Assembly (NCBI GenBank): GCA_002162825.1
Contig: MAAU01000009.1
Span: 1-64,000 of the forward strand
Direction: 5' to 3'
Origin: Gammaproteobacteria bacterium 54_18_T64
Lineage (GTDB): Bacteria; Pseudomonadota; Gammaproteobacteria; Pseudomonadales; Porticoccaceae
DNA: 64,000 nucleotides
Notes under the pieces: generated by a model
The model's database searches: none
What the model was told of the DNA's origin: nothing
Seen by the model: only the letters and a program-made list of their open reading frames with translations
Program-made: the position numbers and the translations under genes
In this document: in pieces, positions 1 to 64,000 of the stretch
Layout of the letters: the number at the start of each line of letters is the position of its first letter
How positions within the stretch are numbered: the first letter of the stretch is position 1

Positions 1-2
1 CC

Positions 3-968
3 GCCTTCGGCATGGTTTCCGACGTGATCGCCACCCACGCCCGCAAGAATATTTTTGGCTACCGGCAAATGGTCTGGGCCATCGTCGCCATTGGTGGTTT
101 GAGCTTCATCGTCTGGGCTCACCACATGTACGTCAGTGGCATGAATCCCTACTTCGGATTTTTCTTCGCCACCACCACCCTGATCATCGCCGTGCCCACG
201 GCCATCAAGGTTTACAACTGGGTGCTGACTCTGTGGAAGGGCAATATTCATCTCACCACGGCGATGTTATTTGCCATTGGTTTTATTTTCACCTTTACCC
301 ACGGTGGCCTGACCGGCTTGTTTCTCGGTAATGTGGTGGTCGACCTGCCGCTATCGGATACCTACTTTGTGGTCGCCCACTTCCACATGGTGATGGGCGT
401 GTCACCGATCATGGTCTTGTTTGCCGCCATCTATCACTGGTTTCCGAAAATCACCGGCAAGCACTTGCACAAGGGCCTTGGTAACGCCCACTTCTGGGTC
501 ACCTTTCTCGGCACCTATGCGGTTTATCTGCCCATGCACTATCTGGGTTTTCTCGGTGTACCAAGGCGTTATTACGCCATTGGCGATAGCACCTTTATTC
601 CCGACTCGGCCCAGACTCTCAATGCCTCCATCACCGTGGCGGCCTTGATTGTCGGACTCGCCCAGCTAATCTTTATTTACAACCTCATCCACAGTTTGAG
701 AAAGGGTGAACCCGCCGGTGCCAATCCCTGGGGAGCCACGACCCTGGAATGGCAAACCGAGCACACCCCGCCCCGCCATGGTAACTGGGGGGTAAAGCCA
801 CCGGTGGTGCATCGCTGGGCCTATGATTACAGTGTGCCCAATGCCAAAGACGATTTTATTCCACAAAATGTCGCCGACCAGGATGTGGAAATGGTCGATG
901 GAAGCGAGTTCGCGCCCCCCGATATGCCGGAGCAATCCATTGACCTTGGTCCCGGAGAACTGCCATGA
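3..968 (+). CDS. ctaD: Cytochrome c oxidase subunit I (aa3-type), C-terminal part; 5' end lies outside the window
   Basis: Frame is open to the window start (AFGMVSDVIATHARK...). COX1 motifs WAHHMYVSGM, FTHGGLTGLFLGN and VAHFHMVMG (heme-ligand region). Confidence 0.95.
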   Translation, partial: AFGMVSDVIATHARKNIFGYRQMVWAIVAIGGLSFIVWAHHMYVSGMNPYFGFFFATTTLIIAVPTAIKVYNWVLTLWKGNIHLTTAMLFAIGFIFTFTHGGLTGLFLGNVVVDLPLSDTYFVVAHFHMVMGVSPIMVLFAAIYHWFPKITGKHLHKGLGNAHFWVTFLGTYAVYLPMHYLGFLGVPRRYYAIGDSTFIPDSAQTLNASITVAALIVGLAQLIFIYNLIHSLRKGEPAGANPWGATTLEWQTEHTPPRHGNWGVKPPVVHRWAYDYSVPNAKDDFIPQNVADQDVEMVDGSEFAPPDMPEQSIDLGPGELP

Positions 969-1645
969 GTTTATTCAAAGTACTGGCGGAAAAACCCTGG
1001 CTGCCCCAGCCCGCAACCGCCAATTTCGCCCCAGTGCCGGGGCTTGCCTCAAACGCCGCAGGGCACACCGCCTTAAAATTCTTTATTGCCGTGGCCAGCG
1101 TCATCTTCTTTTTATTAACCATTACCTTTTTATCGCGCACCCAGTATCCCGATTTTCAGGCCCTGGCTGGGGAGCCCTGGCAACCCTTTAGCAATACCTC
1201 ACAGCTGTGGCTCAATAGCGCTATTTTACTGCTGGCCAGTATCACTTTGCGCTGGGGCGTGGTGGCCAGCCGCCAACAAAACCATGGGCAAATCAGCGTC
1301 GCCCTGTTCGCTGTTGCCCTGTTTAGTGCGCTGTTTTTATTCGCTCAATTTTCCGTTTGGCAACAGCTTTATAGCCTCGGTTATTTTGTGAGTAGCAACC
1401 CGGCCAATAGTTATTTTTATCTCTTTACCGGTATTCATGGTCTACATTTACTGGGTGGCCTGCTGGCACTCGCTCGCTGCATAGTGCAATTCGCCATCGG
1501 ACGCGACTGCGCACAGCTCAACAGAGGACTGGTGCTGTGTCGCCGCTATTGGGATTTTCTACTACTGGTTTGGTTGTTTCTATTTTTCTTGCTGACCCTC
1601 TCGTCGGCAAGCTATCGAGCCATCGCTGTGCTGTGCGGCTTTTAG
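965..1645 (+). CDS. Heme-copper oxidase subunit III family protein (first copy)
   Basis: Multi-TM protein with the FTGIHGLHLLGGL motif typical of subunit III. ATGA overlap with the upstream COX1 gene. Confidence 0.85.
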   Translation: MSLFKVLAEKPWLPQPATANFAPVPGLASNAAGHTALKFFIAVASVIFFLLTITFLSRTQYPDFQALAGEPWQPFSNTSQLWLNSAILLLASITLRWGVVASRQQNHGQISVALFAVALFSALFLFAQFSVWQQLYSLGYFVSSNPANSYFYLFTGIHGLHLLGGLLALARCIVQFAIGRDCAQLNRGLVLCRRYWDFLLLVWLFLFFLLTLSSASYRAIAVLCGF

Positions 1646-1655
1646 GGAGGAAGGT

Positions 1656-2327
1656 ATGGACAAGAGTGCGGATGAATCCAGTGCCGGCATAAGCAGCCTG
1701 GTAGACGACTGGTCGAGCGACAAGCAAACCTTCGACATGCCCTGGGGCAAGTTGATGATGTGGATCTTTCTACTCAGCGACACCTTTATTTTCAGTGTAT
1801 TCCTCACCGCGTACATGAGCGTGCGCATGACCACCACCGCAGATTGGCCGCCCACCAGCGAGGTCTTTGCCCTGGTCATCGCCGGCCAGCATGTGCCCCT
1901 GCTACTCATCGCCATTATGACCTTCATCCTCATCACCAGCAGCGGCACCATGGCGATGGCGGTTAACTTTGCCTATCAGGGCAAGCCCCAGCGCGCCGCC
2001 CAACTAATGTTGCTGACCGCCCTGCTGGGAGCGTCTTTTGTTGGCATGCAAGCCTTTGAGTGGAATAAGTTAATTTTTGACGAAGGCATACGGCCCTGGG
2101 GCAACCCCTACGGGGCAGAACAATTTGGCGCCAGTTTTTTTCTCATAACTGGCTTCCACGGTATGCATGTCTCGGTAGGGGTTATTTATTTAGCCATTAT
2201 CGCCAACCGCCTGCGCAAGGGATTCTACACGGGCAAGGGCTACCACATCGTCGAAATAACCGGCCTGTACTGGCATTTCGTCGACCTGGTATGGGTATTT
2301 ATCTTCGCGTTTTTCTATCTGTGGTAA
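1656..2327 (+). CDS. Heme-copper oxidase subunit III family protein (second copy)
   Basis: FLITGFHGMHVSVGVIYL and GLYWHFVDLVWVFIFAFFYLW are hallmark subunit III motifs. Confidence 0.9.
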   Translation: MDKSADESSAGISSLVDDWSSDKQTFDMPWGKLMMWIFLLSDTFIFSVFLTAYMSVRMTTTADWPPTSEVFALVIAGQHVPLLLIAIMTFILITSSGTMAMAVNFAYQGKPQRAAQLMLLTALLGASFVGMQAFEWNKLIFDEGIRPWGNPYGAEQFGASFFLITGFHGMHVSVGVIYLAIIANRLRKGFYTGKGYHIVEITGLYWHFVDLVWVFIFAFFYLW

Positions 2328-2336
2328 GGGCTTGAT

Positions 2337-2654
2337 ATGTCAGACAGCAGCGTGCAACAACACCCCATCAGTGTCTATTTAAAAATATGGCTACTGCTTT
2401 TCGTACTCAGCACCTTTTCATACATGGTAGATTTTTATCAGGTGCAGGGCTATCTGCGCTGGAGCCTAATTATAATATTCATGTTCCTCAAGGCCGGGTT
2501 GATTATCGGTATCTTTATGCACCTGGCCTGGGAAAGGCTGGCCCTAATTTACACAATTTTATTGCCTCCCCTCGCCATCCTACTCTTGATAGTTGCCATG
2601 GCTAGCGAGGCCGATTACATCAATTTTGGTCGACTGTTATTTTTTGCCCAGTGA
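2337..2654 (+). CDS. Cytochrome c oxidase subunit IV family protein
   Basis: Small three-TM protein (VYLKIWLLLFVLSTFSYMVD, FLKAGLIIGIFMHLAWE) directly after subunit III. Confidence 0.85.
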   Translation: MSDSSVQQHPISVYLKIWLLLFVLSTFSYMVDFYQVQGYLRWSLIIIFMFLKAGLIIGIFMHLAWERLALIYTILLPPLAILLLIVAMASEADYINFGRLLFFAQ

Positions 2655-2716
2655 TGACACCGGCCATATAAATAAGCCGGGGATCAAAACACCCTCTCAT
2701 AAAGGCCCGCTAACCA

Positions 2717-3409
2717 ATGCCTGGAGTCGCACAACACTTTAAGTACCGGCATGCAGCGATGGTTATCGCCTTGCTTTTTGGCGGGGCTATTACGCTGCAA
2801 AACTTTTCCCAGCGTGTCGATCATCGGCTGCCGAAAATTCACGGCGTGATTATTCCCGAGGCCAGAGCCCTAAGCCCCTTTAATCTGATCGACCAAAACG
2901 ACAAAGCCTTTAGCAATCGTCAACTAACAGGCAAGTGGCACCTGTTGAGCTACGGCTATACCTATTGCCCCGATGTCTGCCATACCACCTTGAGCGTGCT
3001 GGCAAAATTCGCAGAGCAATTAAAACAAGAGGGTCTCGACAATGATCTGGAAATTCTGTTTTACACAATTGATCACCGCCGCGATACCCCGCAACGCCTA
3101 CAGTATTATTTGCCACTATTTAGCGAGGATTTTATTGGCCTGACCCACCGCGATAATGAGCAGACCGCTGCCAGCGCGTTTGAAGACAGCCTCGGTATGA
3201 TCTCCAGCATAGAATCTACAAACCGAGAAAACATCACGACCGAAGAACAAGTCTATCTTGTCAGTCATGACGCTATTTTATACCTGATAAACCCTGAGGG
3301 GAAATTACAAGCGGTATTAAAACCGCTAATAAGTAAGAGTGGGAAGGCCTATTTCAAGGCAAAATTAATTTACCATGACTATCGATTAATTCGTCAATAT
3401 TTTGGCTGA
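2717..3409 (+). CDS. SCO1/SenC family copper chaperone
   Basis: Thioredoxin-like fold with CxxxC copper motif YCPDVCHTTL, downstream of oxidase genes. Confidence 0.9.
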   Translation: MPGVAQHFKYRHAAMVIALLFGGAITLQNFSQRVDHRLPKIHGVIIPEARALSPFNLIDQNDKAFSNRQLTGKWHLLSYGYTYCPDVCHTTLSVLAKFAEQLKQEGLDNDLEILFYTIDHRRDTPQRLQYYLPLFSEDFIGLTHRDNEQTAASAFEDSLGMISSIESTNRENITTEEQVYLVSHDAILYLINPEGKLQAVLKPLISKSGKAYFKAKLIYHDYRLIRQYFG

Positions 3410-3465
3410 CCCGAAACATCGAAACAATCCCTGATACCCCTTTCCAAAACCGTCTTCCTTGCCAA

Positions 3466-6453
3466 TTAATTTAACAGTTCTCGTACATGGCTCAATAAAA
3501 CCTTGGTACTGTAGGGTTTGGTAAGTGCTCCGGCTTTAAGCTCTTGATCCGCCTCATCGACATGACTTGTTTCATCAAATCCACTGACAATTAAAATCTT
3601 TGTTGCGGGAAATTCAAGCCTCGCTAGCGCCGCTAATTGATAGCCATTCATACCTGGCATAATTACATCTGAAATCAGTAAATCCACCCTGCTCTCACGT
3701 AAAAAAACCAGAGCCTCATCGGCATTACATGCACACAGAACTCGATAACCCTGCTGACTAAGTACATCCTTGGCTAGCTCGAGCAAGCCCGGTTCATCGT
3801 CGGCCACAACGATCGTTTCCCTACCCGATAATAGAGCAACATCCTCAGCAGTGATGACAGCATCCGACTCTACCCCCCCGCTGTAACGGGGGAAGTAGAG
3901 ACTAAAGGTAGTACCCAAACCCAGCTCAGATGATACTTGTACCGTCCCTTCGCTGCGCTCGACAAAACCATAAACCTGACTTAAACCCAAACCCGTGCCC
4001 TGTTCACCCTTGGTGGTAAAAAAGGGATCGAAAATTTTATCCAGTGTGCCTTTAGTCATACCCTCTCCGGTATCGGCGATCGCCAACCGGACGTACTCCC
4101 CGGCAGCAATACCCCAGCCATCGACATCCCGCATGCTGAGATTTTTATTGCGGGTTGCAATGGATAAGACGCCATCGCCCTCGACCATTGCGTGCATCGC
4201 ATTAATACATAAATTGATGAGCACATCGTCAAAATCACCCCTATCCACGCAGATCGGCCACAGGTCTTCCTGCAAGTCCATTTTTAGAGAAATTCGCGCG
4301 GTGACAATTTTTTCCAGCAAATGCTGCTGATCCAACAATAAATCATTAACCTCAAGTCTTACCGCCTCAACCACTTGTTGCTTGGAAAAGGTCAGTAACT
4401 TTTTAGTCAGAATTTTTCCCCTGTCACCAGCCTGAGCAATTTGCTCGGCATAGCCACACAATTTTGGCTGATCGTTCAAGGCAAGGCTTAACAGCTCGGC
4501 GTAGCCCAGTACTATGCCCAGCATATTGTTGTAATCGTGGGCGATGCCTCCGGTCAACTTCCCCAGGGCATCCATTTTTTGACTGCGCCGCAATTGCTCT
4601 TCGGTTTTTTTCTCCCAACTTAAATCATGAACAGTGGCAATAAATAATTGTTTATTCGTGCCAACCTGGGGAGAGGTCGACACCGACAATCGTACCGGCA
4701 ACTGCTCGCCACTTTTATTGATCACCCAGGTTTCGTGGGGATGGCCAATTAACTCAGGATTCAAACCTTTGACGCTTTTGTACAATACATTTTGATAATC
4801 CTGAGCAACATCAACTGGCATTATCAATCGAAAGTGCTGGCCAATAATATCCCCTGAGGAATATCCAAATAAGCCTTCGGCCGACAAATTAAAGCCTAAA
4901 ACAATGCCGTCTTCATCCACTGTCAACACCGCATCCAGCATATTATCGAGCAGCAATTTTTGTTCCAGTTGTTGCTGACGATTTTTTTCCTCAACCTGCA
5001 CCCGCACTGAAATATCATCCACCAGCGAGGCCACACCAAAAACCTCGCCACTGTCACTAATTAAGGGGGTGTTGAACCACTCACAAATGAGTACGTCGCC
5101 CGCCTTGTTAATATTTTTATTGATTTGGTGGGCCAGCGTTTTATTCGACAGTAGTCTTTCTCGAATAGCCTCCACCGCCGCCCAGCCCGCTGGCGCCACC
5201 ACTAGTTTTGAATAATGGCTGCCAATAGCTTCCTTTTTGCTGTAACCGAAGATTTTCTCTGCGGCGACATTCCAATCGACAACATTAAAATCACGATCCC
5301 ACTCAATCACCGCTAGCGGAGTTTTTTCGACATGCATTCTCAGACGCTTTTGACTGTCCTGCAATGCCAGGCGCATACGATATTGTTCACTAACATCGTG
5401 AAATACCAGAATGGCACCAATAAGCGCTCTACCATTATTTATCGGTGCCGCACTGGCAATGATCTGATGTGGATCTGCAATCTTTGGCAACAAAGTAATG
5501 GGGCTGTTGAGGATGACAGTTTCATTCGTTGCCAGGGCCTGGTGAAGAGGGCTATCGAGGGTCTGTTGAGTTGCGGTGTCAACGATGCTAAATATTTCGC
5601 GCACCGAGCGGCCCATGGCCTCGCTAGCTAACCAGCCACTTAGTTTTTCCGCGACCGGGTTCATCCGACTCACCCGCCCCTCACTATCAGTTGCAATTAC
5701 GGCATCACCGATACAGTTCAGGGTCAGCTGTAGATTTTCCTCACTCTCCTTTATAGCCAGAAAAGATTCGCCTAATTGCTGTTGCATTAGGGTTAATGCT
5801 TCCACCAGCACATCCAATTCATCGGCGGCACCAGATGATTTTTGTGAGCGCTGAAGCACTAAACGCTGATCCAGGTTTGATAAACCGAGCTGGCGAGCAA
5901 AGGCGGAAATTGTCGCCAGATGACTAGTTACACTCCGGCCCACCAACAACAGCAACAAACCTGCCACCAGGAAGGTTTGAAAGGCGACCATAACAATGGA
6001 GGACAGTGCATTCGCATAAAAGGTTTTGTACACATCGGCACTGGATGCCTCGATAATAAAGTGTCCAATTTCCTGCTCTACGCCGTTGTACTCATAAAAT
6101 ACGGGGTAATTACGAATAATCGTTTTATCCGGCGGATGTTGCCCAGCCTCAACCAGCACTTTACCCGCTTCGGTGACGGCAAGGTATTCTATCGAGCGAA
6201 GTTTAATCATACCGCCCAAATCCAGCGTCAAGGCATCGATATCTCCAAGCCAAAGTCGCGAGCTAACACTGGGCAAATAAACCCCTTTCACCTCATCAAG
6301 TTGCGTCTCGATCTCCTGTAGATTTTTATTGAGTTCAATATATAAAGACACGACAGAAGTGAGGATGGTGACCAAAACACTGATCATAAAGACGGATAGG
6401 ACCAGCCGCCTGGCCAGAGGACCTGCCCATTTAGAAAAGAAATACTTCATCAC
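3466..6453 (-). CDS. Membrane-bound multi-PAS hybrid sensor histidine kinase with C-terminal receiver domain
   Basis: N-terminal TM/periplasmic loop/TM, repeated PAS segments, H-box GGIAHDYNNMLG, G-box DTGEGM...GTGLGLSQVYG, receiver VVADDEPG...LLISDVIMPGMNG. Confidence 0.93.
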   Translation of the reverse strand: MMKYFFSKWAGPLARRLVLSVFMISVLVTILTSVVSLYIELNKNLQEIETQLDEVKGVYLPSVSSRLWLGDIDALTLDLGGMIKLRSIEYLAVTEAGKVLVEAGQHPPDKTIIRNYPVFYEYNGVEQEIGHFIIEASSADVYKTFYANALSSIVMVAFQTFLVAGLLLLLVGRSVTSHLATISAFARQLGLSNLDQRLVLQRSQKSSGAADELDVLVEALTLMQQQLGESFLAIKESEENLQLTLNCIGDAVIATDSEGRVSRMNPVAEKLSGWLASEAMGRSVREIFSIVDTATQQTLDSPLHQALATNETVILNSPITLLPKIADPHQIIASAAPINNGRALIGAILVFHDVSEQYRMRLALQDSQKRLRMHVEKTPLAVIEWDRDFNVVDWNVAAEKIFGYSKKEAIGSHYSKLVVAPAGWAAVEAIRERLLSNKTLAHQINKNINKAGDVLICEWFNTPLISDSGEVFGVASLVDDISVRVQVEEKNRQQQLEQKLLLDNMLDAVLTVDEDGIVLGFNLSAEGLFGYSSGDIIGQHFRLIMPVDVAQDYQNVLYKSVKGLNPELIGHPHETWVINKSGEQLPVRLSVSTSPQVGTNKQLFIATVHDLSWEKKTEEQLRRSQKMDALGKLTGGIAHDYNNMLGIVLGYAELLSLALNDQPKLCGYAEQIAQAGDRGKILTKKLLTFSKQQVVEAVRLEVNDLLLDQQHLLEKIVTARISLKMDLQEDLWPICVDRGDFDDVLINLCINAMHAMVEGDGVLSIATRNKNLSMRDVDGWGIAAGEYVRLAIADTGEGMTKGTLDKIFDPFFTTKGEQGTGLGLSQVYGFVERSEGTVQVSSELGLGTTFSLYFPRYSGGVESDAVITAEDVALLSGRETIVVADDEPGLLELAKDVLSQQGYRVLCACNADEALVFLRESRVDLLISDVIMPGMNGYQLAALARLEFPATKILIVSGFDETSHVDEADQELKAGALTKPYSTKVLLSHVRELLN

Positions 6454-6512
6454 AAGACATCATCTTCGGTGTAGTGAGCATGTTCGCCAAGCCCCATAAA
6501 CTGTTTAATTTA

Positions 6513-7316
6513 TTAACGGCCAACTTCTACCCCCTGCACAGCACTACCCCTCATCAAGGGTTGTAAATGCTGCTCAATCATTTCCTGGAAAGTGCCATCG
6601 CGCTTCATCTCTCGCAAGGCCCTCGTCAGGCGAGGTACTAATGCCGCATGTTTTGGGTTGAGATAGACATAGGCGGGAATTGTCTCGAGGGGCATTACAT
6701 TTATTACCACCCCCTTAATATTACTTTTATTTAAATGATAGAGGCCTATATCCCTAAGAAAAACGGCATAATCGATTCTTTTTTTAACCAGCAGGGAGAA
6801 TAATTGAGTTTCATTTTTCACTCTGCTAATACGAGCACTTTTCGGCACTTTTTTTTCAATGATTTTCATGCCAATAATGATGCCCACCGATTTTCCAGCC
6901 AGGGATTCCCAAGCGTCTTGCACGTCGAAGGGCTCGCGGGAAAACACCACAAACTCACCCGTAACAAGGGGCTCAGGCACCCGCAACAGGGTCGGAAAAC
7001 CGGCCTCAATGGCGGGCGTTCTTAACAGCTCACCGTCGGCAAGACCCGACGCCGACATTTGCAGGCTTCTTTGCGTCGGCACTGTCAGCACCTTCAGCCC
7101 GTAACCCATGCGCCGCAGTGCCTCTGCAAGAATATTATCGACAATACCTGTTTGCTCTGGTGAATGATAAAAACCCGCCACCATGTCGCCGGTCACCAGG
7201 GTCAATACTGGCTGTGGCAGCGCTTGGCCAGCACAGAGGCTACTCATCAGCCATAGGAAATAGATAGGGTATTTCAATAGACCTGAAAGAAAATCCTCTG
7301 CCATCACGCAACTCAC
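6513..7316 (-). CDS. Periplasmic solute-binding protein (SBP_bac_3-like)
   Basis: Signal-peptide-like N-terminus, then a bilobal SBP-like sequence (VDNILAEALRRMGYGLKVLTVPTQRSLQM, LAGKSVGIIIGM, ALREMKRDGTFQEMIEQHL). Confidence 0.8.
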   Translation of the reverse strand: MSCVMAEDFLSGLLKYPIYFLWLMSSLCAGQALPQPVLTLVTGDMVAGFYHSPEQTGIVDNILAEALRRMGYGLKVLTVPTQRSLQMSASGLADGELLRTPAIEAGFPTLLRVPEPLVTGEFVVFSREPFDVQDAWESLAGKSVGIIIGMKIIEKKVPKSARISRVKNETQLFSLLVKKRIDYAVFLRDIGLYHLNKSNIKGVVINVMPLETIPAYVYLNPKHAALVPRLTRALREMKRDGTFQEMIEQHLQPLMRGSAVQGVEVGR

Positions 7317-7422
7317 CTGTCTCTTGATACCGGGCTCACTGGACTGGATAACAATGTTATAACTACAATTCTACCAAGCGTAGTCAGTGTCGAAGGTCCG
7401 CGCTATCTAGCACACAAAAAAA

Positions 7423-7448
7423 GGGGGTGTGTTTTCCAACACACCCCC
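7423..7448 (-). terminator. Rho-independent terminator downstream of the thiolase operon
   Basis: Perfect 11-bp stem GGGGGTGTGTT / AACACACCCCC with a 4-nt loop; T-run on the minus strand (A7 on plus, 7416-7422). Confidence 0.9.
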
Positions 7449-7487
7449 TCTGACCGCCTGAAAGCAGCTTTCAAATATGGCAGCTAA

Positions 7488-8669
7488 TCACGCCACTTCA
7501 AATAAGCCCGCAGCGCCCATGCCACCACCGACACACATGGTGATGACGACATACTTCTCACCGCGACGCTTAGCTTCACGCAGAGCGTGACCGACCATGC
7601 GCGCACCACTCATTCCGTAGGGGTGACCAATGGAGATGGCACCGCCGTTGATATTGAGATTTTCGTTGGGAATGCCCAGCTGGTCGCGACAGTAGATCAC
7701 CTGCACGGCGAAGGCTTCGTTTAACTCCCAAACGCCGATGTCGTCCATTTTCAGGCCGTTGGCTTTAAGCAGCTTGGGAATGGCGAAGACGGGACCAATA
7801 CCCATTTCCTCAGGACCACAACCGGCAACGGCCATGCCACGATAAATGCCCAGAGGCTCGAGGCCGCGCTGCTCGGCAGCTTTGGCTTCCATCAACACAC
7901 AGGCTGCTGCACCGTCGGACAACTGACTGGCATTACCGGCGGTGATACTACCGCCTTCGATGACGGGGCCCAGTGATGCCAGGCCTTCTGCATTGGTGCT
8001 GGGGCGATTGCCCTCGTCGAGTTTCAGGGTTTTCTCAACACTGGAGACTTCTTTGGTGGCCTTATCCATGACTTGCATGGATGCCGTGACTTCAACAATT
8101 TCATCGGCGAAAAGACCCGCTTCCTGAGCCGCCGCCGTGCGCTGCTGAGACTGCAGTGAATACTCATCCTGAGCTTCACGGCTGATATTGTAGCGATTGG
8201 CGACAATCTCAGCGGTCTCAAGCATGGGAATGTAAATATCTTTCTGCATGGCGACCAGAGCTTCGTCGCGATTACGGAAGCTGTTAGCGTGTTCGTTCTG
8301 CACCAGGCTGATGTGCTCGATACCGCCACCGACGACCGTGGTCATGCCGTCACAAATAATCTGCTTGGCAGCCGTGGCGATGGACATTAAACCGGAAGAA
8401 CATTGACGCTCGATACTCATACCACTAACAGTATCGGGCAGGCCCGCACGTAGGCCAGCCAGACGCCCGATGTTGTAACCGGTCGTACCCTGCTGCAGTG
8501 CACAACCCATGATGACATCATCAATCTCGGCGGGATCGACGCCGGCGCGCGCTATGGCTTCACGTATGGGTATGGCGCCCAAAGTGGGGCCATCGGTGTC
8601 ATTAAAGATCCCGCGGTAGGCTTTACCGATGGGGGTACGGGCACTTGAAACAATGACTGCTTCTCTCAT
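7488..8669 (-). CDS. Acetyl-CoA acetyltransferase / thiolase
   Basis: [13 protein letters not shown] (active-site Cys), [38 protein letters not shown]. Confidence 0.96.
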
Positions 8670-8720
8670 TTTCTACACTCCTGTTGGGGTTGACGCAGGC
8701 CAGTTAAGGCGCTGGGTATT

Positions 8721-9629
8721 TTACGATGTTTTGCCTTTTTTAAGAAACTTCTGGGTTTGTTGCCCGGCATTGGTGAGCACACGCTGGCCGGCCTCGTCCT
8801 CGACATCGGCCCAGGCGGCGCGAATATTCTCCGGTGTGCGTTCTTCGGGTGACAAGTAAATGCCGTCGGTTTCATAAATGCGCGTGGTGGCATAACCGCC
8901 AGCACCGGCGGCGAGAATGGTACGGGTTGGCGCTTCGTCATCACACAGAGTTAACAAGCCGGTAGTCACCGCTTCGGGTGGCATTAACTCTTCGGCACTG
9001 TCGTCGGAGAAAATATCAGCCGTCATGCGTGTATAGGCCGAGGGCGCCAACGCGTTGATGTGAATGCCGTACTTATGCCCTTCAAGCACCAGAGTATTCA
9101 TCAAGCCAACAACGGCCATTTTCGCCGCACCGTAGCTGGACTGACCAAAGTTACCGTAAAGGCCACTGGCCGATGTGGTCATGACGATACGACCGTATTC
9201 CTGCTCGCGCATGGTATCCCATACCGCCTTTGCGCAATTCACCGAACCCATTAAATGCACCTCAACCACGGCACGGAAATTGTCGAGATCGGCCTTGGCA
9301 AAACTTTTGTCGCGCAGTATGCCGGCGTTGTTAATCAGAATATCGACCCGGCCCCACTCGGCTTTCGCCTGGGCGACCATGGCTTCAACTTCATCGTAAT
9401 TGGCAACATTGGCGCCATTGGCAATGGCTTCACCACCCTTGGCTTTAATTTCAGCAACCACTTGCTCGGCTAATGTCGATGAGCCCGCTGACGAACCATC
9501 AACAGATCCACCGAGATCATTCACTACAACTTTACAGCCGCGCTCGGCCAGGGCTAGCGCGTGAGATTTTCCCAGACCGTTACCAGCACCGGTGACGATG
9601 GCGACACGATCATCAAAACGAATAGTCAT
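8721..9629 (-). CDS. SDR family oxidoreductase (3-hydroxyacyl-CoA dehydrogenase / MFE-2-like)
   Basis: TGAGNGLGKSHALALAERG cofactor motif, NNAG, YGAAK, VNDLGGS typical of MFE-2-like SDRs. Confidence 0.93.
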   Translation of the reverse strand: MTIRFDDRVAIVTGAGNGLGKSHALALAERGCKVVVNDLGGSVDGSSAGSSTLAEQVVAEIKAKGGEAIANGANVANYDEVEAMVAQAKAEWGRVDILINNAGILRDKSFAKADLDNFRAVVEVHLMGSVNCAKAVWDTMREQEYGRIVMTTSASGLYGNFGQSSYGAAKMAVVGLMNTLVLEGHKYGIHINALAPSAYTRMTADIFSDDSAEELMPPEAVTTGLLTLCDDEAPTRTILAAGAGGYATTRIYETDGIYLSPEERTPENIRAAWADVEDEAGQRVLTNAGQQTQKFLKKGKTS

Positions 9630-9682
9630 TTCTTCACTCCTAGTTTGTTATTTAAATGCCTTTAGTTATTTTCAAAAAATAA

Positions 9683-10147
9683 CTAACCTGCGAAAACCAT
9701 ATTCAACCACTCGGCTTTCAATGCGGGCTTGTCGACACCTTCAATTTCAACGGTAATATCCAGTTTAAACAGGTACTGGCCGGGCTTTTTCTCGGTGGCT
9801 TCTAGTAGCACGGCATTGGCGCGCACACGGCTACCGACTTTTACGGGTGTCAAAAAGCGCACCTTATCAAAACCGTAGTTAACGCCCATGGTGCGATTGG
9901 GCACATTGACACCGACACCGTTTTGCAGGAAGTGAGCCAGCATCGACAGGGTTAAAAAGCCGTGGGCAATAGTGGTGCCAAAGGGGCTGTCTGCCGCTTT
10001 AACAGGATCGACATGAATAAACTGATGGTCGAGGGTGACATCGGCAAAGTCATTGACCTGTTGCTGATTGATTTCAAACCAATCGGAAGTACCGCAGTCA
10101 GCGCCAATATGGGACTGTAGTTCACTGGTATTAATTTTAATGGTCAT
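9683..10147 (-). CDS. MaoC family dehydratase (R-specific enoyl-CoA hydratase-like)
   Basis: Hotdog protein with FADVTLDHQFIHVDPVKA...FGTTIAHGFLTLSML hydratase motif. Confidence 0.94.
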   Translation of the reverse strand: MTIKINTSELQSHIGADCGTSDWFEINQQQVNDFADVTLDHQFIHVDPVKAADSPFGTTIAHGFLTLSMLAHFLQNGVGVNVPNRTMGVNYGFDKVRFLTPVKVGSRVRANAVLLEATEKKPGQYLFKLDITVEIEGVDKPALKAEWLNMVFAG

Positions 10148-10198
10148 CGTTGTTCTTCCTCATTGTTTGTCGCGTAAAAACATTGATTGAAACCCAGC

Positions 10199-11338
10199 TT
10201 AATAATTCTGCAAGCTGGCAAACCGTTGCACGTGGTAACGCCTATCGCCAAACTGCTGCTCGGCGACACGGGCGCGCTTCATAAAAAAGCCAATATCCAG
10301 CTCGTCCGTCATGCCAATACCGCCGTGTAATTGCACCCCTTCATTGGTCACCAGGGTCACCACTTCGCTAACTTTGGCCTTGCAAACACTGGCCAGTAAA
10401 CTCAGCTTGGCATCGTTCTCGTCAAGGGCTTGCAGGGCTTTAATCACCACCGACTTGGCCAGCTCAATTTCACTAAACATGTGGGCGGCGCGATGCTGTA
10501 GGCCCTGATAGGAACCAATTAAGGCGCCGTACTGGCTGCGCTCTTTCATATATTGCACGGTGCGCTCGAACACCTCCTGAGACATACCCAGCAGTTCCGC
10601 CGCGAGATGGACGTTGGCGACATCGCTGAGATAGGTAATTAGGCTAGCGGCACCGTCTATTTCACCCAGAAGGGCATCTGCACCTAGGGCCACATGATTC
10701 AAACGCAGCATTGAACTATTGCGGCTATCGGCCAGGTACACGCGCTCGATTTCCACACCCGGTGCCGAACTATCGACGATGAACAGGCTGATGCCCTGTT
10801 CGTCACCGACATCACCCGAGGTGCGTGCACTGACAATCAGCTTGTCGGCAATATGGCCATCGCAAACGAACTGTTTTTCACCATTCAGTACGTAGCCCTC
10901 ACCACTGGCCGTGGCGCTGGTTTTAACCAGCGACGGGCGGTATTTGGGGCCTTCGTCCAGTGCCACGGCGAGTAATAATGAGCCCTCAACAATGGCCGGC
11001 AGCAGGGCTTTTTTCTGCGCCTCGGTGCCGGCACTATTAATGGCCGAGGCCGCTAATACTGCGGTGGATAGCAGTGGCGATGCGGTCAAGGTGCGGCCAT
11101 TTTCTTCCATCACCTGACCCATGCCGACATGGCCAAACGCCAGGCCGCCGTGAGCTTCGGGTACTAAAACGCCGGTCCAGCCCAGTTCAACCATTTGCTG
11201 CCAGGTCGCCTTGTCATAACCCAGTTCGCTGCGCTCATCGCGTAGCCGACGCAATTGTGCCACTGGGGCGTGCTCACTCAAAAAGCCCTGGGCGGATTCT
11301 TTGAGCATGTTTTGTTCTTCGTTCAGTACTAATGCCAT
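10199..11338 (-). CDS. Acyl-CoA dehydrogenase
   Basis: GVLVPEAHGGLAFGHVGMGQVMEENGR; TNEGVQLHGGIGMTDELDIGFFMKRARV. Confidence 0.95.
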   Translation of the reverse strand: MALVLNEEQNMLKESAQGFLSEHAPVAQLRRLRDERSELGYDKATWQQMVELGWTGVLVPEAHGGLAFGHVGMGQVMEENGRTLTASPLLSTAVLAASAINSAGTEAQKKALLPAIVEGSLLLAVALDEGPKYRPSLVKTSATASGEGYVLNGEKQFVCDGHIADKLIVSARTSGDVGDEQGISLFIVDSSAPGVEIERVYLADSRNSSMLRLNHVALGADALLGEIDGAASLITYLSDVANVHLAAELLGMSQEVFERTVQYMKERSQYGALIGSYQGLQHRAAHMFSEIELAKSVVIKALQALDENDAKLSLLASVCKAKVSEVVTLVTNEGVQLHGGIGMTDELDIGFFMKRARVAEQQFGDRRYHVQRFASLQNY

Positions 11339-11344
11339 TTGCCC

Positions 11345-12535
11345 CTACCCCTTTTGACCCAAGCCAAGAATGCGCTTGCTGATAATATTGAGCTGAATTT
11401 CGGAAGTACCGCCCTCGATGGAATTGCCCTTGGTACGCAACCACTGGCTAGCGAGTAAACCGTTATCAAAAGCCTCACCCTCCCAGGCCAAACCCGCCTG
11501 GCCGTGAATATCGGTGAGTAATTCGTAACGCTGTTTATTCAGCTCGGTGCCGGCATATTTGAGTATTGACGAGGTGGCGCCAGTGCCGGTGCCGGCCTTG
11601 GTTTCATCGTCAATGCGCTCCTGGGTTAATTCAAAGGCGAGGATGTCGATTTCCCATTGAGCAATTTCGGTACGCAGGGCCGTGTCGCCCAACTGACCGT
11701 TTACTAAACCACCGGCCACATCAATGGCGTGCTGGTGCAGGCTTTTTTCGCTGGCGGCGGTGTGGCCCATATTGCCGATCATCGCCCGCTCATGGGTGAG
11801 CAGGTAGGAGGCCAGCTCCCAACCCTGGTTGATATTACCCACCAACTGATCTTTTTCGACCCGCACATCGTCGAGGAAGGTTTCGCAAAATGGCGAGTTA
11901 CCGGATATCAACATAATGGGACTGGTACTGACGCCCGCGGTGGTCATATCAAACAACACCAGGCTGATACCGGCATGTTTAACGGCATCGGGATCGGTGC
12001 GTACCAGACAAAACATCCAGTCGGCGCGCTCGGCGTAGGAGGTCCACACCTTTTGGCCATTGACCAGAAAGTGATCGTCCTTGTCTTCACAGCGGGTCTG
12101 CAGGCCCGCCAGGTCGGAGCCAAAATTGGGCTCACTATAGCCCTGACACCACCAGATCTTACCCTTCACAATATTCGGAATGTGCTGGCGCTTCAGTTCT
12201 TCGGAGCCGTATTGTAAAAGGGCCGGACCTATCATCGACAAACCCATGCTAAATAGCGGGGGTCGAGCGTCGATGCGATACATTTCTTCACGGAGGATTT
12301 TTGTCTCCTCTTTATTGAGACCGCCACCGCCGTATTCCGCCGGCCAGTCGGGGGCCGTCCAGCCGCGTTCGGCCATCACGTCCAACCAGTTTTTCTGGTC
12401 TTCGTTGACGAAGCGCCACTTGGTACCACCCCAGCATTTATCTTCAAACTCCATCACCGGCAGGCGCTGAGACGCGGGGCAATTGGCTTCGAGCCACTCC
12501 CGGGTTTGCGCTCTGAATTGCTCTAGATCCGACAT
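11345..12535 (-). CDS. Acyl-CoA dehydrogenase (second ACAD; start placed at MSDLEQFRAQ)
   Basis: WCQGYSEPNFGSDLAGLQTRC, DHFLVNGQKVWTSYA, GGTSEIQLNIISKRILGLG. The ORF track start (12583) is 16 codons upstream of the more likely Met. Confidence 0.95.
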   Translation of the reverse strand: MSDLEQFRAQTREWLEANCPASQRLPVMEFEDKCWGGTKWRFVNEDQKNWLDVMAERGWTAPDWPAEYGGGGLNKEETKILREEMYRIDARPPLFSMGLSMIGPALLQYGSEELKRQHIPNIVKGKIWWCQGYSEPNFGSDLAGLQTRCEDKDDHFLVNGQKVWTSYAERADWMFCLVRTDPDAVKHAGISLVLFDMTTAGVSTSPIMLISGNSPFCETFLDDVRVEKDQLVGNINQGWELASYLLTHERAMIGNMGHTAASEKSLHQHAIDVAGGLVNGQLGDTALRTEIAQWEIDILAFELTQERIDDETKAGTGTGATSSILKYAGTELNKQRYELLTDIHGQAGLAWEGEAFDNGLLASQWLRTKGNSIEGGTSEIQLNIISKRILGLGQKG

Positions 12536-12856
12536 AGTTAACCTCTTATTTTTTGAATAACCGCCTGCGTAGAAGCTCTGCAAACCCCGACAAGGGCGAG
12601 TATTTCTACGCGGACTTACCTCGTACTGAAAGCCATGCGTATGAAGCTAAACGTCACGACACATTTCACAAGTACCCGTACCCGTTTCACCTTCTGCAGG
12701 GCCCTAACGAGGCAAGCCACAACAACGGGTTACTATAGAGTAAGGGACATAGCCGGTAAACTGTGGTCATTGACCGCTAGGTATTACTCCGGCCCGCTGA
12801 CAGCAACAAAGCTCTGCTATCAGCGCCGACTAGCCGAGTTCTGAGGAAAACCCTGA

Positions 12857-15208
12857 TTAACGGTTTTCCAAACGATTAAAATCGAGTATTCCCGATGTCA
12901 GGGGATAACGTTCGCGGTAGGCCTGGTGGAAGATATCACTGGTGGCCCAGAACCTGGCATCGGTACGTCGCACCCCGTACTTATCAAGTAGGCCCACGTA
13001 GTCACTTATCGTTTCGAGTCCTGTAATAGTTTCAACAAAGCCAACCAGCTCAGCACTACTCACCTGAAAAAACGCATTGGGATAGGCCCCGATAAAACCG
13101 GGAAGCACCGATAATGTGTCCTCCCCTGGCCGACGATTGGCCTGCTCGCGAAACATCGAGGTCATGCTCGAATAGGATCGATTGGCAATCAGACTTATAT
13201 ATTCATCCCCCGCCGGATCAGTGACTCGCACCAAGGCCAGTTCCGGCATCAATGCGGCGGGCTTACCTTTGAGTAACTGCAAGCGCTCTAAGTGCTCACG
13301 CACAGCTGCTATTTTAATGCTTTGCAACTGATGTTTTATGGGCAGTACTTTTTTCAACCGCTGAGTTAAGAGCTCGAATAGCTCCTGTTTCTGGTCATCA
13401 CTTTGATAGGGGATATTGGGCACAGACTGTTTCTCAAATGCCGGCAGTGTCAAATAGGCGTTAATTTCATCCCCATGAACACCTTGATACCAGTGTTTTC
13501 GCTCCCTGACTCGAGCAGATTCTGGTAACAGCTGTAAAAAAGTTGTCTCGGCCTCCATGCGTAAAAAGTCCATATACAGACGCGTCAGCAATTGGTGCCC
13601 AGCGTTGCCAAAAACATCGTAGCCTGCCACCAATAGATAGTGGATACGCTCCAATGAGCCATAATCCAGCACCCAGGCCGTCTTTGGTGCCTGACCCAGC
13701 AAGCCCTTTTCAACGCTGGCACTGTCGAAATGACGGAATACTGTCAGGGCCGCATTATCATTGACACCATCGCCATCCCAAATCAACTTGAGACTAATGG
13801 CGTCCACCGGCAAGCGATCCGCCAAATACGCATCCTGCTCTTCCATTAATGCTTGCTGCTGTTTTTTATAGGCCTGCCAGTGCTTCAGCGGCCGATAGAT
13901 ATCGACGAGACCCGCAGGCAGCTCCAGGCTGTTGTTACGCCGGGCCATGAAGTCTTCAAATATCTCCAGGCGCTGTGGATCGGGGTTGGTAAAAAACACC
14001 CAAAAATTGTCCTGAATCACATTCAGCGCAACCTGCCCACGACACACTGACCCCTTAATAAAGGCCTGAATGGTGAACTGAGCCTCGTCGAGCAAAAATT
14101 GATAGCGCGAGTGTACGGGTAAAGCATCAAAGGTAATAAAGGGATTGGATGCCAACTCCGGCGCATAGGATGGTAGCCGCACCACCTTATAGGGCGCATC
14201 GACAAACAAAGCCTGCCAACGCTGCATACGCTGTTCGTCCAGACGGTAGGGCATATGTGTTTTTGCCACTATCGCATTCAAAACCGGCTGTATTCGATAG
14301 TAAACACGCGCCAGCCCAGGGTCATCGTAGGGACGACGCGTGGCGATAAGCTGTATCGGTTCACCCGGTGGTGTCGCGGAGCGCACCAGGGTAAAAAACT
14401 GACGCTGATCCAAGTGCGGGAAAAACAAATGGGCAAAGTACAAATGCTCAAAGAGATAGCGACTGCTCAACTGCTCCTTGAAAGAGTCGCCATTGAGAAA
14501 ACTCTCCCAGCGTTTAACTTGTGCTACATATTCCGGCAATAAGGGCGGGCGCGGTGTGTAGAGAGCCCCCTGTTCAAGCCATTGCTTCAATACCTTTTGC
14601 TCTTCATCCGGCAAGCCCGGCAAGGCATAGGGCATGCCCCATAGCGGATGCTTGCGGGCAAATTGACCGAAGTTGTCGTCCTTTGCACAGGACTGCTCAC
14701 GAGACAGCGATAGATCGAAGCTGGCGGGCAACTGCTTCGCATCAGGTAAAGGGTTTTCTTCTTTTAGAGTCAGCATGCGGTACATGACACCGGCCTGTCG
14801 ATTTGCCTCGACACTATCGACTCGCTCATTGAGCACTGAATGGAAGCCGTGCTCTCGCCATTCACCGACCGAGTGGGCATCTTCAAAAAGACGGCTCGGC
14901 GGTGCCGCTCTCAGTCGCGTCGAATGGTAGACCTCGACCGCTGACGCACCGCGCTCTATACCTTCAATGGAACTCAATTTTAGCTGGCAGGAGGCATCGT
15001 AACAGCCGTGGCAGACCACGCAGCGCTGCTCGAGAATGGGTTTTACCTCGTGCCAATAGTCGACGGCGCCCGCCGGTAATTTCTCGACAGTGCGCTCTTT
15101 CACCGCCGACTTACCGTAGCGATGCTCAAATTGCAGCGTACCAATGGCGGTACAACCACTGAGTAATAAAACAATAACCAGCCAGTATTTTTTACCTAGC
15201 ACTACCAT
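12857..15208 (-). CDS. cti: Fatty acid cis/trans isomerase, predicted heme-binding periplasmic lipoprotein
   Basis: CVVCHGCYDASCQLKLSS heme c site (CxxCH), lipobox LLLSGC, full-length Cti-like sequence. Start MVVLGKKYW favoured over the ORF-track Met. Confidence 0.93.
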   Translation of the reverse strand: MVVLGKKYWLVIVLLLSGCTAIGTLQFEHRYGKSAVKERTVEKLPAGAVDYWHEVKPILEQRCVVCHGCYDASCQLKLSSIEGIERGASAVEVYHSTRLRAAPPSRLFEDAHSVGEWREHGFHSVLNERVDSVEANRQAGVMYRMLTLKEENPLPDAKQLPASFDLSLSREQSCAKDDNFGQFARKHPLWGMPYALPGLPDEEQKVLKQWLEQGALYTPRPPLLPEYVAQVKRWESFLNGDSFKEQLSSRYLFEHLYFAHLFFPHLDQRQFFTLVRSATPPGEPIQLIATRRPYDDPGLARVYYRIQPVLNAIVAKTHMPYRLDEQRMQRWQALFVDAPYKVVRLPSYAPELASNPFITFDALPVHSRYQFLLDEAQFTIQAFIKGSVCRGQVALNVIQDNFWVFFTNPDPQRLEIFEDFMARRNNSLELPAGLVDIYRPLKHWQAYKKQQQALMEEQDAYLADRLPVDAISLKLIWDGDGVNDNAALTVFRHFDSASVEKGLLGQAPKTAWVLDYGSLERIHYLLVAGYDVFGNAGHQLLTRLYMDFLRMEAETTFLQLLPESARVRERKHWYQGVHGDEINAYLTLPAFEKQSVPNIPYQSDDQKQELFELLTQRLKKVLPIKHQLQSIKIAAVREHLERLQLLKGKPAALMPELALVRVTDPAGDEYISLIANRSYSSMTSMFREQANRRPGEDTLSVLPGFIGAYPNAFFQVSSAELVGFVETITGLETISDYVGLLDKYGVRRTDARFWATSDIFHQAYRERYPLTSGILDFNRLENR

Positions 15209-15584
15209 GCATGCATCCCCAACAATCCCGGCCAAAAAGCGGCGCTAAGTATATGGGCTTAACGATAAAAACATCCATTTAGAGGGCCCTAAAAACAGTC
15301 GAAATAGGCCTCAAAGGGTGTTTATTCAAGATGATGAAGCTCGGCATAGCTATTTATTGTTTTTTGCTCTAACCCACCGTCCTTTACTAACTAAATATTA
15401 TTGTACTCAATATTAAATCCTGTCGATATATTGATTAGTAGGTGCCAATTAGCGCGCTCAAAGATCACGGCACCAAATCTGCATATTATTTCAGCATGCG
15501 CTAAACACGGTAACAATGTCAGTTTTTTGGCGGTAGAGCATGTAAGGCCAAGCCAACTGACACACCTGGCTAGACAGAGGCATC

Positions 15585-16091
15585 ATGAATAACTTCGGAA
15601 GCGTCAACATCAGATTGGTCATCGGCCATACTTTAAAGGCCCTCGGCAACTATTCCGCAGCGGCAGAAAATCTGCTCATCGTCACCATTAGCCTGCAGGA
15701 AAAGCACATTGCCGACAAAGTAGAGGACGGTTTGGGGCTGTACCAGATCAACAGCACAACCCACCTGAGCATATGGGACAACTATCTCGCCTTTGATCCC
15801 GATCGGGCGAGCACGGTTCGTGGCCTGGCCTCCCAGCAGGCCTTCTTGCGAGACCCCCACCTCGAATTGCTCACCAATCTGGCCTACGCCACGGCCATTG
15901 CCTGGACCATCTACCAACGCAATAAAGTCCGCCTGCCCGACGCCGAAGACCTACCTGGCCTCACCGCCTGCTGGGCGCAATACTTTGCCAAAGAAACGAG
16001 TTTGGAAGCACCCAAACCATCTCGACCAGCGGCCTGCGCAAAAATCATTGCCTGGCCTGCACCCGAGGCCGAAGGGCTCCTACAGGCCTAG
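15585..16091 (+). CDS. Conserved hypothetical protein, possibly lytic-transglycosylase-like
   Basis: 168 aa ORF with GLGLYQINSTTHLSIWDNYLAF...LLTNLAYATAIAWTIYQ; resembles muralytic/phage-type proteins by eye only. Confidence 0.6.
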   Translation: MNNFGSVNIRLVIGHTLKALGNYSAAAENLLIVTISLQEKHIADKVEDGLGLYQINSTTHLSIWDNYLAFDPDRASTVRGLASQQAFLRDPHLELLTNLAYATAIAWTIYQRNKVRLPDAEDLPGLTACWAQYFAKETSLEAPKPSRPAACAKIIAWPAPEAEGLLQA

Positions 16092-16129
16092 GTGGCAACT
16101 ACCCACGGCCACTGGCCTGCCCGCATGAA

Positions 16130-18376
16130 TTACACCACCTCGACCCGATCAACCTTTTGAAAGCCCCGTGGCAATTTATTGCCGCGCCGGCCACGCTCAC
16201 CGATGTAATGCTGCAAATCCGCAAACTTCACATTGTGATGACGCTTACCCGAGTAAATAACCAGGCTCTGCCCCTCGGACACCACCGCCACCGTGAGCAT
16301 ATATTCCTCGCGGGCCTGTAGGCGTGCCGCGGGGATATTAATAATCCTGTTGCCCTTACCCCGCGCCAATTCAGGCAGCTCCGTCAGTGGGAAGGCCAGC
16401 ATACGGCCCTCATTACTAATGGCCACCACCCGCCCCTCACCGACATTAACATTGGCAATGGGTGGCAATATTAGGCCACCTTTGGGGATGCTAATAAGCG
16501 CCTTACCGGAGCGATTTTTGGTGTACAGGTCGGACAACTTGGCAACAAAGCCATAGCCGGCGTCGGTGGCCAGCAATACCTTTTGCTCATCATCGCCCAT
16601 TAGCAGGCCACAGAATGTCGCCCCCGACGGCGCATTCAAACGGCCGGTCGCAGGCTCACCCTGTCCCCGCGCCGATGGCAGAGTGTGGGCGGCCAGAGCA
16701 TAGCTGCGGCCTGTCGAGTCGAGCAAGATGACCTGCTGGTTACTGCGCCCCTGCACAGCACCAAAAAAGCCATCTCCGGCCTTATAATTCAAGGACGCAC
16801 CGTCCACTTCGTGCCCCTTGGCGGCACGAATCCAGCCCTTGTCAGAGAGCACCACCGTAATCGGGTCGGCACTGAGCAGGTCCATTTCGTTATAGGCCTG
16901 GGCCTCGCCACGCTGTACCAGTGCCGCGCGCCTATCATCGCCAAACTCTTCGGCGATGGCTTGTAGCTCTTTGCGTACCAGGGTCTTCAAGCGCCGCTCA
17001 GAACCGAGGATGAGCTCCAGAGCATCGCGCTCGGCACTCAGCTCGTCCTGCTCGGCGCGGATTTTAAACTCTTCCAACTTGGCCAGCTGGCGCAAACGCA
17101 AATTGAGAATCGCCTCGGCCTGAATATCCGTGAGCTCGTAGCGCACCATCAACTCGTGCTTTGGGTCATCTTCGTGGCGAATAATGGCGATCACTTCGTC
17201 GATATTGAGAAAGGCGGCCAAAAGTCCATCGAGAATATGCAGACGCGCCAGTACTCGCTCGAGGCGATATTCAAGGCGACGGCGCACGGTGGCGAGACGA
17301 AACTTCAACCACTCGCCGAGAATGACATTTAGAGGTTTAACGCTAGGCAGGCCGTTCATGCCGATCATGTTGAGATTGACACGGTAATTGCGCTGTAAAT
17401 CCGTGGTGGCAAAGAGATGATTCATCAAGGCATCGAGATCAATCCGATTCGAGCGCGGCACAATCACCAGCCGCGTAGGACTTTCGTAATCCGATTCATC
17501 GCGCAAATCGGCCACCATCGGTAGCTTTTTGGCGAGCATTTGCGCGGCAATTTGCTCCAGAATTTTTGCCGGCGAGGCCTGGTGGGGCAAGGCGGTGATG
17601 ACGATGTCACCGTCTTCGCGCTGCCATATACCACGCATACGCACCGAGCCACGACCGCTTTTATAAACCGCCAACAACTCCTCGGGGCTGGAAATAATTT
17701 CCGCCTCGGTGGGGTAATCGGGGCCGGGCACATAGGCGAATAGGTCTTCCACTGTCGCCTTGGGGTGCTCGAGAAGATGCACCGTGGCATTGATAATTTC
17801 CCGCAAATTGTGGGGCGGGATATCGGTGGCCATACCGACGGCGATGCCGGTGGTGCCATTCAATAATACGTGGGGCACCTGCGCCGGCAGCACCTGAGGC
17901 TCTTGCAATGAGCCATCGAAATTGGGCTGCCATTCGACCGTGCCCTGGGCCAGTTCACCGAGTAATAAATCGGCAAACTGGGCGAGACGAGATTCGGTGT
18001 AGCGCATGGCCGCGAAAGACTTGGGATCGTCCGGCGACCCCCAATTGCCCTGGCCATCGACCAGCGGATAGCGATAGGAAAAGGGCTGGGCCATCAGCAC
18101 CATGGCTTCGTACGAGGCACTGTCACCGTGGGGGTGAAACTTACCGATGACATCGCCCACCGTGCGCGCCGACTTTTTATGCTTGGCGGTGGAGCGCAAG
18201 CCCAGCTCGCTCATGGCGTAAATAATGCGCCGTTGCACGGGTTTGAGACCGTCACTTATGTGGGGCAGGGCGCGGTCGAGTATCACGTACATGGAATAGT
18301 CGAGATAGGCTTTTTCGGCGTACTCACTAACCGGGCGACTCTCCGCCGAGTCGATGGCAATTACTGTATCTGTCAT
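16130..18376 (-). CDS. parC: DNA topoisomerase IV subunit A
   Basis: [59 protein letters not shown]. Confidence 0.98.
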
Positions 18377-18423
18377 AAAAACGTCTTTATCAAATTTGTT
18401 TAAGTGAAGTTAACGACAGAGGA

Positions 18424-20322
18424 TCAAGCCGTTTCGGCGAGATCACCTTTTTCTTCCAACCAGGCCTTGCGATCGGCGGCGCGCTTTTTCGCCAGTAACA
18501 TATCAAAGAGTTCGCCGGTATTGTCGCCCTCGGCTATGGTCAGGCGCACCAGCCTGCGTGTGTCCGGGTCCATGGTGGTTTCCCGCAGCTGGATGGGGTT
18601 CATCTCACCCAAACCCTTAAAGCGTGTCACCTGTATTTTGCCACTCAATTTTTCCGCTTCAATGCGATCGAGTACACCCTGCTTTTCCTGCTCGTCGAGG
18701 GCGTAAAACACGGCTTTACCAACATCGATACGAAACAGCGGCGGCATCGCCACATAGACATGGCCGGCCGCCACCAGGGGTCGAAAGTGGCGTACAAAGA
18801 GGGCACAGATCAGTGTGGCAATATGGGCACCGTCGGAATCGGCATCGGCGAGAATGCAGACCTTGTGATAGCGCAGGGCGCTGAGGTCGTTACTGTCGGG
18901 ATCGATACCAATGGCCACGGAAATGTCGTGCACCTCCTGGGAGGCTAGAATTTGCTGGCTATCGACCTCCCAGGTGTTCAAAATTTTACCGCGCAGGGGC
19001 ATGATGGCCTGGAACTCACGACTGCGCGCCTGTTTGGCCGAACCACCCGCCGAATCACCCTCCACTAAAAATAGCTCCGAGCGCTCGGGCTCGGCGCTGG
19101 AACAATCCGCCAACTTACCCGGCAAGGCGGGCCCGGAAGTGACCTTCTTGCGCGCCACTTTTTTACTGAGACGCATGCGCCGCTGGGCATTGGCAATACA
19201 CAACTCGGCCAGCTTCTCCGCTTCTTCGGTATGCTGGTTGAGCCAGAGGCTGAAGGCGTCTTTCACCACCCCCGAAATAAAGGCCGCCGCTTCGCGAGAC
19301 GATAGGCGCTCCTTGGTCTGCCCGGAGAATTGCGGGTCGCGCAGCTTCGAAGAGAGCACGAAACAACACTTGTCCCAAATATCATCGGGAGCGAGCTTTA
19401 CACCCCGTGGTAGGAGGTTGCGGAATTCACAGAATTCCCGCGTTGCCTCCAGTAAGCCGGTGCGAAAACCGTTGACGTGAGTGCCGCCCTGGGCGGTGGG
19501 AATTAAATTAACGTAGCTTTCCTGAGTGATCTCGCCACCCTCGGGCAGCCACTGTACGGCCCAGTCGACAGCAGCCGCGGCGGCGCTAAAGCTACCGGTA
19601 AAGGGTTCGGCGGGAAGTACCTCCCAGCCCTTTGTTGCCGTCAGCAAATAATCGGCGAGGCCCTCTTCGTAGAGCCAGGTTTCGCTTTCGCCCGAGGCCT
19701 CATCCTTAAACTGCACCTCAAGACCGGCACACAATACAGCCTTGGCACGCAACACGTGTTTGAGCCGAGGCAGGGAGTATTTAATGCTGTCGAAGTATTT
19801 TGCATCGGCAAGAAACTTGATCTCGGTGCCGCTATTGCGCTTGCCACAGGTGTCGATGACCTCGAGCTCGGAGGCCTTTTCGCCATTGGCAAAGCTCATG
19901 CGATAGACCTGGGCGGCGCGACGAATAGTCACCTGCAATTCCAGCGACAGTGCATTAACCACCGATACACCCACACCGTGGAGACCACCGGAAAACTCGT
20001 AACTATCACCGGAAAATTTACCGCCGGCGTGAAGAGTGGAGAGAATCACCTCAACCCCCGGCAAACCCTGCTCGGGGTGGATGTCGACCGGCATACCCCG
20101 ACCATCATCGCCCACCGTAATAGCGCCATCTTTGTGCAAAATAACGTAAATTTTGCGAGCAAAACCAGCCAAAGCCTCATCGACACTGTTGTCGATCACC
20201 TCCTGGGCGAGATGGTTGGGCCGTGTGGTGTCGGTGTACATGCCCGGGCGCTTGCGCACCGGGTCGAGGCCGGTTAGTACCTCAATGGAATCTGCGTTGT
20301 AATCGCTCATCCTAGGTTTCAC
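18424..20322 (-). CDS. parE: DNA topoisomerase IV subunit B
   Basis: GLDPVRKRPGMYTDTTRPNHLAQEVIDNSVDEA, ELFLVEGDSAGGSAKQAR, RFKGLGEMNP. Confidence 0.98.
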   Translation of the reverse strand: MKPRMSDYNADSIEVLTGLDPVRKRPGMYTDTTRPNHLAQEVIDNSVDEALAGFARKIYVILHKDGAITVGDDGRGMPVDIHPEQGLPGVEVILSTLHAGGKFSGDSYEFSGGLHGVGVSVVNALSLELQVTIRRAAQVYRMSFANGEKASELEVIDTCGKRNSGTEIKFLADAKYFDSIKYSLPRLKHVLRAKAVLCAGLEVQFKDEASGESETWLYEEGLADYLLTATKGWEVLPAEPFTGSFSAAAAAVDWAVQWLPEGGEITQESYVNLIPTAQGGTHVNGFRTGLLEATREFCEFRNLLPRGVKLAPDDIWDKCCFVLSSKLRDPQFSGQTKERLSSREAAAFISGVVKDAFSLWLNQHTEEAEKLAELCIANAQRRMRLSKKVARKKVTSGPALPGKLADCSSAEPERSELFLVEGDSAGGSAKQARSREFQAIMPLRGKILNTWEVDSQQILASQEVHDISVAIGIDPDSNDLSALRYHKVCILADADSDGAHIATLICALFVRHFRPLVAAGHVYVAMPPLFRIDVGKAVFYALDEQEKQGVLDRIEAEKLSGKIQVTRFKGLGEMNPIQLRETTMDPDTRRLVRLTIAEGDNTGELFDMLLAKKRAADRKAWLEEKGDLAETA

Positions 20323-20346
20323 TCATGATAAGTACTGAGGGCATTT

Positions 20347-20931
20347 TTAGACTCGTGTTGGTTGCTGAGTGAGAAATTCGATGATGGCTGGCAGATGACT
20401 TTCAAAGCCAACAAAGCCATGGTCGCCGCCGGGCTCGACGACGAGCTGGCAGTCGCCATATTTGCCTTCGGCGAGACGATAGTCGAGCACCTCGTCGCCG
20501 CTTTGCAGAAGCACCAGCAGGTTTGCGGGCGCCTTGATGACTTCAACATCAAAGGCCTGCAACTGATCGAGGTGATCCTGCTCGATGCGGTGCACCTCCC
20601 CGGTGTGGTAGTTCGCCTGATCGCCAAGCAAGTATTCACGACCCAGCCAGGGGCGCACCGCCGGGTTGATCAATACCCCTCGCGAATGATATTTAGCCGC
20701 CAGGTAGGTCGCATAAAAACCGCCCATGGAACTGCCCGCAAAATAAAGTCTACCAGACAAGCCGGTAATTACCGCTTCTAGCTGCGCCATGGCACGAGCG
20801 GGAAAGGGGCTTAAACAGGGACATATAAAGGTGATATCGGGACGATGTTCAGCCAACCAGGCGCGGGTTTGGCACGCCTTGTCGGAGTCCGGCGAACTAT
20901 TGAAACCGTGTATGTAAAGGAGTGAGGCCAC
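20347..20931 (-). CDS. yqiA: YqiA/YcfP family alpha/beta fold hydrolase
   Basis: LLYIHGFNSSPDS, GSSMGGFYATYLA; position between parE and cpdA as in E. coli. Confidence 0.92.
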   Translation of the reverse strand: MASLLYIHGFNSSPDSDKACQTRAWLAEHRPDITFICPCLSPFPARAMAQLEAVITGLSGRLYFAGSSMGGFYATYLAAKYHSRGVLINPAVRPWLGREYLLGDQANYHTGEVHRIEQDHLDQLQAFDVEVIKAPANLLVLLQSGDEVLDYRLAEGKYGDCQLVVEPGGDHGFVGFESHLPAIIEFLTQQPTRV

Positions 20932-21051
20932 AATCTGACTTCGCCTGGAGGAAAGGCCCGATTATAGCGATTGCAGGACAACAATTAATAGGGCGACTGG
21001 CGCGCTAAGACCGCCCACTCAAGAGCAAAGTGTAATTTGTATACACCGCTA

Positions 21052-21867
21052 TTAATAACCGGCAAGGGCGTGATCGACCTTGTGCTCAATGTCGGAGAGG
21101 TGGCGCACTCCCGTTTTCAGCTGACCGTCGGGGTGCAAGTCAATCCAGCGGTAACCCGGCATGCCATCGCTCATGGCAAAGCCCTCGCTCTCTGCGGCAA
21201 ACTGAAAACAGGTCGATGGTGTTGTATAGACCGGGCACCCCGCCCACTGAGTAGAAAATTCCTGGTGTACGTGGCCGGTAAACAGTGCTTTAACATTGCC
21301 CGCCGCGCGCACAATACCCTCAAATTCATCGGCATTGGAAATACGCTGCTTATCGAGCCAGTCACAGCCCACTGGCATAGGCGGGTGGTGCATAAAAATC
21401 ACAAAGGGCGACTCCGGTTCGGCGCGCAGGCTTTGCTCAAGAAAGGCCAGCTCTTCTGGTTCCAGCCTGCCGCCAACTTTGCCCGGTATGGCGGTGTTGA
21501 GCGAGAGTACCCGCCATTTGCCCAATTCCAGAAGCGGCCAGTAGGGCGAGGATATAAAGCCGCTCTGCATCACCGCAAAATCATCGTGATTGCCCGGCAA
21601 CCAGGCATAGGGGATTTCAAAAAACTGTACCTGTTCGGAAAACAGACTATAGGCGCTGTGCTTACCCTCGGCGGCCACATCACCCGATACCATCATCATA
21701 TCCGCGTAATCACGGCGCGATGAAATGTCGGCCAGTATTTTGCTAAAACTGTCGTAGGTACAAATACCCGCCAGGCGATGTTCCCGCGTTTCGCCAATGT
21801 GCAAGTCGGAAATTTGTACCAGGTGGCGCACTCCCTCTGCAATCATCTGCCAACCCTCGCCTGACAA
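21052..21867 (-). CDS. cpdA: 3',5'-cyclic-AMP phosphodiesterase
   Basis: Calcineurin-like phosphoesterase motifs QISDLHIG, SGDVAAEG, LPGNHDD, TGHVHQE; locus synteny. Confidence 0.92.
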   Translation of the reverse strand: MSGEGWQMIAEGVRHLVQISDLHIGETREHRLAGICTYDSFSKILADISSRRDYADMMMVSGDVAAEGKHSAYSLFSEQVQFFEIPYAWLPGNHDDFAVMQSGFISSPYWPLLELGKWRVLSLNTAIPGKVGGRLEPEELAFLEQSLRAEPESPFVIFMHHPPMPVGCDWLDKQRISNADEFEGIVRAAGNVKALFTGHVHQEFSTQWAGCPVYTTPSTCFQFAAESEGFAMSDGMPGYRWIDLHPDGQLKTGVRHLSDIEHKVDHALAGY

Positions 21868-21972
21868 GGCTGGGCTTGCTCAACACCGATCTGAACAATG
21901 CCCCTCGGGTAAACCGGAGCGAGATTAAACGGAATGCGGGCAGCGCCACATTGCGCCAGCCCCGAAACTAAA

Positions 21973-22473
21973 TTATTCGCAGGCCGTATCGAGCGTTGGC
22001 AGCGGCTCACCCACGGCGTAACCATGCTGGCGACAGAGCACCAGCCATTCTTCAAGAAAGTGATTCCACTGACGCTTTTCATCAGGCTGAAACATATTTT
22101 GATTTGGATAAGCATTATTAGGTCGCACACCACGATTGCAGTCATAGGTAATGACTTCAGCTATTTGCGCATCATGATACAAGCGCAGTGTGAGCACCGG
22201 GGGTTTTAACCAGCGAACTGTGACTGGCTTATCAGTCCTTTCCGACCGAGCGTCGGGGCTCGGGGTACCATCAGTTTGGCCCTGGGCAATCGATAACAAG
22301 GTGGTATAGGAGGTGCGCTCGAGTACCGTCAAGACCACCTCGCCATCACCGCCCGGGGACAGGCCAATGCGCCGCTGATCGACGCTGTGCAGGTCGGGAA
22401 ACAATGCGAGCAGGCGATAATAATTGGCTTCACAGCACGCCATAAACGCTTTTAGATCAACTCGATAACGCAA
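21973..22473 (-). CDS. yqiB: DUF1249 family protein (YqiB-like)
   Basis: LTLRLYHDAQIAEVITYDCNRG...PNQNMFQPDEKRQWNHFLEEWL; conserved position between cpdA and nudF. Confidence 0.9.
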   Translation of the reverse strand: MRYRVDLKAFMACCEANYYRLLALFPDLHSVDQRRIGLSPGGDGEVVLTVLERTSYTTLLSIAQGQTDGTPSPDARSERTDKPVTVRWLKPPVLTLRLYHDAQIAEVITYDCNRGVRPNNAYPNQNMFQPDEKRQWNHFLEEWLVLCRQHGYAVGEPLPTLDTACE

Positions 22474-22520
22474 ATTTTGCCTCTTCTCTTCTACGATGAC
22501 GGGTGGGCCTTACAACGCAA

Positions 22521-23156
22521 CTATTGCCCACTACCTTCGGCACTGAACTGGGCCAGCAAACGGGCCCGGTTTAACTGCAACCACTGTAGGCAAATAATGC
22601 TCGCGGCATTATTACACTGTCCTGCCGCCAGGGCCTCAAGTGCCTCATTTTCACTCATCACATGTAGTAGGATATCTTCATTCTCACAGGCTAGGCCAAA
22701 GTTGCCGCCTTTGCCGTGCAGATCAACCAGTCCGCAAAACAATTCAAGTCGTTCATTGGTGCCCCCTGGGCTTACCAGGTATTCACAGATCGGCAGTAGT
22801 GTCACGCCATCAATGCCCGCCTCTTCTATCAACTCACGCGTGGCCACATCCTCCGAGGTCTCGCCAGCCTCAACCATACCGGCAACCACCTCGAGTTGCC
22901 AGGGTCCCTCCGCCAGGCCCATGGCACCGACTCGAAACTGCTCAACCATACCGACCAATTGCCGCTCGGGGTCGTAGAGCAACACGCCGACTGCGCGCCC
23001 GCGGACAAACAACTCGCGACTAAATTCCCGACTCCAGCCGCCAGCAAACAGGCGGTGGCGCAGCTGTAGTTTCTCCATGGTGAAGAAACCCTGATACACC
23101 ACCTCCCTGGAAATCAGCTCAACATCCCCATCATTCAGCGATTTAACTTTCAACAT
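22521..23156 (-). CDS. nudF: ADP-ribose diphosphatase (Nudix)
   Basis: Nudix box GMVEAGETSEDVATRELIEEAG; locus synteny next to tolC. Confidence 0.93.
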   Translation of the reverse strand: MLKVKSLNDGDVELISREVVYQGFFTMEKLQLRHRLFAGGWSREFSRELFVRGRAVGVLLYDPERQLVGMVEQFRVGAMGLAEGPWQLEVVAGMVEAGETSEDVATRELIEEAGIDGVTLLPICEYLVSPGGTNERLELFCGLVDLHGKGGNFGLACENEDILLHVMSENEALEALAAGQCNNAASIICLQWLQLNRARLLAQFSAEGSGQ

Positions 23157-23313
23157 GAGCTCTTAACCCTCTCCCTAAAGCGATGAACCCGAGCACCACA
23201 GCACCTTTCCTGTATCAAAAAAGATGCATATATAAAAGGGTACGCCGCCGTTTCTATCTGCTAGACTAGCGCGCTATCGCTCCAAAGTCTTATAAATCCC
23301 ATAGGATAAATTC

Positions 23314-24735
23314 ATGCCAAAGCTGATCTCCAAAACGCTGGGTGGCCTGCTATTAACTGCAAGCTGTGCCGTACCACTACAAGCCGAAACACTGGCTGAA
23401 ATCTACCAACTCGCCGTCAACAATGATGCCCAGTTAAGCGCAGCACACGCCGCCTACAAAGCCGGCAAGCAAGCTATTCCCCGCGCCCGCTCTGGCTTAC
23501 TACCCACCATTAACGGCAGTATTGAACTAGCGGACGGCGATGGAGATAACAGCTCCTTTCGCACACTAAACTTCCCCGGCCAGACTTTTAACGCGGGCGC
23601 CGCGGGTGAAAATGACGACGAGAGCGAATTTTACTCTTTAACCCTAACTCAGCCCCTGTTCGATCTACCCGCCTGGTTTACCTTTAAACAGGGCTTTGAT
23701 CTGGACCAACAAGCCAGCGCCGATCTAGCCGCCGAGCAACAGGCCCTAATTGTACGCGTTGCCGCCGCCTACACCGAGGTCTTGCGCAGCAGTGAAGATC
23801 TAATCACCGCCAAGGCCGAGCAGCGCGCCATCGGCCGCCAGCTCGAACAGACCAAGGAACGCTTTGAGGTCGGCCTGCTACCAATCACCGATGTTCACGA
23901 GGCCCAGGCCGCTTTCGACGCCGCCCGAGTTAACACTCTGGAAGCCGAGGGCGCCCTCGATATCGCCTTCGAGGCACTGGAAGTCATGACCGGCCAGCCC
24001 CACAGCGAACTAGCCGGGCTCGCCGCGGAATTCCCCATCACGCCAACCGAGCCTCTCGACCGCGAAGCCTGGGTGAAGTTTGCCCAGGACAACAACTTCA
24101 CCCTTACGGCAGCCCGCTTGAGCATGCAGGCCGCCGAGAAAAATGCCCAAGCCAAACGCGCCGAGCACTTACCACGGGTATCGGCCAAGCTGAGCTACTC
24201 CAACTACCACCAGGATGGTAGTTTTGATCCCAGTGGTAAAAGTAACCAGCCCTTCTCAAGAGACGATGAACCCCTGGTCTTTTCGGTGCGCATGGACGCC
24301 CCTCTGTACTCTGGCGGACTTATCAGCGCAGAACGAAAAATAGCTCAGCAGGAGTTTATCCAGGCCCAGCAAACTCTTCTGCACACCCAACGCAGCACTA
24401 CCCAGCAGGCCCGCTCTCAACACTTAAAAGTACAAACCAACAGCGCCAGGGTAGAGGCCAGAAGTCAGGGTATTATCTCAGCACGCAGCGCCCTTGAAGC
24501 CACCCAGGCCGGTTATGATGTCGGCACTCGCAATATCGTCGACCTCCTGATCTCTCAGCGCCTCCTGTATCGCGCCCAGCGCGACTACGCCAATGCCCGC
24601 TACGACTACATTTTGAGCATGCTCAACCTCAAAGAAGTTGCCGGTTTACTGAGCCCCGACGATATCAACAAGCTCAACGCCTGGATGCGGCCGGAGCAGA
24701 TAGTTGGCAAATCTGACTCTCGAGTAAAACTGTAA
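23314..24735 (+). CDS. tolC: TolC family outer membrane channel protein
   Basis: Signal peptide, LAEIYQLAVNNDAQLSAAHAAYKAGKQAIPRARSGLLP, EAQAAFDAAR, DVGTRNIVDLL. Confidence 0.95.
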   Translation: MPKLISKTLGGLLLTASCAVPLQAETLAEIYQLAVNNDAQLSAAHAAYKAGKQAIPRARSGLLPTINGSIELADGDGDNSSFRTLNFPGQTFNAGAAGENDDESEFYSLTLTQPLFDLPAWFTFKQGFDLDQQASADLAAEQQALIVRVAAAYTEVLRSSEDLITAKAEQRAIGRQLEQTKERFEVGLLPITDVHEAQAAFDAARVNTLEAEGALDIAFEALEVMTGQPHSELAGLAAEFPITPTEPLDREAWVKFAQDNNFTLTAARLSMQAAEKNAQAKRAEHLPRVSAKLSYSNYHQDGSFDPSGKSNQPFSRDDEPLVFSVRMDAPLYSGGLISAERKIAQQEFIQAQQTLLHTQRSTTQQARSQHLKVQTNSARVEARSQGIISARSALEATQAGYDVGTRNIVDLLISQRLLYRAQRDYANARYDYILSMLNLKEVAGLLSPDDINKLNAWMRPEQIVGKSDSRVKL

Positions 24736-25996
24736 GTCTGTCCAACGCGCCGCGGTTGGCCTCGGTCACCGCGAGCGCTGCATCGGACATCTGCCGATAG
24801 CATTGCGCATCATCAACTAATAGTTTTACCACCTGTTCGGCCAACTCACTGGCCGTGGCGCAAAGTGCCAGCCCCCCCGCCTCACTCAGCAAGCGCGCCA
24901 CCTCGGTAAAGTTAAACAGATGTGGGCCACTGAGCACCGGCACACCCCAGGCAGCGGGCTCGATCAGATTGTGACCACCAACGGCGACCAGGCTGCCGCC
25001 GACAAAGCTAATATCGCTGGCACCGCAAAAGGTCAATAACTCCCCCATGGTATCGCCCAACACGATCTGTACGCCATCGGTAATGGCCGCCATTCCAGCC
25101 CCTGGCACCTCGCTGCGCCGACTCAAGTTATAGCCCGCCTCGCTGCAAAGTCCTGCCACCTCGTCAAAGCGCTCCGGGTGGCGCGGCACCAGTACCAAAA
25201 GAAGGTCAGCGCAATGGGCTAGGACCTGGCTAAAGGCATCGAGAACGATTTCATCCTCGCCGCGATGAGTGCTGGCAACCAGCCATACCGGGCGCCCGCT
25301 AGCACCCCGCCACTGGGCCTTGAGCGCCGCCGCTTGTTCGCGGAGAGACTCGTCGAGTTGCAGGTCAAACTTAATATTGCCGGTCACCTCAAGGGATTCA
25401 CTGGCAACACCGAGCCGTAAAAAGCGCTCGCCATCGGCCTCGGTTTGCGCCGCAACCACGGCCAACTGAGCCAGCATGGGCCGCGCCAGCTGAGCCACCT
25501 TGGCATAGCCAGCCGCTGACTTTGCCGACAGGCGAGCATTGGCCAACACCACGGGGATAGACCGGTGGTGGCAGGCATGGATCAAATTGGGCCACAGCTC
25601 CGTTTCCATAATCACCAGTAGCGCTGGATGTGTACGGCTCAGGAAGCGTGCAATGGCATCTGGCATATCGTAGGGGGCGTAACAGTGCTCGACGCTAGCG
25701 CCAAAAATTTTGCCGACCTGAGCCGAACCGGTGGGCGTCATCGTCGTGACCAACAAGGTGGCCTCGGGGTACTGCGCTTGCAAGCGGCGAACCAGGGGCG
25801 CGGCGGCGATGGTCTCACCCACCGAGACGGAGTGCAGCCAAATCACCTGTCGAGAAGCGTCGAGCCTGTCAACAAAGCCGAAACGCTCCCCCCAACGCCG
25901 CCGATAGGCCGGTGCGCGACTACCACGCAAAAATAGGCGCAGTAAAATCAGGGGTAAGCAAAGATAGATAAGTACTGTGTAAAGTAATCGTGCCAA
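24674..25996 (-). CDS. waaA: 3-deoxy-D-manno-octulosonic acid (Kdo) transferase; proposed TTG start at 25996
   Basis: WLHSVSVGETIAAAPLVRRL, MTPTGSAQV, METELWPN, FVGGSLVAVGGHNLIEPAAWGVPVLSGPH. GGAGG lies 6 nt upstream of TTG; the ATG-initiated ORF (26227) adds 77 residues without WaaA-like character and overlaps a divergent gene. Confidence 0.93.
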   Translation of the reverse strand: MARLLYTVLIYLCLPLILLRLFLRGSRAPAYRRRWGERFGFVDRLDASRQVIWLHSVSVGETIAAAPLVRRLQAQYPEATLLVTTMTPTGSAQVGKIFGASVEHCYAPYDMPDAIARFLSRTHPALLVIMETELWPNLIHACHHRSIPVVLANARLSAKSAAGYAKVAQLARPMLAQLAVVAAQTEADGERFLRLGVASESLEVTGNIKFDLQLDESLREQAAALKAQWRGASGRPVWLVASTHRGEDEIVLDAFSQVLAHCADLLLVLVPRHPERFDEVAGLCSEAGYNLSRRSEVPGAGMAAITDGVQIVLGDTMGELLTFCGASDISFVGGSLVAVGGHNLIEPAAWGVPVLSGPHLFNFTEVARLLSEAGGLALCATASELAEQVVKLLVDDAQCYRQMSDAALAVTEANRGALDRLTVLLESQICQLSAPAASRR

Positions 25997-26108
25997 GCGG
26001 AGCCTCCAAGTTTGGGCAGCATACCGAGGCCAGTGGATAGCCGCAAAAGGTTTTGCACAAAGCGCTATAATCCCCGCAAGTACAGACCCCCAGGAAGTAA
26101 ACGCCCCT

Positions 26109-27356
26109 ATGCCAGTAAGCCCCGACACCTTTTCCGGCGCCTTCAAGCCCAGCGAAACAATTGCCACAGATATCACCATTATCGGCGGCGGTATTGCCGG
26201 CCTCTGGTTACTACAGCACCTGTGCAAGCTCGGCTACAATGCCATCTTGCTGGAAAACAGCGCCCTGGGCAGCGATCAGAGTGTCGCCAGCCAGGGCATG
26301 ATTCACGGCGGCATCAAATACACCCTCAGCGGCCTGTTGACCGGCGCCTCCGAGGCCATTGCCGACATGCCCGAATACTGGCGTCAATGCCTGAGGGGTG
26401 AGGGCGACGTTGATCTGCGTGGCTGCAAACTGCTCAGCGATCACTTTTACCTGTGGTCGAGCGCCAACACCACCTCCCGTTTAAGCACCTTTTTTGCCAG
26501 TAAAGCCACCCGCGGTCGCGTCGACAAGGTCAGCGGCAAGCAGCTACCCGCACTGCTACAGGTGCCCGAGTTCAAGGGCTCGGTGTATAAACTGGTCGAC
26601 ATGGTGCTTGATGTTCCCTCCCTCGTGCACCAACTTGCCGAACCGCTGCGCTCGCGTATTTTCCAGATCGACTGGCAAACAGCGCAATTCCAGCCCCAGT
26701 CCGACGGCAGCCACGCCATTGTCATCGGCAATGGCGCGCGGCACCTGCTACTGACGAGCGCGGCCATGGTGCTCACCGCAGGGCGGGGCAATGGCCCATT
26801 ACTCCAGCAATTGGGCGCCTCCAGCCCCGCGATGCAGACCCGCCCCCTGCAGCAGGTCTTGGTCAAACACCGCCACCCCCACGCCTTCTTTGGCCATTGC
26901 CTGGGTCGCGAAACCACACCCCGGGTCACCATTTCCAGCCACGCCTGTGGCGACGGTAGCCAGGTCTGGTACCTTGGTGGTGCTCTGGCAGAAAAGGGCG
27001 CCAGCCAAAGCCGCGCTGAACTCATTCGCTGCGCACAGCGGGAAATGCGCGAGTTACTGCCCTGGGTCGACCTCAGTGATGCCCAGTGGGCGACGCTGCC
27101 GGTCGAGCGCGCCGAGCCCCTGCAGCGCAATTTCGCCCGCCCCGACCAGGCCTATGCAGCCTGGGCCGGCAACTGCGAGAACGTCATCGCCGCCTGGCCC
27201 ACCAAACTCACTCTGGCCCCCAATCTCAGCACCCAAATTGTCGACCTGTTGACAAAAAAAGGTATTGAGCCGACATATTCTTCGCCTATAATTTTGCCGC
27301 TAGAAACACCGTCCATGGCAGTACCACCCTGGCAAGAACTTTTTGGAGAGACTTGA
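26109..27356 (+). CDS. FAD-dependent oxidoreductase (glycine/D-amino acid oxidase or GlpD-like)
   Basis: Rossmann motif ITIIGGGIAGLWLLQHLCKLGYNAILLEN, SVASQGMIHGGIKY. Confidence 0.9.
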   Translation: MPVSPDTFSGAFKPSETIATDITIIGGGIAGLWLLQHLCKLGYNAILLENSALGSDQSVASQGMIHGGIKYTLSGLLTGASEAIADMPEYWRQCLRGEGDVDLRGCKLLSDHFYLWSSANTTSRLSTFFASKATRGRVDKVSGKQLPALLQVPEFKGSVYKLVDMVLDVPSLVHQLAEPLRSRIFQIDWQTAQFQPQSDGSHAIVIGNGARHLLLTSAAMVLTAGRGNGPLLQQLGASSPAMQTRPLQQVLVKHRHPHAFFGHCLGRETTPRVTISSHACGDGSQVWYLGGALAEKGASQSRAELIRCAQREMRELLPWVDLSDAQWATLPVERAEPLQRNFARPDQAYAAWAGNCENVIAAWPTKLTLAPNLSTQIVDLLTKKGIEPTYSSPIILPLETPSMAVPPWQELFGET

Positions 27357-28147
27357 TGCTAGCCAGGCGCGCCCTCGGTAAAACCGGTATGGAAGTCAGC
27401 ATTCTTGGCCTCGGCACCGTCAAACTGGGCAGAGATCGAGGTGTTAAATACCCCCAGAGTTTTAAGATCCCAAATGACAAAGAGGCTGGCGACCTCATCG
27501 CGCTGGCCAAGGACAGCGGCATTAACCTGATCGACACCGCACCGGCCTATGGCAATAGCGAACAGCGTCTCGGTAAGCTACTGGCCGGCCAGCGCCAGGA
27601 TTGGCTAATTTGTAGCAAGGTGGGCGAAGAATTTATCGACGGTGAATCACACTACGACTTCACCCCCGAGCACACCCGCAGCAGCGTCGAGCGCAGCCTG
27701 CGCCGCCTCAACACCGACTTTCTCGACATCGTCCTCATCCACTCCGACGGCAACGACGAGGAAATACTGCAAAAACACGGCACACTGCAGGCCCTGGCAG
27801 AATTGAAGAGGGCCGGTAAGATTCGCGCCATCGGCATGTCGACCAAAACCGTCAAGGGCGGCCTACTCGCCGCCGCACAGGGTGACCTGGTAATGATTAC
27901 CTGGAATTTACAGTACAGGGACGAAATTGCGGTGGCCGATTATTGCCGGCAGCATGGCAAGGGTGTACTGATAAAAAAAGCCCTCGCCAGCGGCCACTCC
28001 GCAGCAGGTAAAAGGTCCGGCGAAGACAACATCGAAAATCCGATAGAAGAATGTTTCAAGATGATTTTTGCCCACCCCGGCGTCAGTAGCGCCATCGTTG
28101 GCACCATTAACCCCGAGCACCTCCGCGCTAATATTAATGCGTTATAA
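27353..28147 (+). CDS. Aldo/keto reductase
   Basis: LGKTGMEVSILGLGTVKLG, NLIDTAPAYGNSEQRLGKLL, LDIVLIHSDG. ATGA overlap with the upstream oxidoreductase. Confidence 0.93.
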   Translation: MMLARRALGKTGMEVSILGLGTVKLGRDRGVKYPQSFKIPNDKEAGDLIALAKDSGINLIDTAPAYGNSEQRLGKLLAGQRQDWLICSKVGEEFIDGESHYDFTPEHTRSSVERSLRRLNTDFLDIVLIHSDGNDEEILQKHGTLQALAELKRAGKIRAIGMSTKTVKGGLLAAAQGDLVMITWNLQYRDEIAVADYCRQHGKGVLIKKALASGHSAAGKRSGEDNIENPIEECFKMIFAHPGVSSAIVGTINPEHLRANINAL

Positions 28148-28217
28148 CGCACAATTTACCCTACCCAGACTGGGCTATACTCACCCCTCGGTCACCAATA
28201 AAAACAGGCGATAGGCT

Positions 28218-29186
28218 ATGACAGAAAATAACGATGCAGGTCTACTGAAGCTACTGCGCTTTCAAAATGAGCAGCTCAAAACAGGGCTGGTCAATGTGCA
28301 GGGTAACCTCGCCGAATCCACCGAAATCAATTATGAATCACTGGCGGAATTCGATGAAATCGGCAAGGATTTCGCCGGCCTGACCAGGGATTCCGAAGAG
28401 ATGACCCGCCAAATGGCTGTGCTAACAGACTTGCTTGCCAAATCCTCGGACCGCACCCAGATCATGGCCGAGCAAATCGAACACATTAACCACTTGCTAC
28501 AAAAAATCGTCGGCATCTCCTACCAAACCAACCTGTTGGGCCTCAATGCCACCATTGAAGCAGCGCGCGCGGGCGAGGCCGGCAAGGGTTTTGCCGTGGT
28601 CGCCGATGAGGTGAAGGCCTTGGCCCGCGAAAGTAAAAAAGCTGCCGACGAGATCACTACGGCCATAGAACAAATTAATGAGGAGTCAATGAACTTCTCC
28701 ACCAGTATGGGGGAATCGAGCGAGGGCTGCGAAAAGGTCAAAAAAGTCGTCGATCAATTTGATCTGCGCTTACATGAAACCAGCCAGGCGAATATGCGCT
28801 CGGTTCAGAAGGTACTCGGCTCTAACGATAAGACCTTCACCTCCCTCACCAAACTCGACCATATTATCTGGAAGGTCAACACCTATCTGTCGATTATCAA
28901 GGAAGACAAACAAATGGATTTTGTCGACCACAGAAACTGCCGCCTCGGTAAGTGGTATACACGCGGAGAGGGCAAAAAGAGCTTTTCAAAACTCAGGGCC
29001 TATCCCCACCTCGATCACCCTCACTCCGCTGTTCACAATGCCACCAAGAGTATTTTCGAGCTGATTGACAGGGGTACTAGCCCGGAGTCAATGGTCGAGC
29101 TTGAAAAGGCGGCACAAGAAATGGAGCGCAGCAGCGATAAAGTCTTCGACGTCCTCGACAAAATGCTCAAGGAAAGAGGCGTCTAG
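28218..29186 (+). CDS. Soluble methyl-accepting chemotaxis-type protein with C-terminal CZB zinc-binding domain
   Basis: Signalling hairpin [41 protein letters not shown] motif [20 protein letters not shown]...HPHSAVH; no TM segments. Confidence 0.92.
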
Positions 29187-29281
29187 GCCCAGCCGGCCGC
29201 CTTCAATAATACCGGGGATATGCCAGCGGAAGGCGCCCTTTACTACAACAATGACAAACCAACACTGTTTTCAATCGGGCT

Positions 29282-30706
29282 TTATTCACCCTGAATTTTT
29301 TCCACAATGGCTGTGGTTGAACAGTCATCGAGAAAATCTAGCGCCCTCACCTCGCCGCCGTAGGCTTCGACAATCTCCCATCCCACCACCGACTCTTTTT
29401 GGTAGTCGCCGCCTTTTACCAGGATATCGGGACGAATGAACTCCAGCAGCCGCTCCGGGGTATCGTCGGTAAAGACCAACACCCAGTCGACGGACTCCAG
29501 GCCCGCCAATACGGCCATGCGCCTATCCTCCGAATTGATTGGCCGGCCCTCGCCCTTGAGGCGCCGCACCGACTCATCGGCATTCACTGCGACAATCAGG
29601 CGCTCACCCAAACGGCGCGCCTGCTCGAGATAACCGACATGGCCAGCGTGGAGAATATCAAAACAACCATTGGTAAAAACAATGCGCTCACCGTGGGCGC
29701 GGGCATCGGTCAAATCGACCAGCAACTGCTCCTCATTGACAACGCCACGTCCGTGGCCCTGCTCAAGCTGAAGCGCGCGCCGCAATTCCGGGGCACTTAT
29801 CGTTGCCGTACCCAATTTACCGACCACAATACTCGCCGCCAGATTGGCCAGCACCACAGCCGCGGGCAATTCCTCCCCAGCACCCAGCCCCGCAGCCAAC
29901 ACGGAGATCACCGTATCACCCGCACCGGTGACATCGAAGACTTCACGCGCCCGCGCCGGTAGGTGAAATTCGGGCATGTCTCGGCGCAACAGGGTCATGC
30001 CGTGTTCACCACGAGTCACCAGTAAGGCCTCAAGCTGTAGGTCTTCGAGCAGGGCCAAGCCCTTGGCCACGATGGCCCCCTCACTGTCACAGGGCCCAAC
30101 GACGGCTTCAAATTCGCCCATATTCGGCGTAATCAGAGTTGCCCCCCGATAGCGACTAAAGTCACTGCCCTTGGGGTCTGCCAATACCGGAATACCACGC
30201 TGTCGAGCCGCAGCAATCAAGGCCACGGGGTTTTGCAGGCCACCCTTGCCGTAGTCCGACAACACCAGCACGCTGACATCTGACAGTAGGGCCTCGACCT
30301 TACCAGCAATTTGATCCGTATCGGCCGCCGTAAACTGTTCTTCAAAATCGAGCCTAAGCAACTGCTGGTGACGGCTTATGACGCGCAATTTGGTGATGGT
30401 CGGCTTATCAAAGGAGACTTGGAAGTCGGTGCGAATACCCGCCGAACGGAAGCGGGCCTCAAGGGCTTGAGCCGCGTCATCTGCACCCACGACACCCACC
30501 AGAGAGGCACCGGCACCCAGGGCGGCAATGTTCAAGGCTACATTGCCGGCACCACCGACTCTATCTTCTAGTTGCTCGACCTTGACCACCGGTACCGGCG
30601 CTTCCGGCGAGATGCGCGAGGCCGGCCCCTGCCAATAGCGGTCGAGCATTAAATCACCAACTACCAATATTTGAGCGCGATCAAAGCGCGGCATATCTAC
30701 CTTCAA
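29282..30706 (-). CDS. hldE: Bifunctional D-glycero-beta-D-manno-heptose-7-phosphate kinase / heptose-1-phosphate adenylyltransferase
   Basis: VVGDLMLDRYWQGPASRISPEAPVPVV, FDVTGAGDTVISVLAAGL, VFTNGCFDILHAGHVGYLEQAR. Confidence 0.97.
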   Translation of the reverse strand: MKVDMPRFDRAQILVVGDLMLDRYWQGPASRISPEAPVPVVKVEQLEDRVGGAGNVALNIAALGAGASLVGVVGADDAAQALEARFRSAGIRTDFQVSFDKPTITKLRVISRHQQLLRLDFEEQFTAADTDQIAGKVEALLSDVSVLVLSDYGKGGLQNPVALIAAARQRGIPVLADPKGSDFSRYRGATLITPNMGEFEAVVGPCDSEGAIVAKGLALLEDLQLEALLVTRGEHGMTLLRRDMPEFHLPARAREVFDVTGAGDTVISVLAAGLGAGEELPAAVVLANLAASIVVGKLGTATISAPELRRALQLEQGHGRGVVNEEQLLVDLTDARAHGERIVFTNGCFDILHAGHVGYLEQARRLGERLIVAVNADESVRRLKGEGRPINSEDRRMAVLAGLESVDWVLVFTDDTPERLLEFIRPDILVKGGDYQKESVVGWEIVEAYGGEVRALDFLDDCSTTAIVEKIQGE

Positions 30707-30796
30707 CTCTATTCTCCGTTTTACTGCCCAGCCTTAACTCGGCATTTTCTCAACTAGCCCGAGGGTTTTCTGTAGCGGGTCTATGATTTTTAAGTA

Positions 30797-31876
30797 CTAG
30801 CCAGCGGGCTGACAGCCAGCATCTGAGCTAGCGCTAACCACGGCCTGCGCCTGCAATTCTTCAAGTGCCTGCCAGACCTCGGCGACGCCAATGGTTTTCA
30901 TACACTGGGCCTGCTCACCGCTATAGTCCGCAGTATCACAGCGCTGCTTATAGCAGGGAGTACAGGTAAAACCTGTGGCTCGCAGGTGACGTGTCCAGGC
31001 TCCCGTCGCACCGATCAAATGGGGGTCAGTCGCCCCGTACAGGGTCACCGTGGGTACATCGAGGGCAGCTGCGACGTGGGCCAGGCCGGTATCAACACAA
31101 ACGGCACCCGCGCTAGCCACCAAGACACCGGCAAGCTCCCCCAAACTCAGCCGCGGCAACACCGTACAATGCCCATAGCCCGCGGCAATGTGCTCGGCCT
31201 GCTCCCTCTCCCGAGGTGAACCCCAGGGTAATAACACCGCGCAACCCTGCTCGCCGGCACGCTCAATCAGCTGGCGCCAGTGTTCATTCGACCAACGCTT
31301 ATTGGGCCAGCTGGCATTTTGCACAAAGACCAAAAAGGGCTCAGTCGGTAGCGACAAGGGTGCAGCGGGCCAGGCTCGAGACCCGAGGCCAAACTCCGGA
31401 GGCGTGGTTGGCAGGGGGTAATTTAAGGCCTTGGCAAGAAGTTGGCGCCAACGATCGACAGCCAATTGATCACGCGACACGGCATAGCGACGGCGATACG
31501 CCAGATGGGCGACCCACTCACTGACCGAGCGACTATCCGGCCCATGCTTTATGCCCCGAGCTAGGCGGGTGACCAGGGCGCTTTTCCAGTTGGTTTGCGC
31601 ATCGATGACGGCATCGTAGTGACTGCTGCGCAAATCATTCACGAAGGCAGACAATTCGCCGCGCCGCCATACCTGGCGCAATTGTGCCCGCCAGCGGCGA
31701 TGGGCCGTGGTCAACGTGCGCCGCACTGCGGGATGCCATTGCGGGATTTCCGCGAAAGACTCGTCGACCACCCAATCGAAATGGATGTCGGGATAGGCTT
31801 TTTGGGCATCACTAAGTGCAGGCAGGGCCTGCACCAAATCACCCATCGATGTCAGTTTGACGAGCAAAACCTTCAT
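30797..31876 (-). CDS. waaC: Lipopolysaccharide heptosyltransferase I
   Basis: MKVLLVKLTSMGDLVQALPALSDAQ, FDWVVDESFAEIPQWHPAV, VDTGLAHVAAALDVPTVTLYGATDP. Confidence 0.95.
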   Translation of the reverse strand: MKVLLVKLTSMGDLVQALPALSDAQKAYPDIHFDWVVDESFAEIPQWHPAVRRTLTTAHRRWRAQLRQVWRRGELSAFVNDLRSSHYDAVIDAQTNWKSALVTRLARGIKHGPDSRSVSEWVAHLAYRRRYAVSRDQLAVDRWRQLLAKALNYPLPTTPPEFGLGSRAWPAAPLSLPTEPFLVFVQNASWPNKRWSNEHWRQLIERAGEQGCAVLLPWGSPREREQAEHIAAGYGHCTVLPRLSLGELAGVLVASAGAVCVDTGLAHVAAALDVPTVTLYGATDPHLIGATGAWTRHLRATGFTCTPCYKQRCDTADYSGEQAQCMKTIGVAEVWQALEELQAQAVVSASSDAGCQPAG

Positions 31877-31956
31877 GAATGAGAGCTTTGATGACTTAGC
31901 GGCGAGACAGACGGGCCTGATTCAAACATTGAGCGGAGTTTTTCCTGAGTTACGGG

Positions 31957-32595
31957 TCAAGCCGGGACGCTGGCGCTGCGGGAAAAGAGTTTTTTGAGTT
32001 TGGCGCTAAGACCGTGAAAGAACTGATGCTTGCCCTTCGCCGCTTCGCCAATGAGATAGTTCATCTGTATCGACAAGCGCTTGCCCACCACCGGCTTGTG
32101 GCCGTGCCAGCAGTTATCCGTCACCTTAAAGGCCATTAGGGTGCCGGCGCTGGGGGGTACCTCTTCGACAAAATTTTCAATATCCTCACCATCGCGCAGT
32201 ACTCGCAAATTGCCGCCCTCGGCCTCCCAACTATCGTTCAAATACAAGAGTACGGTAACCACCTTGGTCTTCGAGTCGGTATGGATACGCCCGTCCTTTT
32301 CGCGCATCACCCCTCGCACCGTGGTCAGAGTAGGAAAACCATCGAGATTGAGAGCAAATTTTTCAGCCACCACCGCACGAAACTTTTCACTCTGCAATTC
32401 TTGAAGTAGCGCCTGATAAGCCTCCCCCCCTGTCACCTCAGCAACGGGAATACTGCCCGGGTGCTGAATATCGGGGAAATCTTGTAGCACTGCCGCCAGG
32501 GCCTCGCCCCGCACAAAACCGGGCACCACGAGATAGGGGTAGGGGTCTGTTCTAAGGCGCTCGTTACGGAATATATCTAACTCAAGCATGGGCAC
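31957..32595 (-). CDS. 2OG-Fe(II) oxygenase family protein
   Basis: HxD motif (GRIHTDSKTKVVTVLLYLN) and distal His/Arg region (CWHGHKPVVGKRLSIQMNYL). Confidence 0.82.
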   Translation of the reverse strand: MPMLELDIFRNERLRTDPYPYLVVPGFVRGEALAAVLQDFPDIQHPGSIPVAEVTGGEAYQALLQELQSEKFRAVVAEKFALNLDGFPTLTTVRGVMREKDGRIHTDSKTKVVTVLLYLNDSWEAEGGNLRVLRDGEDIENFVEEVPPSAGTLMAFKVTDNCWHGHKPVVGKRLSIQMNYLIGEAAKGKHQFFHGLSAKLKKLFSRSASVPA

Positions 32596-32840
32596 AAACT
32601 CTGAGCAGCTGAAAGCCGGACTATGCTACCACAGCCCGGCTAAGCGCCCCACTCCCTGTGGTCTCTAGCGCTAAATTTCCCGCCATAACACGGCCGGTAG
32701 AAGTTACTACCCCAGCAAGTACTCCGACAGGGAGAAAATGAAACCATCTAGACAAACAGTCTCACTCATTCACGCCCTGTATCGCGTCCAAGTCATTGGG
32801 TATACTCATTATCAAAATTGCGTGAAGGGATTCCCAAGGG

Positions 32841-33926
32841 GTGACAAAATTAAGCAGTCAAAGCTCCGCGCCGGCAAGCTATCGTCTCGAGCTACGGACC
32901 CCGCTGGTGCTGCTGATGACAACGAAGCATATGGGCAATTTACTCGTTGCCCTGCATTGTGTGCAAGAAATCGTCAACGCCAGCAGGGGGCAAAGCCTCG
33001 TCGTTATCGATGAGAGCTATCGCGACATCATCGAAGCCGCCACCGGCATCGGTAAAGTACTCTACTACCCACGCCAACGATTAAAAATCGCCAGCCTCAG
33101 AGCCAAGGCGAAACTGCTTTATGACTTTTACCGGCAACTGCGCCAGCATCAGGCCACCTTGTTACTCGACTTCGACGGCCAGGGTCAGGCCTCAACCATC
33201 ACCCAGCTATCGGGAATCCATCAGCGCATTGGACCCGTCGATGCGCGACGCGGCAAGGGCGTCTACAGCCAACAACTGGCCGATATTGAACGCCCGCCCC
33301 ATCGCTTTAACGACTATGCGCAATTTCTAACCACCTTCCTCGGGCAAACACCCAAACCCCAGTACCTCCGCTTAAGCGAAGACCCCGTCAAGGCCGGCGA
33401 CTTTGCGACAATGCTGAAAAAACACGGGCTTGCCCCCCTCAAGCCCTATGTCTGTATTCACGTTGGCGCCACCAAAGCCTATAAACAATGGCCCATTGAG
33501 CACTACGCCGAAATCGCCGACTGGCTAGCGGATCAGGATCAGCAGGTAGTTTTTATTGGCGCCGGAGACTCGGATGCGGAGCGCGTGAGTAGGGTACAAG
33601 CCCAATGCCAGCAGCCACACCTTAACCTGTGCGAACAACTGAGTATTCGCCAGCTAATAGCTCTTTTCCAGCAATGCCAGTTTTTCCTGGGCAACGATAG
33701 CGGCCCCATGCACCTTGCCGCTGCGGCAGGTGCCACGGTGTACGCTATTTTCGGCCCCACTGGGGAGAATCGCTGGGGGCCACTGGGTCACAAGGCCAGA
33801 GTCATTAGAAACCCAATGGCCTGCGAGAGCAGCTGCTCGAAAAAACTCTGCCCCGTCAATCATCGCTGCATTAACACGCTTAGCGCCGCACAGGTAAAAG
33901 CCGTATTACAACGACACCCTTTCTAG
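32841..33926 (+). CDS. Glycosyltransferase family 9 (heptosyltransferase-like)
   Basis: KHMGNLLVALHCVQE, VCIHVGATKAYKQWPIEHYAEIADWL, FLGNDSGPMHLAAAAGATVYAIFGPTGENRWGP. Confidence 0.92.
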   Translation: MTKLSSQSSAPASYRLELRTPLVLLMTTKHMGNLLVALHCVQEIVNASRGQSLVVIDESYRDIIEAATGIGKVLYYPRQRLKIASLRAKAKLLYDFYRQLRQHQATLLLDFDGQGQASTITQLSGIHQRIGPVDARRGKGVYSQQLADIERPPHRFNDYAQFLTTFLGQTPKPQYLRLSEDPVKAGDFATMLKKHGLAPLKPYVCIHVGATKAYKQWPIEHYAEIADWLADQDQQVVFIGAGDSDAERVSRVQAQCQQPHLNLCEQLSIRQLIALFQQCQFFLGNDSGPMHLAAAAGATVYAIFGPTGENRWGPLGHKARVIRNPMACESSCSKKLCPVNHRCINTLSAAQVKAVLQRHPF

Positions 33927-34040
33927 CGCTTAGGGCAAAGGGCTCTGCCGTAAGGGGCTTACCTCCCCGAAGCAACAGGGCCTCCCATTAAGCCAGGACC
34001 TTGCCACGCCCTGGCGACGACAGACCCGAGAAATAACTTT

Positions 34041-35621
34041 ATGGTAGCTACCCCACTATTAGAGCGCTCGACGACAGCGCGGCAAAAATTCAAGCGCCAG
34101 GGACTAGCCATTTACAGCCTCAGCTGCGCCCTCAGCCTACTGCTCTTTTTTGCCTATGGCGCCATAGAGGGCACCCTCAACGACGATGGCATCAATTATA
34201 TTTACGCCGCTCACGCCCTGGCGGAAGGCCTACCAGAACAAGCAAAGAGCTATCGCCCAGAAACGCTGTTCTATAGCCAAATCACCCTCCTCTCCTCCCT
34301 CAGCGGACTCGAACTCTACACCAGTGCCCAGGTCCTCAGTCTTTTTTGGCAAGTTCTGCTAGGTGCGGGCTTTATTGCCATCGTGCGCTGCTTCGATACC
34401 TCGCTGCCAGGCCAGATCATCGCCCTGGCGGTATTTTTCAGTATCGCCAACCTCAATCATTTACGCCCCGACATTATTCGTGGCTTTGGCTTTTGGGCCC
34501 TGCAGTTGTGGGCTGTCTGGGCAGGCCTGAACCTGCTCAAGAGTAAAGCCTGGCGCTTTGCTCTGCTCTGGCTAGGCCTCAGCACCGCGGCAACACTCTA
34601 CCGTGTCGAGGGCACGGTCTACCTCTTGCTAATCCCTCTTTTAGCCCTGTTACAAAGGCTATTTACTGGGGAATTCGGGGTCAATAAAGGATTAAACTTA
34701 GTCGGCCTGATGATTGTTCTGGCAGCACTGGTTTATCTAGTTGCTCCCCCTGAACAACAGCGGTCAAGCGCTGATCAAGAACAATTGCTAACGACACAAG
34801 GTTTCTCTGCGACGGATAAATTGCACAAGGAACTGACCACGCTCAGACTCGCCGCTGAAAATTTTAGTCGGCTCAAGAACAATATCCGCGAAATAATGCC
34901 CAGCAAATGGGCTCAGCGCAGTGTCAATGACCTGCTGATTGGCGGTTTTATTTTTCATCTATTACTGACCATCATCAGCACCACCAACACCCCCCTGCTG
35001 GCCCTGTCCCTTTATCGCAGCAATATTAAACGCCCCATACTCAGCGACCCCCAGCACAAACTGTTGGCAAGCTACATCCTGATCGGGTTTATTGTCGGCC
35101 TAGTCAGTGTCTACAATAAATTTTTTATCAGCCAGCGCTATATTATGCTCACGGCAATTCTGCTCTGCATCCCCGTCACATTGCTGTTAAGTCAAACGTA
35201 TCAACGCCTGGCTAAGTCCCATCAAAGCGCTCCACGCCCCTGGAAATATCTCATCTTCGCCCTACCCCTACTCATCTGCCTCTATCCACTGAGCCGGCAA
35301 AATGATGACAAACTCTATATCCAGGAAGCAGCTCACTGGGTCCAAGAAAACCTGGGTGACGAGCATAAGATCTATTTTAACGAGCAGAAAGTCGCCTTTT
35401 ACACCGCAGATTACGCCAACGACAGCTTTAAAAAACCCTATAAAAGCATAGAAAGTTTACTGCGCGAGGGTTATCAATATGCTGTATTGTACGGCCGTAA
35501 GAGCGCAGATAAGCAGCCACTACAAGAGAGTCTGCGGGAGCGGGAGCTGCTACTAAAAACCTTCCAGAACAGTCGAGGTCGCTCGGTCCATGTCTATAAA
35601 CTGCCGATACCACGCCCTTAG
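34041..35621 (+). CDS. Polytopic membrane protein, PMT/ArnT-like glycosyltransferase-type (tentative)
   Basis: Many TM segments; acidic first loop NDDGINYIYAAHALAEGLPEQAKSY resembles the GT-C acidic motif; LPS-core gene context. Confidence 0.6.
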   Translation: MVATPLLERSTTARQKFKRQGLAIYSLSCALSLLLFFAYGAIEGTLNDDGINYIYAAHALAEGLPEQAKSYRPETLFYSQITLLSSLSGLELYTSAQVLSLFWQVLLGAGFIAIVRCFDTSLPGQIIALAVFFSIANLNHLRPDIIRGFGFWALQLWAVWAGLNLLKSKAWRFALLWLGLSTAATLYRVEGTVYLLLIPLLALLQRLFTGEFGVNKGLNLVGLMIVLAALVYLVAPPEQQRSSADQEQLLTTQGFSATDKLHKELTTLRLAAENFSRLKNNIREIMPSKWAQRSVNDLLIGGFIFHLLLTIISTTNTPLLALSLYRSNIKRPILSDPQHKLLASYILIGFIVGLVSVYNKFFISQRYIMLTAILLCIPVTLLLSQTYQRLAKSHQSAPRPWKYLIFALPLLICLYPLSRQNDDKLYIQEAAHWVQENLGDEHKIYFNEQKVAFYTADYANDSFKKPYKSIESLLREGYQYAVLYGRKSADKQPLQESLRERELLLKTFQNSRGRSVHVYKLPIPRP

Positions 35622-35698
35622 CCCAGCGCTGCCAGACCCAATAGATCACGCTGCAGATCACACGATCCCTTCATCGCCACCCTCTACGGTAAGTAATA

Positions 35699-36547
35699 AT
35701 GCCCCGCAAATACCGTGATTTTACCTTCGAGAGCGCTGGGCGCTGGCGTTTTTATCGGAATAAAACACTAGAGCTTAGCGAAGCCCTAAGCTCAGTTGGC
35801 TCTGAAGTGCCAGCGACCCATCTGCTAAGCGAGCGACAGGAGATAGCCGCTTCACAACACTCCCATGTCTGTCGAGCAGTACTGAGCAATGGTGGCGAGG
35901 CCCTTAGCGTCTACCTCAAGGGCATGGCTTTCAAATCCCCCCGCGATGCCATCAAGCAACAACTCGGTAAAAGTCGCGCTATTAAAGCCTTTGAAGCAGA
36001 GCAACTACTGCAGTCCCTCGGGTTCACCACGCCAACCACTCTACTCACGGGATGGCGGCAACGGCTCTTTTACAAGGATAGTTTTTTTACCCTCAGCGCG
36101 GCGCTGAGCGATTACGATGACCTCTACACCACAGTGGCCCAACTCGGGGAACAAACAAACTCACAAAAGAGGGCTTTCATCGAGCAATTTGCCGAAATTA
36201 TTGCCCGCATGCACAGAAAAAATATCGGCCACGGCGATCTGCGCGCAGGCAATGTCATGTGCCGGCATGCCGGGGGCTGGCAATTCGCATTTATCGACAA
36301 CGAGCGCACTCGACAGTATATAAAGCTACCGGAAAATATACGCATTAAAAACCTGGTCCAGCTAAACCTCCTGCTCAGCCCCGTCATTTCCAGGACTGAC
36401 AGACAGCGATTTTTCAATCACTATTCGAGATTTTGCTATGGGCAAACTAACAAAGAGCTGCTCGGCAAAGTCATCGCAAAGACCCGCAAGCGGCTTAAAA
36501 TAATGCTGGCGAAAGAGAAAATAGAGGCCACTGATTTATGGCTATAG
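35699..36547 (+). CDS. WaaP/Kdo-kinase-like LPS core kinase
   Basis: Kinase-like catalytic loop IGHGDLRAGNVMC and FIDNERT; LPS-core context. Confidence 0.78.
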   Translation: MPRKYRDFTFESAGRWRFYRNKTLELSEALSSVGSEVPATHLLSERQEIAASQHSHVCRAVLSNGGEALSVYLKGMAFKSPRDAIKQQLGKSRAIKAFEAEQLLQSLGFTTPTTLLTGWRQRLFYKDSFFTLSAALSDYDDLYTTVAQLGEQTNSQKRAFIEQFAEIIARMHRKNIGHGDLRAGNVMCRHAGGWQFAFIDNERTRQYIKLPENIRIKNLVQLNLLLSPVISRTDRQRFFNHYSRFCYGQTNKELLGKVIAKTRKRLKIMLAKEKIEATDLWL

Positions 36548-37311
36548 CAGGCGAGAAGAACAAATATCGCGCCATCGTCAAACAGCAATTGGGCGATGCC
36601 GAACTCTTTGAAAGCATCAATTCGACACAGATCAGCCCCCCCTATCGCATCAAGGGCACAATGTCTCGAAATGCATTCGGCGATACAACGGCGAACATTA
36701 TCGACGGCATTGACTCGCTGTTAGAAAGTGGCGACATTATTAAAACAGACCGGGCAACCACGGTTGCCAAAACAAGGATCTCTGACCGCGATGTCATTAT
36801 CAAACGCTACAATAATCAGGGCTTTTTAAATTCACTAAAATACACACTGGCTGGCTCTCGAGCCAGACGGGTATGGCGTGAAACCCACTTACTACAACAA
36901 CTGAATATTGCCACGCCCACTGCCCTGGGCTACTTTGACGTGCTACATAAGGGAAGGGTCATACGCTCCTATTTGATCAACGAGTTCTGCCCGGAGCCTA
37001 TTCTGCACTACCTGCTGCTCGACAAGCTCATCCCCATCAACGACTGGCCAAAAATCGTAGGATTAGTGCGCGAGCTGCTGTGTGATCTACACGGCAAGGG
37101 TGTTACTCACGGCGATATAAAGCACTCCAACATCATTTATGAACGGGGAAAACTTATTTTGATAGACCTGGATTCGCTAATCATCCATCGCACCACAAAG
37201 TCCCTGCAACGGCATATAAAGAAAGATCTGTCGGCATTTGAGCGAAAAATAAACTCGGATCCCGAGGAATATATAAAAAGAAAAAAGATCGAATTAAATA
37301 TTAGCGATTAA
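36538..37311 (+). CDS. LPS core kinase-like protein (WaaY/RIO-type fold)
   Basis: VTHGDIKHSNIIYERGKLILIDLDSLI catalytic loop; VIIKRYNNQG; overlaps the upstream kinase gene by 10 nt. Confidence 0.8.
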   Translation: MAIAGEKNKYRAIVKQQLGDAELFESINSTQISPPYRIKGTMSRNAFGDTTANIIDGIDSLLESGDIIKTDRATTVAKTRISDRDVIIKRYNNQGFLNSLKYTLAGSRARRVWRETHLLQQLNIATPTALGYFDVLHKGRVIRSYLINEFCPEPILHYLLLDKLIPINDWPKIVGLVRELLCDLHGKGVTHGDIKHSNIIYERGKLILIDLDSLIIHRTTKSLQRHIKKDLSAFERKINSDPEEYIKRKKIELNISD

Positions 37312-37745
37312 ATCTTTCTCATATACGGCTCAAAGCGCGAGGCATAAATTGTTTTTGCCGGAACATCTTTCAAAACAGTTGCCCCCGCACCAATAATGGC
37401 GTCATCACCGACCGTCACATTGCCAAGAATAATCACACCAGGGCCTATCTGCACCCTGTCACCAATCACGGGATAGCCGCCATCGAGATTGCCCAGGGTA
37501 ACGTTATGGCGAATATTACATTGCTCGCCAATTTTCACCTTGCTGCCGATTACCAGGCCAACCGGATGCCAAATTATCGTGGATTTTGGAATCTTGGAAA
37601 TATTCATATCACACGAGGTCAGCAAACGAAAATCCCAACCACGGGCAATCACCACCAACAGATCCCGGATAAAGTTTCGAAAGCGTTTAATCTTGTGTAA
37701 AAGAGGTCTTATTATTTTTCGGTAAATCGACATAAGCAAGTCCAC
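37308..37745 (-). CDS. Hexapeptide-repeat transferase (serine O-acetyltransferase-like)
   Basis: Left-handed beta-helix repeats: VIGSKVKIGEQCNIRHNVTLG...PVIGDRVQIGPGVIILGNVTVGDDAIIGAGATVLKDVPA. Confidence 0.88.
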   Translation of the reverse strand: MDLLMSIYRKIIRPLLHKIKRFRNFIRDLLVVIARGWDFRLLTSCDMNISKIPKSTIIWHPVGLVIGSKVKIGEQCNIRHNVTLGNLDGGYPVIGDRVQIGPGVIILGNVTVGDDAIIGAGATVLKDVPAKTIYASRFEPYMRKI

Positions 37746-37753
37746 TGTAAATA

Positions 37754-38578
37754 CTACGTAAAAGGCAATACTGGCAAGCGCTTAAAATCCCTACGATACA
37801 ATTGTATTGCGCGCTTTGTCACACTATCAAGCAGCACATCATGACTACTAAAGATTTCACGCAGAGGCATATCGAAATAAATCTTTAAAAAAAGATAGAC
37901 ATCCTTTTTTGTCAGACCAATATCCAGTGATGAAAAATAAATACTGGCGATATCTTTCACCAGCCAGCGGCGCGGCACCACCGCCCTCATTTGAGCGCGA
38001 TGCAAATCGACGAGAAAGAGCCGAGGATCCTGCTTGGCCTTGTCCGGATCCGATGACAAGTCGAGCAAAAAATGACAAATATACAAGTCGCGATGGTTAA
38101 TCCCAGCACCGTGAATCGTCCGCGCTATCATCGCCACCTTACGGATTAAGGCCCGCCGCTCACTGGTTGCCGGCGGCTTACTCGGCCACTGTTCCGCGTA
38201 TTGCGCCAAACTCAAGGTATTACTTAATTCTTCGGTGACCAGAAAAGAAAGTTTTTTTGCAGGATTATGGCCTTTACAACCATAGGCCAGAGCCTTCAAG
38301 GAATCGAGCCCCAACTCGTGAACACGATTAATGGCCAGCCATTCATTCGAGGCCCCGGTGACGGGCATTTTCAATTGTAGAAAATTTTTAATAATTTCTC
38401 GCCAGCCAATACCGGTATGCATCTTGCGATAATAGGTTTTTCCCGCCAGCTGAAACTTCAGGGTTTGACGCCCCTCCTTATCGCGAACCACCTCACCATC
38501 CACCGCTTGCAACAAAGCAAACACATCTTTATCGCGCCAGAGTTCTTGCAGTTCACCCCGGAGAATTAGTTCAGACAC
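37754..38578 (-). CDS. waaP: LPS core heptose(I) kinase
   Basis: KTYYRKMHTGIGWREIIKNFLQLKMPVTGASNEWLAI, INHRDLYICHFLLD, LFLVDLHRAQMR. Confidence 0.95.
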   Translation of the reverse strand: MSELILRGELQELWRDKDVFALLQAVDGEVVRDKEGRQTLKFQLAGKTYYRKMHTGIGWREIIKNFLQLKMPVTGASNEWLAINRVHELGLDSLKALAYGCKGHNPAKKLSFLVTEELSNTLSLAQYAEQWPSKPPATSERRALIRKVAMIARTIHGAGINHRDLYICHFLLDLSSDPDKAKQDPRLFLVDLHRAQMRAVVPRRWLVKDIASIYFSSLDIGLTKKDVYLFLKIYFDMPLREIFSSHDVLLDSVTKRAIQLYRRDFKRLPVLPFT

Positions 38579-39726
38579 TGGCTCGCACTCTTTTCATCAG
38601 CAAGTTTTTCCATAATATCGATAGCTACCTGGGGGCGACTATAAACATCACTCGTCGCGGCAAAATTTTTACCCTTTTGATGCCACTGATCTCCCGACAC
38701 GGTGAGAGCTCGAACAATCGCGGTAACATAATCATCGGCGTTAAAGGGGCTCGTTATTACCGCGCCCATCTCCCCATCTCGCACATAGTGAGCATAGCCA
38801 CAGACATCACTCGCCACCACCGGCAAACCGGCGATCATGGCTTCGAGCAAAGCATTGCCGGTATTTTCTTTATAGGCGGGATGCAGCAGCACATCGGCCG
38901 CCTGCAATAAATTGGGCACATCATCGCGGCCGCCGAGAAAACGTACGCGCTCAACTAAGCCAAGCTTTTGCGCCTGGCGAACAAATGACTCTCGCTTGTC
39001 ATCACCCACTACCAGTAATACGCCATCCACTCCCTGCTCACACAGTGTATGCAAAGCGCTAATACTACGATCCAGGCCTTTGGTTTTATAACCGGAACCA
39101 AGGGCTAAAAAGCACTGTTGGTCGCCAGTTAAGCCCAGGTTCTCGCGAGTTGCGCGGCGAATCTCCCGCCAGTTTTCGGGAGCCACCCGATTAGTGGCAA
39201 TCCCCGGCGGCAAGGTATGAAAGCGATTTTCTGCCGTGCCGTGGCACTGTACAAAGCGCTTTCGCTCGGGGCGAGAAACCTCAAGAATTTGTGTTTTCGA
39301 GTCGGCAGCAAACACCGCTTGCTCAAGTTTTAAATAGGCTTTTGTGCGAGGCGCAAGACGATAGAAAAAGCCTCGTTCGCAATGTGCTTTATAGGAAAAA
39401 CAGGAATCGGCCGCGTAATACAAATCGAGTCCCGGCCACTTATTAAAACCAACCAGTAAATCGTGGCCCTTTAATTTCGGGCCTAGATCGGCGGCAAAAT
39501 TTTCCATACGCGCCGCATTATCCCAGCCTCGTGCAGGGATCACTTGTAGATCAATATCTTCCGGACACTCGCCCTGCCAGGCACTGCAATAAATAGTGAC
39601 GCCATGGCCACGTGTAATAGCCTCCAGGGCCATCGCCAGCATATTGCGCTGCAAGCCACCGAAGGGAAAATACTTGTAGAGTGCGAAGGCAAGCTTCAAG
39701 GGGGGTAGATCATTAGCACCGGCCAT
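38566..39726 (-). CDS. waaG: Glycosyltransferase family 4 (LPS core glucosyltransferase WaaG-like)
   Basis: KLAFALYKYFPFGGLQRNMLAMA, LLVVGDDKRESF, HPAYKENTGNALLEAMIAGLPVVASDVCGYAHYV. Confidence 0.93.
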   Translation of the reverse strand: MAGANDLPPLKLAFALYKYFPFGGLQRNMLAMALEAITRGHGVTIYCSAWQGECPEDIDLQVIPARGWDNAARMENFAADLGPKLKGHDLLVGFNKWPGLDLYYAADSCFSYKAHCERGFFYRLAPRTKAYLKLEQAVFAADSKTQILEVSRPERKRFVQCHGTAENRFHTLPPGIATNRVAPENWREIRRATRENLGLTGDQQCFLALGSGYKTKGLDRSISALHTLCEQGVDGVLLVVGDDKRESFVRQAQKLGLVERVRFLGGRDDVPNLLQAADVLLHPAYKENTGNALLEAMIAGLPVVASDVCGYAHYVRDGEMGAVITSPFNADDYVTAIVRALTVSGDQWHQKGKNFAATSDVYSRPQVAIDIMEKLADEKSASQCLN

Positions 39727-39729
39727 AAG

Positions 39730-40779
39730 TCAGGCTTGTTCGGGTACAGGGGTATCGACAAGCTTGTCCAGCGCCGCTACGACTCGATCTGGATCCAGCT
39801 CTACCAAACACTTTACATCCCCTCGCGGACACTCACGCTGAAAGCAGGGGCCGCAATCGACGGGTACCGACAACACTTCAACACAATCGCCCAACGGCGG
39901 CGTAAAGCCGGGGGAGGTGGAACCGTAAACCACCACCAGGGGTCGCGCCAATGCGGCGCTAATGTGCATTAAGCCCGAGTCGTTACTCACCACCGCAGCG
40001 GCCATGGAGAGTAAATCGATGGCTTCAGACAATTCGGTTTGCCCGGCGAGGTTGCGAATAAACGCAGCATTCGCGCCATCAATGGATGTCGCGATACTAT
40101 CGCCAACGCCGGCATCGCTATCGGAACCCATCAGCCAGACCTGCCAACCGCGCTCGAGCATGGTCTGGGCGACATGTTGGTAGTGAACCTCGGGCCAGCG
40201 CTTGGCGGGACCAAATTCGGCGCCGGGGCACAACGCCAGTACGGGCCGAGACAGATCGATTTCAAACTTATCCCGCAAGGCCGCCAGGGCCGATTCATCC
40301 ACTTGCAGATGGGGACGTGGCAGCTGAGTCGGTAGAGCTTTATCCTCGTCATAAGCCAGAGCGATGAAGCGCTCAATCATCAAGGGGTAGCGCTCTTTAT
40401 CGAGCAGGCGAATATCGTTGAGCAGGCCAAAGCGCATTTCACCGCGCCAGCCGACGCGCAGAGGAATGCCGGCAAAAGCGGGAATTAAGGCGGATTTTAA
40501 AGAATTGGGCAGCACATACGCTTCATCGTAAGCCTGCTTACGCAGCTGCTGCGCCAGGGCCCAGCGTTTGGGCAGAGCCAGTTCGCCGTGACCCACCGGC
40601 ATGGCAATGGCTCCGCTCACCTCGGGCATGCGTTCGAGTAGCGGGCGACTCCAGGCCGGGGCCAGCACGTCGATAATACAGTTGGGGGCTAGTTGTTTAA
40701 GGCTGGTAAATAACGTTTGCGCCATCACCATATCGCCGACCCAGGAAGGGCCGACGATCAGTATTTTTTTACTATTAAT
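39730..40779 (-). CDS. waaF: Lipopolysaccharide heptosyltransferase II; proposed non-canonical ATT start at 40779 (first ATG at 40731)
   Basis: FGPAKRWPEVHYQHVAQ, VSNDSGLMHISAALARPLVVVYGSTSPGFTPP. In-frame upstream codons encode KKILIVGPSWVGD, the expected WaaF N-terminus. Confidence 0.88.
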   Translation of the reverse strand: MNSKKILIVGPSWVGDMVMAQTLFTSLKQLAPNCIIDVLAPAWSRPLLERMPEVSGAIAMPVGHGELALPKRWALAQQLRKQAYDEAYVLPNSLKSALIPAFAGIPLRVGWRGEMRFGLLNDIRLLDKERYPLMIERFIALAYDEDKALPTQLPRPHLQVDESALAALRDKFEIDLSRPVLALCPGAEFGPAKRWPEVHYQHVAQTMLERGWQVWLMGSDSDAGVGDSIATSIDGANAAFIRNLAGQTELSEAIDLLSMAAAVVSNDSGLMHISAALARPLVVVYGSTSPGFTPPLGDCVEVLSVPVDCGPCFQRECPRGDVKCLVELDPDRVVAALDKLVDTPVPEQA

Positions 40780-40806
40780 TAGTGTGTCTCAACTAATAGA
40801 AGATAT

Positions 40807-41736
40807 TTAACCGTCAATCGGCGACAGCCACTCGGGGTGCTCTTCGTTGCGACCGTGCACCGCATCAAAATAAGCCGTTTGCAGCTCAGCGGTAATCGGC
40901 CCACGCGAGCCACAACCAATCTCGCGATTATCCAGTTCGCGAATCGGCAATACTTCGGCGGCGGTACCGGTGAAGAAGGCCTCGTCGGCGATATAGACTT
41001 CGTCGCGTGTAATACGTTTTTCGCGCACCTCGTAACCGCGCTCCTGGGCCATTTGAATCACACTACCGCGGGTGATGCCGTCAAGGCAGGAGGTCAGCTC
41101 CGGGGTGTAGAGAATACCGTCACGCACGATGAAAATATTCTCGCCACTACCCTCGGCGACGTAGCCATCGACATCCAGCAGCAGGGCCTCGTCGTAGCCG
41201 TTCTGCAGGGCCTCGCGCAGCGCCATCATCGAATTCATGTAGTTGCCGTTCGCCTTGGCCTTGCACATGGTGATATTGACGTGGTGGCGGGTATAGGAAG
41301 AGGTATGAATGCGTATGCCCTGCTCGAGGGATTCCGGACTCATATACGAGGGCCATTCCCAGGAGGCGATAATGACGTGGGTCGACAAACCATCGGCGCG
41401 CAGGCCCATGGCCTCGGAACCGAGGAAAGCCATGGGGCGCAGATAGGCCTCTTCGAGATTGTTGGCCTTCACCACATCGAGCTGGGCCTGATTCAGAGTA
41501 TCCTGATCAAAGGGCATGTCCATGCCGACAATTTTTGCCGAGTTATGCAGGCGCTTGGTGTGCTCTTTCAGGCGAAAAATCGCCGTGCCCTTGTTCTCGG
41601 TATTGTAAGCGCGCACGCCTTCAAACACGCCCATGCCGTAGTGCAGGGTATGGGTCAGCACGTGCACCTTGGCATCGCGCCAGGGCACCATCTCACCATC
41701 AAACCAAATAAAACCATCGCGATCTGCAAACGACAT
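40807..41736 (-). CDS. ilvE: Branched-chain amino acid aminotransferase
   Basis: DGFIWFDGEMVPWRDAKVHVLTHTLHYGMGVFEGVRAY, EGSGENIFIVRDG, FFTGTAAEVLPIREL. Confidence 0.97.
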   Translation of the reverse strand: MSFADRDGFIWFDGEMVPWRDAKVHVLTHTLHYGMGVFEGVRAYNTENKGTAIFRLKEHTKRLHNSAKIVGMDMPFDQDTLNQAQLDVVKANNLEEAYLRPMAFLGSEAMGLRADGLSTHVIIASWEWPSYMSPESLEQGIRIHTSSYTRHHVNITMCKAKANGNYMNSMMALREALQNGYDEALLLDVDGYVAEGSGENIFIVRDGILYTPELTSCLDGITRGSVIQMAQERGYEVREKRITRDEVYIADEAFFTGTAAEVLPIRELDNREIGCGSRGPITAELQTAYFDAVHGRNEEHPEWLSPIDG

Positions 41737-41748
41737 CGAACTACTCCT

Positions 41749-44637
41749 CTACGCTAACTCATTCTTATCAAATAACCGCGCCCAAATAGCGGCGACGGCC
41801 TGACGGTGAGTATCAAATTCCCCCGTCCGTATCACACCCGACAACTGCTGTAGCTGCAGACCGTGGCCCGCAGAGCGATAGGCAATATAGGCCTGGATCA
41901 ATCGCTCACCTTCCTCTGTCGAGAAAAAGCCAGCGGCCACCAGGTCACCCAGAATGCGGATGTTATCTTGCCAATGAGCAACAGCGAGTACGGAATTGGA
42001 CTGGGCTAAAACCGCGAATTGAACCATAAATTCAATGTCGACGATACCTCCCCTATCCTGTTTAAGATTGAACTCACCCTCGGCTCGAGTACCGGCACCG
42101 GAGCCGAGGTGGTCAAACATTTTATTGCGCATGGCGCCAACCTCTTCACGTAAGGTCTTGAGGTCGCGATCCCGCTGCAGTAACTGCCTGCGCAGAGCCT
42201 CAAACTGCTCCGCCAGATGCCGGTCTCCGACAATGGCTCGAGCTCGCACCAGCGCTTGCTGTTCCCAGGTCCAGGCGCTTTCACGCTGATATTTTTCAAA
42301 GGCACTCAGAGAGCACACCAACAGTCCCGAGTTGCCCGAAGGGCGCAGGCGCATGTCTGTTTCGTAGAGCACACCAGAGGCCATGCGCGTACCGAGAATG
42401 TGCAATATGCGCTGCCCCAGACGGGCGAAAAAGGTTTCGTTATCGACGCTGCGTTGCCCGTCGGTATTTAAACCCTGGGTGGCGTTGTGGATAAACACCA
42501 TATCCAGATCCGAACCGTGGCCCAGCTCAATGCCACCCAACTTGCCATAACCGACGATCAGCAGGCCGGGAGTTTGCCCATCGGCATTACAGGGCAGGCC
42601 GTAACGGCTGCTTATATCGCGCCAGGCGATGGCCAGCACCTGCTCCAGTATCACCTCGGCCAGCCAAGTCAAATAATCGCTGACACGCATCAACGGCAAC
42701 AAGCCCATCACTTCACAGGCGGCGACGCGCAGGCCATGGGCGAGGCGAAAATAGCGCAGGGTTTCCATCTGCGCCTCCAGATCGTCATCGGGAATCCGCA
42801 GCAACAACTGCCGCAGCTCGTCGGCCAGCTGTCCTCGATCGGGGGGCGTATAAAGACTTCTGGCGTCGAGCAGCTCATCGAGCAGGGCCGGATTGCTGGC
42901 CAGGCTTTCGGCGATCCACGGGCTGGCGGCACAGAGTTTGACCAATTGCTCCAGCGCTGCCGGGCTCTCTATTAACAACACCAGGTAGGCGCTACGTCGA
43001 ACGACCGCCTCTACCAATACCACCGTCCGCTGCAGGGTCTGGGTACTATTTTCCCGTTGCGCACAGCGCTTAATCAATAGAGGCAATAGCCCATCGAAAC
43101 GGGCATATGTGTCCGCCGGCATGGCTTGTACGGCAGAACTTGCCACCAAATCCTGTAGGGTTTGCCCCGCCAGCTCGACTTCGTCATAGCCGAGTTCGGC
43201 CAGGCGCTCAAGCGTCTGCTCTGGCTCATCAAGCTGCCAGCCCTCTACCCCCTCACCATCACTGGCGTCGTCGGCATCTTCGGTAAAACCGTTAAACATA
43301 CTGCTGACGAAGTCGCGATGCCCATCCAGTTCGCGCATAAAGAGGGGCCAATCAAGACACCCCATCATCGTCGCGATACGCAGCTGCCCCACCTCGTCAT
43401 CGGGTAAGAGCTGACTTTGCTGATCTCGCCAGCCCTGAATCAGGTGCTCCACATCGCGCAGGAAGCAGTAGCCTTGCCACAGCTGGCCAGCACTGCCATC
43501 CGGCAACAACTTTTCTGCGTCGATCAAACTCAAGACCTGGCGCAGACTTTGGTTTTGAAAACGCAGGTCGCGACCGCCACGTATTAACTGGAAGGCCTGG
43601 GCGGTAAATTCAATCTCGCGAATACCACCGGGGCCGAGTTTAATATCGCTGCCCAGGCCACGGCGCAGCACCTCGCGTGTGATCATCGTCTTCATATCGC
43701 GCAGTGCCTGGATAGCACCAAAATCGATATAACGGCGATAGGTGAAGGGTCGTAGTATGGCCATTATCTCGGCCTGTGCTGCAGCATCGCCGGTAATGGC
43801 CCGGCACTTGATCATCGCGTAGCGCTCCCAATCCCGCCCCTGAGCCTGGTAGTAGTCTTCCATGGCCGTAAAATTCAACACCAACGTGCCGCTTTCGCCA
43901 TAGGGTCGCAGGCGCATATCGACGCGAAATACAAAGCCATCGACGGTTTTATTATCCAGGGCCTGTATCAGCTTCTGGGCGAGGCGAATAAAAAACTCCT
44001 GATTGCTGCACTGGCTGCGACCACCCTCGGTATCACCGGCCTCGGGGTAGGTAAAAATCAGGTCAATGTCGGACGAGACATTCAGCTCGCCGGCACCCAA
44101 CTTGCCCATGCCCAGCACAATCAGCTCCTGAGGCTGCCCACTCTCGGCACCCAACGGCGTACCCCAGCGCTCGGCCAGCAGCCCATAGAGAAAGTCCAGC
44201 GCCGACTTGATCGCGACATCGGCCAGCCAGGACATATCCCCGGTGGTTTCCATGGTGTCGGCCAAACGCGTCAGGTCGCGCCAAATAATGCGCAGCATCT
44301 GGCTGCGGCGAAAATTTCTCAGACCGCTGTGTAATAAGGCCTCGCTAGCAAACGCTTGTAACTCGGCGGGTACGCCCTCATCACTGCGCGAAGCCAGCAA
44401 GTCACCACTCTCAACCAGATTGCGCAATAGTTCGGGAAACTGGATACAGGTGAGCGCGACAAATTCACTGCCCGCCCACACCCAGCGCAACTGCCCGGCA
44501 AAGGTTTCATCTAGCAGCTGCCGATCCAGCCAGAGCCGATCTTCGGCCGAGGCCTGTTCGTGAAAGCGTTCGAGATGAGTATCGACACTCGCCTGCAGAG
44601 CATCCGGTAGCTGCAAATTTTTCATCGATCGCTCCAT
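41749..44637 (-). CDS. glnE: Bifunctional glutamine-synthetase adenylyltransferase / deadenylylase
   Basis: Two nucleotidyltransferase domains (ELNVSSDIDLIFTYPE; ELGHGSDLDMVFIHN), GPGGIREIEFTAQ, RGGIVDIEFMVQ. Confidence 0.98.
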   Translation of the reverse strand: MERSMKNLQLPDALQASVDTHLERFHEQASAEDRLWLDRQLLDETFAGQLRWVWAGSEFVALTCIQFPELLRNLVESGDLLASRSDEGVPAELQAFASEALLHSGLRNFRRSQMLRIIWRDLTRLADTMETTGDMSWLADVAIKSALDFLYGLLAERWGTPLGAESGQPQELIVLGMGKLGAGELNVSSDIDLIFTYPEAGDTEGGRSQCSNQEFFIRLAQKLIQALDNKTVDGFVFRVDMRLRPYGESGTLVLNFTAMEDYYQAQGRDWERYAMIKCRAITGDAAAQAEIMAILRPFTYRRYIDFGAIQALRDMKTMITREVLRRGLGSDIKLGPGGIREIEFTAQAFQLIRGGRDLRFQNQSLRQVLSLIDAEKLLPDGSAGQLWQGYCFLRDVEHLIQGWRDQQSQLLPDDEVGQLRIATMMGCLDWPLFMRELDGHRDFVSSMFNGFTEDADDASDGEGVEGWQLDEPEQTLERLAELGYDEVELAGQTLQDLVASSAVQAMPADTYARFDGLLPLLIKRCAQRENSTQTLQRTVVLVEAVVRRSAYLVLLIESPAALEQLVKLCAASPWIAESLASNPALLDELLDARSLYTPPDRGQLADELRQLLLRIPDDDLEAQMETLRYFRLAHGLRVAACEVMGLLPLMRVSDYLTWLAEVILEQVLAIAWRDISSRYGLPCNADGQTPGLLIVGYGKLGGIELGHGSDLDMVFIHNATQGLNTDGQRSVDNETFFARLGQRILHILGTRMASGVLYETDMRLRPSGNSGLLVCSLSAFEKYQRESAWTWEQQALVRARAIVGDRHLAEQFEALRRQLLQRDRDLKTLREEVGAMRNKMFDHLGSGAGTRAEGEFNLKQDRGGIVDIEFMVQFAVLAQSNSVLAVAHWQDNIRILGDLVAAGFFSTEEGERLIQAYIAYRSAGHGLQLQQLSGVIRTGEFDTHRQAVAAIWARLFDKNELA

Positions 44638-44806
44638 TCAACTATCCACTTAGCATCTTCAATGCGCTCTACGATGATGTAAGACCAAGGCAAGCTGTGC
44701 ATTGCCCCAAGACAGGCAGATTGCATTTTTACCCCGTGGGCTTACACTTCTTCAAGCACTCTATTGTGCAAACCATGATTCCGTACTCGAGGTCGCCGAG
44801 CAAGCC

Positions 44807-45934
44807 ATGAATTTTCTCTCCATGCTAGAGGCGCTGATTGCCAGCAACTCCATTAGCAGCGTCAATGCCGATGTTGACCAGGGCAACCGCGGGGTGATCG
44901 ACATTCTCGCCACCTGGCTCGACGATCTCGGCTTTGCCACCGAGGTCATGCCCCTGGCAGATCCCCGCAAAGCCAATCTTATCGCCACCCTCGGCACTGG
45001 CCCCGGCGGGCTGGTGCTGGCCGGTCACACCGACACCGTACCCTGCGATGAAGGCCTTTGGCGGCAATCGCCCTTTAAACTGACCGAGCGCGACAATCGG
45101 CTCTACGGTCTTGGTGTTTGCGATATGAAGGGCTTCTTCCCCCTGGCGATTGAAGCGACAAAGTCCTTTCTCGACAAGCCGCTGCAACAACCCTTAATTA
45201 TTCTCGCCACCGCCGATGAAGAGTCATCAATGGCGGGTGCGCGAGCACTGGTAGCCGCCGGCAAGCCCAGGGCCCGCGCCGCCTTAATCGGCGAGCCCAC
45301 CGGCATGAGGCCCATCGCCATGCACAAGGGCATCATGATTGAACGGCTACTAATACAAGGCAAATCCGGCCACTCCAGCAACCCCGCTCTGGGCAACAAC
45401 GCCCTGCACACCATGCACGATGCCCTCGGCGTATTGCGCGCCCTGCAGGGTGAGTTAAAAGCCAATTATCACAACCCCCTCTTCGCCATCGACCACCCCA
45501 CTCTCAACCTCGGCTGTATTCACGGCGGCGACAACCCCAACCGCATTTGTGGCCACAGCGAGCTCGGCTTTGAAATACGCCCCCTGCCGGGCATGAACAT
45601 TGGTGAATTGCAGGGCCTGCTCGAACAACGCCTACTCGGCCTCGGCGCAGCGGAGGGCACACAAGTCAGCCTGCAACACTTTGGCGTGCCCGCCTTTGCC
45701 GCCGACGAAGATTCCGAACTGGTCGCTCTCTGTGAAAAACTCACCGGCCACAGCAAGGAAAGCGTCGCCTTCGCCACTGAGGCGCCCTACTTACATCAAT
45801 TGGGAATGGATGCCATGGTGCTCGGCCCCGGTGATATCGACCAGGCCCATCAGCCCGATGAATATCTCGCCACCGAGCGCATCGAGCCGATGCTTAAACT
45901 ACTTGAAGAACTTATTGCCTATTACTGCCTATAG
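44807..45934 (+). CDS. argE: Acetylornithine deacetylase (M20 family); start set at MNFLSMLEALI
   Basis: LVLAGHTDTVPCDEG, YGLGVCDMKGFFPLA, ATADEESSMAGARAL, PGDIDQAHQPDEYL. Confidence 0.95.
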   Translation: MNFLSMLEALIASNSISSVNADVDQGNRGVIDILATWLDDLGFATEVMPLADPRKANLIATLGTGPGGLVLAGHTDTVPCDEGLWRQSPFKLTERDNRLYGLGVCDMKGFFPLAIEATKSFLDKPLQQPLIILATADEESSMAGARALVAAGKPRARAALIGEPTGMRPIAMHKGIMIERLLIQGKSGHSSNPALGNNALHTMHDALGVLRALQGELKANYHNPLFAIDHPTLNLGCIHGGDNPNRICGHSELGFEIRPLPGMNIGELQGLLEQRLLGLGAAEGTQVSLQHFGVPAFAADEDSELVALCEKLTGHSKESVAFATEAPYLHQLGMDAMVLGPGDIDQAHQPDEYLATERIEPMLKLLEELIAYYCL

Positions 45935-46109
45935 ATGAGCCCCGTAAAATAACCGCACTCTAGCCCGCTGAAAAACAACATTTTACGACGGACAACAAAG
46001 CCAGGAGCTAGCTGCGACCCATAAAATAGCAAACGCCTACCGCCAACGCCCAGGTCCTGACTAACAACCCAAATCAGGAGGGTGAAACTTGCCAAATTAA
46101 AGGCTTTTT

Positions 46110-47546
46110 ATGCGAGACCAAAAACTACGCTTTATAACGCTACTTACAGCCCTGTTAATATTCAGTTTTTTATTTATCAGCCTGGTCAGCTATTTCAATG
46201 CCCATAAATCCATTAGCACACAGATCAAAGAAAACACTCTTCCCCTCACCAGCGACAATATTTATTCAGAAATCCAACGCGACCTGTTAAAGCCAATATT
46301 AATCTCCTCCATGATGGCTAAAGATACCTTTGTTCGAGACTGGATTATCAACGGCGAAGATAGCCAGGAAGACATCATTCATTATTTACAAGAAATCAAA
46401 AAAAGTTACGGCGCCATAACCAGCTTCTTTATCTCTGAAAAAACGAGAATCTATTACCACCCCAGTGGAGTACTAAAGAAAGTCGACCAATCCGACGTAC
46501 AAGACAAATGGTATTTCCTCTCCCGAGACCTACCTAGCAGTTATGAAATCAACGTTGACATCGATACCGCCGACAAATCTAGCCTCACTATTTTCATCAA
46601 CCATAAGGTCTTTGATTATACGGGAGAATATATTGGCATAATCGGTGTTGGCCTATCTGTCGACAGTACTCAAACACTCATTGAAAGCTATAAACAGCGC
46701 TACGGCCGTCAGGTGTTTTTTGTCGACAGGGAGGGAGACGTGGTACTGCACGGATCTTCCTACAATGGCGTCAACAATATTAAGAAAGCTGAGGGGCTAT
46801 CGACCTCGGCAAGAAAAATTCTTAGCTCTAGAAAAAGCACCGTAGCTTTCAAAACAAATAACAAAAACACCTATTTAGATAGTCGCTTCATACCAGAATT
46901 CAATTGGCACCTGATTGTAACTCAACAGGAAAATGAGGCCGAACTGAAAATTCAAAATATATTGATAAGCAATCTAACATTTAGCCTGATAGCATCTATT
47001 GTCATTATATTTTTAGTCAATATTATTATTTCTAGCTATCAAAAAAAGCTAGAGACCCTGGCGACGACCGACAAGCTAACGGGCACTTCCAATCGTCAGA
47101 TATTCGACGCTCTCTTCAAGCAAGCCCACGGCCATTCCAAACGCAATAAGCTACAACTTTCCGCAATAATGATTGACGTGGATTATTTCAAAAAAATTAA
47201 TGACAGTCACGGTCACCCAGCAGGTGACAAGGTGCTACAAGCCTTAGCTGAGGTCTTGAAAAACAGCATTAGAGAGTCCGACAGTCTATTTCGCTGGGGA
47301 GGCGAGGAGTTCCTTATTCTCTTACCGGATAGCAATGTAAAAACTGCCCGCAGGTTCGCCGAAAAAATTCGCTTAAAGGTGGCAGAAATGATTTTCACAC
47401 TGCCCCCCCAATCCCTGCCTGTCACCGTCAGCGCCGGGGTGGCCAGCATAGGCGACACAGATACTGCCGACGACTTAATCTCTCGAGCTGACAAGGCCCT
47501 ATATAGTGCAAAGGAAAACGGCCGCAATCGAGTAGAGCAAGCGTAA
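46110..47546 (+). CDS. Membrane diguanylate cyclase with Cache-like periplasmic sensor domain
   Basis: N-terminal TM, extracytoplasmic domain, second TM, GGDEF domain with GGEEF active site and RESD I-site. Confidence 0.93.
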   Translation: MRDQKLRFITLLTALLIFSFLFISLVSYFNAHKSISTQIKENTLPLTSDNIYSEIQRDLLKPILISSMMAKDTFVRDWIINGEDSQEDIIHYLQEIKKSYGAITSFFISEKTRIYYHPSGVLKKVDQSDVQDKWYFLSRDLPSSYEINVDIDTADKSSLTIFINHKVFDYTGEYIGIIGVGLSVDSTQTLIESYKQRYGRQVFFVDREGDVVLHGSSYNGVNNIKKAEGLSTSARKILSSRKSTVAFKTNNKNTYLDSRFIPEFNWHLIVTQQENEAELKIQNILISNLTFSLIASIVIIFLVNIIISSYQKKLETLATTDKLTGTSNRQIFDALFKQAHGHSKRNKLQLSAIMIDVDYFKKINDSHGHPAGDKVLQALAEVLKNSIRESDSLFRWGGEEFLILLPDSNVKTARRFAEKIRLKVAEMIFTLPPQSLPVTVSAGVASIGDTDTADDLISRADKALYSAKENGRNRVEQA

Positions 47547-47844
47547 ACCTGCTGCAGGAAGTCAAAATCAAACTCTATTCACCATGACCCCTGCATTAGA
47601 GTGAGCTATTGAAACAGGGCCGATCAACACACATCTGTGATCCGGCATATTGCGCCACCACAAACCCAGCACACGAGACAATCTAGCCCGGACGGAATCG
47701 CGATACTCTGAGGCAGGCTAGCTAAATTTTCCGCTCCTTTTTTCAAGGACTTCCAGCGTCAGCACCTACTGTTTCTAGTATCTACAGTCGCACTTGTTAT
47801 ACTCAAGCATAAGCTGCTGCTAGCGATGCGTAAAAACCCAGACC

Positions 47845-49152
47845 ATGACCGACTACGTAAAATTTTTTCGTGAAACCTCGCCCTATATTAATCGACATAG
47901 AGGTAAGACCTTCGTTATCGCCCTGCCCGGCGAGGCCATTTGCCACTCGAACTTTACCCATATTATTCACGATATTGCCCTCCTCAACTCACTCGGCATG
48001 CGCATTGTTTTAGTACACGGCGCCCGCCCGCAACTTGAGCAGCGCCTCGCGCAGCAGCAGTTAACACTCAGCTATGAGGGCCACACTCCCATTACTGACA
48101 ATCTGGCCATGGAGTGTGTCAAAGATGCCCTGGGCAGTGCGCGTATTTGCATCGAGTCACTACTGTCAATGGGGCTCGCCAACTCCCCCATGCACGGGGC
48201 GCGCATTCGCGTTGTCAGTGGTAATTTTATTACCGCCAAGCCCCTGGGTATTCGCGCTGGTGTCGACTTTCAACACAGCGGCGAGGTGCGCAAAATTGAT
48301 CGACCTGGCATCCAAAGTCAGCTCGATGACAGCGCCATTGTACTGCTCTCCTCCATTGGTTATTCGTCAACCGGCGAAGCCTTTAATCTCAGCTTTGAAG
48401 ATGTCGCCACCCAGGCCGCCATTAACCTGGGTGCCGAAAAACTAATTTTTCTCGGTGCCGATACAGGCCTGAAGGACTCCCAGGGCCATTTACTGAAAAG
48501 TATCAACCTTCGCCAGGCCCAACAGCGACTCGAACAGCCGCAAGAACAAGGCTTTTACGGCACGCTACAGGGGGCCTACCAGGCCTGCCTCAATGGTGTG
48601 CCGCGCAGCCATTTAATCAGCTATTGCACCGATGGCGCCCTGCTAGGCGAGCTATTTACCCGCGATGGTACCGGCACGCTGGTACTGCAACACAGCGAGG
48701 AAGTAATACGCCAGGCCAGCATCGACGACATCACCGGCATACTCGAGTTAATCAGCCCTATGGAGGAGCAAGGCGTACTGGTAAAGCGCTCTCGGGAATT
48801 ACTCGAAACGGAAATCTCCCGCTTCTATGTGATCGCCCACCCCGAGGGCATGCTCATTGCCTGCGCAGCCGTCTACCCCTTTGATGACGGTAAAGCGGCC
48901 GAGCTGGCCTGCGTGGTCACTCACCCCGATTTTCACAACCGAGGTCTCGCCACGCGTTTGCTTGAACACTTGCAAGACAAAGCCAAAAATGAATTTCAGC
49001 TGGACGCATTATTTGTACTGACCACACAGGCCGCCCACTGGTTTCAGGAAAACGGTTTTGTCGCCACCAGCCTCGAACAATTACCACTTCAGAAAGCCAA
49101 ACTCTATAACTACCAGCGCAAATCCAAGATTTTTTATAAGCACCTGACTTAG
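47845..49152 (+). CDS. argA: Amino-acid N-acetyltransferase (N-acetylglutamate synthase)
   Basis: FVKFFRETSPYINRHRGKTFVI-type N-terminus, VLVHGARPQ, C-terminal GNAT domain (CVVTHPDFHNRGLATRLLEHL). Confidence 0.97.
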   Translation: MTDYVKFFRETSPYINRHRGKTFVIALPGEAICHSNFTHIIHDIALLNSLGMRIVLVHGARPQLEQRLAQQQLTLSYEGHTPITDNLAMECVKDALGSARICIESLLSMGLANSPMHGARIRVVSGNFITAKPLGIRAGVDFQHSGEVRKIDRPGIQSQLDDSAIVLLSSIGYSSTGEAFNLSFEDVATQAAINLGAEKLIFLGADTGLKDSQGHLLKSINLRQAQQRLEQPQEQGFYGTLQGAYQACLNGVPRSHLISYCTDGALLGELFTRDGTGTLVLQHSEEVIRQASIDDITGILELISPMEEQGVLVKRSRELLETEISRFYVIAHPEGMLIACAAVYPFDDGKAAELACVVTHPDFHNRGLATRLLEHLQDKAKNEFQLDALFVLTTQAAHWFQENGFVATSLEQLPLQKAKLYNYQRKSKIFYKHLT

Positions 49153-49305
49153 AAGCAATACACCTCACAGGGTGACTGTGATCAACTCGCCAGATTGACA
49201 AGCCTGGCAGGTCTTGATCTGTAAAAATCATGGCAATATTGCTACAAATAGGGATTGCCCAAATTACAGGGGCCAACTCTTTGTAAAGTATTGCAGGAAA
49301 GATCG

Positions 49306-50709
49306 ATGTTAAAATTTTTGCGGCGCAAACAACCGGTACTGGCCCCTAGCCCCGCCCCAATTAAAACAAGAACAACACCCCGACATACGTCGCAAACCGA
49401 CACGCCGCTAAAGGACCGTCTACAGAAGCTCGATGCCGATAGGGGCAACGAGATGATCACCTTGCTCAATATTGGCAGCACCCAAAAACTATCGCCAAAT
49501 GAGCTTCTCTTCAAGGAAGGGACGCCCGCCGATAGAGGATATCTTGTACTCGACGGCCTCATAGAAGAATTCGCCCTGGTCGATGGTGAAAAAATTAAGG
49601 TTGCCAGCTATCCGGAGAAAGCCTGGATCAACTTCGCCAGTTTAGACGCTAGTGTCGAGCGAGAAAGTTCCGCCAGAGCCCAGGAGGCAAGCTCGGTGCT
49701 ACTTATCGATCAACGCCTGCTCAATAGCGTCGATGATGATGTTCTATTATTTATCTATCGCGAATTACACCAGAGCCCCCTTGCCCTACGCGCCAACAAA
49801 GAAAAGGAAATTAACGCCTTCTCCACCTACACCCAGGATCTTATCGACACCTTATTCGATATACACACCAAGGCAAAAGATCGCTCTAAAAACTCGCAGC
49901 TTGCCCAGACCGTTATCCAGAGAATCCCCAAACTTCCCATCGCTACTCTCGGCCTGCTCAATAAACTGCAGGATGATGAGACGTCGACAGATGAGGTTGT
50001 CGAACTGGTAAAAAGTGACCCTTCACTTACTAGCCTGCTACTTAAAACCCTCAATTCGGCCGAATATCACTTTGAAGAAAAGATCTCAAACGTCAATCAC
50101 GCCGTCTCCCTACTTGGCTTTATTGGTGTCTATCAAGTCGTAATGTCGCAAAGCCTGCGTAAAAGTCTGCCCCCAACAAAGGCCTTTCAAGAGGTCTATA
50201 CACGCTCCCTGGAAATATCCCACATCACCTTTGCCATAGCTCAAAGCTCTGGAGTCGGCAGGCCGGCTGAGATGGCGACCATCGGCCTGGTTCACGACCT
50301 CGGCAGCGTTGTGATCGAGCTCTTACGCCAGCAAAACCCCAAGCTAGAAAACTTGATCGATTTTTTTGATGCCGCTGTTATCGGCGGCCAATTAATGCAC
50401 GCCTGGAATCTTCCCGAGAATATCTGGAAGGCTATCGAATATCAGGATTTTCCCGAATTTGCCCCCGCCGATAACATTCCCGATGGCCCCGTCGCCGCCA
50501 TTGCTTTGATCTATGTCGCTCGCCTCTGTCATGAGCGCTTACACAAAGTGCCGGAAGAGCAACTGCCAACGCTCTTCCTCGACGACCATCTGGGCCTTCT
50601 CAACTGGCGCGGCCTATCTCTTGATAACGTCCTCGACGAAAAGGTCATACCCACCTTGCTCAGAAGAGGCAACGCCCTACCGGCCTCCCTGGCCCACTTA
50701 ATCAACTAA
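49306..50709 (+). CDS. Cyclic-nucleotide-binding-like + HDOD domain protein; start set at MLKFLRRKQ
   Basis: N-terminal cupin-like segment (LLFKEGTPADRGYLVLDGLIEEFALVDGEKIKVASY) and HDOD (LNSAEYHFEEKISNVNHAVSLLGF, IGLVHDLGSVVIELL). Confidence 0.85.
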   Translation: MLKFLRRKQPVLAPSPAPIKTRTTPRHTSQTDTPLKDRLQKLDADRGNEMITLLNIGSTQKLSPNELLFKEGTPADRGYLVLDGLIEEFALVDGEKIKVASYPEKAWINFASLDASVERESSARAQEASSVLLIDQRLLNSVDDDVLLFIYRELHQSPLALRANKEKEINAFSTYTQDLIDTLFDIHTKAKDRSKNSQLAQTVIQRIPKLPIATLGLLNKLQDDETSTDEVVELVKSDPSLTSLLLKTLNSAEYHFEEKISNVNHAVSLLGFIGVYQVVMSQSLRKSLPPTKAFQEVYTRSLEISHITFAIAQSSGVGRPAEMATIGLVHDLGSVVIELLRQQNPKLENLIDFFDAAVIGGQLMHAWNLPENIWKAIEYQDFPEFAPADNIPDGPVAAIALIYVARLCHERLHKVPEEQLPTLFLDDHLGLLNWRGLSLDNVLDEKVIPTLLRRGNALPASLAHLIN

Positions 50710-50922
50710 GGCCGCAAACTTACATCCTCCCACCTCTCCATAGCCTCTCGTTTAAAAAGAGCTTTCAGCATGGCTACTCAGGCCTTTATTAACGGGGTTA
50801 CACTGGAGCCACGGTAAGAGGTGTATCGCGATAAAATCCTCGACACATAGAACCTCGCTCCACCTCGGCTGTCTTAACCCGCCACTGCCATCACCCCAAG
50901 CGCCCAAGATGAGACACAAAAA

Positions 50923-53091
50923 ATGAAGAAAAGTCTGCTGATTGTATTGATCGCAGCCCTGGCCGGTGTGTTCTTCGCCTTCGACCTACAACAGATGCTA
51001 ACTCTCGACGGGCTCAAGGCTGGCCTCGACCAGGCACAGGCCCGGCTCGCCAGCGAGCCACTACTGGTGGCCGGAACCTTCTTCATTGTCTACATCATCG
51101 TTACCGGTCTATCCCTGCCCGGCGCAGCGGTTATGTCATTGGGCGGCGGCGCGCTCTTCGGCTTGCTGTGGGGCACGGTTATCGTCTCCTTCGCCAGCTC
51201 TATCGGCGCCACCCTGGCCTTCCTGGCCTCACGTTTTGTGCTGCGCGATACGGTGCAAAATCGCTTTGCCGAGCGCCTGAAAACCATTAACGCGGGCATA
51301 GAAAAAAATGGCGCCTTTTATTTATTTACCTTGCGCCTGGTGCCGGTCTTCCCCTTCTTCCTGATTAATTTACTGATGGGCTTAACGCCGATTCGCAGCG
51401 CCACTTTTTACCTCATTAGTCAAATAGGCATGTTTCCCGCCACCCTGGTGTTTATTAATGCCGGTACCCAGCTGGCACAAATTGAAAGCTTATCCGACAT
51501 TTTATCCCCCGCCCTACTCGCCTCCTTTGCCCTACTCGGCATTTTCCCTCTGCTCGCGAAAAAAGTAGTAACCGTCATCCAGGGCCGCCGCATCTACGCC
51601 AGGTGGCGGCGCCCGGCCACATTTGATCGCAATCTCGTGGTGATCGGTGCCGGGGCAGGGGGGCTGGTCTCCAGCTATATCGCCGCCGCCGTCAAGGCCA
51701 GGGTGAGCCTAATCGAGGCCGACAAAATGGGCGGCGACTGTCTCAACACCGGCTGTGTACCCAGCAAAGCCCTCATTAGAAGCGCCAAGCTGGCCCAGCA
51801 AATCCGCCAGGGCAGTCGTTACGGTCTCAATGATCGCGAACCCTCCCTCTCATTTGCCAGCGTGATGGCCCGCGTGCAGCGAATTATCGAGACCGTAGAG
51901 CCCCACGACAGTGCTGCGCGCTATAGCAAACTGGGCGTTGACGTGGTGCAGGGTCACGCCCGTATCGTCGACCCCTGGACCGTGGAAATCTCCCAGCCGA
52001 ATGGCACCAGCCACCAGCTCACCACGCGCAGTATCATCATCGCCACCGGTGCTCGCCCCCTGGTACCAGCCCTGCCCGGTCTTGACGAAACGGGCTACGT
52101 CACCAGCGATACCCTGTGGCAAGCCTTCGCCAAACTCGACACCGCCCCCAGGCGGCTATTGATATTGGGTGGCGGGCCGATTGGCTGTGAGCTGGCCCAG
52201 AGCTTTGCCCGCCTAGGTTCCTCGGTAACACAAATTCAGCGCGGCCCACGCCTGATGCCCCGCGAAGATGAAGAGGTGTCCGCACTGGCGCAAAGCCGTT
52301 TGCAAGCCGACGGGGTGCAGGTAATGACCTCTTATCAAGTCCTGCGCTGCGAACGTGAGAACGATAATAAATACCTGGTCGTCAAGGGCACGGCGCCAGG
52401 AGGCAACAACAAAGAACAGCGCATCGCCTTCGATCAATTGCTTATCGCCGTTGGCCGCAAGGCGCGACTCGAGGGTTACGGACTCGAAGAACTCGGCATC
52501 GACACTGAGCGCAGTCTGCCGACCAACGACTATCTACAGACCCTCTACCCCAATATTTTTGCCGCCGGCGATGTCGCCGGCCCCTACCAGTTTACCCACA
52601 CCGCCTCCCACCAGGCCTGGTATGCGGCAGTCAACGCCCTCTTTGGCCACCTCAGAAAATTCAAGGTCGACTACCGCGTCATACCCTGGACCACCTTTAT
52701 CGACCCCGAAATTGCCCGCGTTGGCCTCAATGAACAGGAGGCTAAGGCACAGGGTATAGCCTACGAAATCACTCGCTTCGAGCTGAAGGAATTAGACCGA
52801 GCCATTACCGACAGCGCCACCGAGGGCTTTGTGAAGGTGCTCACTGTGCCGGGCAAGGACCGCATCCTCGGCGCAACCCTGGTCGGCGAGCACGCCGGAG
52901 AGCTACTGGCCGAATTCGTGCTGGCAATGAAACACGGCCTCGGGCTGAATAAAATACTCGGTACCATTCACACCTACCCCACCTGGGCCGAGGCCAATAA
53001 ATACGCCGCCGGGGAGTGGAAGCGCGCCCACGCACCGCAAGGCCTATTGCGCTGGGTACAGCGCTATCACCAATGGCGCAGGGGCCGCTAG
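50923..53091 (+). CDS. Fusion: N-terminal TVP38/TMEM64 (SNARE-associated/DedA-like) membrane domain + C-terminal mercuric reductase-like FAD disulfide oxidoreductase
   Basis: TVP38 region LSLPGAAVMSLGGGALFGLLWGTV...LRLVPVFPFFLINLLMGLTPI; redox motif GGDCLNTGCVPSKALI, FAAGDVAGPYQFTHTASHQA, GTIHTYPTWAEANK. Confidence 0.94.
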   Translation: MKKSLLIVLIAALAGVFFAFDLQQMLTLDGLKAGLDQAQARLASEPLLVAGTFFIVYIIVTGLSLPGAAVMSLGGGALFGLLWGTVIVSFASSIGATLAFLASRFVLRDTVQNRFAERLKTINAGIEKNGAFYLFTLRLVPVFPFFLINLLMGLTPIRSATFYLISQIGMFPATLVFINAGTQLAQIESLSDILSPALLASFALLGIFPLLAKKVVTVIQGRRIYARWRRPATFDRNLVVIGAGAGGLVSSYIAAAVKARVSLIEADKMGGDCLNTGCVPSKALIRSAKLAQQIRQGSRYGLNDREPSLSFASVMARVQRIIETVEPHDSAARYSKLGVDVVQGHARIVDPWTVEISQPNGTSHQLTTRSIIIATGARPLVPALPGLDETGYVTSDTLWQAFAKLDTAPRRLLILGGGPIGCELAQSFARLGSSVTQIQRGPRLMPREDEEVSALAQSRLQADGVQVMTSYQVLRCERENDNKYLVVKGTAPGGNNKEQRIAFDQLLIAVGRKARLEGYGLEELGIDTERSLPTNDYLQTLYPNIFAAGDVAGPYQFTHTASHQAWYAAVNALFGHLRKFKVDYRVIPWTTFIDPEIARVGLNEQEAKAQGIAYEITRFELKELDRAITDSATEGFVKVLTVPGKDRILGATLVGEHAGELLAEFVLAMKHGLGLNKILGTIHTYPTWAEANKYAAGEWKRAHAPQGLLRWVQRYHQWRRGR

Positions 53092-53160
53092 ACACCTACC
53101 CCGTAGCGCCCTGTAAAATGGCGCACATCAAGTAATCAGCCATTAATTGGAATCACTGTT

Positions 53161-54201
53161 ATGCGCGACATCGTTCAAGACTACTACGGCAAGCAACTGC
53201 AAAGCAGCGACGACCTGAAAACCACTGCCTGCTGCGATATCAGCGCGCTGCCGAGCTGGCTAAGGCCCCTCATTGACAATATTCACCCCGAGGTACTGGC
53301 GCGCTACTACGGCTGTGGCCTGGTCTGTCCCGATTTGCTGAAGGGTTGTAGTGTTTTAGATCTGGGTAGCGGCTCCGGACGCGATGTCTACGCTCTCTCC
53401 CAGCTCGTCGGTGCCGGCGGCGAAGTGGTCGGCGTCGATATGACAGACGAGCAACTGGCCGTGGCCGAACAACATCGGGATTGGCACAGCGAAAAGTTTG
53501 GTTTCGACAATGTGCGCTTTCTCAAGGGTGATATCGAACGCCTGCACGAACTCGGCCTCGAGGCCGGTAGCTTTGATGTCATTGTATCCAACTGCGTAAT
53601 CAACCTCTGCACCGATAAGGACGCTGTGCTCGAGGGCATTCAGCGCCTGCTCAAACCCGGTGGTGAATTTTACTTCTCCGATGTCTACGCCGACCGTCGC
53701 GTACCCGAGGCCGTACACAACGACTCCGTGCTCTACGGCGAGTGCCTGGGCGGCGCCCTGTACTGGAATGACTTTCTGCGCATCGCCACCAGGGCCGGCT
53801 TTGCCGACCCCCGCCTGGTGGAAGATAGGCCCCTGGAAATCACCGATCCCGAGCTTGCCGCTCAAACTGGCGACCTGAATTTTTTCTCCGCCACCTACCG
53901 CCTGTTTAAAATTGACGCCCTGGAAAGTGCCTGCGAGGATTTTGGCCAAAGCGTGGTTTATCGCGGCAGCATCGCCAATTCACCCGAGGCATTCATCCTC
54001 GACAAGCACCACACCATTGCAAGCGGCCAGCCCTTCCCTGTATGCGGCAATACCTGGCGCATGTTGCACGACAGCCGTTTTGCCGAGCACTTTGAATTTA
54101 GCGGCGACTTCAGCCACCACCTCGGTCTGTTTGAAGGCTGTGGCAGCGACATACCTTTCGACACCCAGGCCGAATGCAACGACTCCGGGGCCTGCTGCTA
54201 A
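53161..54201 (+). CDS. arsM: Arsenite methyltransferase (ArsM-like)
   Basis: YYGCGLVCPDLLKGCSVLDLGSGSGRDVYALSQLVG, GVDMTDEQLAVA, SNCVINL, FSDVYADRRVP, LYGECLGGALYWNDF, SATYRLFK; Cys-rich C-terminus CNDSGACC. Confidence 0.93.
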   Translation: MRDIVQDYYGKQLQSSDDLKTTACCDISALPSWLRPLIDNIHPEVLARYYGCGLVCPDLLKGCSVLDLGSGSGRDVYALSQLVGAGGEVVGVDMTDEQLAVAEQHRDWHSEKFGFDNVRFLKGDIERLHELGLEAGSFDVIVSNCVINLCTDKDAVLEGIQRLLKPGGEFYFSDVYADRRVPEAVHNDSVLYGECLGGALYWNDFLRIATRAGFADPRLVEDRPLEITDPELAAQTGDLNFFSATYRLFKIDALESACEDFGQSVVYRGSIANSPEAFILDKHHTIASGQPFPVCGNTWRMLHDSRFAEHFEFSGDFSHHLGLFEGCGSDIPFDTQAECNDSGACC

Positions 54202-54241
54202 GACCGACAATTAGCAACCTTGCAGACTTGATGGTTACCAC

Positions 54242-54255
54242 TTGATCTAGGTCAT
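54242..54255. promoter_or_regulatory. Candidate FNR/ANR-type binding site upstream of the MCP-hemerythrin gene
   Basis: TTGATCTAGGTCAT versus FNR-type TTGATnnnnATCAA; two mismatches, one being the commonly tolerated A->G. Confidence 0.4.
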
Positions 54256-54460
54256 CTCCAACAGAACTAGCCGGGGCTATTGTGGGTATTTTCACGATTT
54301 GCCCTGGCGACCCATTGCAGACTCACCAAGCCCCCTCTAATCTCCGTAAACAAAATAATTAAGACCAACTGCTTTTGATATTTAAATTGTTCTTTCGTTA
54401 TTCACCGCTGTTTAAGGAGAGCATAGACGGCGCCAGTGAAACCAATGGAGATTTATTGCG

Positions 54461-56032
54461 ATGTCACTTTCTACAAGCACCAGCAGCCCCCTACCTACCA
54501 ACAGTACCTTTGATGAACCTGAGCTGGCCATGCTTGAAAAACTGACGCGGGGTAACTTTAGCCCCCCACCTGTCCCTATTCAGTCCCGGGCCGGTGAGTG
54601 TATTGAGCTCATTCGCCAGCAACTCGGCGCTACCATTGGTAAATCCAGAAGTTTAATTGAAGAACTCAATGACCATGCCACAACCCTCAGTCAAAACTGT
54701 AATGACTCCGTGACCGCCGCAAGCAAAGACATCAGCCAGGATTTAGCAGGCGCTAGAGAAACCCGCGATCGCCTCACTGCCGTGGCCGCAGCCGCCAAAG
54801 AAATCACCGTTAATGTCAGCTCCATCGCCAGAAATGCCAGCGAGTCCCAATCGAGCCTCGACACTATTGCCGACACCACCATCGAGCTCACCTCTGCTGC
54901 CGAAGAGATTGCCAACAGTACTGAAAAGGCCCGCAGCATCACCGCGCAAGCCGTGGCAGATACCGAACGGGCCACCGGTGAGTTTCAGCACCTCGAAGCC
55001 GCCGCCGTAGAAATCAGTAAGGTCACCAACACCATTAGCGAGGTCTCCGACCAAACCAAGCTACTCGCACTCAACGCCACCATTGAAGCCGCTCGCGCCG
55101 GTGATGCAGGCCGTGGTTTTGCCGTGGTCGCCAGCGAGGTAAAGGAATTGGCATCACAGACCAATTTAGCCAATGCCGACATAAAACAAAAAATCGAGAT
55201 CATTCAAGCGGCCATTGGTTCGACGCTCAAATCCATGAAAAGTGTTAGCAAGGTCATCATCGAGGTCAATGAAATTATTGCAACCATTGCCTCCGCCGCT
55301 GAAGAACAGTCTTTGGCCACGAATAGTATTTCCAGCATCCTGAGCACGGCTACCAAGGGTTTGGGCGACGTGAATACCAATGTCAACGAGGGCTCTCTGG
55401 CCATTAGTGAAATGAATGAGAACCTTTCAACATCCGTCACCATGACGACCGGCGTTATTGAATTTATGGAGACCATGGCCGTCGACAATGAAACCATGCT
55501 TGCCGATGCCACGAAAAATTTTGCCGACATCGTCACCTTACAATCGAGAGGTGACGATATTTCATTACTGTATAAAAACTATCAACTTGACCGCGCGCTA
55601 ACGAAGGTCGACACCTCTGAGTTGGGACTATTTCGCTTCGGCCCTCAGTGGAGTGTTCTGGTAGACGACATGGATGCCGAGCACCGCAAGATATTTGCCT
55701 ACTGTAACGACATTCACAACAAAATCGCCAGCGGTGCTAAACAAGAGCAAACCCTGGTGATTTTAAAAGACCTTGCCACCTTCACGACTCACCACTTTGC
55801 CGAGGAGGAAATGCTGATGCAGCGTCACGCCTACCCCAAACTCGCCAGTAAGCAAAGCGCCCATGCCGCCTTACTTAGCAAAGTCGCCAACGTCATTAAC
55901 AGCATCGAAGCAGGTGAGCATGTCAATATGATCGAAGTCATCGTCTTTCTCACCGACTGGCTGAAGGGACACATCCTTGCCGAAGACCTGCAATACGGGG
56001 AGTATTTCCAGGAGCGAGGCATCAGCGTTTAA
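54461..56032 (+). CDS. Soluble methyl-accepting chemotaxis-type protein with C-terminal bacteriohemerythrin domain
   Basis: MCP hairpin [36 protein letters not shown]; hemerythrin ligand pattern DAEHRKIF...HNKI...[16 protein letters not shown]...HAALL...[16 protein letters not shown]; no TM. Confidence 0.93.
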
Positions 56033-56194
56033 GGAAGGCCTCGACATTACCCAGTCTGCCTCAGCGCCTCAAACTGCGATAACGCCATACTAATGGCGCT
56101 GCCCACCTGGCACTATTGAATGCAGTAAAAGCTCTGCCATCAATAGCAACTAGCCCCACGAGTCAGTCTAAATTTTACCTTCAAGGCCAATAAA

Positions 56195-56220
56195 AAAACG
56201 GCCGCTACTGCGGCCGTTTT
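56195..56220. terminator. Bidirectional rho-independent terminator between convergent genes
   Basis: Perfect 11-bp stem AAAACGGCCGC / GCGGCCGTTTT with TACT loop; A/T flanks on both sides. Confidence 0.92.
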
Positions 56221-56265
56221 CTGAAGGTTGAGATTGGGCCAAAATAGAGACCCTTAAGTCAGCGC

Positions 56266-57522
56266 CTATGCCGCAAAATGCAGCCCATAGGTATTGCCCT
56301 GCTGCCAAACACAAGTCGCCAATGTTTTCGCGAAGCGGGCCGAACTAATGGCGATGGTATCGGCTTCATGTAAACCTTGATCGCAATTAATTTTGACACC
56401 ACCCAGAGGTGAATAATCGAGTATTTCGCAACCAATAGCCTCTTTGTCTGTTTGCAAAAGACCCTGCAATTTCGCTGTTTTCAAACGGGTAAAATGACGG
56501 CGCTCGTCGGTGCGCGCAATGGCCAAGGTATTAATAAAATTAACAGGCTGATAACTCTCGACCTGATCCATGCGCTGGATGACCGACTCATGCATCGACA
56601 TATTAATGGGTGGATTATCGATATCGCCCTGCAGTTGGCGAACACCCTGCTTAACACCGAGTTTTTCCAGGCCCTGGTAGAATAAATTATAGGGATCGTG
56701 AATATCATCGGCATGCATTTCCCCCCTGTAGGAAAGGTATTCATTGGAAAAATCCAGCCCCAGTGCTGCAGACTTATAGACCATCCAGCTCAGGGCCACA
56801 TTCGACAAGGTCGACTGCGCGTAGCCACCGCCAACATCCCCATGACTGCCTGCAAACCAGCACTGCTCCACCGTTTGGTCGCTATTAATTTCGCCTGTCC
56901 ACAGGGCGGGCTGGAAGACGGCGCGTTTTTCGTCGATGGCCAGGGCCTGATAGGCGTGTTTAATCTCGGGGCTCAGATGGGTATCGAAAAAACCGACCAG
57001 GGCTTGCGTGAAGCGACCTAATATTGGCGTCGGTGCGCCGAGAGCACCGACGGTATCCCAAACCGCCATCAACTTTATTTCTGGCTTATGATTGTCCTCA
57101 TAAGCCATCATTTCTCTTTTTTGAGGGGGTGTTCGGTAATATTTATAAGCACTGGATAAATGGTGCAACTCGTCCTTGGGCAATAAACCAATGCTATGCA
57201 ACATTCCACCCAGGGCTCTGGCCGTGTAGGCGCCCCGGCTAAAACCGTAGCAATAAATTTCATCCCCCTGCTGATAGTTGTTGGCAATAAAGCGATAGGC
57301 GTCGAGGACGTTTTGTTCCACCCCCTTGCCAAAAGCACCACCTATCAATTTATCGACAAGATTATAGGTACCCACGCCCTGATCGTAAAACACCACCTGG
57401 TGTTTACCATCCGCACTATAAGGCTTAATACTGCGCAGTAGTTTCACTACATTGGTGGCTTGTTCGGGGCTGTTCCAGGTGCCATCACAACAAATTACTA
57501 GACGTTTATTCTGCGCATCCAT
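56266..57522 (-). CDS. DUF2235 domain alpha/beta-hydrolase-like protein; start set at MDAQNKRLVIC
   Basis: KRLVICCDGTWNSPEQ, YDQGVGTY, YCYGFSRGAYTARALGGMLHSIGLL (GxSRG nucleophile region), VWDTVGALGAP. Confidence 0.93.
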   Translation of the reverse strand: MDAQNKRLVICCDGTWNSPEQATNVVKLLRSIKPYSADGKHQVVFYDQGVGTYNLVDKLIGGAFGKGVEQNVLDAYRFIANNYQQGDEIYCYGFSRGAYTARALGGMLHSIGLLPKDELHHLSSAYKYYRTPPQKREMMAYEDNHKPEIKLMAVWDTVGALGAPTPILGRFTQALVGFFDTHLSPEIKHAYQALAIDEKRAVFQPALWTGEINSDQTVEQCWFAGSHGDVGGGYAQSTLSNVALSWMVYKSAALGLDFSNEYLSYRGEMHADDIHDPYNLFYQGLEKLGVKQGVRQLQGDIDNPPINMSMHESVIQRMDQVESYQPVNFINTLAIARTDERRHFTRLKTAKLQGLLQTDKEAIGCEILDYSPLGGVKINCDQGLHEADTIAISSARFAKTLATCVWQQGNTYGLHFAA

Positions 57523-57775
57523 TTTGCTTCTCCGCGGTGTTAAAACGTTCGCGTAGTACGAACAGGAAGAGTAGGGCAATCCGTGTCGCCTTCATCTGAC
57601 CCTAAAGTCTAGTTGATTACTAAATAAACACCGGCGGTAGAAGTCTTTATTAAAGACCAATAAATACTATGGAGAAGTAATGATAGGAGGGATATCGTCT
57701 AAAGGAACAGCTCATTGGGATGTTTCGGATAGGGCTAATAATCTTGCCCGAGCGGCAGTCCCGAGCCGATAGCAA

Positions 57776-57800
57776 AAAGGGCGGAATTTATCCGCCCTTT
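57776..57800 (-). terminator. Rho-independent terminator downstream of the ABM-domain gene
   Basis: Perfect 10-bp stem AAAGGGCGGA / TCCGCCCTTT, 5-nt loop, T-run on the minus strand. Confidence 0.88.
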
Positions 57801-57854
57801 GGGAGATTCCCTGGCAAACCACTTGGCTGCCAATAGAAAGCTAAACCAACTAAG

Positions 57855-58145
57855 CTAGGCTTTCTTGTCAAAGTAACGAATCGAAGGCTCGGCCGTTACC
57901 CACTCGGCCAACTGACCGATGACACCGGTCTCGGTGCGCCAGGAAAAGTATTTTTCATAGGCTTCTCGGCTGTCCCACACTTCAATGGCAACGATGCTGC
58001 AGGGATCGTCCTGGTTTTGGTGGGCATAGACCTCGACACAGCCTTCAAAGGTTCGCGTGCTTGGCAGCAGTTCACCAAGACCGGCGATAGCGGCGTCAAC
58101 ACATTCGGGTTTTACATTTAATTCCAGCAAGACAGTACATGTCAT
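57855..58145 (-). CDS. Antibiotic biosynthesis monooxygenase (ABM) domain protein; start set at MTCTVLLEL
   Basis: Small ferredoxin-like protein: VLLELNVKPECVDAAIAGLGELLPSTRTFEGCVEVYAHQNQDDPCSIVAIEVWDSREAYEKYFSWR. Confidence 0.9.
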   Translation of the reverse strand: MTCTVLLELNVKPECVDAAIAGLGELLPSTRTFEGCVEVYAHQNQDDPCSIVAIEVWDSREAYEKYFSWRTETGVIGQLAEWVTAEPSIRYFDKKA

Positions 58146-58496
58146 GATTAAAGCTCCTATAGCTATTGTTATTGAAGCCGAAAATAATAGGCGATGGCCG
58201 TGCAAATTACCATGGACTTAAGCCCCTTACCCACTCATAACATTCGAAACTCATACCCCACAATTTACTAGTATCACGAAAAAGGAGGACTAAGCACCTC
58301 TTTAAAATTGCAGAATACTAATACGCTAAGCATTAGCCTTCACATAGCGCCTGCCTTAGGCATCCTATGATTTAGTCTGGACCAAGTAGATGGCGAGATA
58401 AAATTTTAGATTCACCAACAGTAGGCGCCTTAAGGCGACGAAGGAGCTGGGTATTTTAGCCACCAAATACGAACTTATGACTTGTTCAGATACTCC

Positions 58497-59189
58497 TTAG
58501 GCAGTGGTTTTACATTGTTTGATAAAACTAAGGCCCAGCAAACCCAAGACCACGAGCACAAGACTACCCGGCTCGGGTAGGCCACCGAAGTTCGTAGGAC
58601 CGCTAGGTCTATGACTGTAGTTAACCTCCAGTGAAGCGCTCTGAAGATAAAAATCACTAAACTTTAAAAGGCTAATATCCAGAGCCTGAACAGACACCAG
58701 GTCAAGCACACCACCCACAAATTTATCTAAGCCGTCGGTTAGCAACTCGAAGCTGGCAACACCTGAATTAATCTCTAATGCCGTGGCAAGAACAATACCA
58801 TCTAAAGTAATACTTGCTTGTTCTTTCACCCAATCTTCCTTATCTCTCTTACAACGAGAACCTCTACAGATATAGTCCTTATCATCCGTAAAGCTAAAAC
58901 GTAGGGTCGCGGAATCAATCTCGTGCAGAGAGGGGTCAAAACCATAATCAGTGATGTCATAGCCCCATGTCACCTCATCAAAAAGGTCACTATCGAGGTG
59001 GAGTCCCTGCTTTGTCCGCAAGATAGAATCCGGGGCGGAAAAATCTGCCCCTTGCACTGCAGACTCCACGTTCTGGTGGGTTTTGCTACGAAAATTAATC
59101 TCATCTGTTATAAGGCCCGCCCTTACGGCAGATGCGCTAGCGAGTGACAGGGCAATGACTACCGTTGTTACAAATGTTAAGAATTTCAT
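58497..59189 (-). CDS. Secreted PEP-CTERM sorting domain protein; start set at MKFLTFVTTVV
   Basis: N-terminal signal peptide MKFLTFVTTVVIALSLASASAVRA; C-terminal PEPGSLVLVVLGLLGLSFIKQCK = PEP motif + TM + basic tail. Confidence 0.85.
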   Translation of the reverse strand: MKFLTFVTTVVIALSLASASAVRAGLITDEINFRSKTHQNVESAVQGADFSAPDSILRTKQGLHLDSDLFDEVTWGYDITDYGFDPSLHEIDSATLRFSFTDDKDYICRGSRCKRDKEDWVKEQASITLDGIVLATALEINSGVASFELLTDGLDKFVGGVLDLVSVQALDISLLKFSDFYLQSASLEVNYSHRPSGPTNFGGLPEPGSLVLVVLGLLGLSFIKQCKTTA

Positions 59190-59252
59190 CCAATCTTGTC
59201 CATATCGATTTGCATGGGTTCCAAGACTAATATCCGGTCTCTTTAACACAGA

Positions 59253-59268
59253 AGCAGGCCTTGTGCCA
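59253..59268 (-). promoter_or_regulatory. Candidate sigma-54 (-24/-12) promoter for the PEP-CTERM gene
   Basis: Minus strand TGGCACAAGGCCTGCT versus consensus TGGCACGnnnnTTGCW; exact GG/GC spacing, mismatches only at G7->A and T12->C. Confidence 0.65.
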
Positions 59269-59329
59269 GAAATATATCTATATAAAAATCAAAAACTTAT
59301 AATTTTCTCCGTCTTCCCAAAAGTAAAAC

Positions 59330-59346
59330 TGTAAAAATTACTGACA
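59330..59346. promoter_or_regulatory. Candidate activator site (repeat copy A) upstream of the sigma-54-like promoter
   Basis: TGTAAAAATTACTGACA; 14/17 identical to copy B at 59587-59603; about 60 bp upstream of the -24 element. Confidence 0.45.
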
Positions 59347-59586
59347 GGTAGAATGATGCCTGCCTACCGCCCGCGCACCGCCAACAACCGCTCATCCTGT
59401 GCAGCAATTTTTGAAGGGATATAACCAGGGTCAACAAACAGGGCTAGAAGAAAGGCCTCATAAAAAAACCCAACAACCCTCCATCCTTTGTTACCGACCG
59501 TCCATCACGTAGCAACAACGACAAACGCAGAACCAAGAGCTGTCGAGTAAAAGCCTTGACGAAAAAAAACCGGTAGTGGAATTAAG

Positions 59587-59603
59587 TGTAAAAAAAGCTG
59601 ACA
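59587..59603. promoter_or_regulatory. Candidate activator site (repeat copy B)
   Basis: TGTAAAAAAAGCTGACA; diverged direct repeat of copy A within the same non-coding interval. Confidence 0.4.
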
Positions 59604-59849
59604 GTTAGCACGAGACGAACCCGCGCATCGCCTTGTGTTACAAGCCGCTTGGTCAATTTCAACAGAGCAGGTAAAAGACGGAGACTCGCTCTAATCTTAG
59701 GGAGCTTGAGGTTATTTCAGCGCTCAAAAGGCACATTTATCTTTTTTATAGCCCCTTCGTCATTGGCACAGGTAAGGCTCTTCCTAAGTGAAAGGAAATT
59801 AAAGCGCTCTTACCCAGCCAATGCGTATCGGACAAGGCCGCAACAATGG

Positions 59850-60470
59850 CTAAGCGATCTCTGCCACACCCCAATAGTTATAGGCAAACAACTTTGGCGT
59901 TGAGGGCAGATAACGGCTTTCAAGCTCGATCATTTTAAAGCCGGTCTGCGTAATAAGGTCGGGGATCGGCCGATTCAAATTACAGCCACCGGCAAACTTC
60001 TTCCACATCGGGTTAATGCGCTTTTGCCATTTCTCAACACTGGCATCCGGCGCGTTGCCGTGCTCGGTAAAAATTAACTTGCCGCCGGGCTTCAGTACGC
60101 GGCGCATTTGCTCCAGGGCCGACTGCCAGTCGGGGATGGTGCACAGGGTGTAGGTCAGCAAGATACTGTCGACACTATTGTCGTCGAGGGGAATCTCTTC
60201 TCCCGGCAGGTCGATCAGTTTAACCTCCAGCCCCGATTTATCGATGTTGGGCTGGGCCTTGGCACGCATCGCTTCGGAGGGCTCCAGGCCCCAGATAAAC
60301 TCCACCTTGCTGCGGTCGTAGTAGGGCAGATTCAGGGCCGAGCCCATGCCGACCTCTAATACGCGACCACTGGCCAGGGGCACCACCTTTTTACGCTGAT
60401 AATTAATCGGCTTGGTACCGCAGGCGCAATTGATGAAGGGGGCGAGAAAATATTTGTCGTACAATCCCAT
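59850..60470 (-). CDS. Class I SAM-dependent methyltransferase (UbiE/Methyltransf_11-like)
   Basis: VLEVGMGSALNLPYYD, DSILLTYTLCTIPDWQSALEQMRRVLKPGGKLIFTEHG. Confidence 0.92.
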   Translation of the reverse strand: MGLYDKYFLAPFINCACGTKPINYQRKKVVPLASGRVLEVGMGSALNLPYYDRSKVEFIWGLEPSEAMRAKAQPNIDKSGLEVKLIDLPGEEIPLDDNSVDSILLTYTLCTIPDWQSALEQMRRVLKPGGKLIFTEHGNAPDASVEKWQKRINPMWKKFAGGCNLNRPIPDLITQTGFKMIELESRYLPSTPKLFAYNYWGVAEIA

Positions 60471-60757
60471 GGCGATCTCCGTATATTCATATAATCTTAT
60501 ATTGCCGCCATCCTACAGCAAGCACACCCCCTCTCGCAAAGTCCTTGTAGTGAGGCCCGGGCCATTTAAATACTGTCGAAACCCACGACAACCGGCGCGC
60601 GAATACCTCAGCCGGATAACATGCCAAGGACAATCGCTGCCACCCCTACGGCATCGCCCACAGGTCTGCTATTCTGTGCCTCTTATTGTTACGCCCCTAT
60701 TTTTGCATCCTTAATTGCAGACACACCAACACCAAGCAGACAACAAAGGTTAGAGAC

Positions 60758-62590
60758 ATGCCGACTTACCGCTCACACACCACCACCAAAGGCCGCAACA
60801 TGGCGGGCGCCCGTTCACTGTGGCGCGCCACCGGCATGAAAGACGACGATTTCGACAAACCCATTATCGCCGTCGCCAACTCCTTCACCCAGTTTGTACC
60901 CGGCCATGTCCACCTCAAAGATATGGGCCAGCTGGTGATTGGTGAGATCGAAAAATCCGGCGGTGTCGGTAAAGAGTTCAACACCATCGCCGTTGACGAC
61001 GGTATCGCCATGGGCCACGACGGCATGCTCTACTCCCTGCCCTCGCGCGACATCATTGCCGACTCCGTCGAATACATGGTCAACGCCCACTGCGCCGACG
61101 CCCTGGTGTGCATATCGAACTGCGACAAAATCACCCCCGGTATGTTGATGGCCGCCTTGCGCCTCAACATTCCCACTGTGTTTGTCTCCGGCGGGCCGAT
61201 GGAAGCCGGCAAGACCAAGCTCTCCGAGGCCAAGCTCGACCTGGTCGATGCGATGATTATCGCCGTCGACGAAACCGCCTCCGACGCCAAGGTCGAAGAG
61301 TACGAGCGCTCGGCCTGCCCCACCTGTGGCTCCTGCTCCGGCATGTTTACCGCCAATTCGATGAACTGCCTGACCGAAGCCCTGGGCCTGTCGCTGCCCG
61401 GCAATGGCTCGATGTTGGCCACCCACGCCGACCGCGAGCAACTGTTTTTACGCGCCGGACAAATGATCGTCGGCATCGCCAAACAGCATTACGAAGAGGA
61501 CGACTACAGCGTACTACCGCGCTCGGTGGCCTGCTTTGAAGCCTTCGAAAACGCCATGAGCCTCGACATCGCCATGGGTGGCTCGACCAACACTATTCTG
61601 CACTTGCTCGCGGCGGCACTGGAGGCCGAGCTCGACTTCACCATGGCCGACATCGACCGCCTGTCCCACAAAGTACCCCAGCTCAGCAAGGTGGCACCCA
61701 GCACACCGCTCTACCATATGGAAGATGTGCATCGCGCCGGTGGCGTATTCGGCCTCTTGGGTGAACTCGACCGCGCCGGACTGCTGCACGCCGACATCCC
61801 CACTATTCATAGCCCGAGTATGAGCGCGGCACTGGATGAGTGGGATATCAAACGCAATCCCTCCGCCGAAGTACTGAAGTTCTTCCAGGCCGGCCCGGCG
61901 GGCATCCCCACCCAAACCGCCTTTAGCCAGGACACCCGCTGGCCCAGTGTCGATGACGACCGCGCCAACGGCTGTATTCGCAGCCTCGACCACGCCTACA
62001 GTACTGACGGCGGCCTGGCCGTGCTCTACGGCAACATCGCCCTCGACGGCTGCGTGGTAAAAACTGCCGGTGTCGATGAATCGGCACTGGTGTTCGAAGG
62101 CCCCGCCCACGTTTGCGAAAGCCAGGACACCGCAGTTGCCGACATTCTCGCCGACAAGGTCAAAGCCGGTGACGTGGTGGTGATTCGCTACGAGGGCCCC
62201 AAGGGCGGCCCCGGTATGCAGGAAATGCTCTACCCCACCAGCTACCTGAAATCGCGCGGTCTCGGCAAAGCCTGTGCGCTGGTCACCGACGGACGCTTCT
62301 CCGGTGGCACCTCCGGCCTGTCTATCGGCCATTGCTCACCCGAAGCGGCCGCAGGCGGCACCATCGGTCTGGTGAAAAATGGCGATTTAATACAAATCGA
62401 CATCCCCCAGCGCACCATCAACGTCAAACTCAGTGACGAGGAACTCGCCCACCGCCGCGCCGCGCAAGACGCTGCAGGCTGGCTACCTGTTGAAGATCGC
62501 CCTCGCAAAGTCACGGCGGCACTGAAGGCCTACGCCCTGCTCGCCACCAGCGCCGACAAGGGTGCGGTGCGGGACCTCAATAAGCTCTAA
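60758..62590 (+). CDS. ilvD: Dihydroxy-acid dehydratase; start set at [14 protein letters not shown]
   Basis: [88 protein letters not shown]. Confidence 0.98.
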
Positions 62591-62683
62591 AATCCAAAGG
62601 GATCATTATTTCTTTATCAAGTAATGATAGGTATTGCCTAATGATATAGAGGCACATTGTAGAGAGCCTCTTATTGAGCGTAT

Positions 62684-62719
62684 AAAAAAGCCCCGCATCA
62701 AAAGATACGGGGCTTTTTT
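62684..62719. terminator. Bidirectional rho-independent terminator between ilvD and the convergent TonB-dependent receptor gene
   Basis: AAAAAAGCCCCG / CGGGGCTTTTTT 12-bp stem, further extended by ATC/GAT around an AAAA loop. Confidence 0.92.
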
Positions 62720-62748
62720 ATCATTACCTGCTTTAAGTCACCTTCAAC

Positions 62749-64000
62749 TTAATATTGGTACTCCAACTCAACGCCTATCACTCTACCCTTGGTAATGGGC
62801 GAAAAAGTTCCCAGGCTGCCTGGAAGATCGAAAGCAGTAACTACTTGAACTTGGTCAAGTAAATTTTTGCCATATAAGGTGCCCCTCCACTTACCATCAT
62901 TAGTGGTAAACGACAGTCCTGCGGTTAACTCATCATGGGATGGCAAATCCTCGTTTTTAGCATTCGAGTCACTGAACCAGCCCGCTGTTCGATGACTGTA
63001 GTTAACTCGGGCCGACAGCAAACCAGCGTCAATAGGCATGTCATAACTACCACCCACACTACCTGTCCAACGCGCCAAGCGTGGTAGTTCAAGCGCTTTG
63101 TCGTCACCGTTGACTAAACCATCTTTACTCAAATCGGCGGTAACCTCATTATATTCACCATCCAGATAACCAACATTCATGTAGAGCAGTAGATTATCGG
63201 TAGCCAACCAGGTGACATCTAGCTCTACACCCGAAATATCGGCATCGGCCGTATTACTAATCTGCTGTATAGCACCGGCGGTCGGGTCACTGGTTATGAC
63301 TTCACGAATCATGTCCTCAACTTCGTTGAGAAACATAGCAAAATTTACACGCAACCGGCCATCAGCCAACTCGGTCTTCAAACCCACTTCCCAGGTGTTT
63401 TGAGACTCTTCTTTCCAGGGCCCTGGCACTTGAATAGAGGCCGTATTTCTAATGTTGTAGCCACCACTACGAAATCCTTTCGACCAGCTAAAATAAACAT
63501 GTGATGTGTCATTGTAATAGTACTGGAAAGCAACTCGTGGCGTGATATTACGCCAGTGATCACTGTCATCAAAGTCCGAAGCGCACTTTATGCTTGGCTC
63601 AAAGGTACACCCCCCCAAACTGACGCCCAGCCCCGGAAGGCTATTGGTCGGATCATTTGCAATCGCCGCCTCAATCTCTTTGGCCTCATAGGTATAGCGC
63701 GCGCCTAATGACATAGTCAGCTTATCGGTTAACTGGTAATCACCATTAACAAACACGCCCCATGTCTTATGGTCCATTTCACCACCATAGTTAAAACGGG
63801 GAACATCCAGTGTTGGCGAAAGAATAGTGAAATCTAATTCACGATACTCAGCATACGAAAGGTTTTGTGTGAAAAAATACCCCCCTACCGTCAGACCCAG
63901 CCTGTCATCCATAAAAGAGCCGGCGTAACGCAACTCCTCACTGAATTGCTCCTGTTCCATCTTGGCACCATTAAGAAACTGGTAACCAGGTAAGTCACTA
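62749..64000 (-). CDS. TonB-dependent receptor, C-terminal part; 5' end lies beyond the window
   Basis: Beta-barrel repeats WGVFVNGDYQLTDKLTMSLGARYTYEAKE, VYFSWSKGFRSGGYN, NTWEVGLKTELADGRLRVNFAMFLNEVEDM, aromatic C-terminus VELEYQY. Frame stays open to position 64000. Confidence 0.93.
   Translation of the reverse strand, partial: SDLPGYQFLNGAKMEQEQFSEELRYAGSFMDDRLGLTVGGYFFTQNLSYAEYRELDFTILSPTLDVPRFNYGGEMDHKTWGVFVNGDYQLTDKLTMSLGARYTYEAKEIEAAIANDPTNSLPGLGVSLGGCTFEPSIKCASDFDDSDHWRNITPRVAFQYYYNDTSHVYFSWSKGFRSGGYNIRNTASIQVPGPWKEESQNTWEVGLKTELADGRLRVNFAMFLNEVEDMIREVITSDPTAGAIQQISNTADADISGVELDVTWLATDNLLLYMNVGYLDGEYNEVTADLSKDGLVNGDDKALELPRLARWTGSVGGSYDMPIDAGLLSARVNYSHRTAGWFSDSNAKNEDLPSHDELTAGLSFTTNDGKWRGTLYGKNLLDQVQVVTAFDLPGSLGTFSPITKGRVIGVELEYQY

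Follow-up and report, generated by a model that had tools for sequence, protein, structure and literature searches.

The waaF gene (LPS heptosyltransferase II, GT9) of one gammaproteobacterial genus lacks an ATG, GTG or TTG start codon, and comparison among species makes it highly likely that its translation is initiated, weakly, at an AUU codon (40779-40777 on the minus strand of the window, by which we mean the whole 64,000-nt stretch of DNA analysed), perhaps with the aid of ribosomes that finish the upstream ilvE gene and re-initiate. Fixation of this AUU start in the genus is well supported by the comparison. The product of waaF builds the inner core of the outer-membrane sugar coat, and AUU starts are missed by normal gene-finders and are known elsewhere to keep proteins scarce.

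The waaF frame of the window lacks a canonical start

Read from ATT (40777..40779), waaF occupies 39730..40779 of the minus strand (349 codons plus stop) and was identified by TIGR02195, PF01075 and the structure 1PSW. On the same strand, it is preceded by ilvE (branched-chain aminotransferase, identified from its sequence; 40807..41736), whose TAA stop (40809-40807) lies 27 nt 5' of the ATT, and is followed by a putative WaaG-like glycosyltransferase gene (38566..39726). An in-frame TGA (40789..40791) sets the upper bound for the start, and from there the minus strand reads TGA GAC ACA CTA ATT AAT AGT AAA AAA ATA CTG ATC GTC GGC, continuing after GGC with CCT TCC TGG GTC GGC GAT ATG, in which the ATG (40729..40731) is the first in the frame. 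No ATG, GTG or TTG occurs in the waaF frame between the TGA and this ATG. The preliminary description, which had claimed that waaF is without such a start, thus agrees with the window in both sequence and coordinates, and its claim also holds for all six orthologues of the genus.

Translation from the ATG at 40731, with the codons above it left untranslated, would use the first canonical start, which is the choice of standard gene callers. We compared proteins read from the two positions with the TIGR02195 profile (cut-off 134.6 bits). The ATT-started protein gave a full-profile score above the cut-off (489.6 bits, positions 1-338 of 339), whereas the ATG-started protein scored 457.5 bits and matched only from position 13, a loss of 32 bits and of positions 1-12. 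The closest solved structure was E. coli WaaF (heptosyltransferase II, PDB 1PSW, E=3e-111), whose alignment to WaaF of the window begins at residue 2, KILVIGPSWVGD; a start at 40731 would leave out its residues M1 to D13, which form the first strand and a loop with GD at its end; from work on WaaC, we take the Asp of this GD to be catalytically important. The ATG is an internal codon of the GDMVM motif and not the start, and the earlier assertion that beginning there would delete an N-terminal element is confirmed; standard gene callers would cut 16 residues off WaaF, comprising this first strand and loop. The codons upstream of the ATG also evolve as protein: comparison of the window with G004 over the aligned frame above it gave 8 synonymous codon changes and no replacement. 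Translation from 40731 is accordingly extremely unlikely.

Loss of an ATG would also suit the early decay of a gene that is becoming silent in the genus. However, the frame is intact in six species, with a dN/dS of 0.06-0.13 at dS up to 1.5, and such low values across the gene indicated that waaF is functional, so that decay or silence has practically no probability.

ATT is conserved at the proposed start position across the genus

The genus was sampled with seven genomes, one per species, and waaF was found in six of them (the window genome, G002, G003, G004, G005 and G006); the assembly of the seventh, G001, contains neither waaF nor a close ilvE and is uninformative. Alignment of the ilvE-waaF junction revealed a canonical start near the motif in none of the six separately assembled species and an ATT in every one, occupying the place of the ATG, GTG or TTG of relatives outside the genus. 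The codons before KILIVG are TGA GAC ACA CTA ATT AAT AGT AAA in the window, AGA GAC GCG CTA ATT AAC CGT AAA in G005, AGA GAT ACG CTA ATT AAC AGC AAA in G004, AGA GGC ACG CTA ATT AAC AGT AAT in G002, AGG GAT ACT CCC ATT AAA AGC AAA in G006, and AGG GAC ACT CCC ATT AAC ACC CCC GTT AAC AGT AAC in G003. The frame of G002 is open deep into ilvE, and its canonical codons lie at least 25 codons upstream, within ilvE, where they have no counterpart in the other five species.

The longer sequence of G003 reflects a 12-nt tandem duplication at the start region relative to G006 (ACTCCCATTAAC / ACCCCCGTTAAC). ATT stayed in the copy that lies 9 nt after UAAGG, and the second copy changed to GTT, an outcome compatible with constraint on whichever codon has the spacing of a start to the ribosome-binding site. 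The invariance of ATT by itself is modest evidence and only moderately improbable: identity in all six species was seen at only 57 of the 236 conserved codons for residues other than Met and Trp, and at 3 of the 13 for Ile, and the chance of an ordinary Ile codon keeping one form throughout is about 0.2. The case for AUU lies instead in the joint weight of the absence of other starts, the position of the ATT, the coding constraint and the G003 duplication. Absence of a canonical start, conservation of ATT and constraint above the first ATG are all read directly from the sequence.

Several other explanations of the missing start were weighed. A substitution or assembly error could have removed a canonical codon, and the window does come from a fragmented draft (part of contig C33 of a 2.28 Mb genome, 98 contigs, 83% complete). 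Five more species, each assembled separately and differing in the sequence around the site, nevertheless show the same absence and all have ATT, so that sequencing error is ruled out by six separate assemblies and its probability is negligible. Another non-canonical codon could be used, namely ATA or CTG, both of which are in frame in the window, or CTA or ACA upstream, and weak initiation at CUG and AUA is known. In relatives, however, ATA is ATC, CTG is CTT or CTC, ACA is ACG, GCG or ACT, and CTA is CCC, and these codons are less suitably spaced from the ribosome-binding site; ATA and CTG are thus discarded as conserved alternatives, and we regard initiation at any of these codons as very unlikely. 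A frameshift in the A7 tract would be no remedy, as had been pointed out before, because the neighbouring frames stop, and A7 is absent from G002 and G003 (AGTAATAAAATC and AGTAACAAAATC). Fusion to or read-through from ilvE was also rejected, since the frame relation of ilvE and waaF differs among species. With ATT conserved in 6/6 and its rivals excluded, AUU initiation at 40779 is the option from the preliminary description that survived.

Canonical starts are present outside the genus

All 103 loci examined from other genera (24 from a family and order sample and 79 from genome_contigs, two sets that partly overlap) carry an ATG, GTG or TTG in the stretch that separates the last stop from the motif, and in several the ATG lies 3-4 codons before KKIL, near the place of ATT-N-S-KKIL here. 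Set against 0/6 within the genus, these counts show that the missing canonical start of waaF is more than chance, and that, among the loci sampled, the change from a canonical codon to ATT is specific to the genus.

In another genus of the same family, one waaF locus (L012, G030:C31, 1460-1520) may start at CTG. It reads GCGGAGACGACA CTG ACT GAT CGA CCG GTG CTA GTC GTT GGA, with GGAG 6 nt before the CTG, and its sole canonical option is the GTG four codons before GPSW, which has no evident ribosome-binding site. This locus may represent a separate CUG case.

Initiation signals and coupling to neighbouring genes

Shine-Dalgarno strength was calculated as the pairing energy with ACCUCCUUA. The window has a weak Shine-Dalgarno-like GAGA (40787..40790, minus strand; sequence and duplex energy) 7 nt 5' of the ATT, and its register is maintained in relatives as GAGA or GAGG, with UAAGG in G003 and G006. 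Pairing energies were -2.7 to -2.9 kcal/mol for waaF of the window (-2.7), G004 and G005, a strength that roughly one in three random coding 18-mers attains, and -5.3 to -5.8 kcal/mol for G002, G003 and G006; for reference, 264 conserved ATG starts in G003 had a median of -4.3, and infC gave about -6.5. The weak site in the window, G004 and G005 speaks against the AUU explanation, given the strong sites usually seen at the non-canonical starts that have been studied well. So does a predicted hairpin in the window (40773-40800, minus strand; CTATTAGTTG...CTAATTAATAG) that contains the ATT and is not common to the relatives. mRNA structure around the waaF start showed no consistent trend.

In each of the six species, the ilvE stop and the ATT are separated by a short gap (24 to about 41 nt), which makes coupling to ilvE possible as an aid. 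In a refinement of the AUU explanation, and not its opposite, most ribosomes on waaF would arrive from ilvE by termination and re-initiation at AUU, so that ilvE translation would set WaaF output. Beyond the short gap, this reading is favoured by the weak ribosome-binding site of three species, and reporters in E. coli indicate that re-initiation can use non-canonical start codons and is reduced by (excess) IF3 (PMC2268962). On the other side, the length of the gap and the frame relation to ilvE vary among species, and the other three have a ribosome-binding site as good as average. We hold such dependence on ilvE to be a tentative possibility, somewhat less probable than its absence.

Taken with the comparison among species, the AUU explanation would run as follows. 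By the time the genus radiated, a canonical start at this place had turned to ATT, which was then retained, and the AUU at 40779-40777 would be read by initiator fMet-tRNA to yield fMet-N-S-K-K-I-L-I-V-G-P-S-W-V-G-D. From the weak codon and the weak to moderate ribosome-binding site, we infer that WaaF synthesis would be low; ribosomes terminating at ilvE 24-41 nt upstream may re-initiate at the AUU, and, by analogy with other AUU starts, initiation would be expected to rise with lower IF3 activity. The downstream glycosyltransferase gene has its ATG 3 nt past the waaF stop (39726-39732) and is probably translationally coupled to waaF; judging from the 3-nt gap, the weak waaF start may limit it as well.

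Comparison with known non-canonical starts

Natural AUU starts besides infC are, to our knowledge, very rare, and waaF would be a new gene for an already known kind of start. In E. coli, infC and pcnB have AUU starts (PMC9410913). The infC start is likewise conserved among species (E. coli and other bacteria), and infC of the genus studied here also has AUU; infC, however, encodes IF3 within a feedback loop and has a good GGAG site, whereas waaF encodes an envelope enzyme and has a weaker site. E. coli pcnB resembles waaF in being unrelated to initiation, and its AUU start is reported to limit translation (Binns and Masters 2002, as cited in PMC9410913). Unlike waaF, pcnB of the genus has an ATG near the family's usual start. 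Streptomyces sigR, with an IF3-repressed GTC start (PMC5472188), is also a gene unrelated to translation, is the first of a coupled pair, and has a genus-wide non-canonical start, but this start is GTC rather than ATT, follows a strong AGGAGGTG site, belongs to a regulator and was experimentally tested. Staphylococcus cvfC1 (AUU) and ccpN (AUA) (PMC13009471) are similarly ordinary genes whose conserved non-canonical starts were overlooked by annotation; they are unrelated to waaF and have an extended strong Shine-Dalgarno sequence together with Ribo-Ret evidence.

By analogy with infC, pcnB and sigR, sensitivity of waaF to IF3 and initiation fidelity is a plausible prediction. It is rather unlikely, in our estimation, that the AUU start places inner-core LPS heptosylation and the coupled glycosyltransferase under IF3 or initiation-fidelity control throughout the genus; if it did, envelope structure would be linked with the condition of the translation apparatus. 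With a reporter, the waaF start could serve as a simple test for tuning of outer-membrane synthesis by IF3. A genus-wide AUU in a core LPS gene would mean that rare starts can become fixed in ordinary metabolic genes.

Probable AUU use elsewhere in the genus

The infC start of the genus reads GGAGAAACACT ATT AAG AAA AGT, with GGAGAAAGATT ATT in G005. ATT with GGAG upstream was present in all six genus genomes where infC was found (L112-L117), and none of these has a canonical start above it, indicating that ribosomes of the genus very probably use AUU; infC is missing from the assembly of the window genome. As a second AUU gene of the genus, pcnB was rejected, with an ATG near the expected start in 7/7 genomes.

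We also screened 2.6 Mb of sequence from three genomes for coding conservation above the first canonical start, using non-overlapping reciprocal best ORF pairs (569 for G003 v G004, 133 for G000 v G004 and 120 for G000 v G003). Among these pairs, waaF was the clearest case and no second convincing gene with comparable conservation was found; infC itself escaped the screen because its copy in G003 is interrupted by a contig end. From this result, waaF and infC look like rare exceptions and not like a sign of loose initiation. One match of 72 codons (G000_C2|-|533) proved to be an antisense frame of a response-regulator-like gene (the complement reads QMAAMDGHALLQ), and the remaining matches look like short conserved leaders preceding a normal start. 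A threonyl-tRNA synthetase-like gene of G003 (C19) and G004 (C1) has, directly 5' of its ATG, about 45 nt that are near-identical between the species and read KWPLVGVTTEIKESK in frame; this stretch is probably a conserved leader and not coding.
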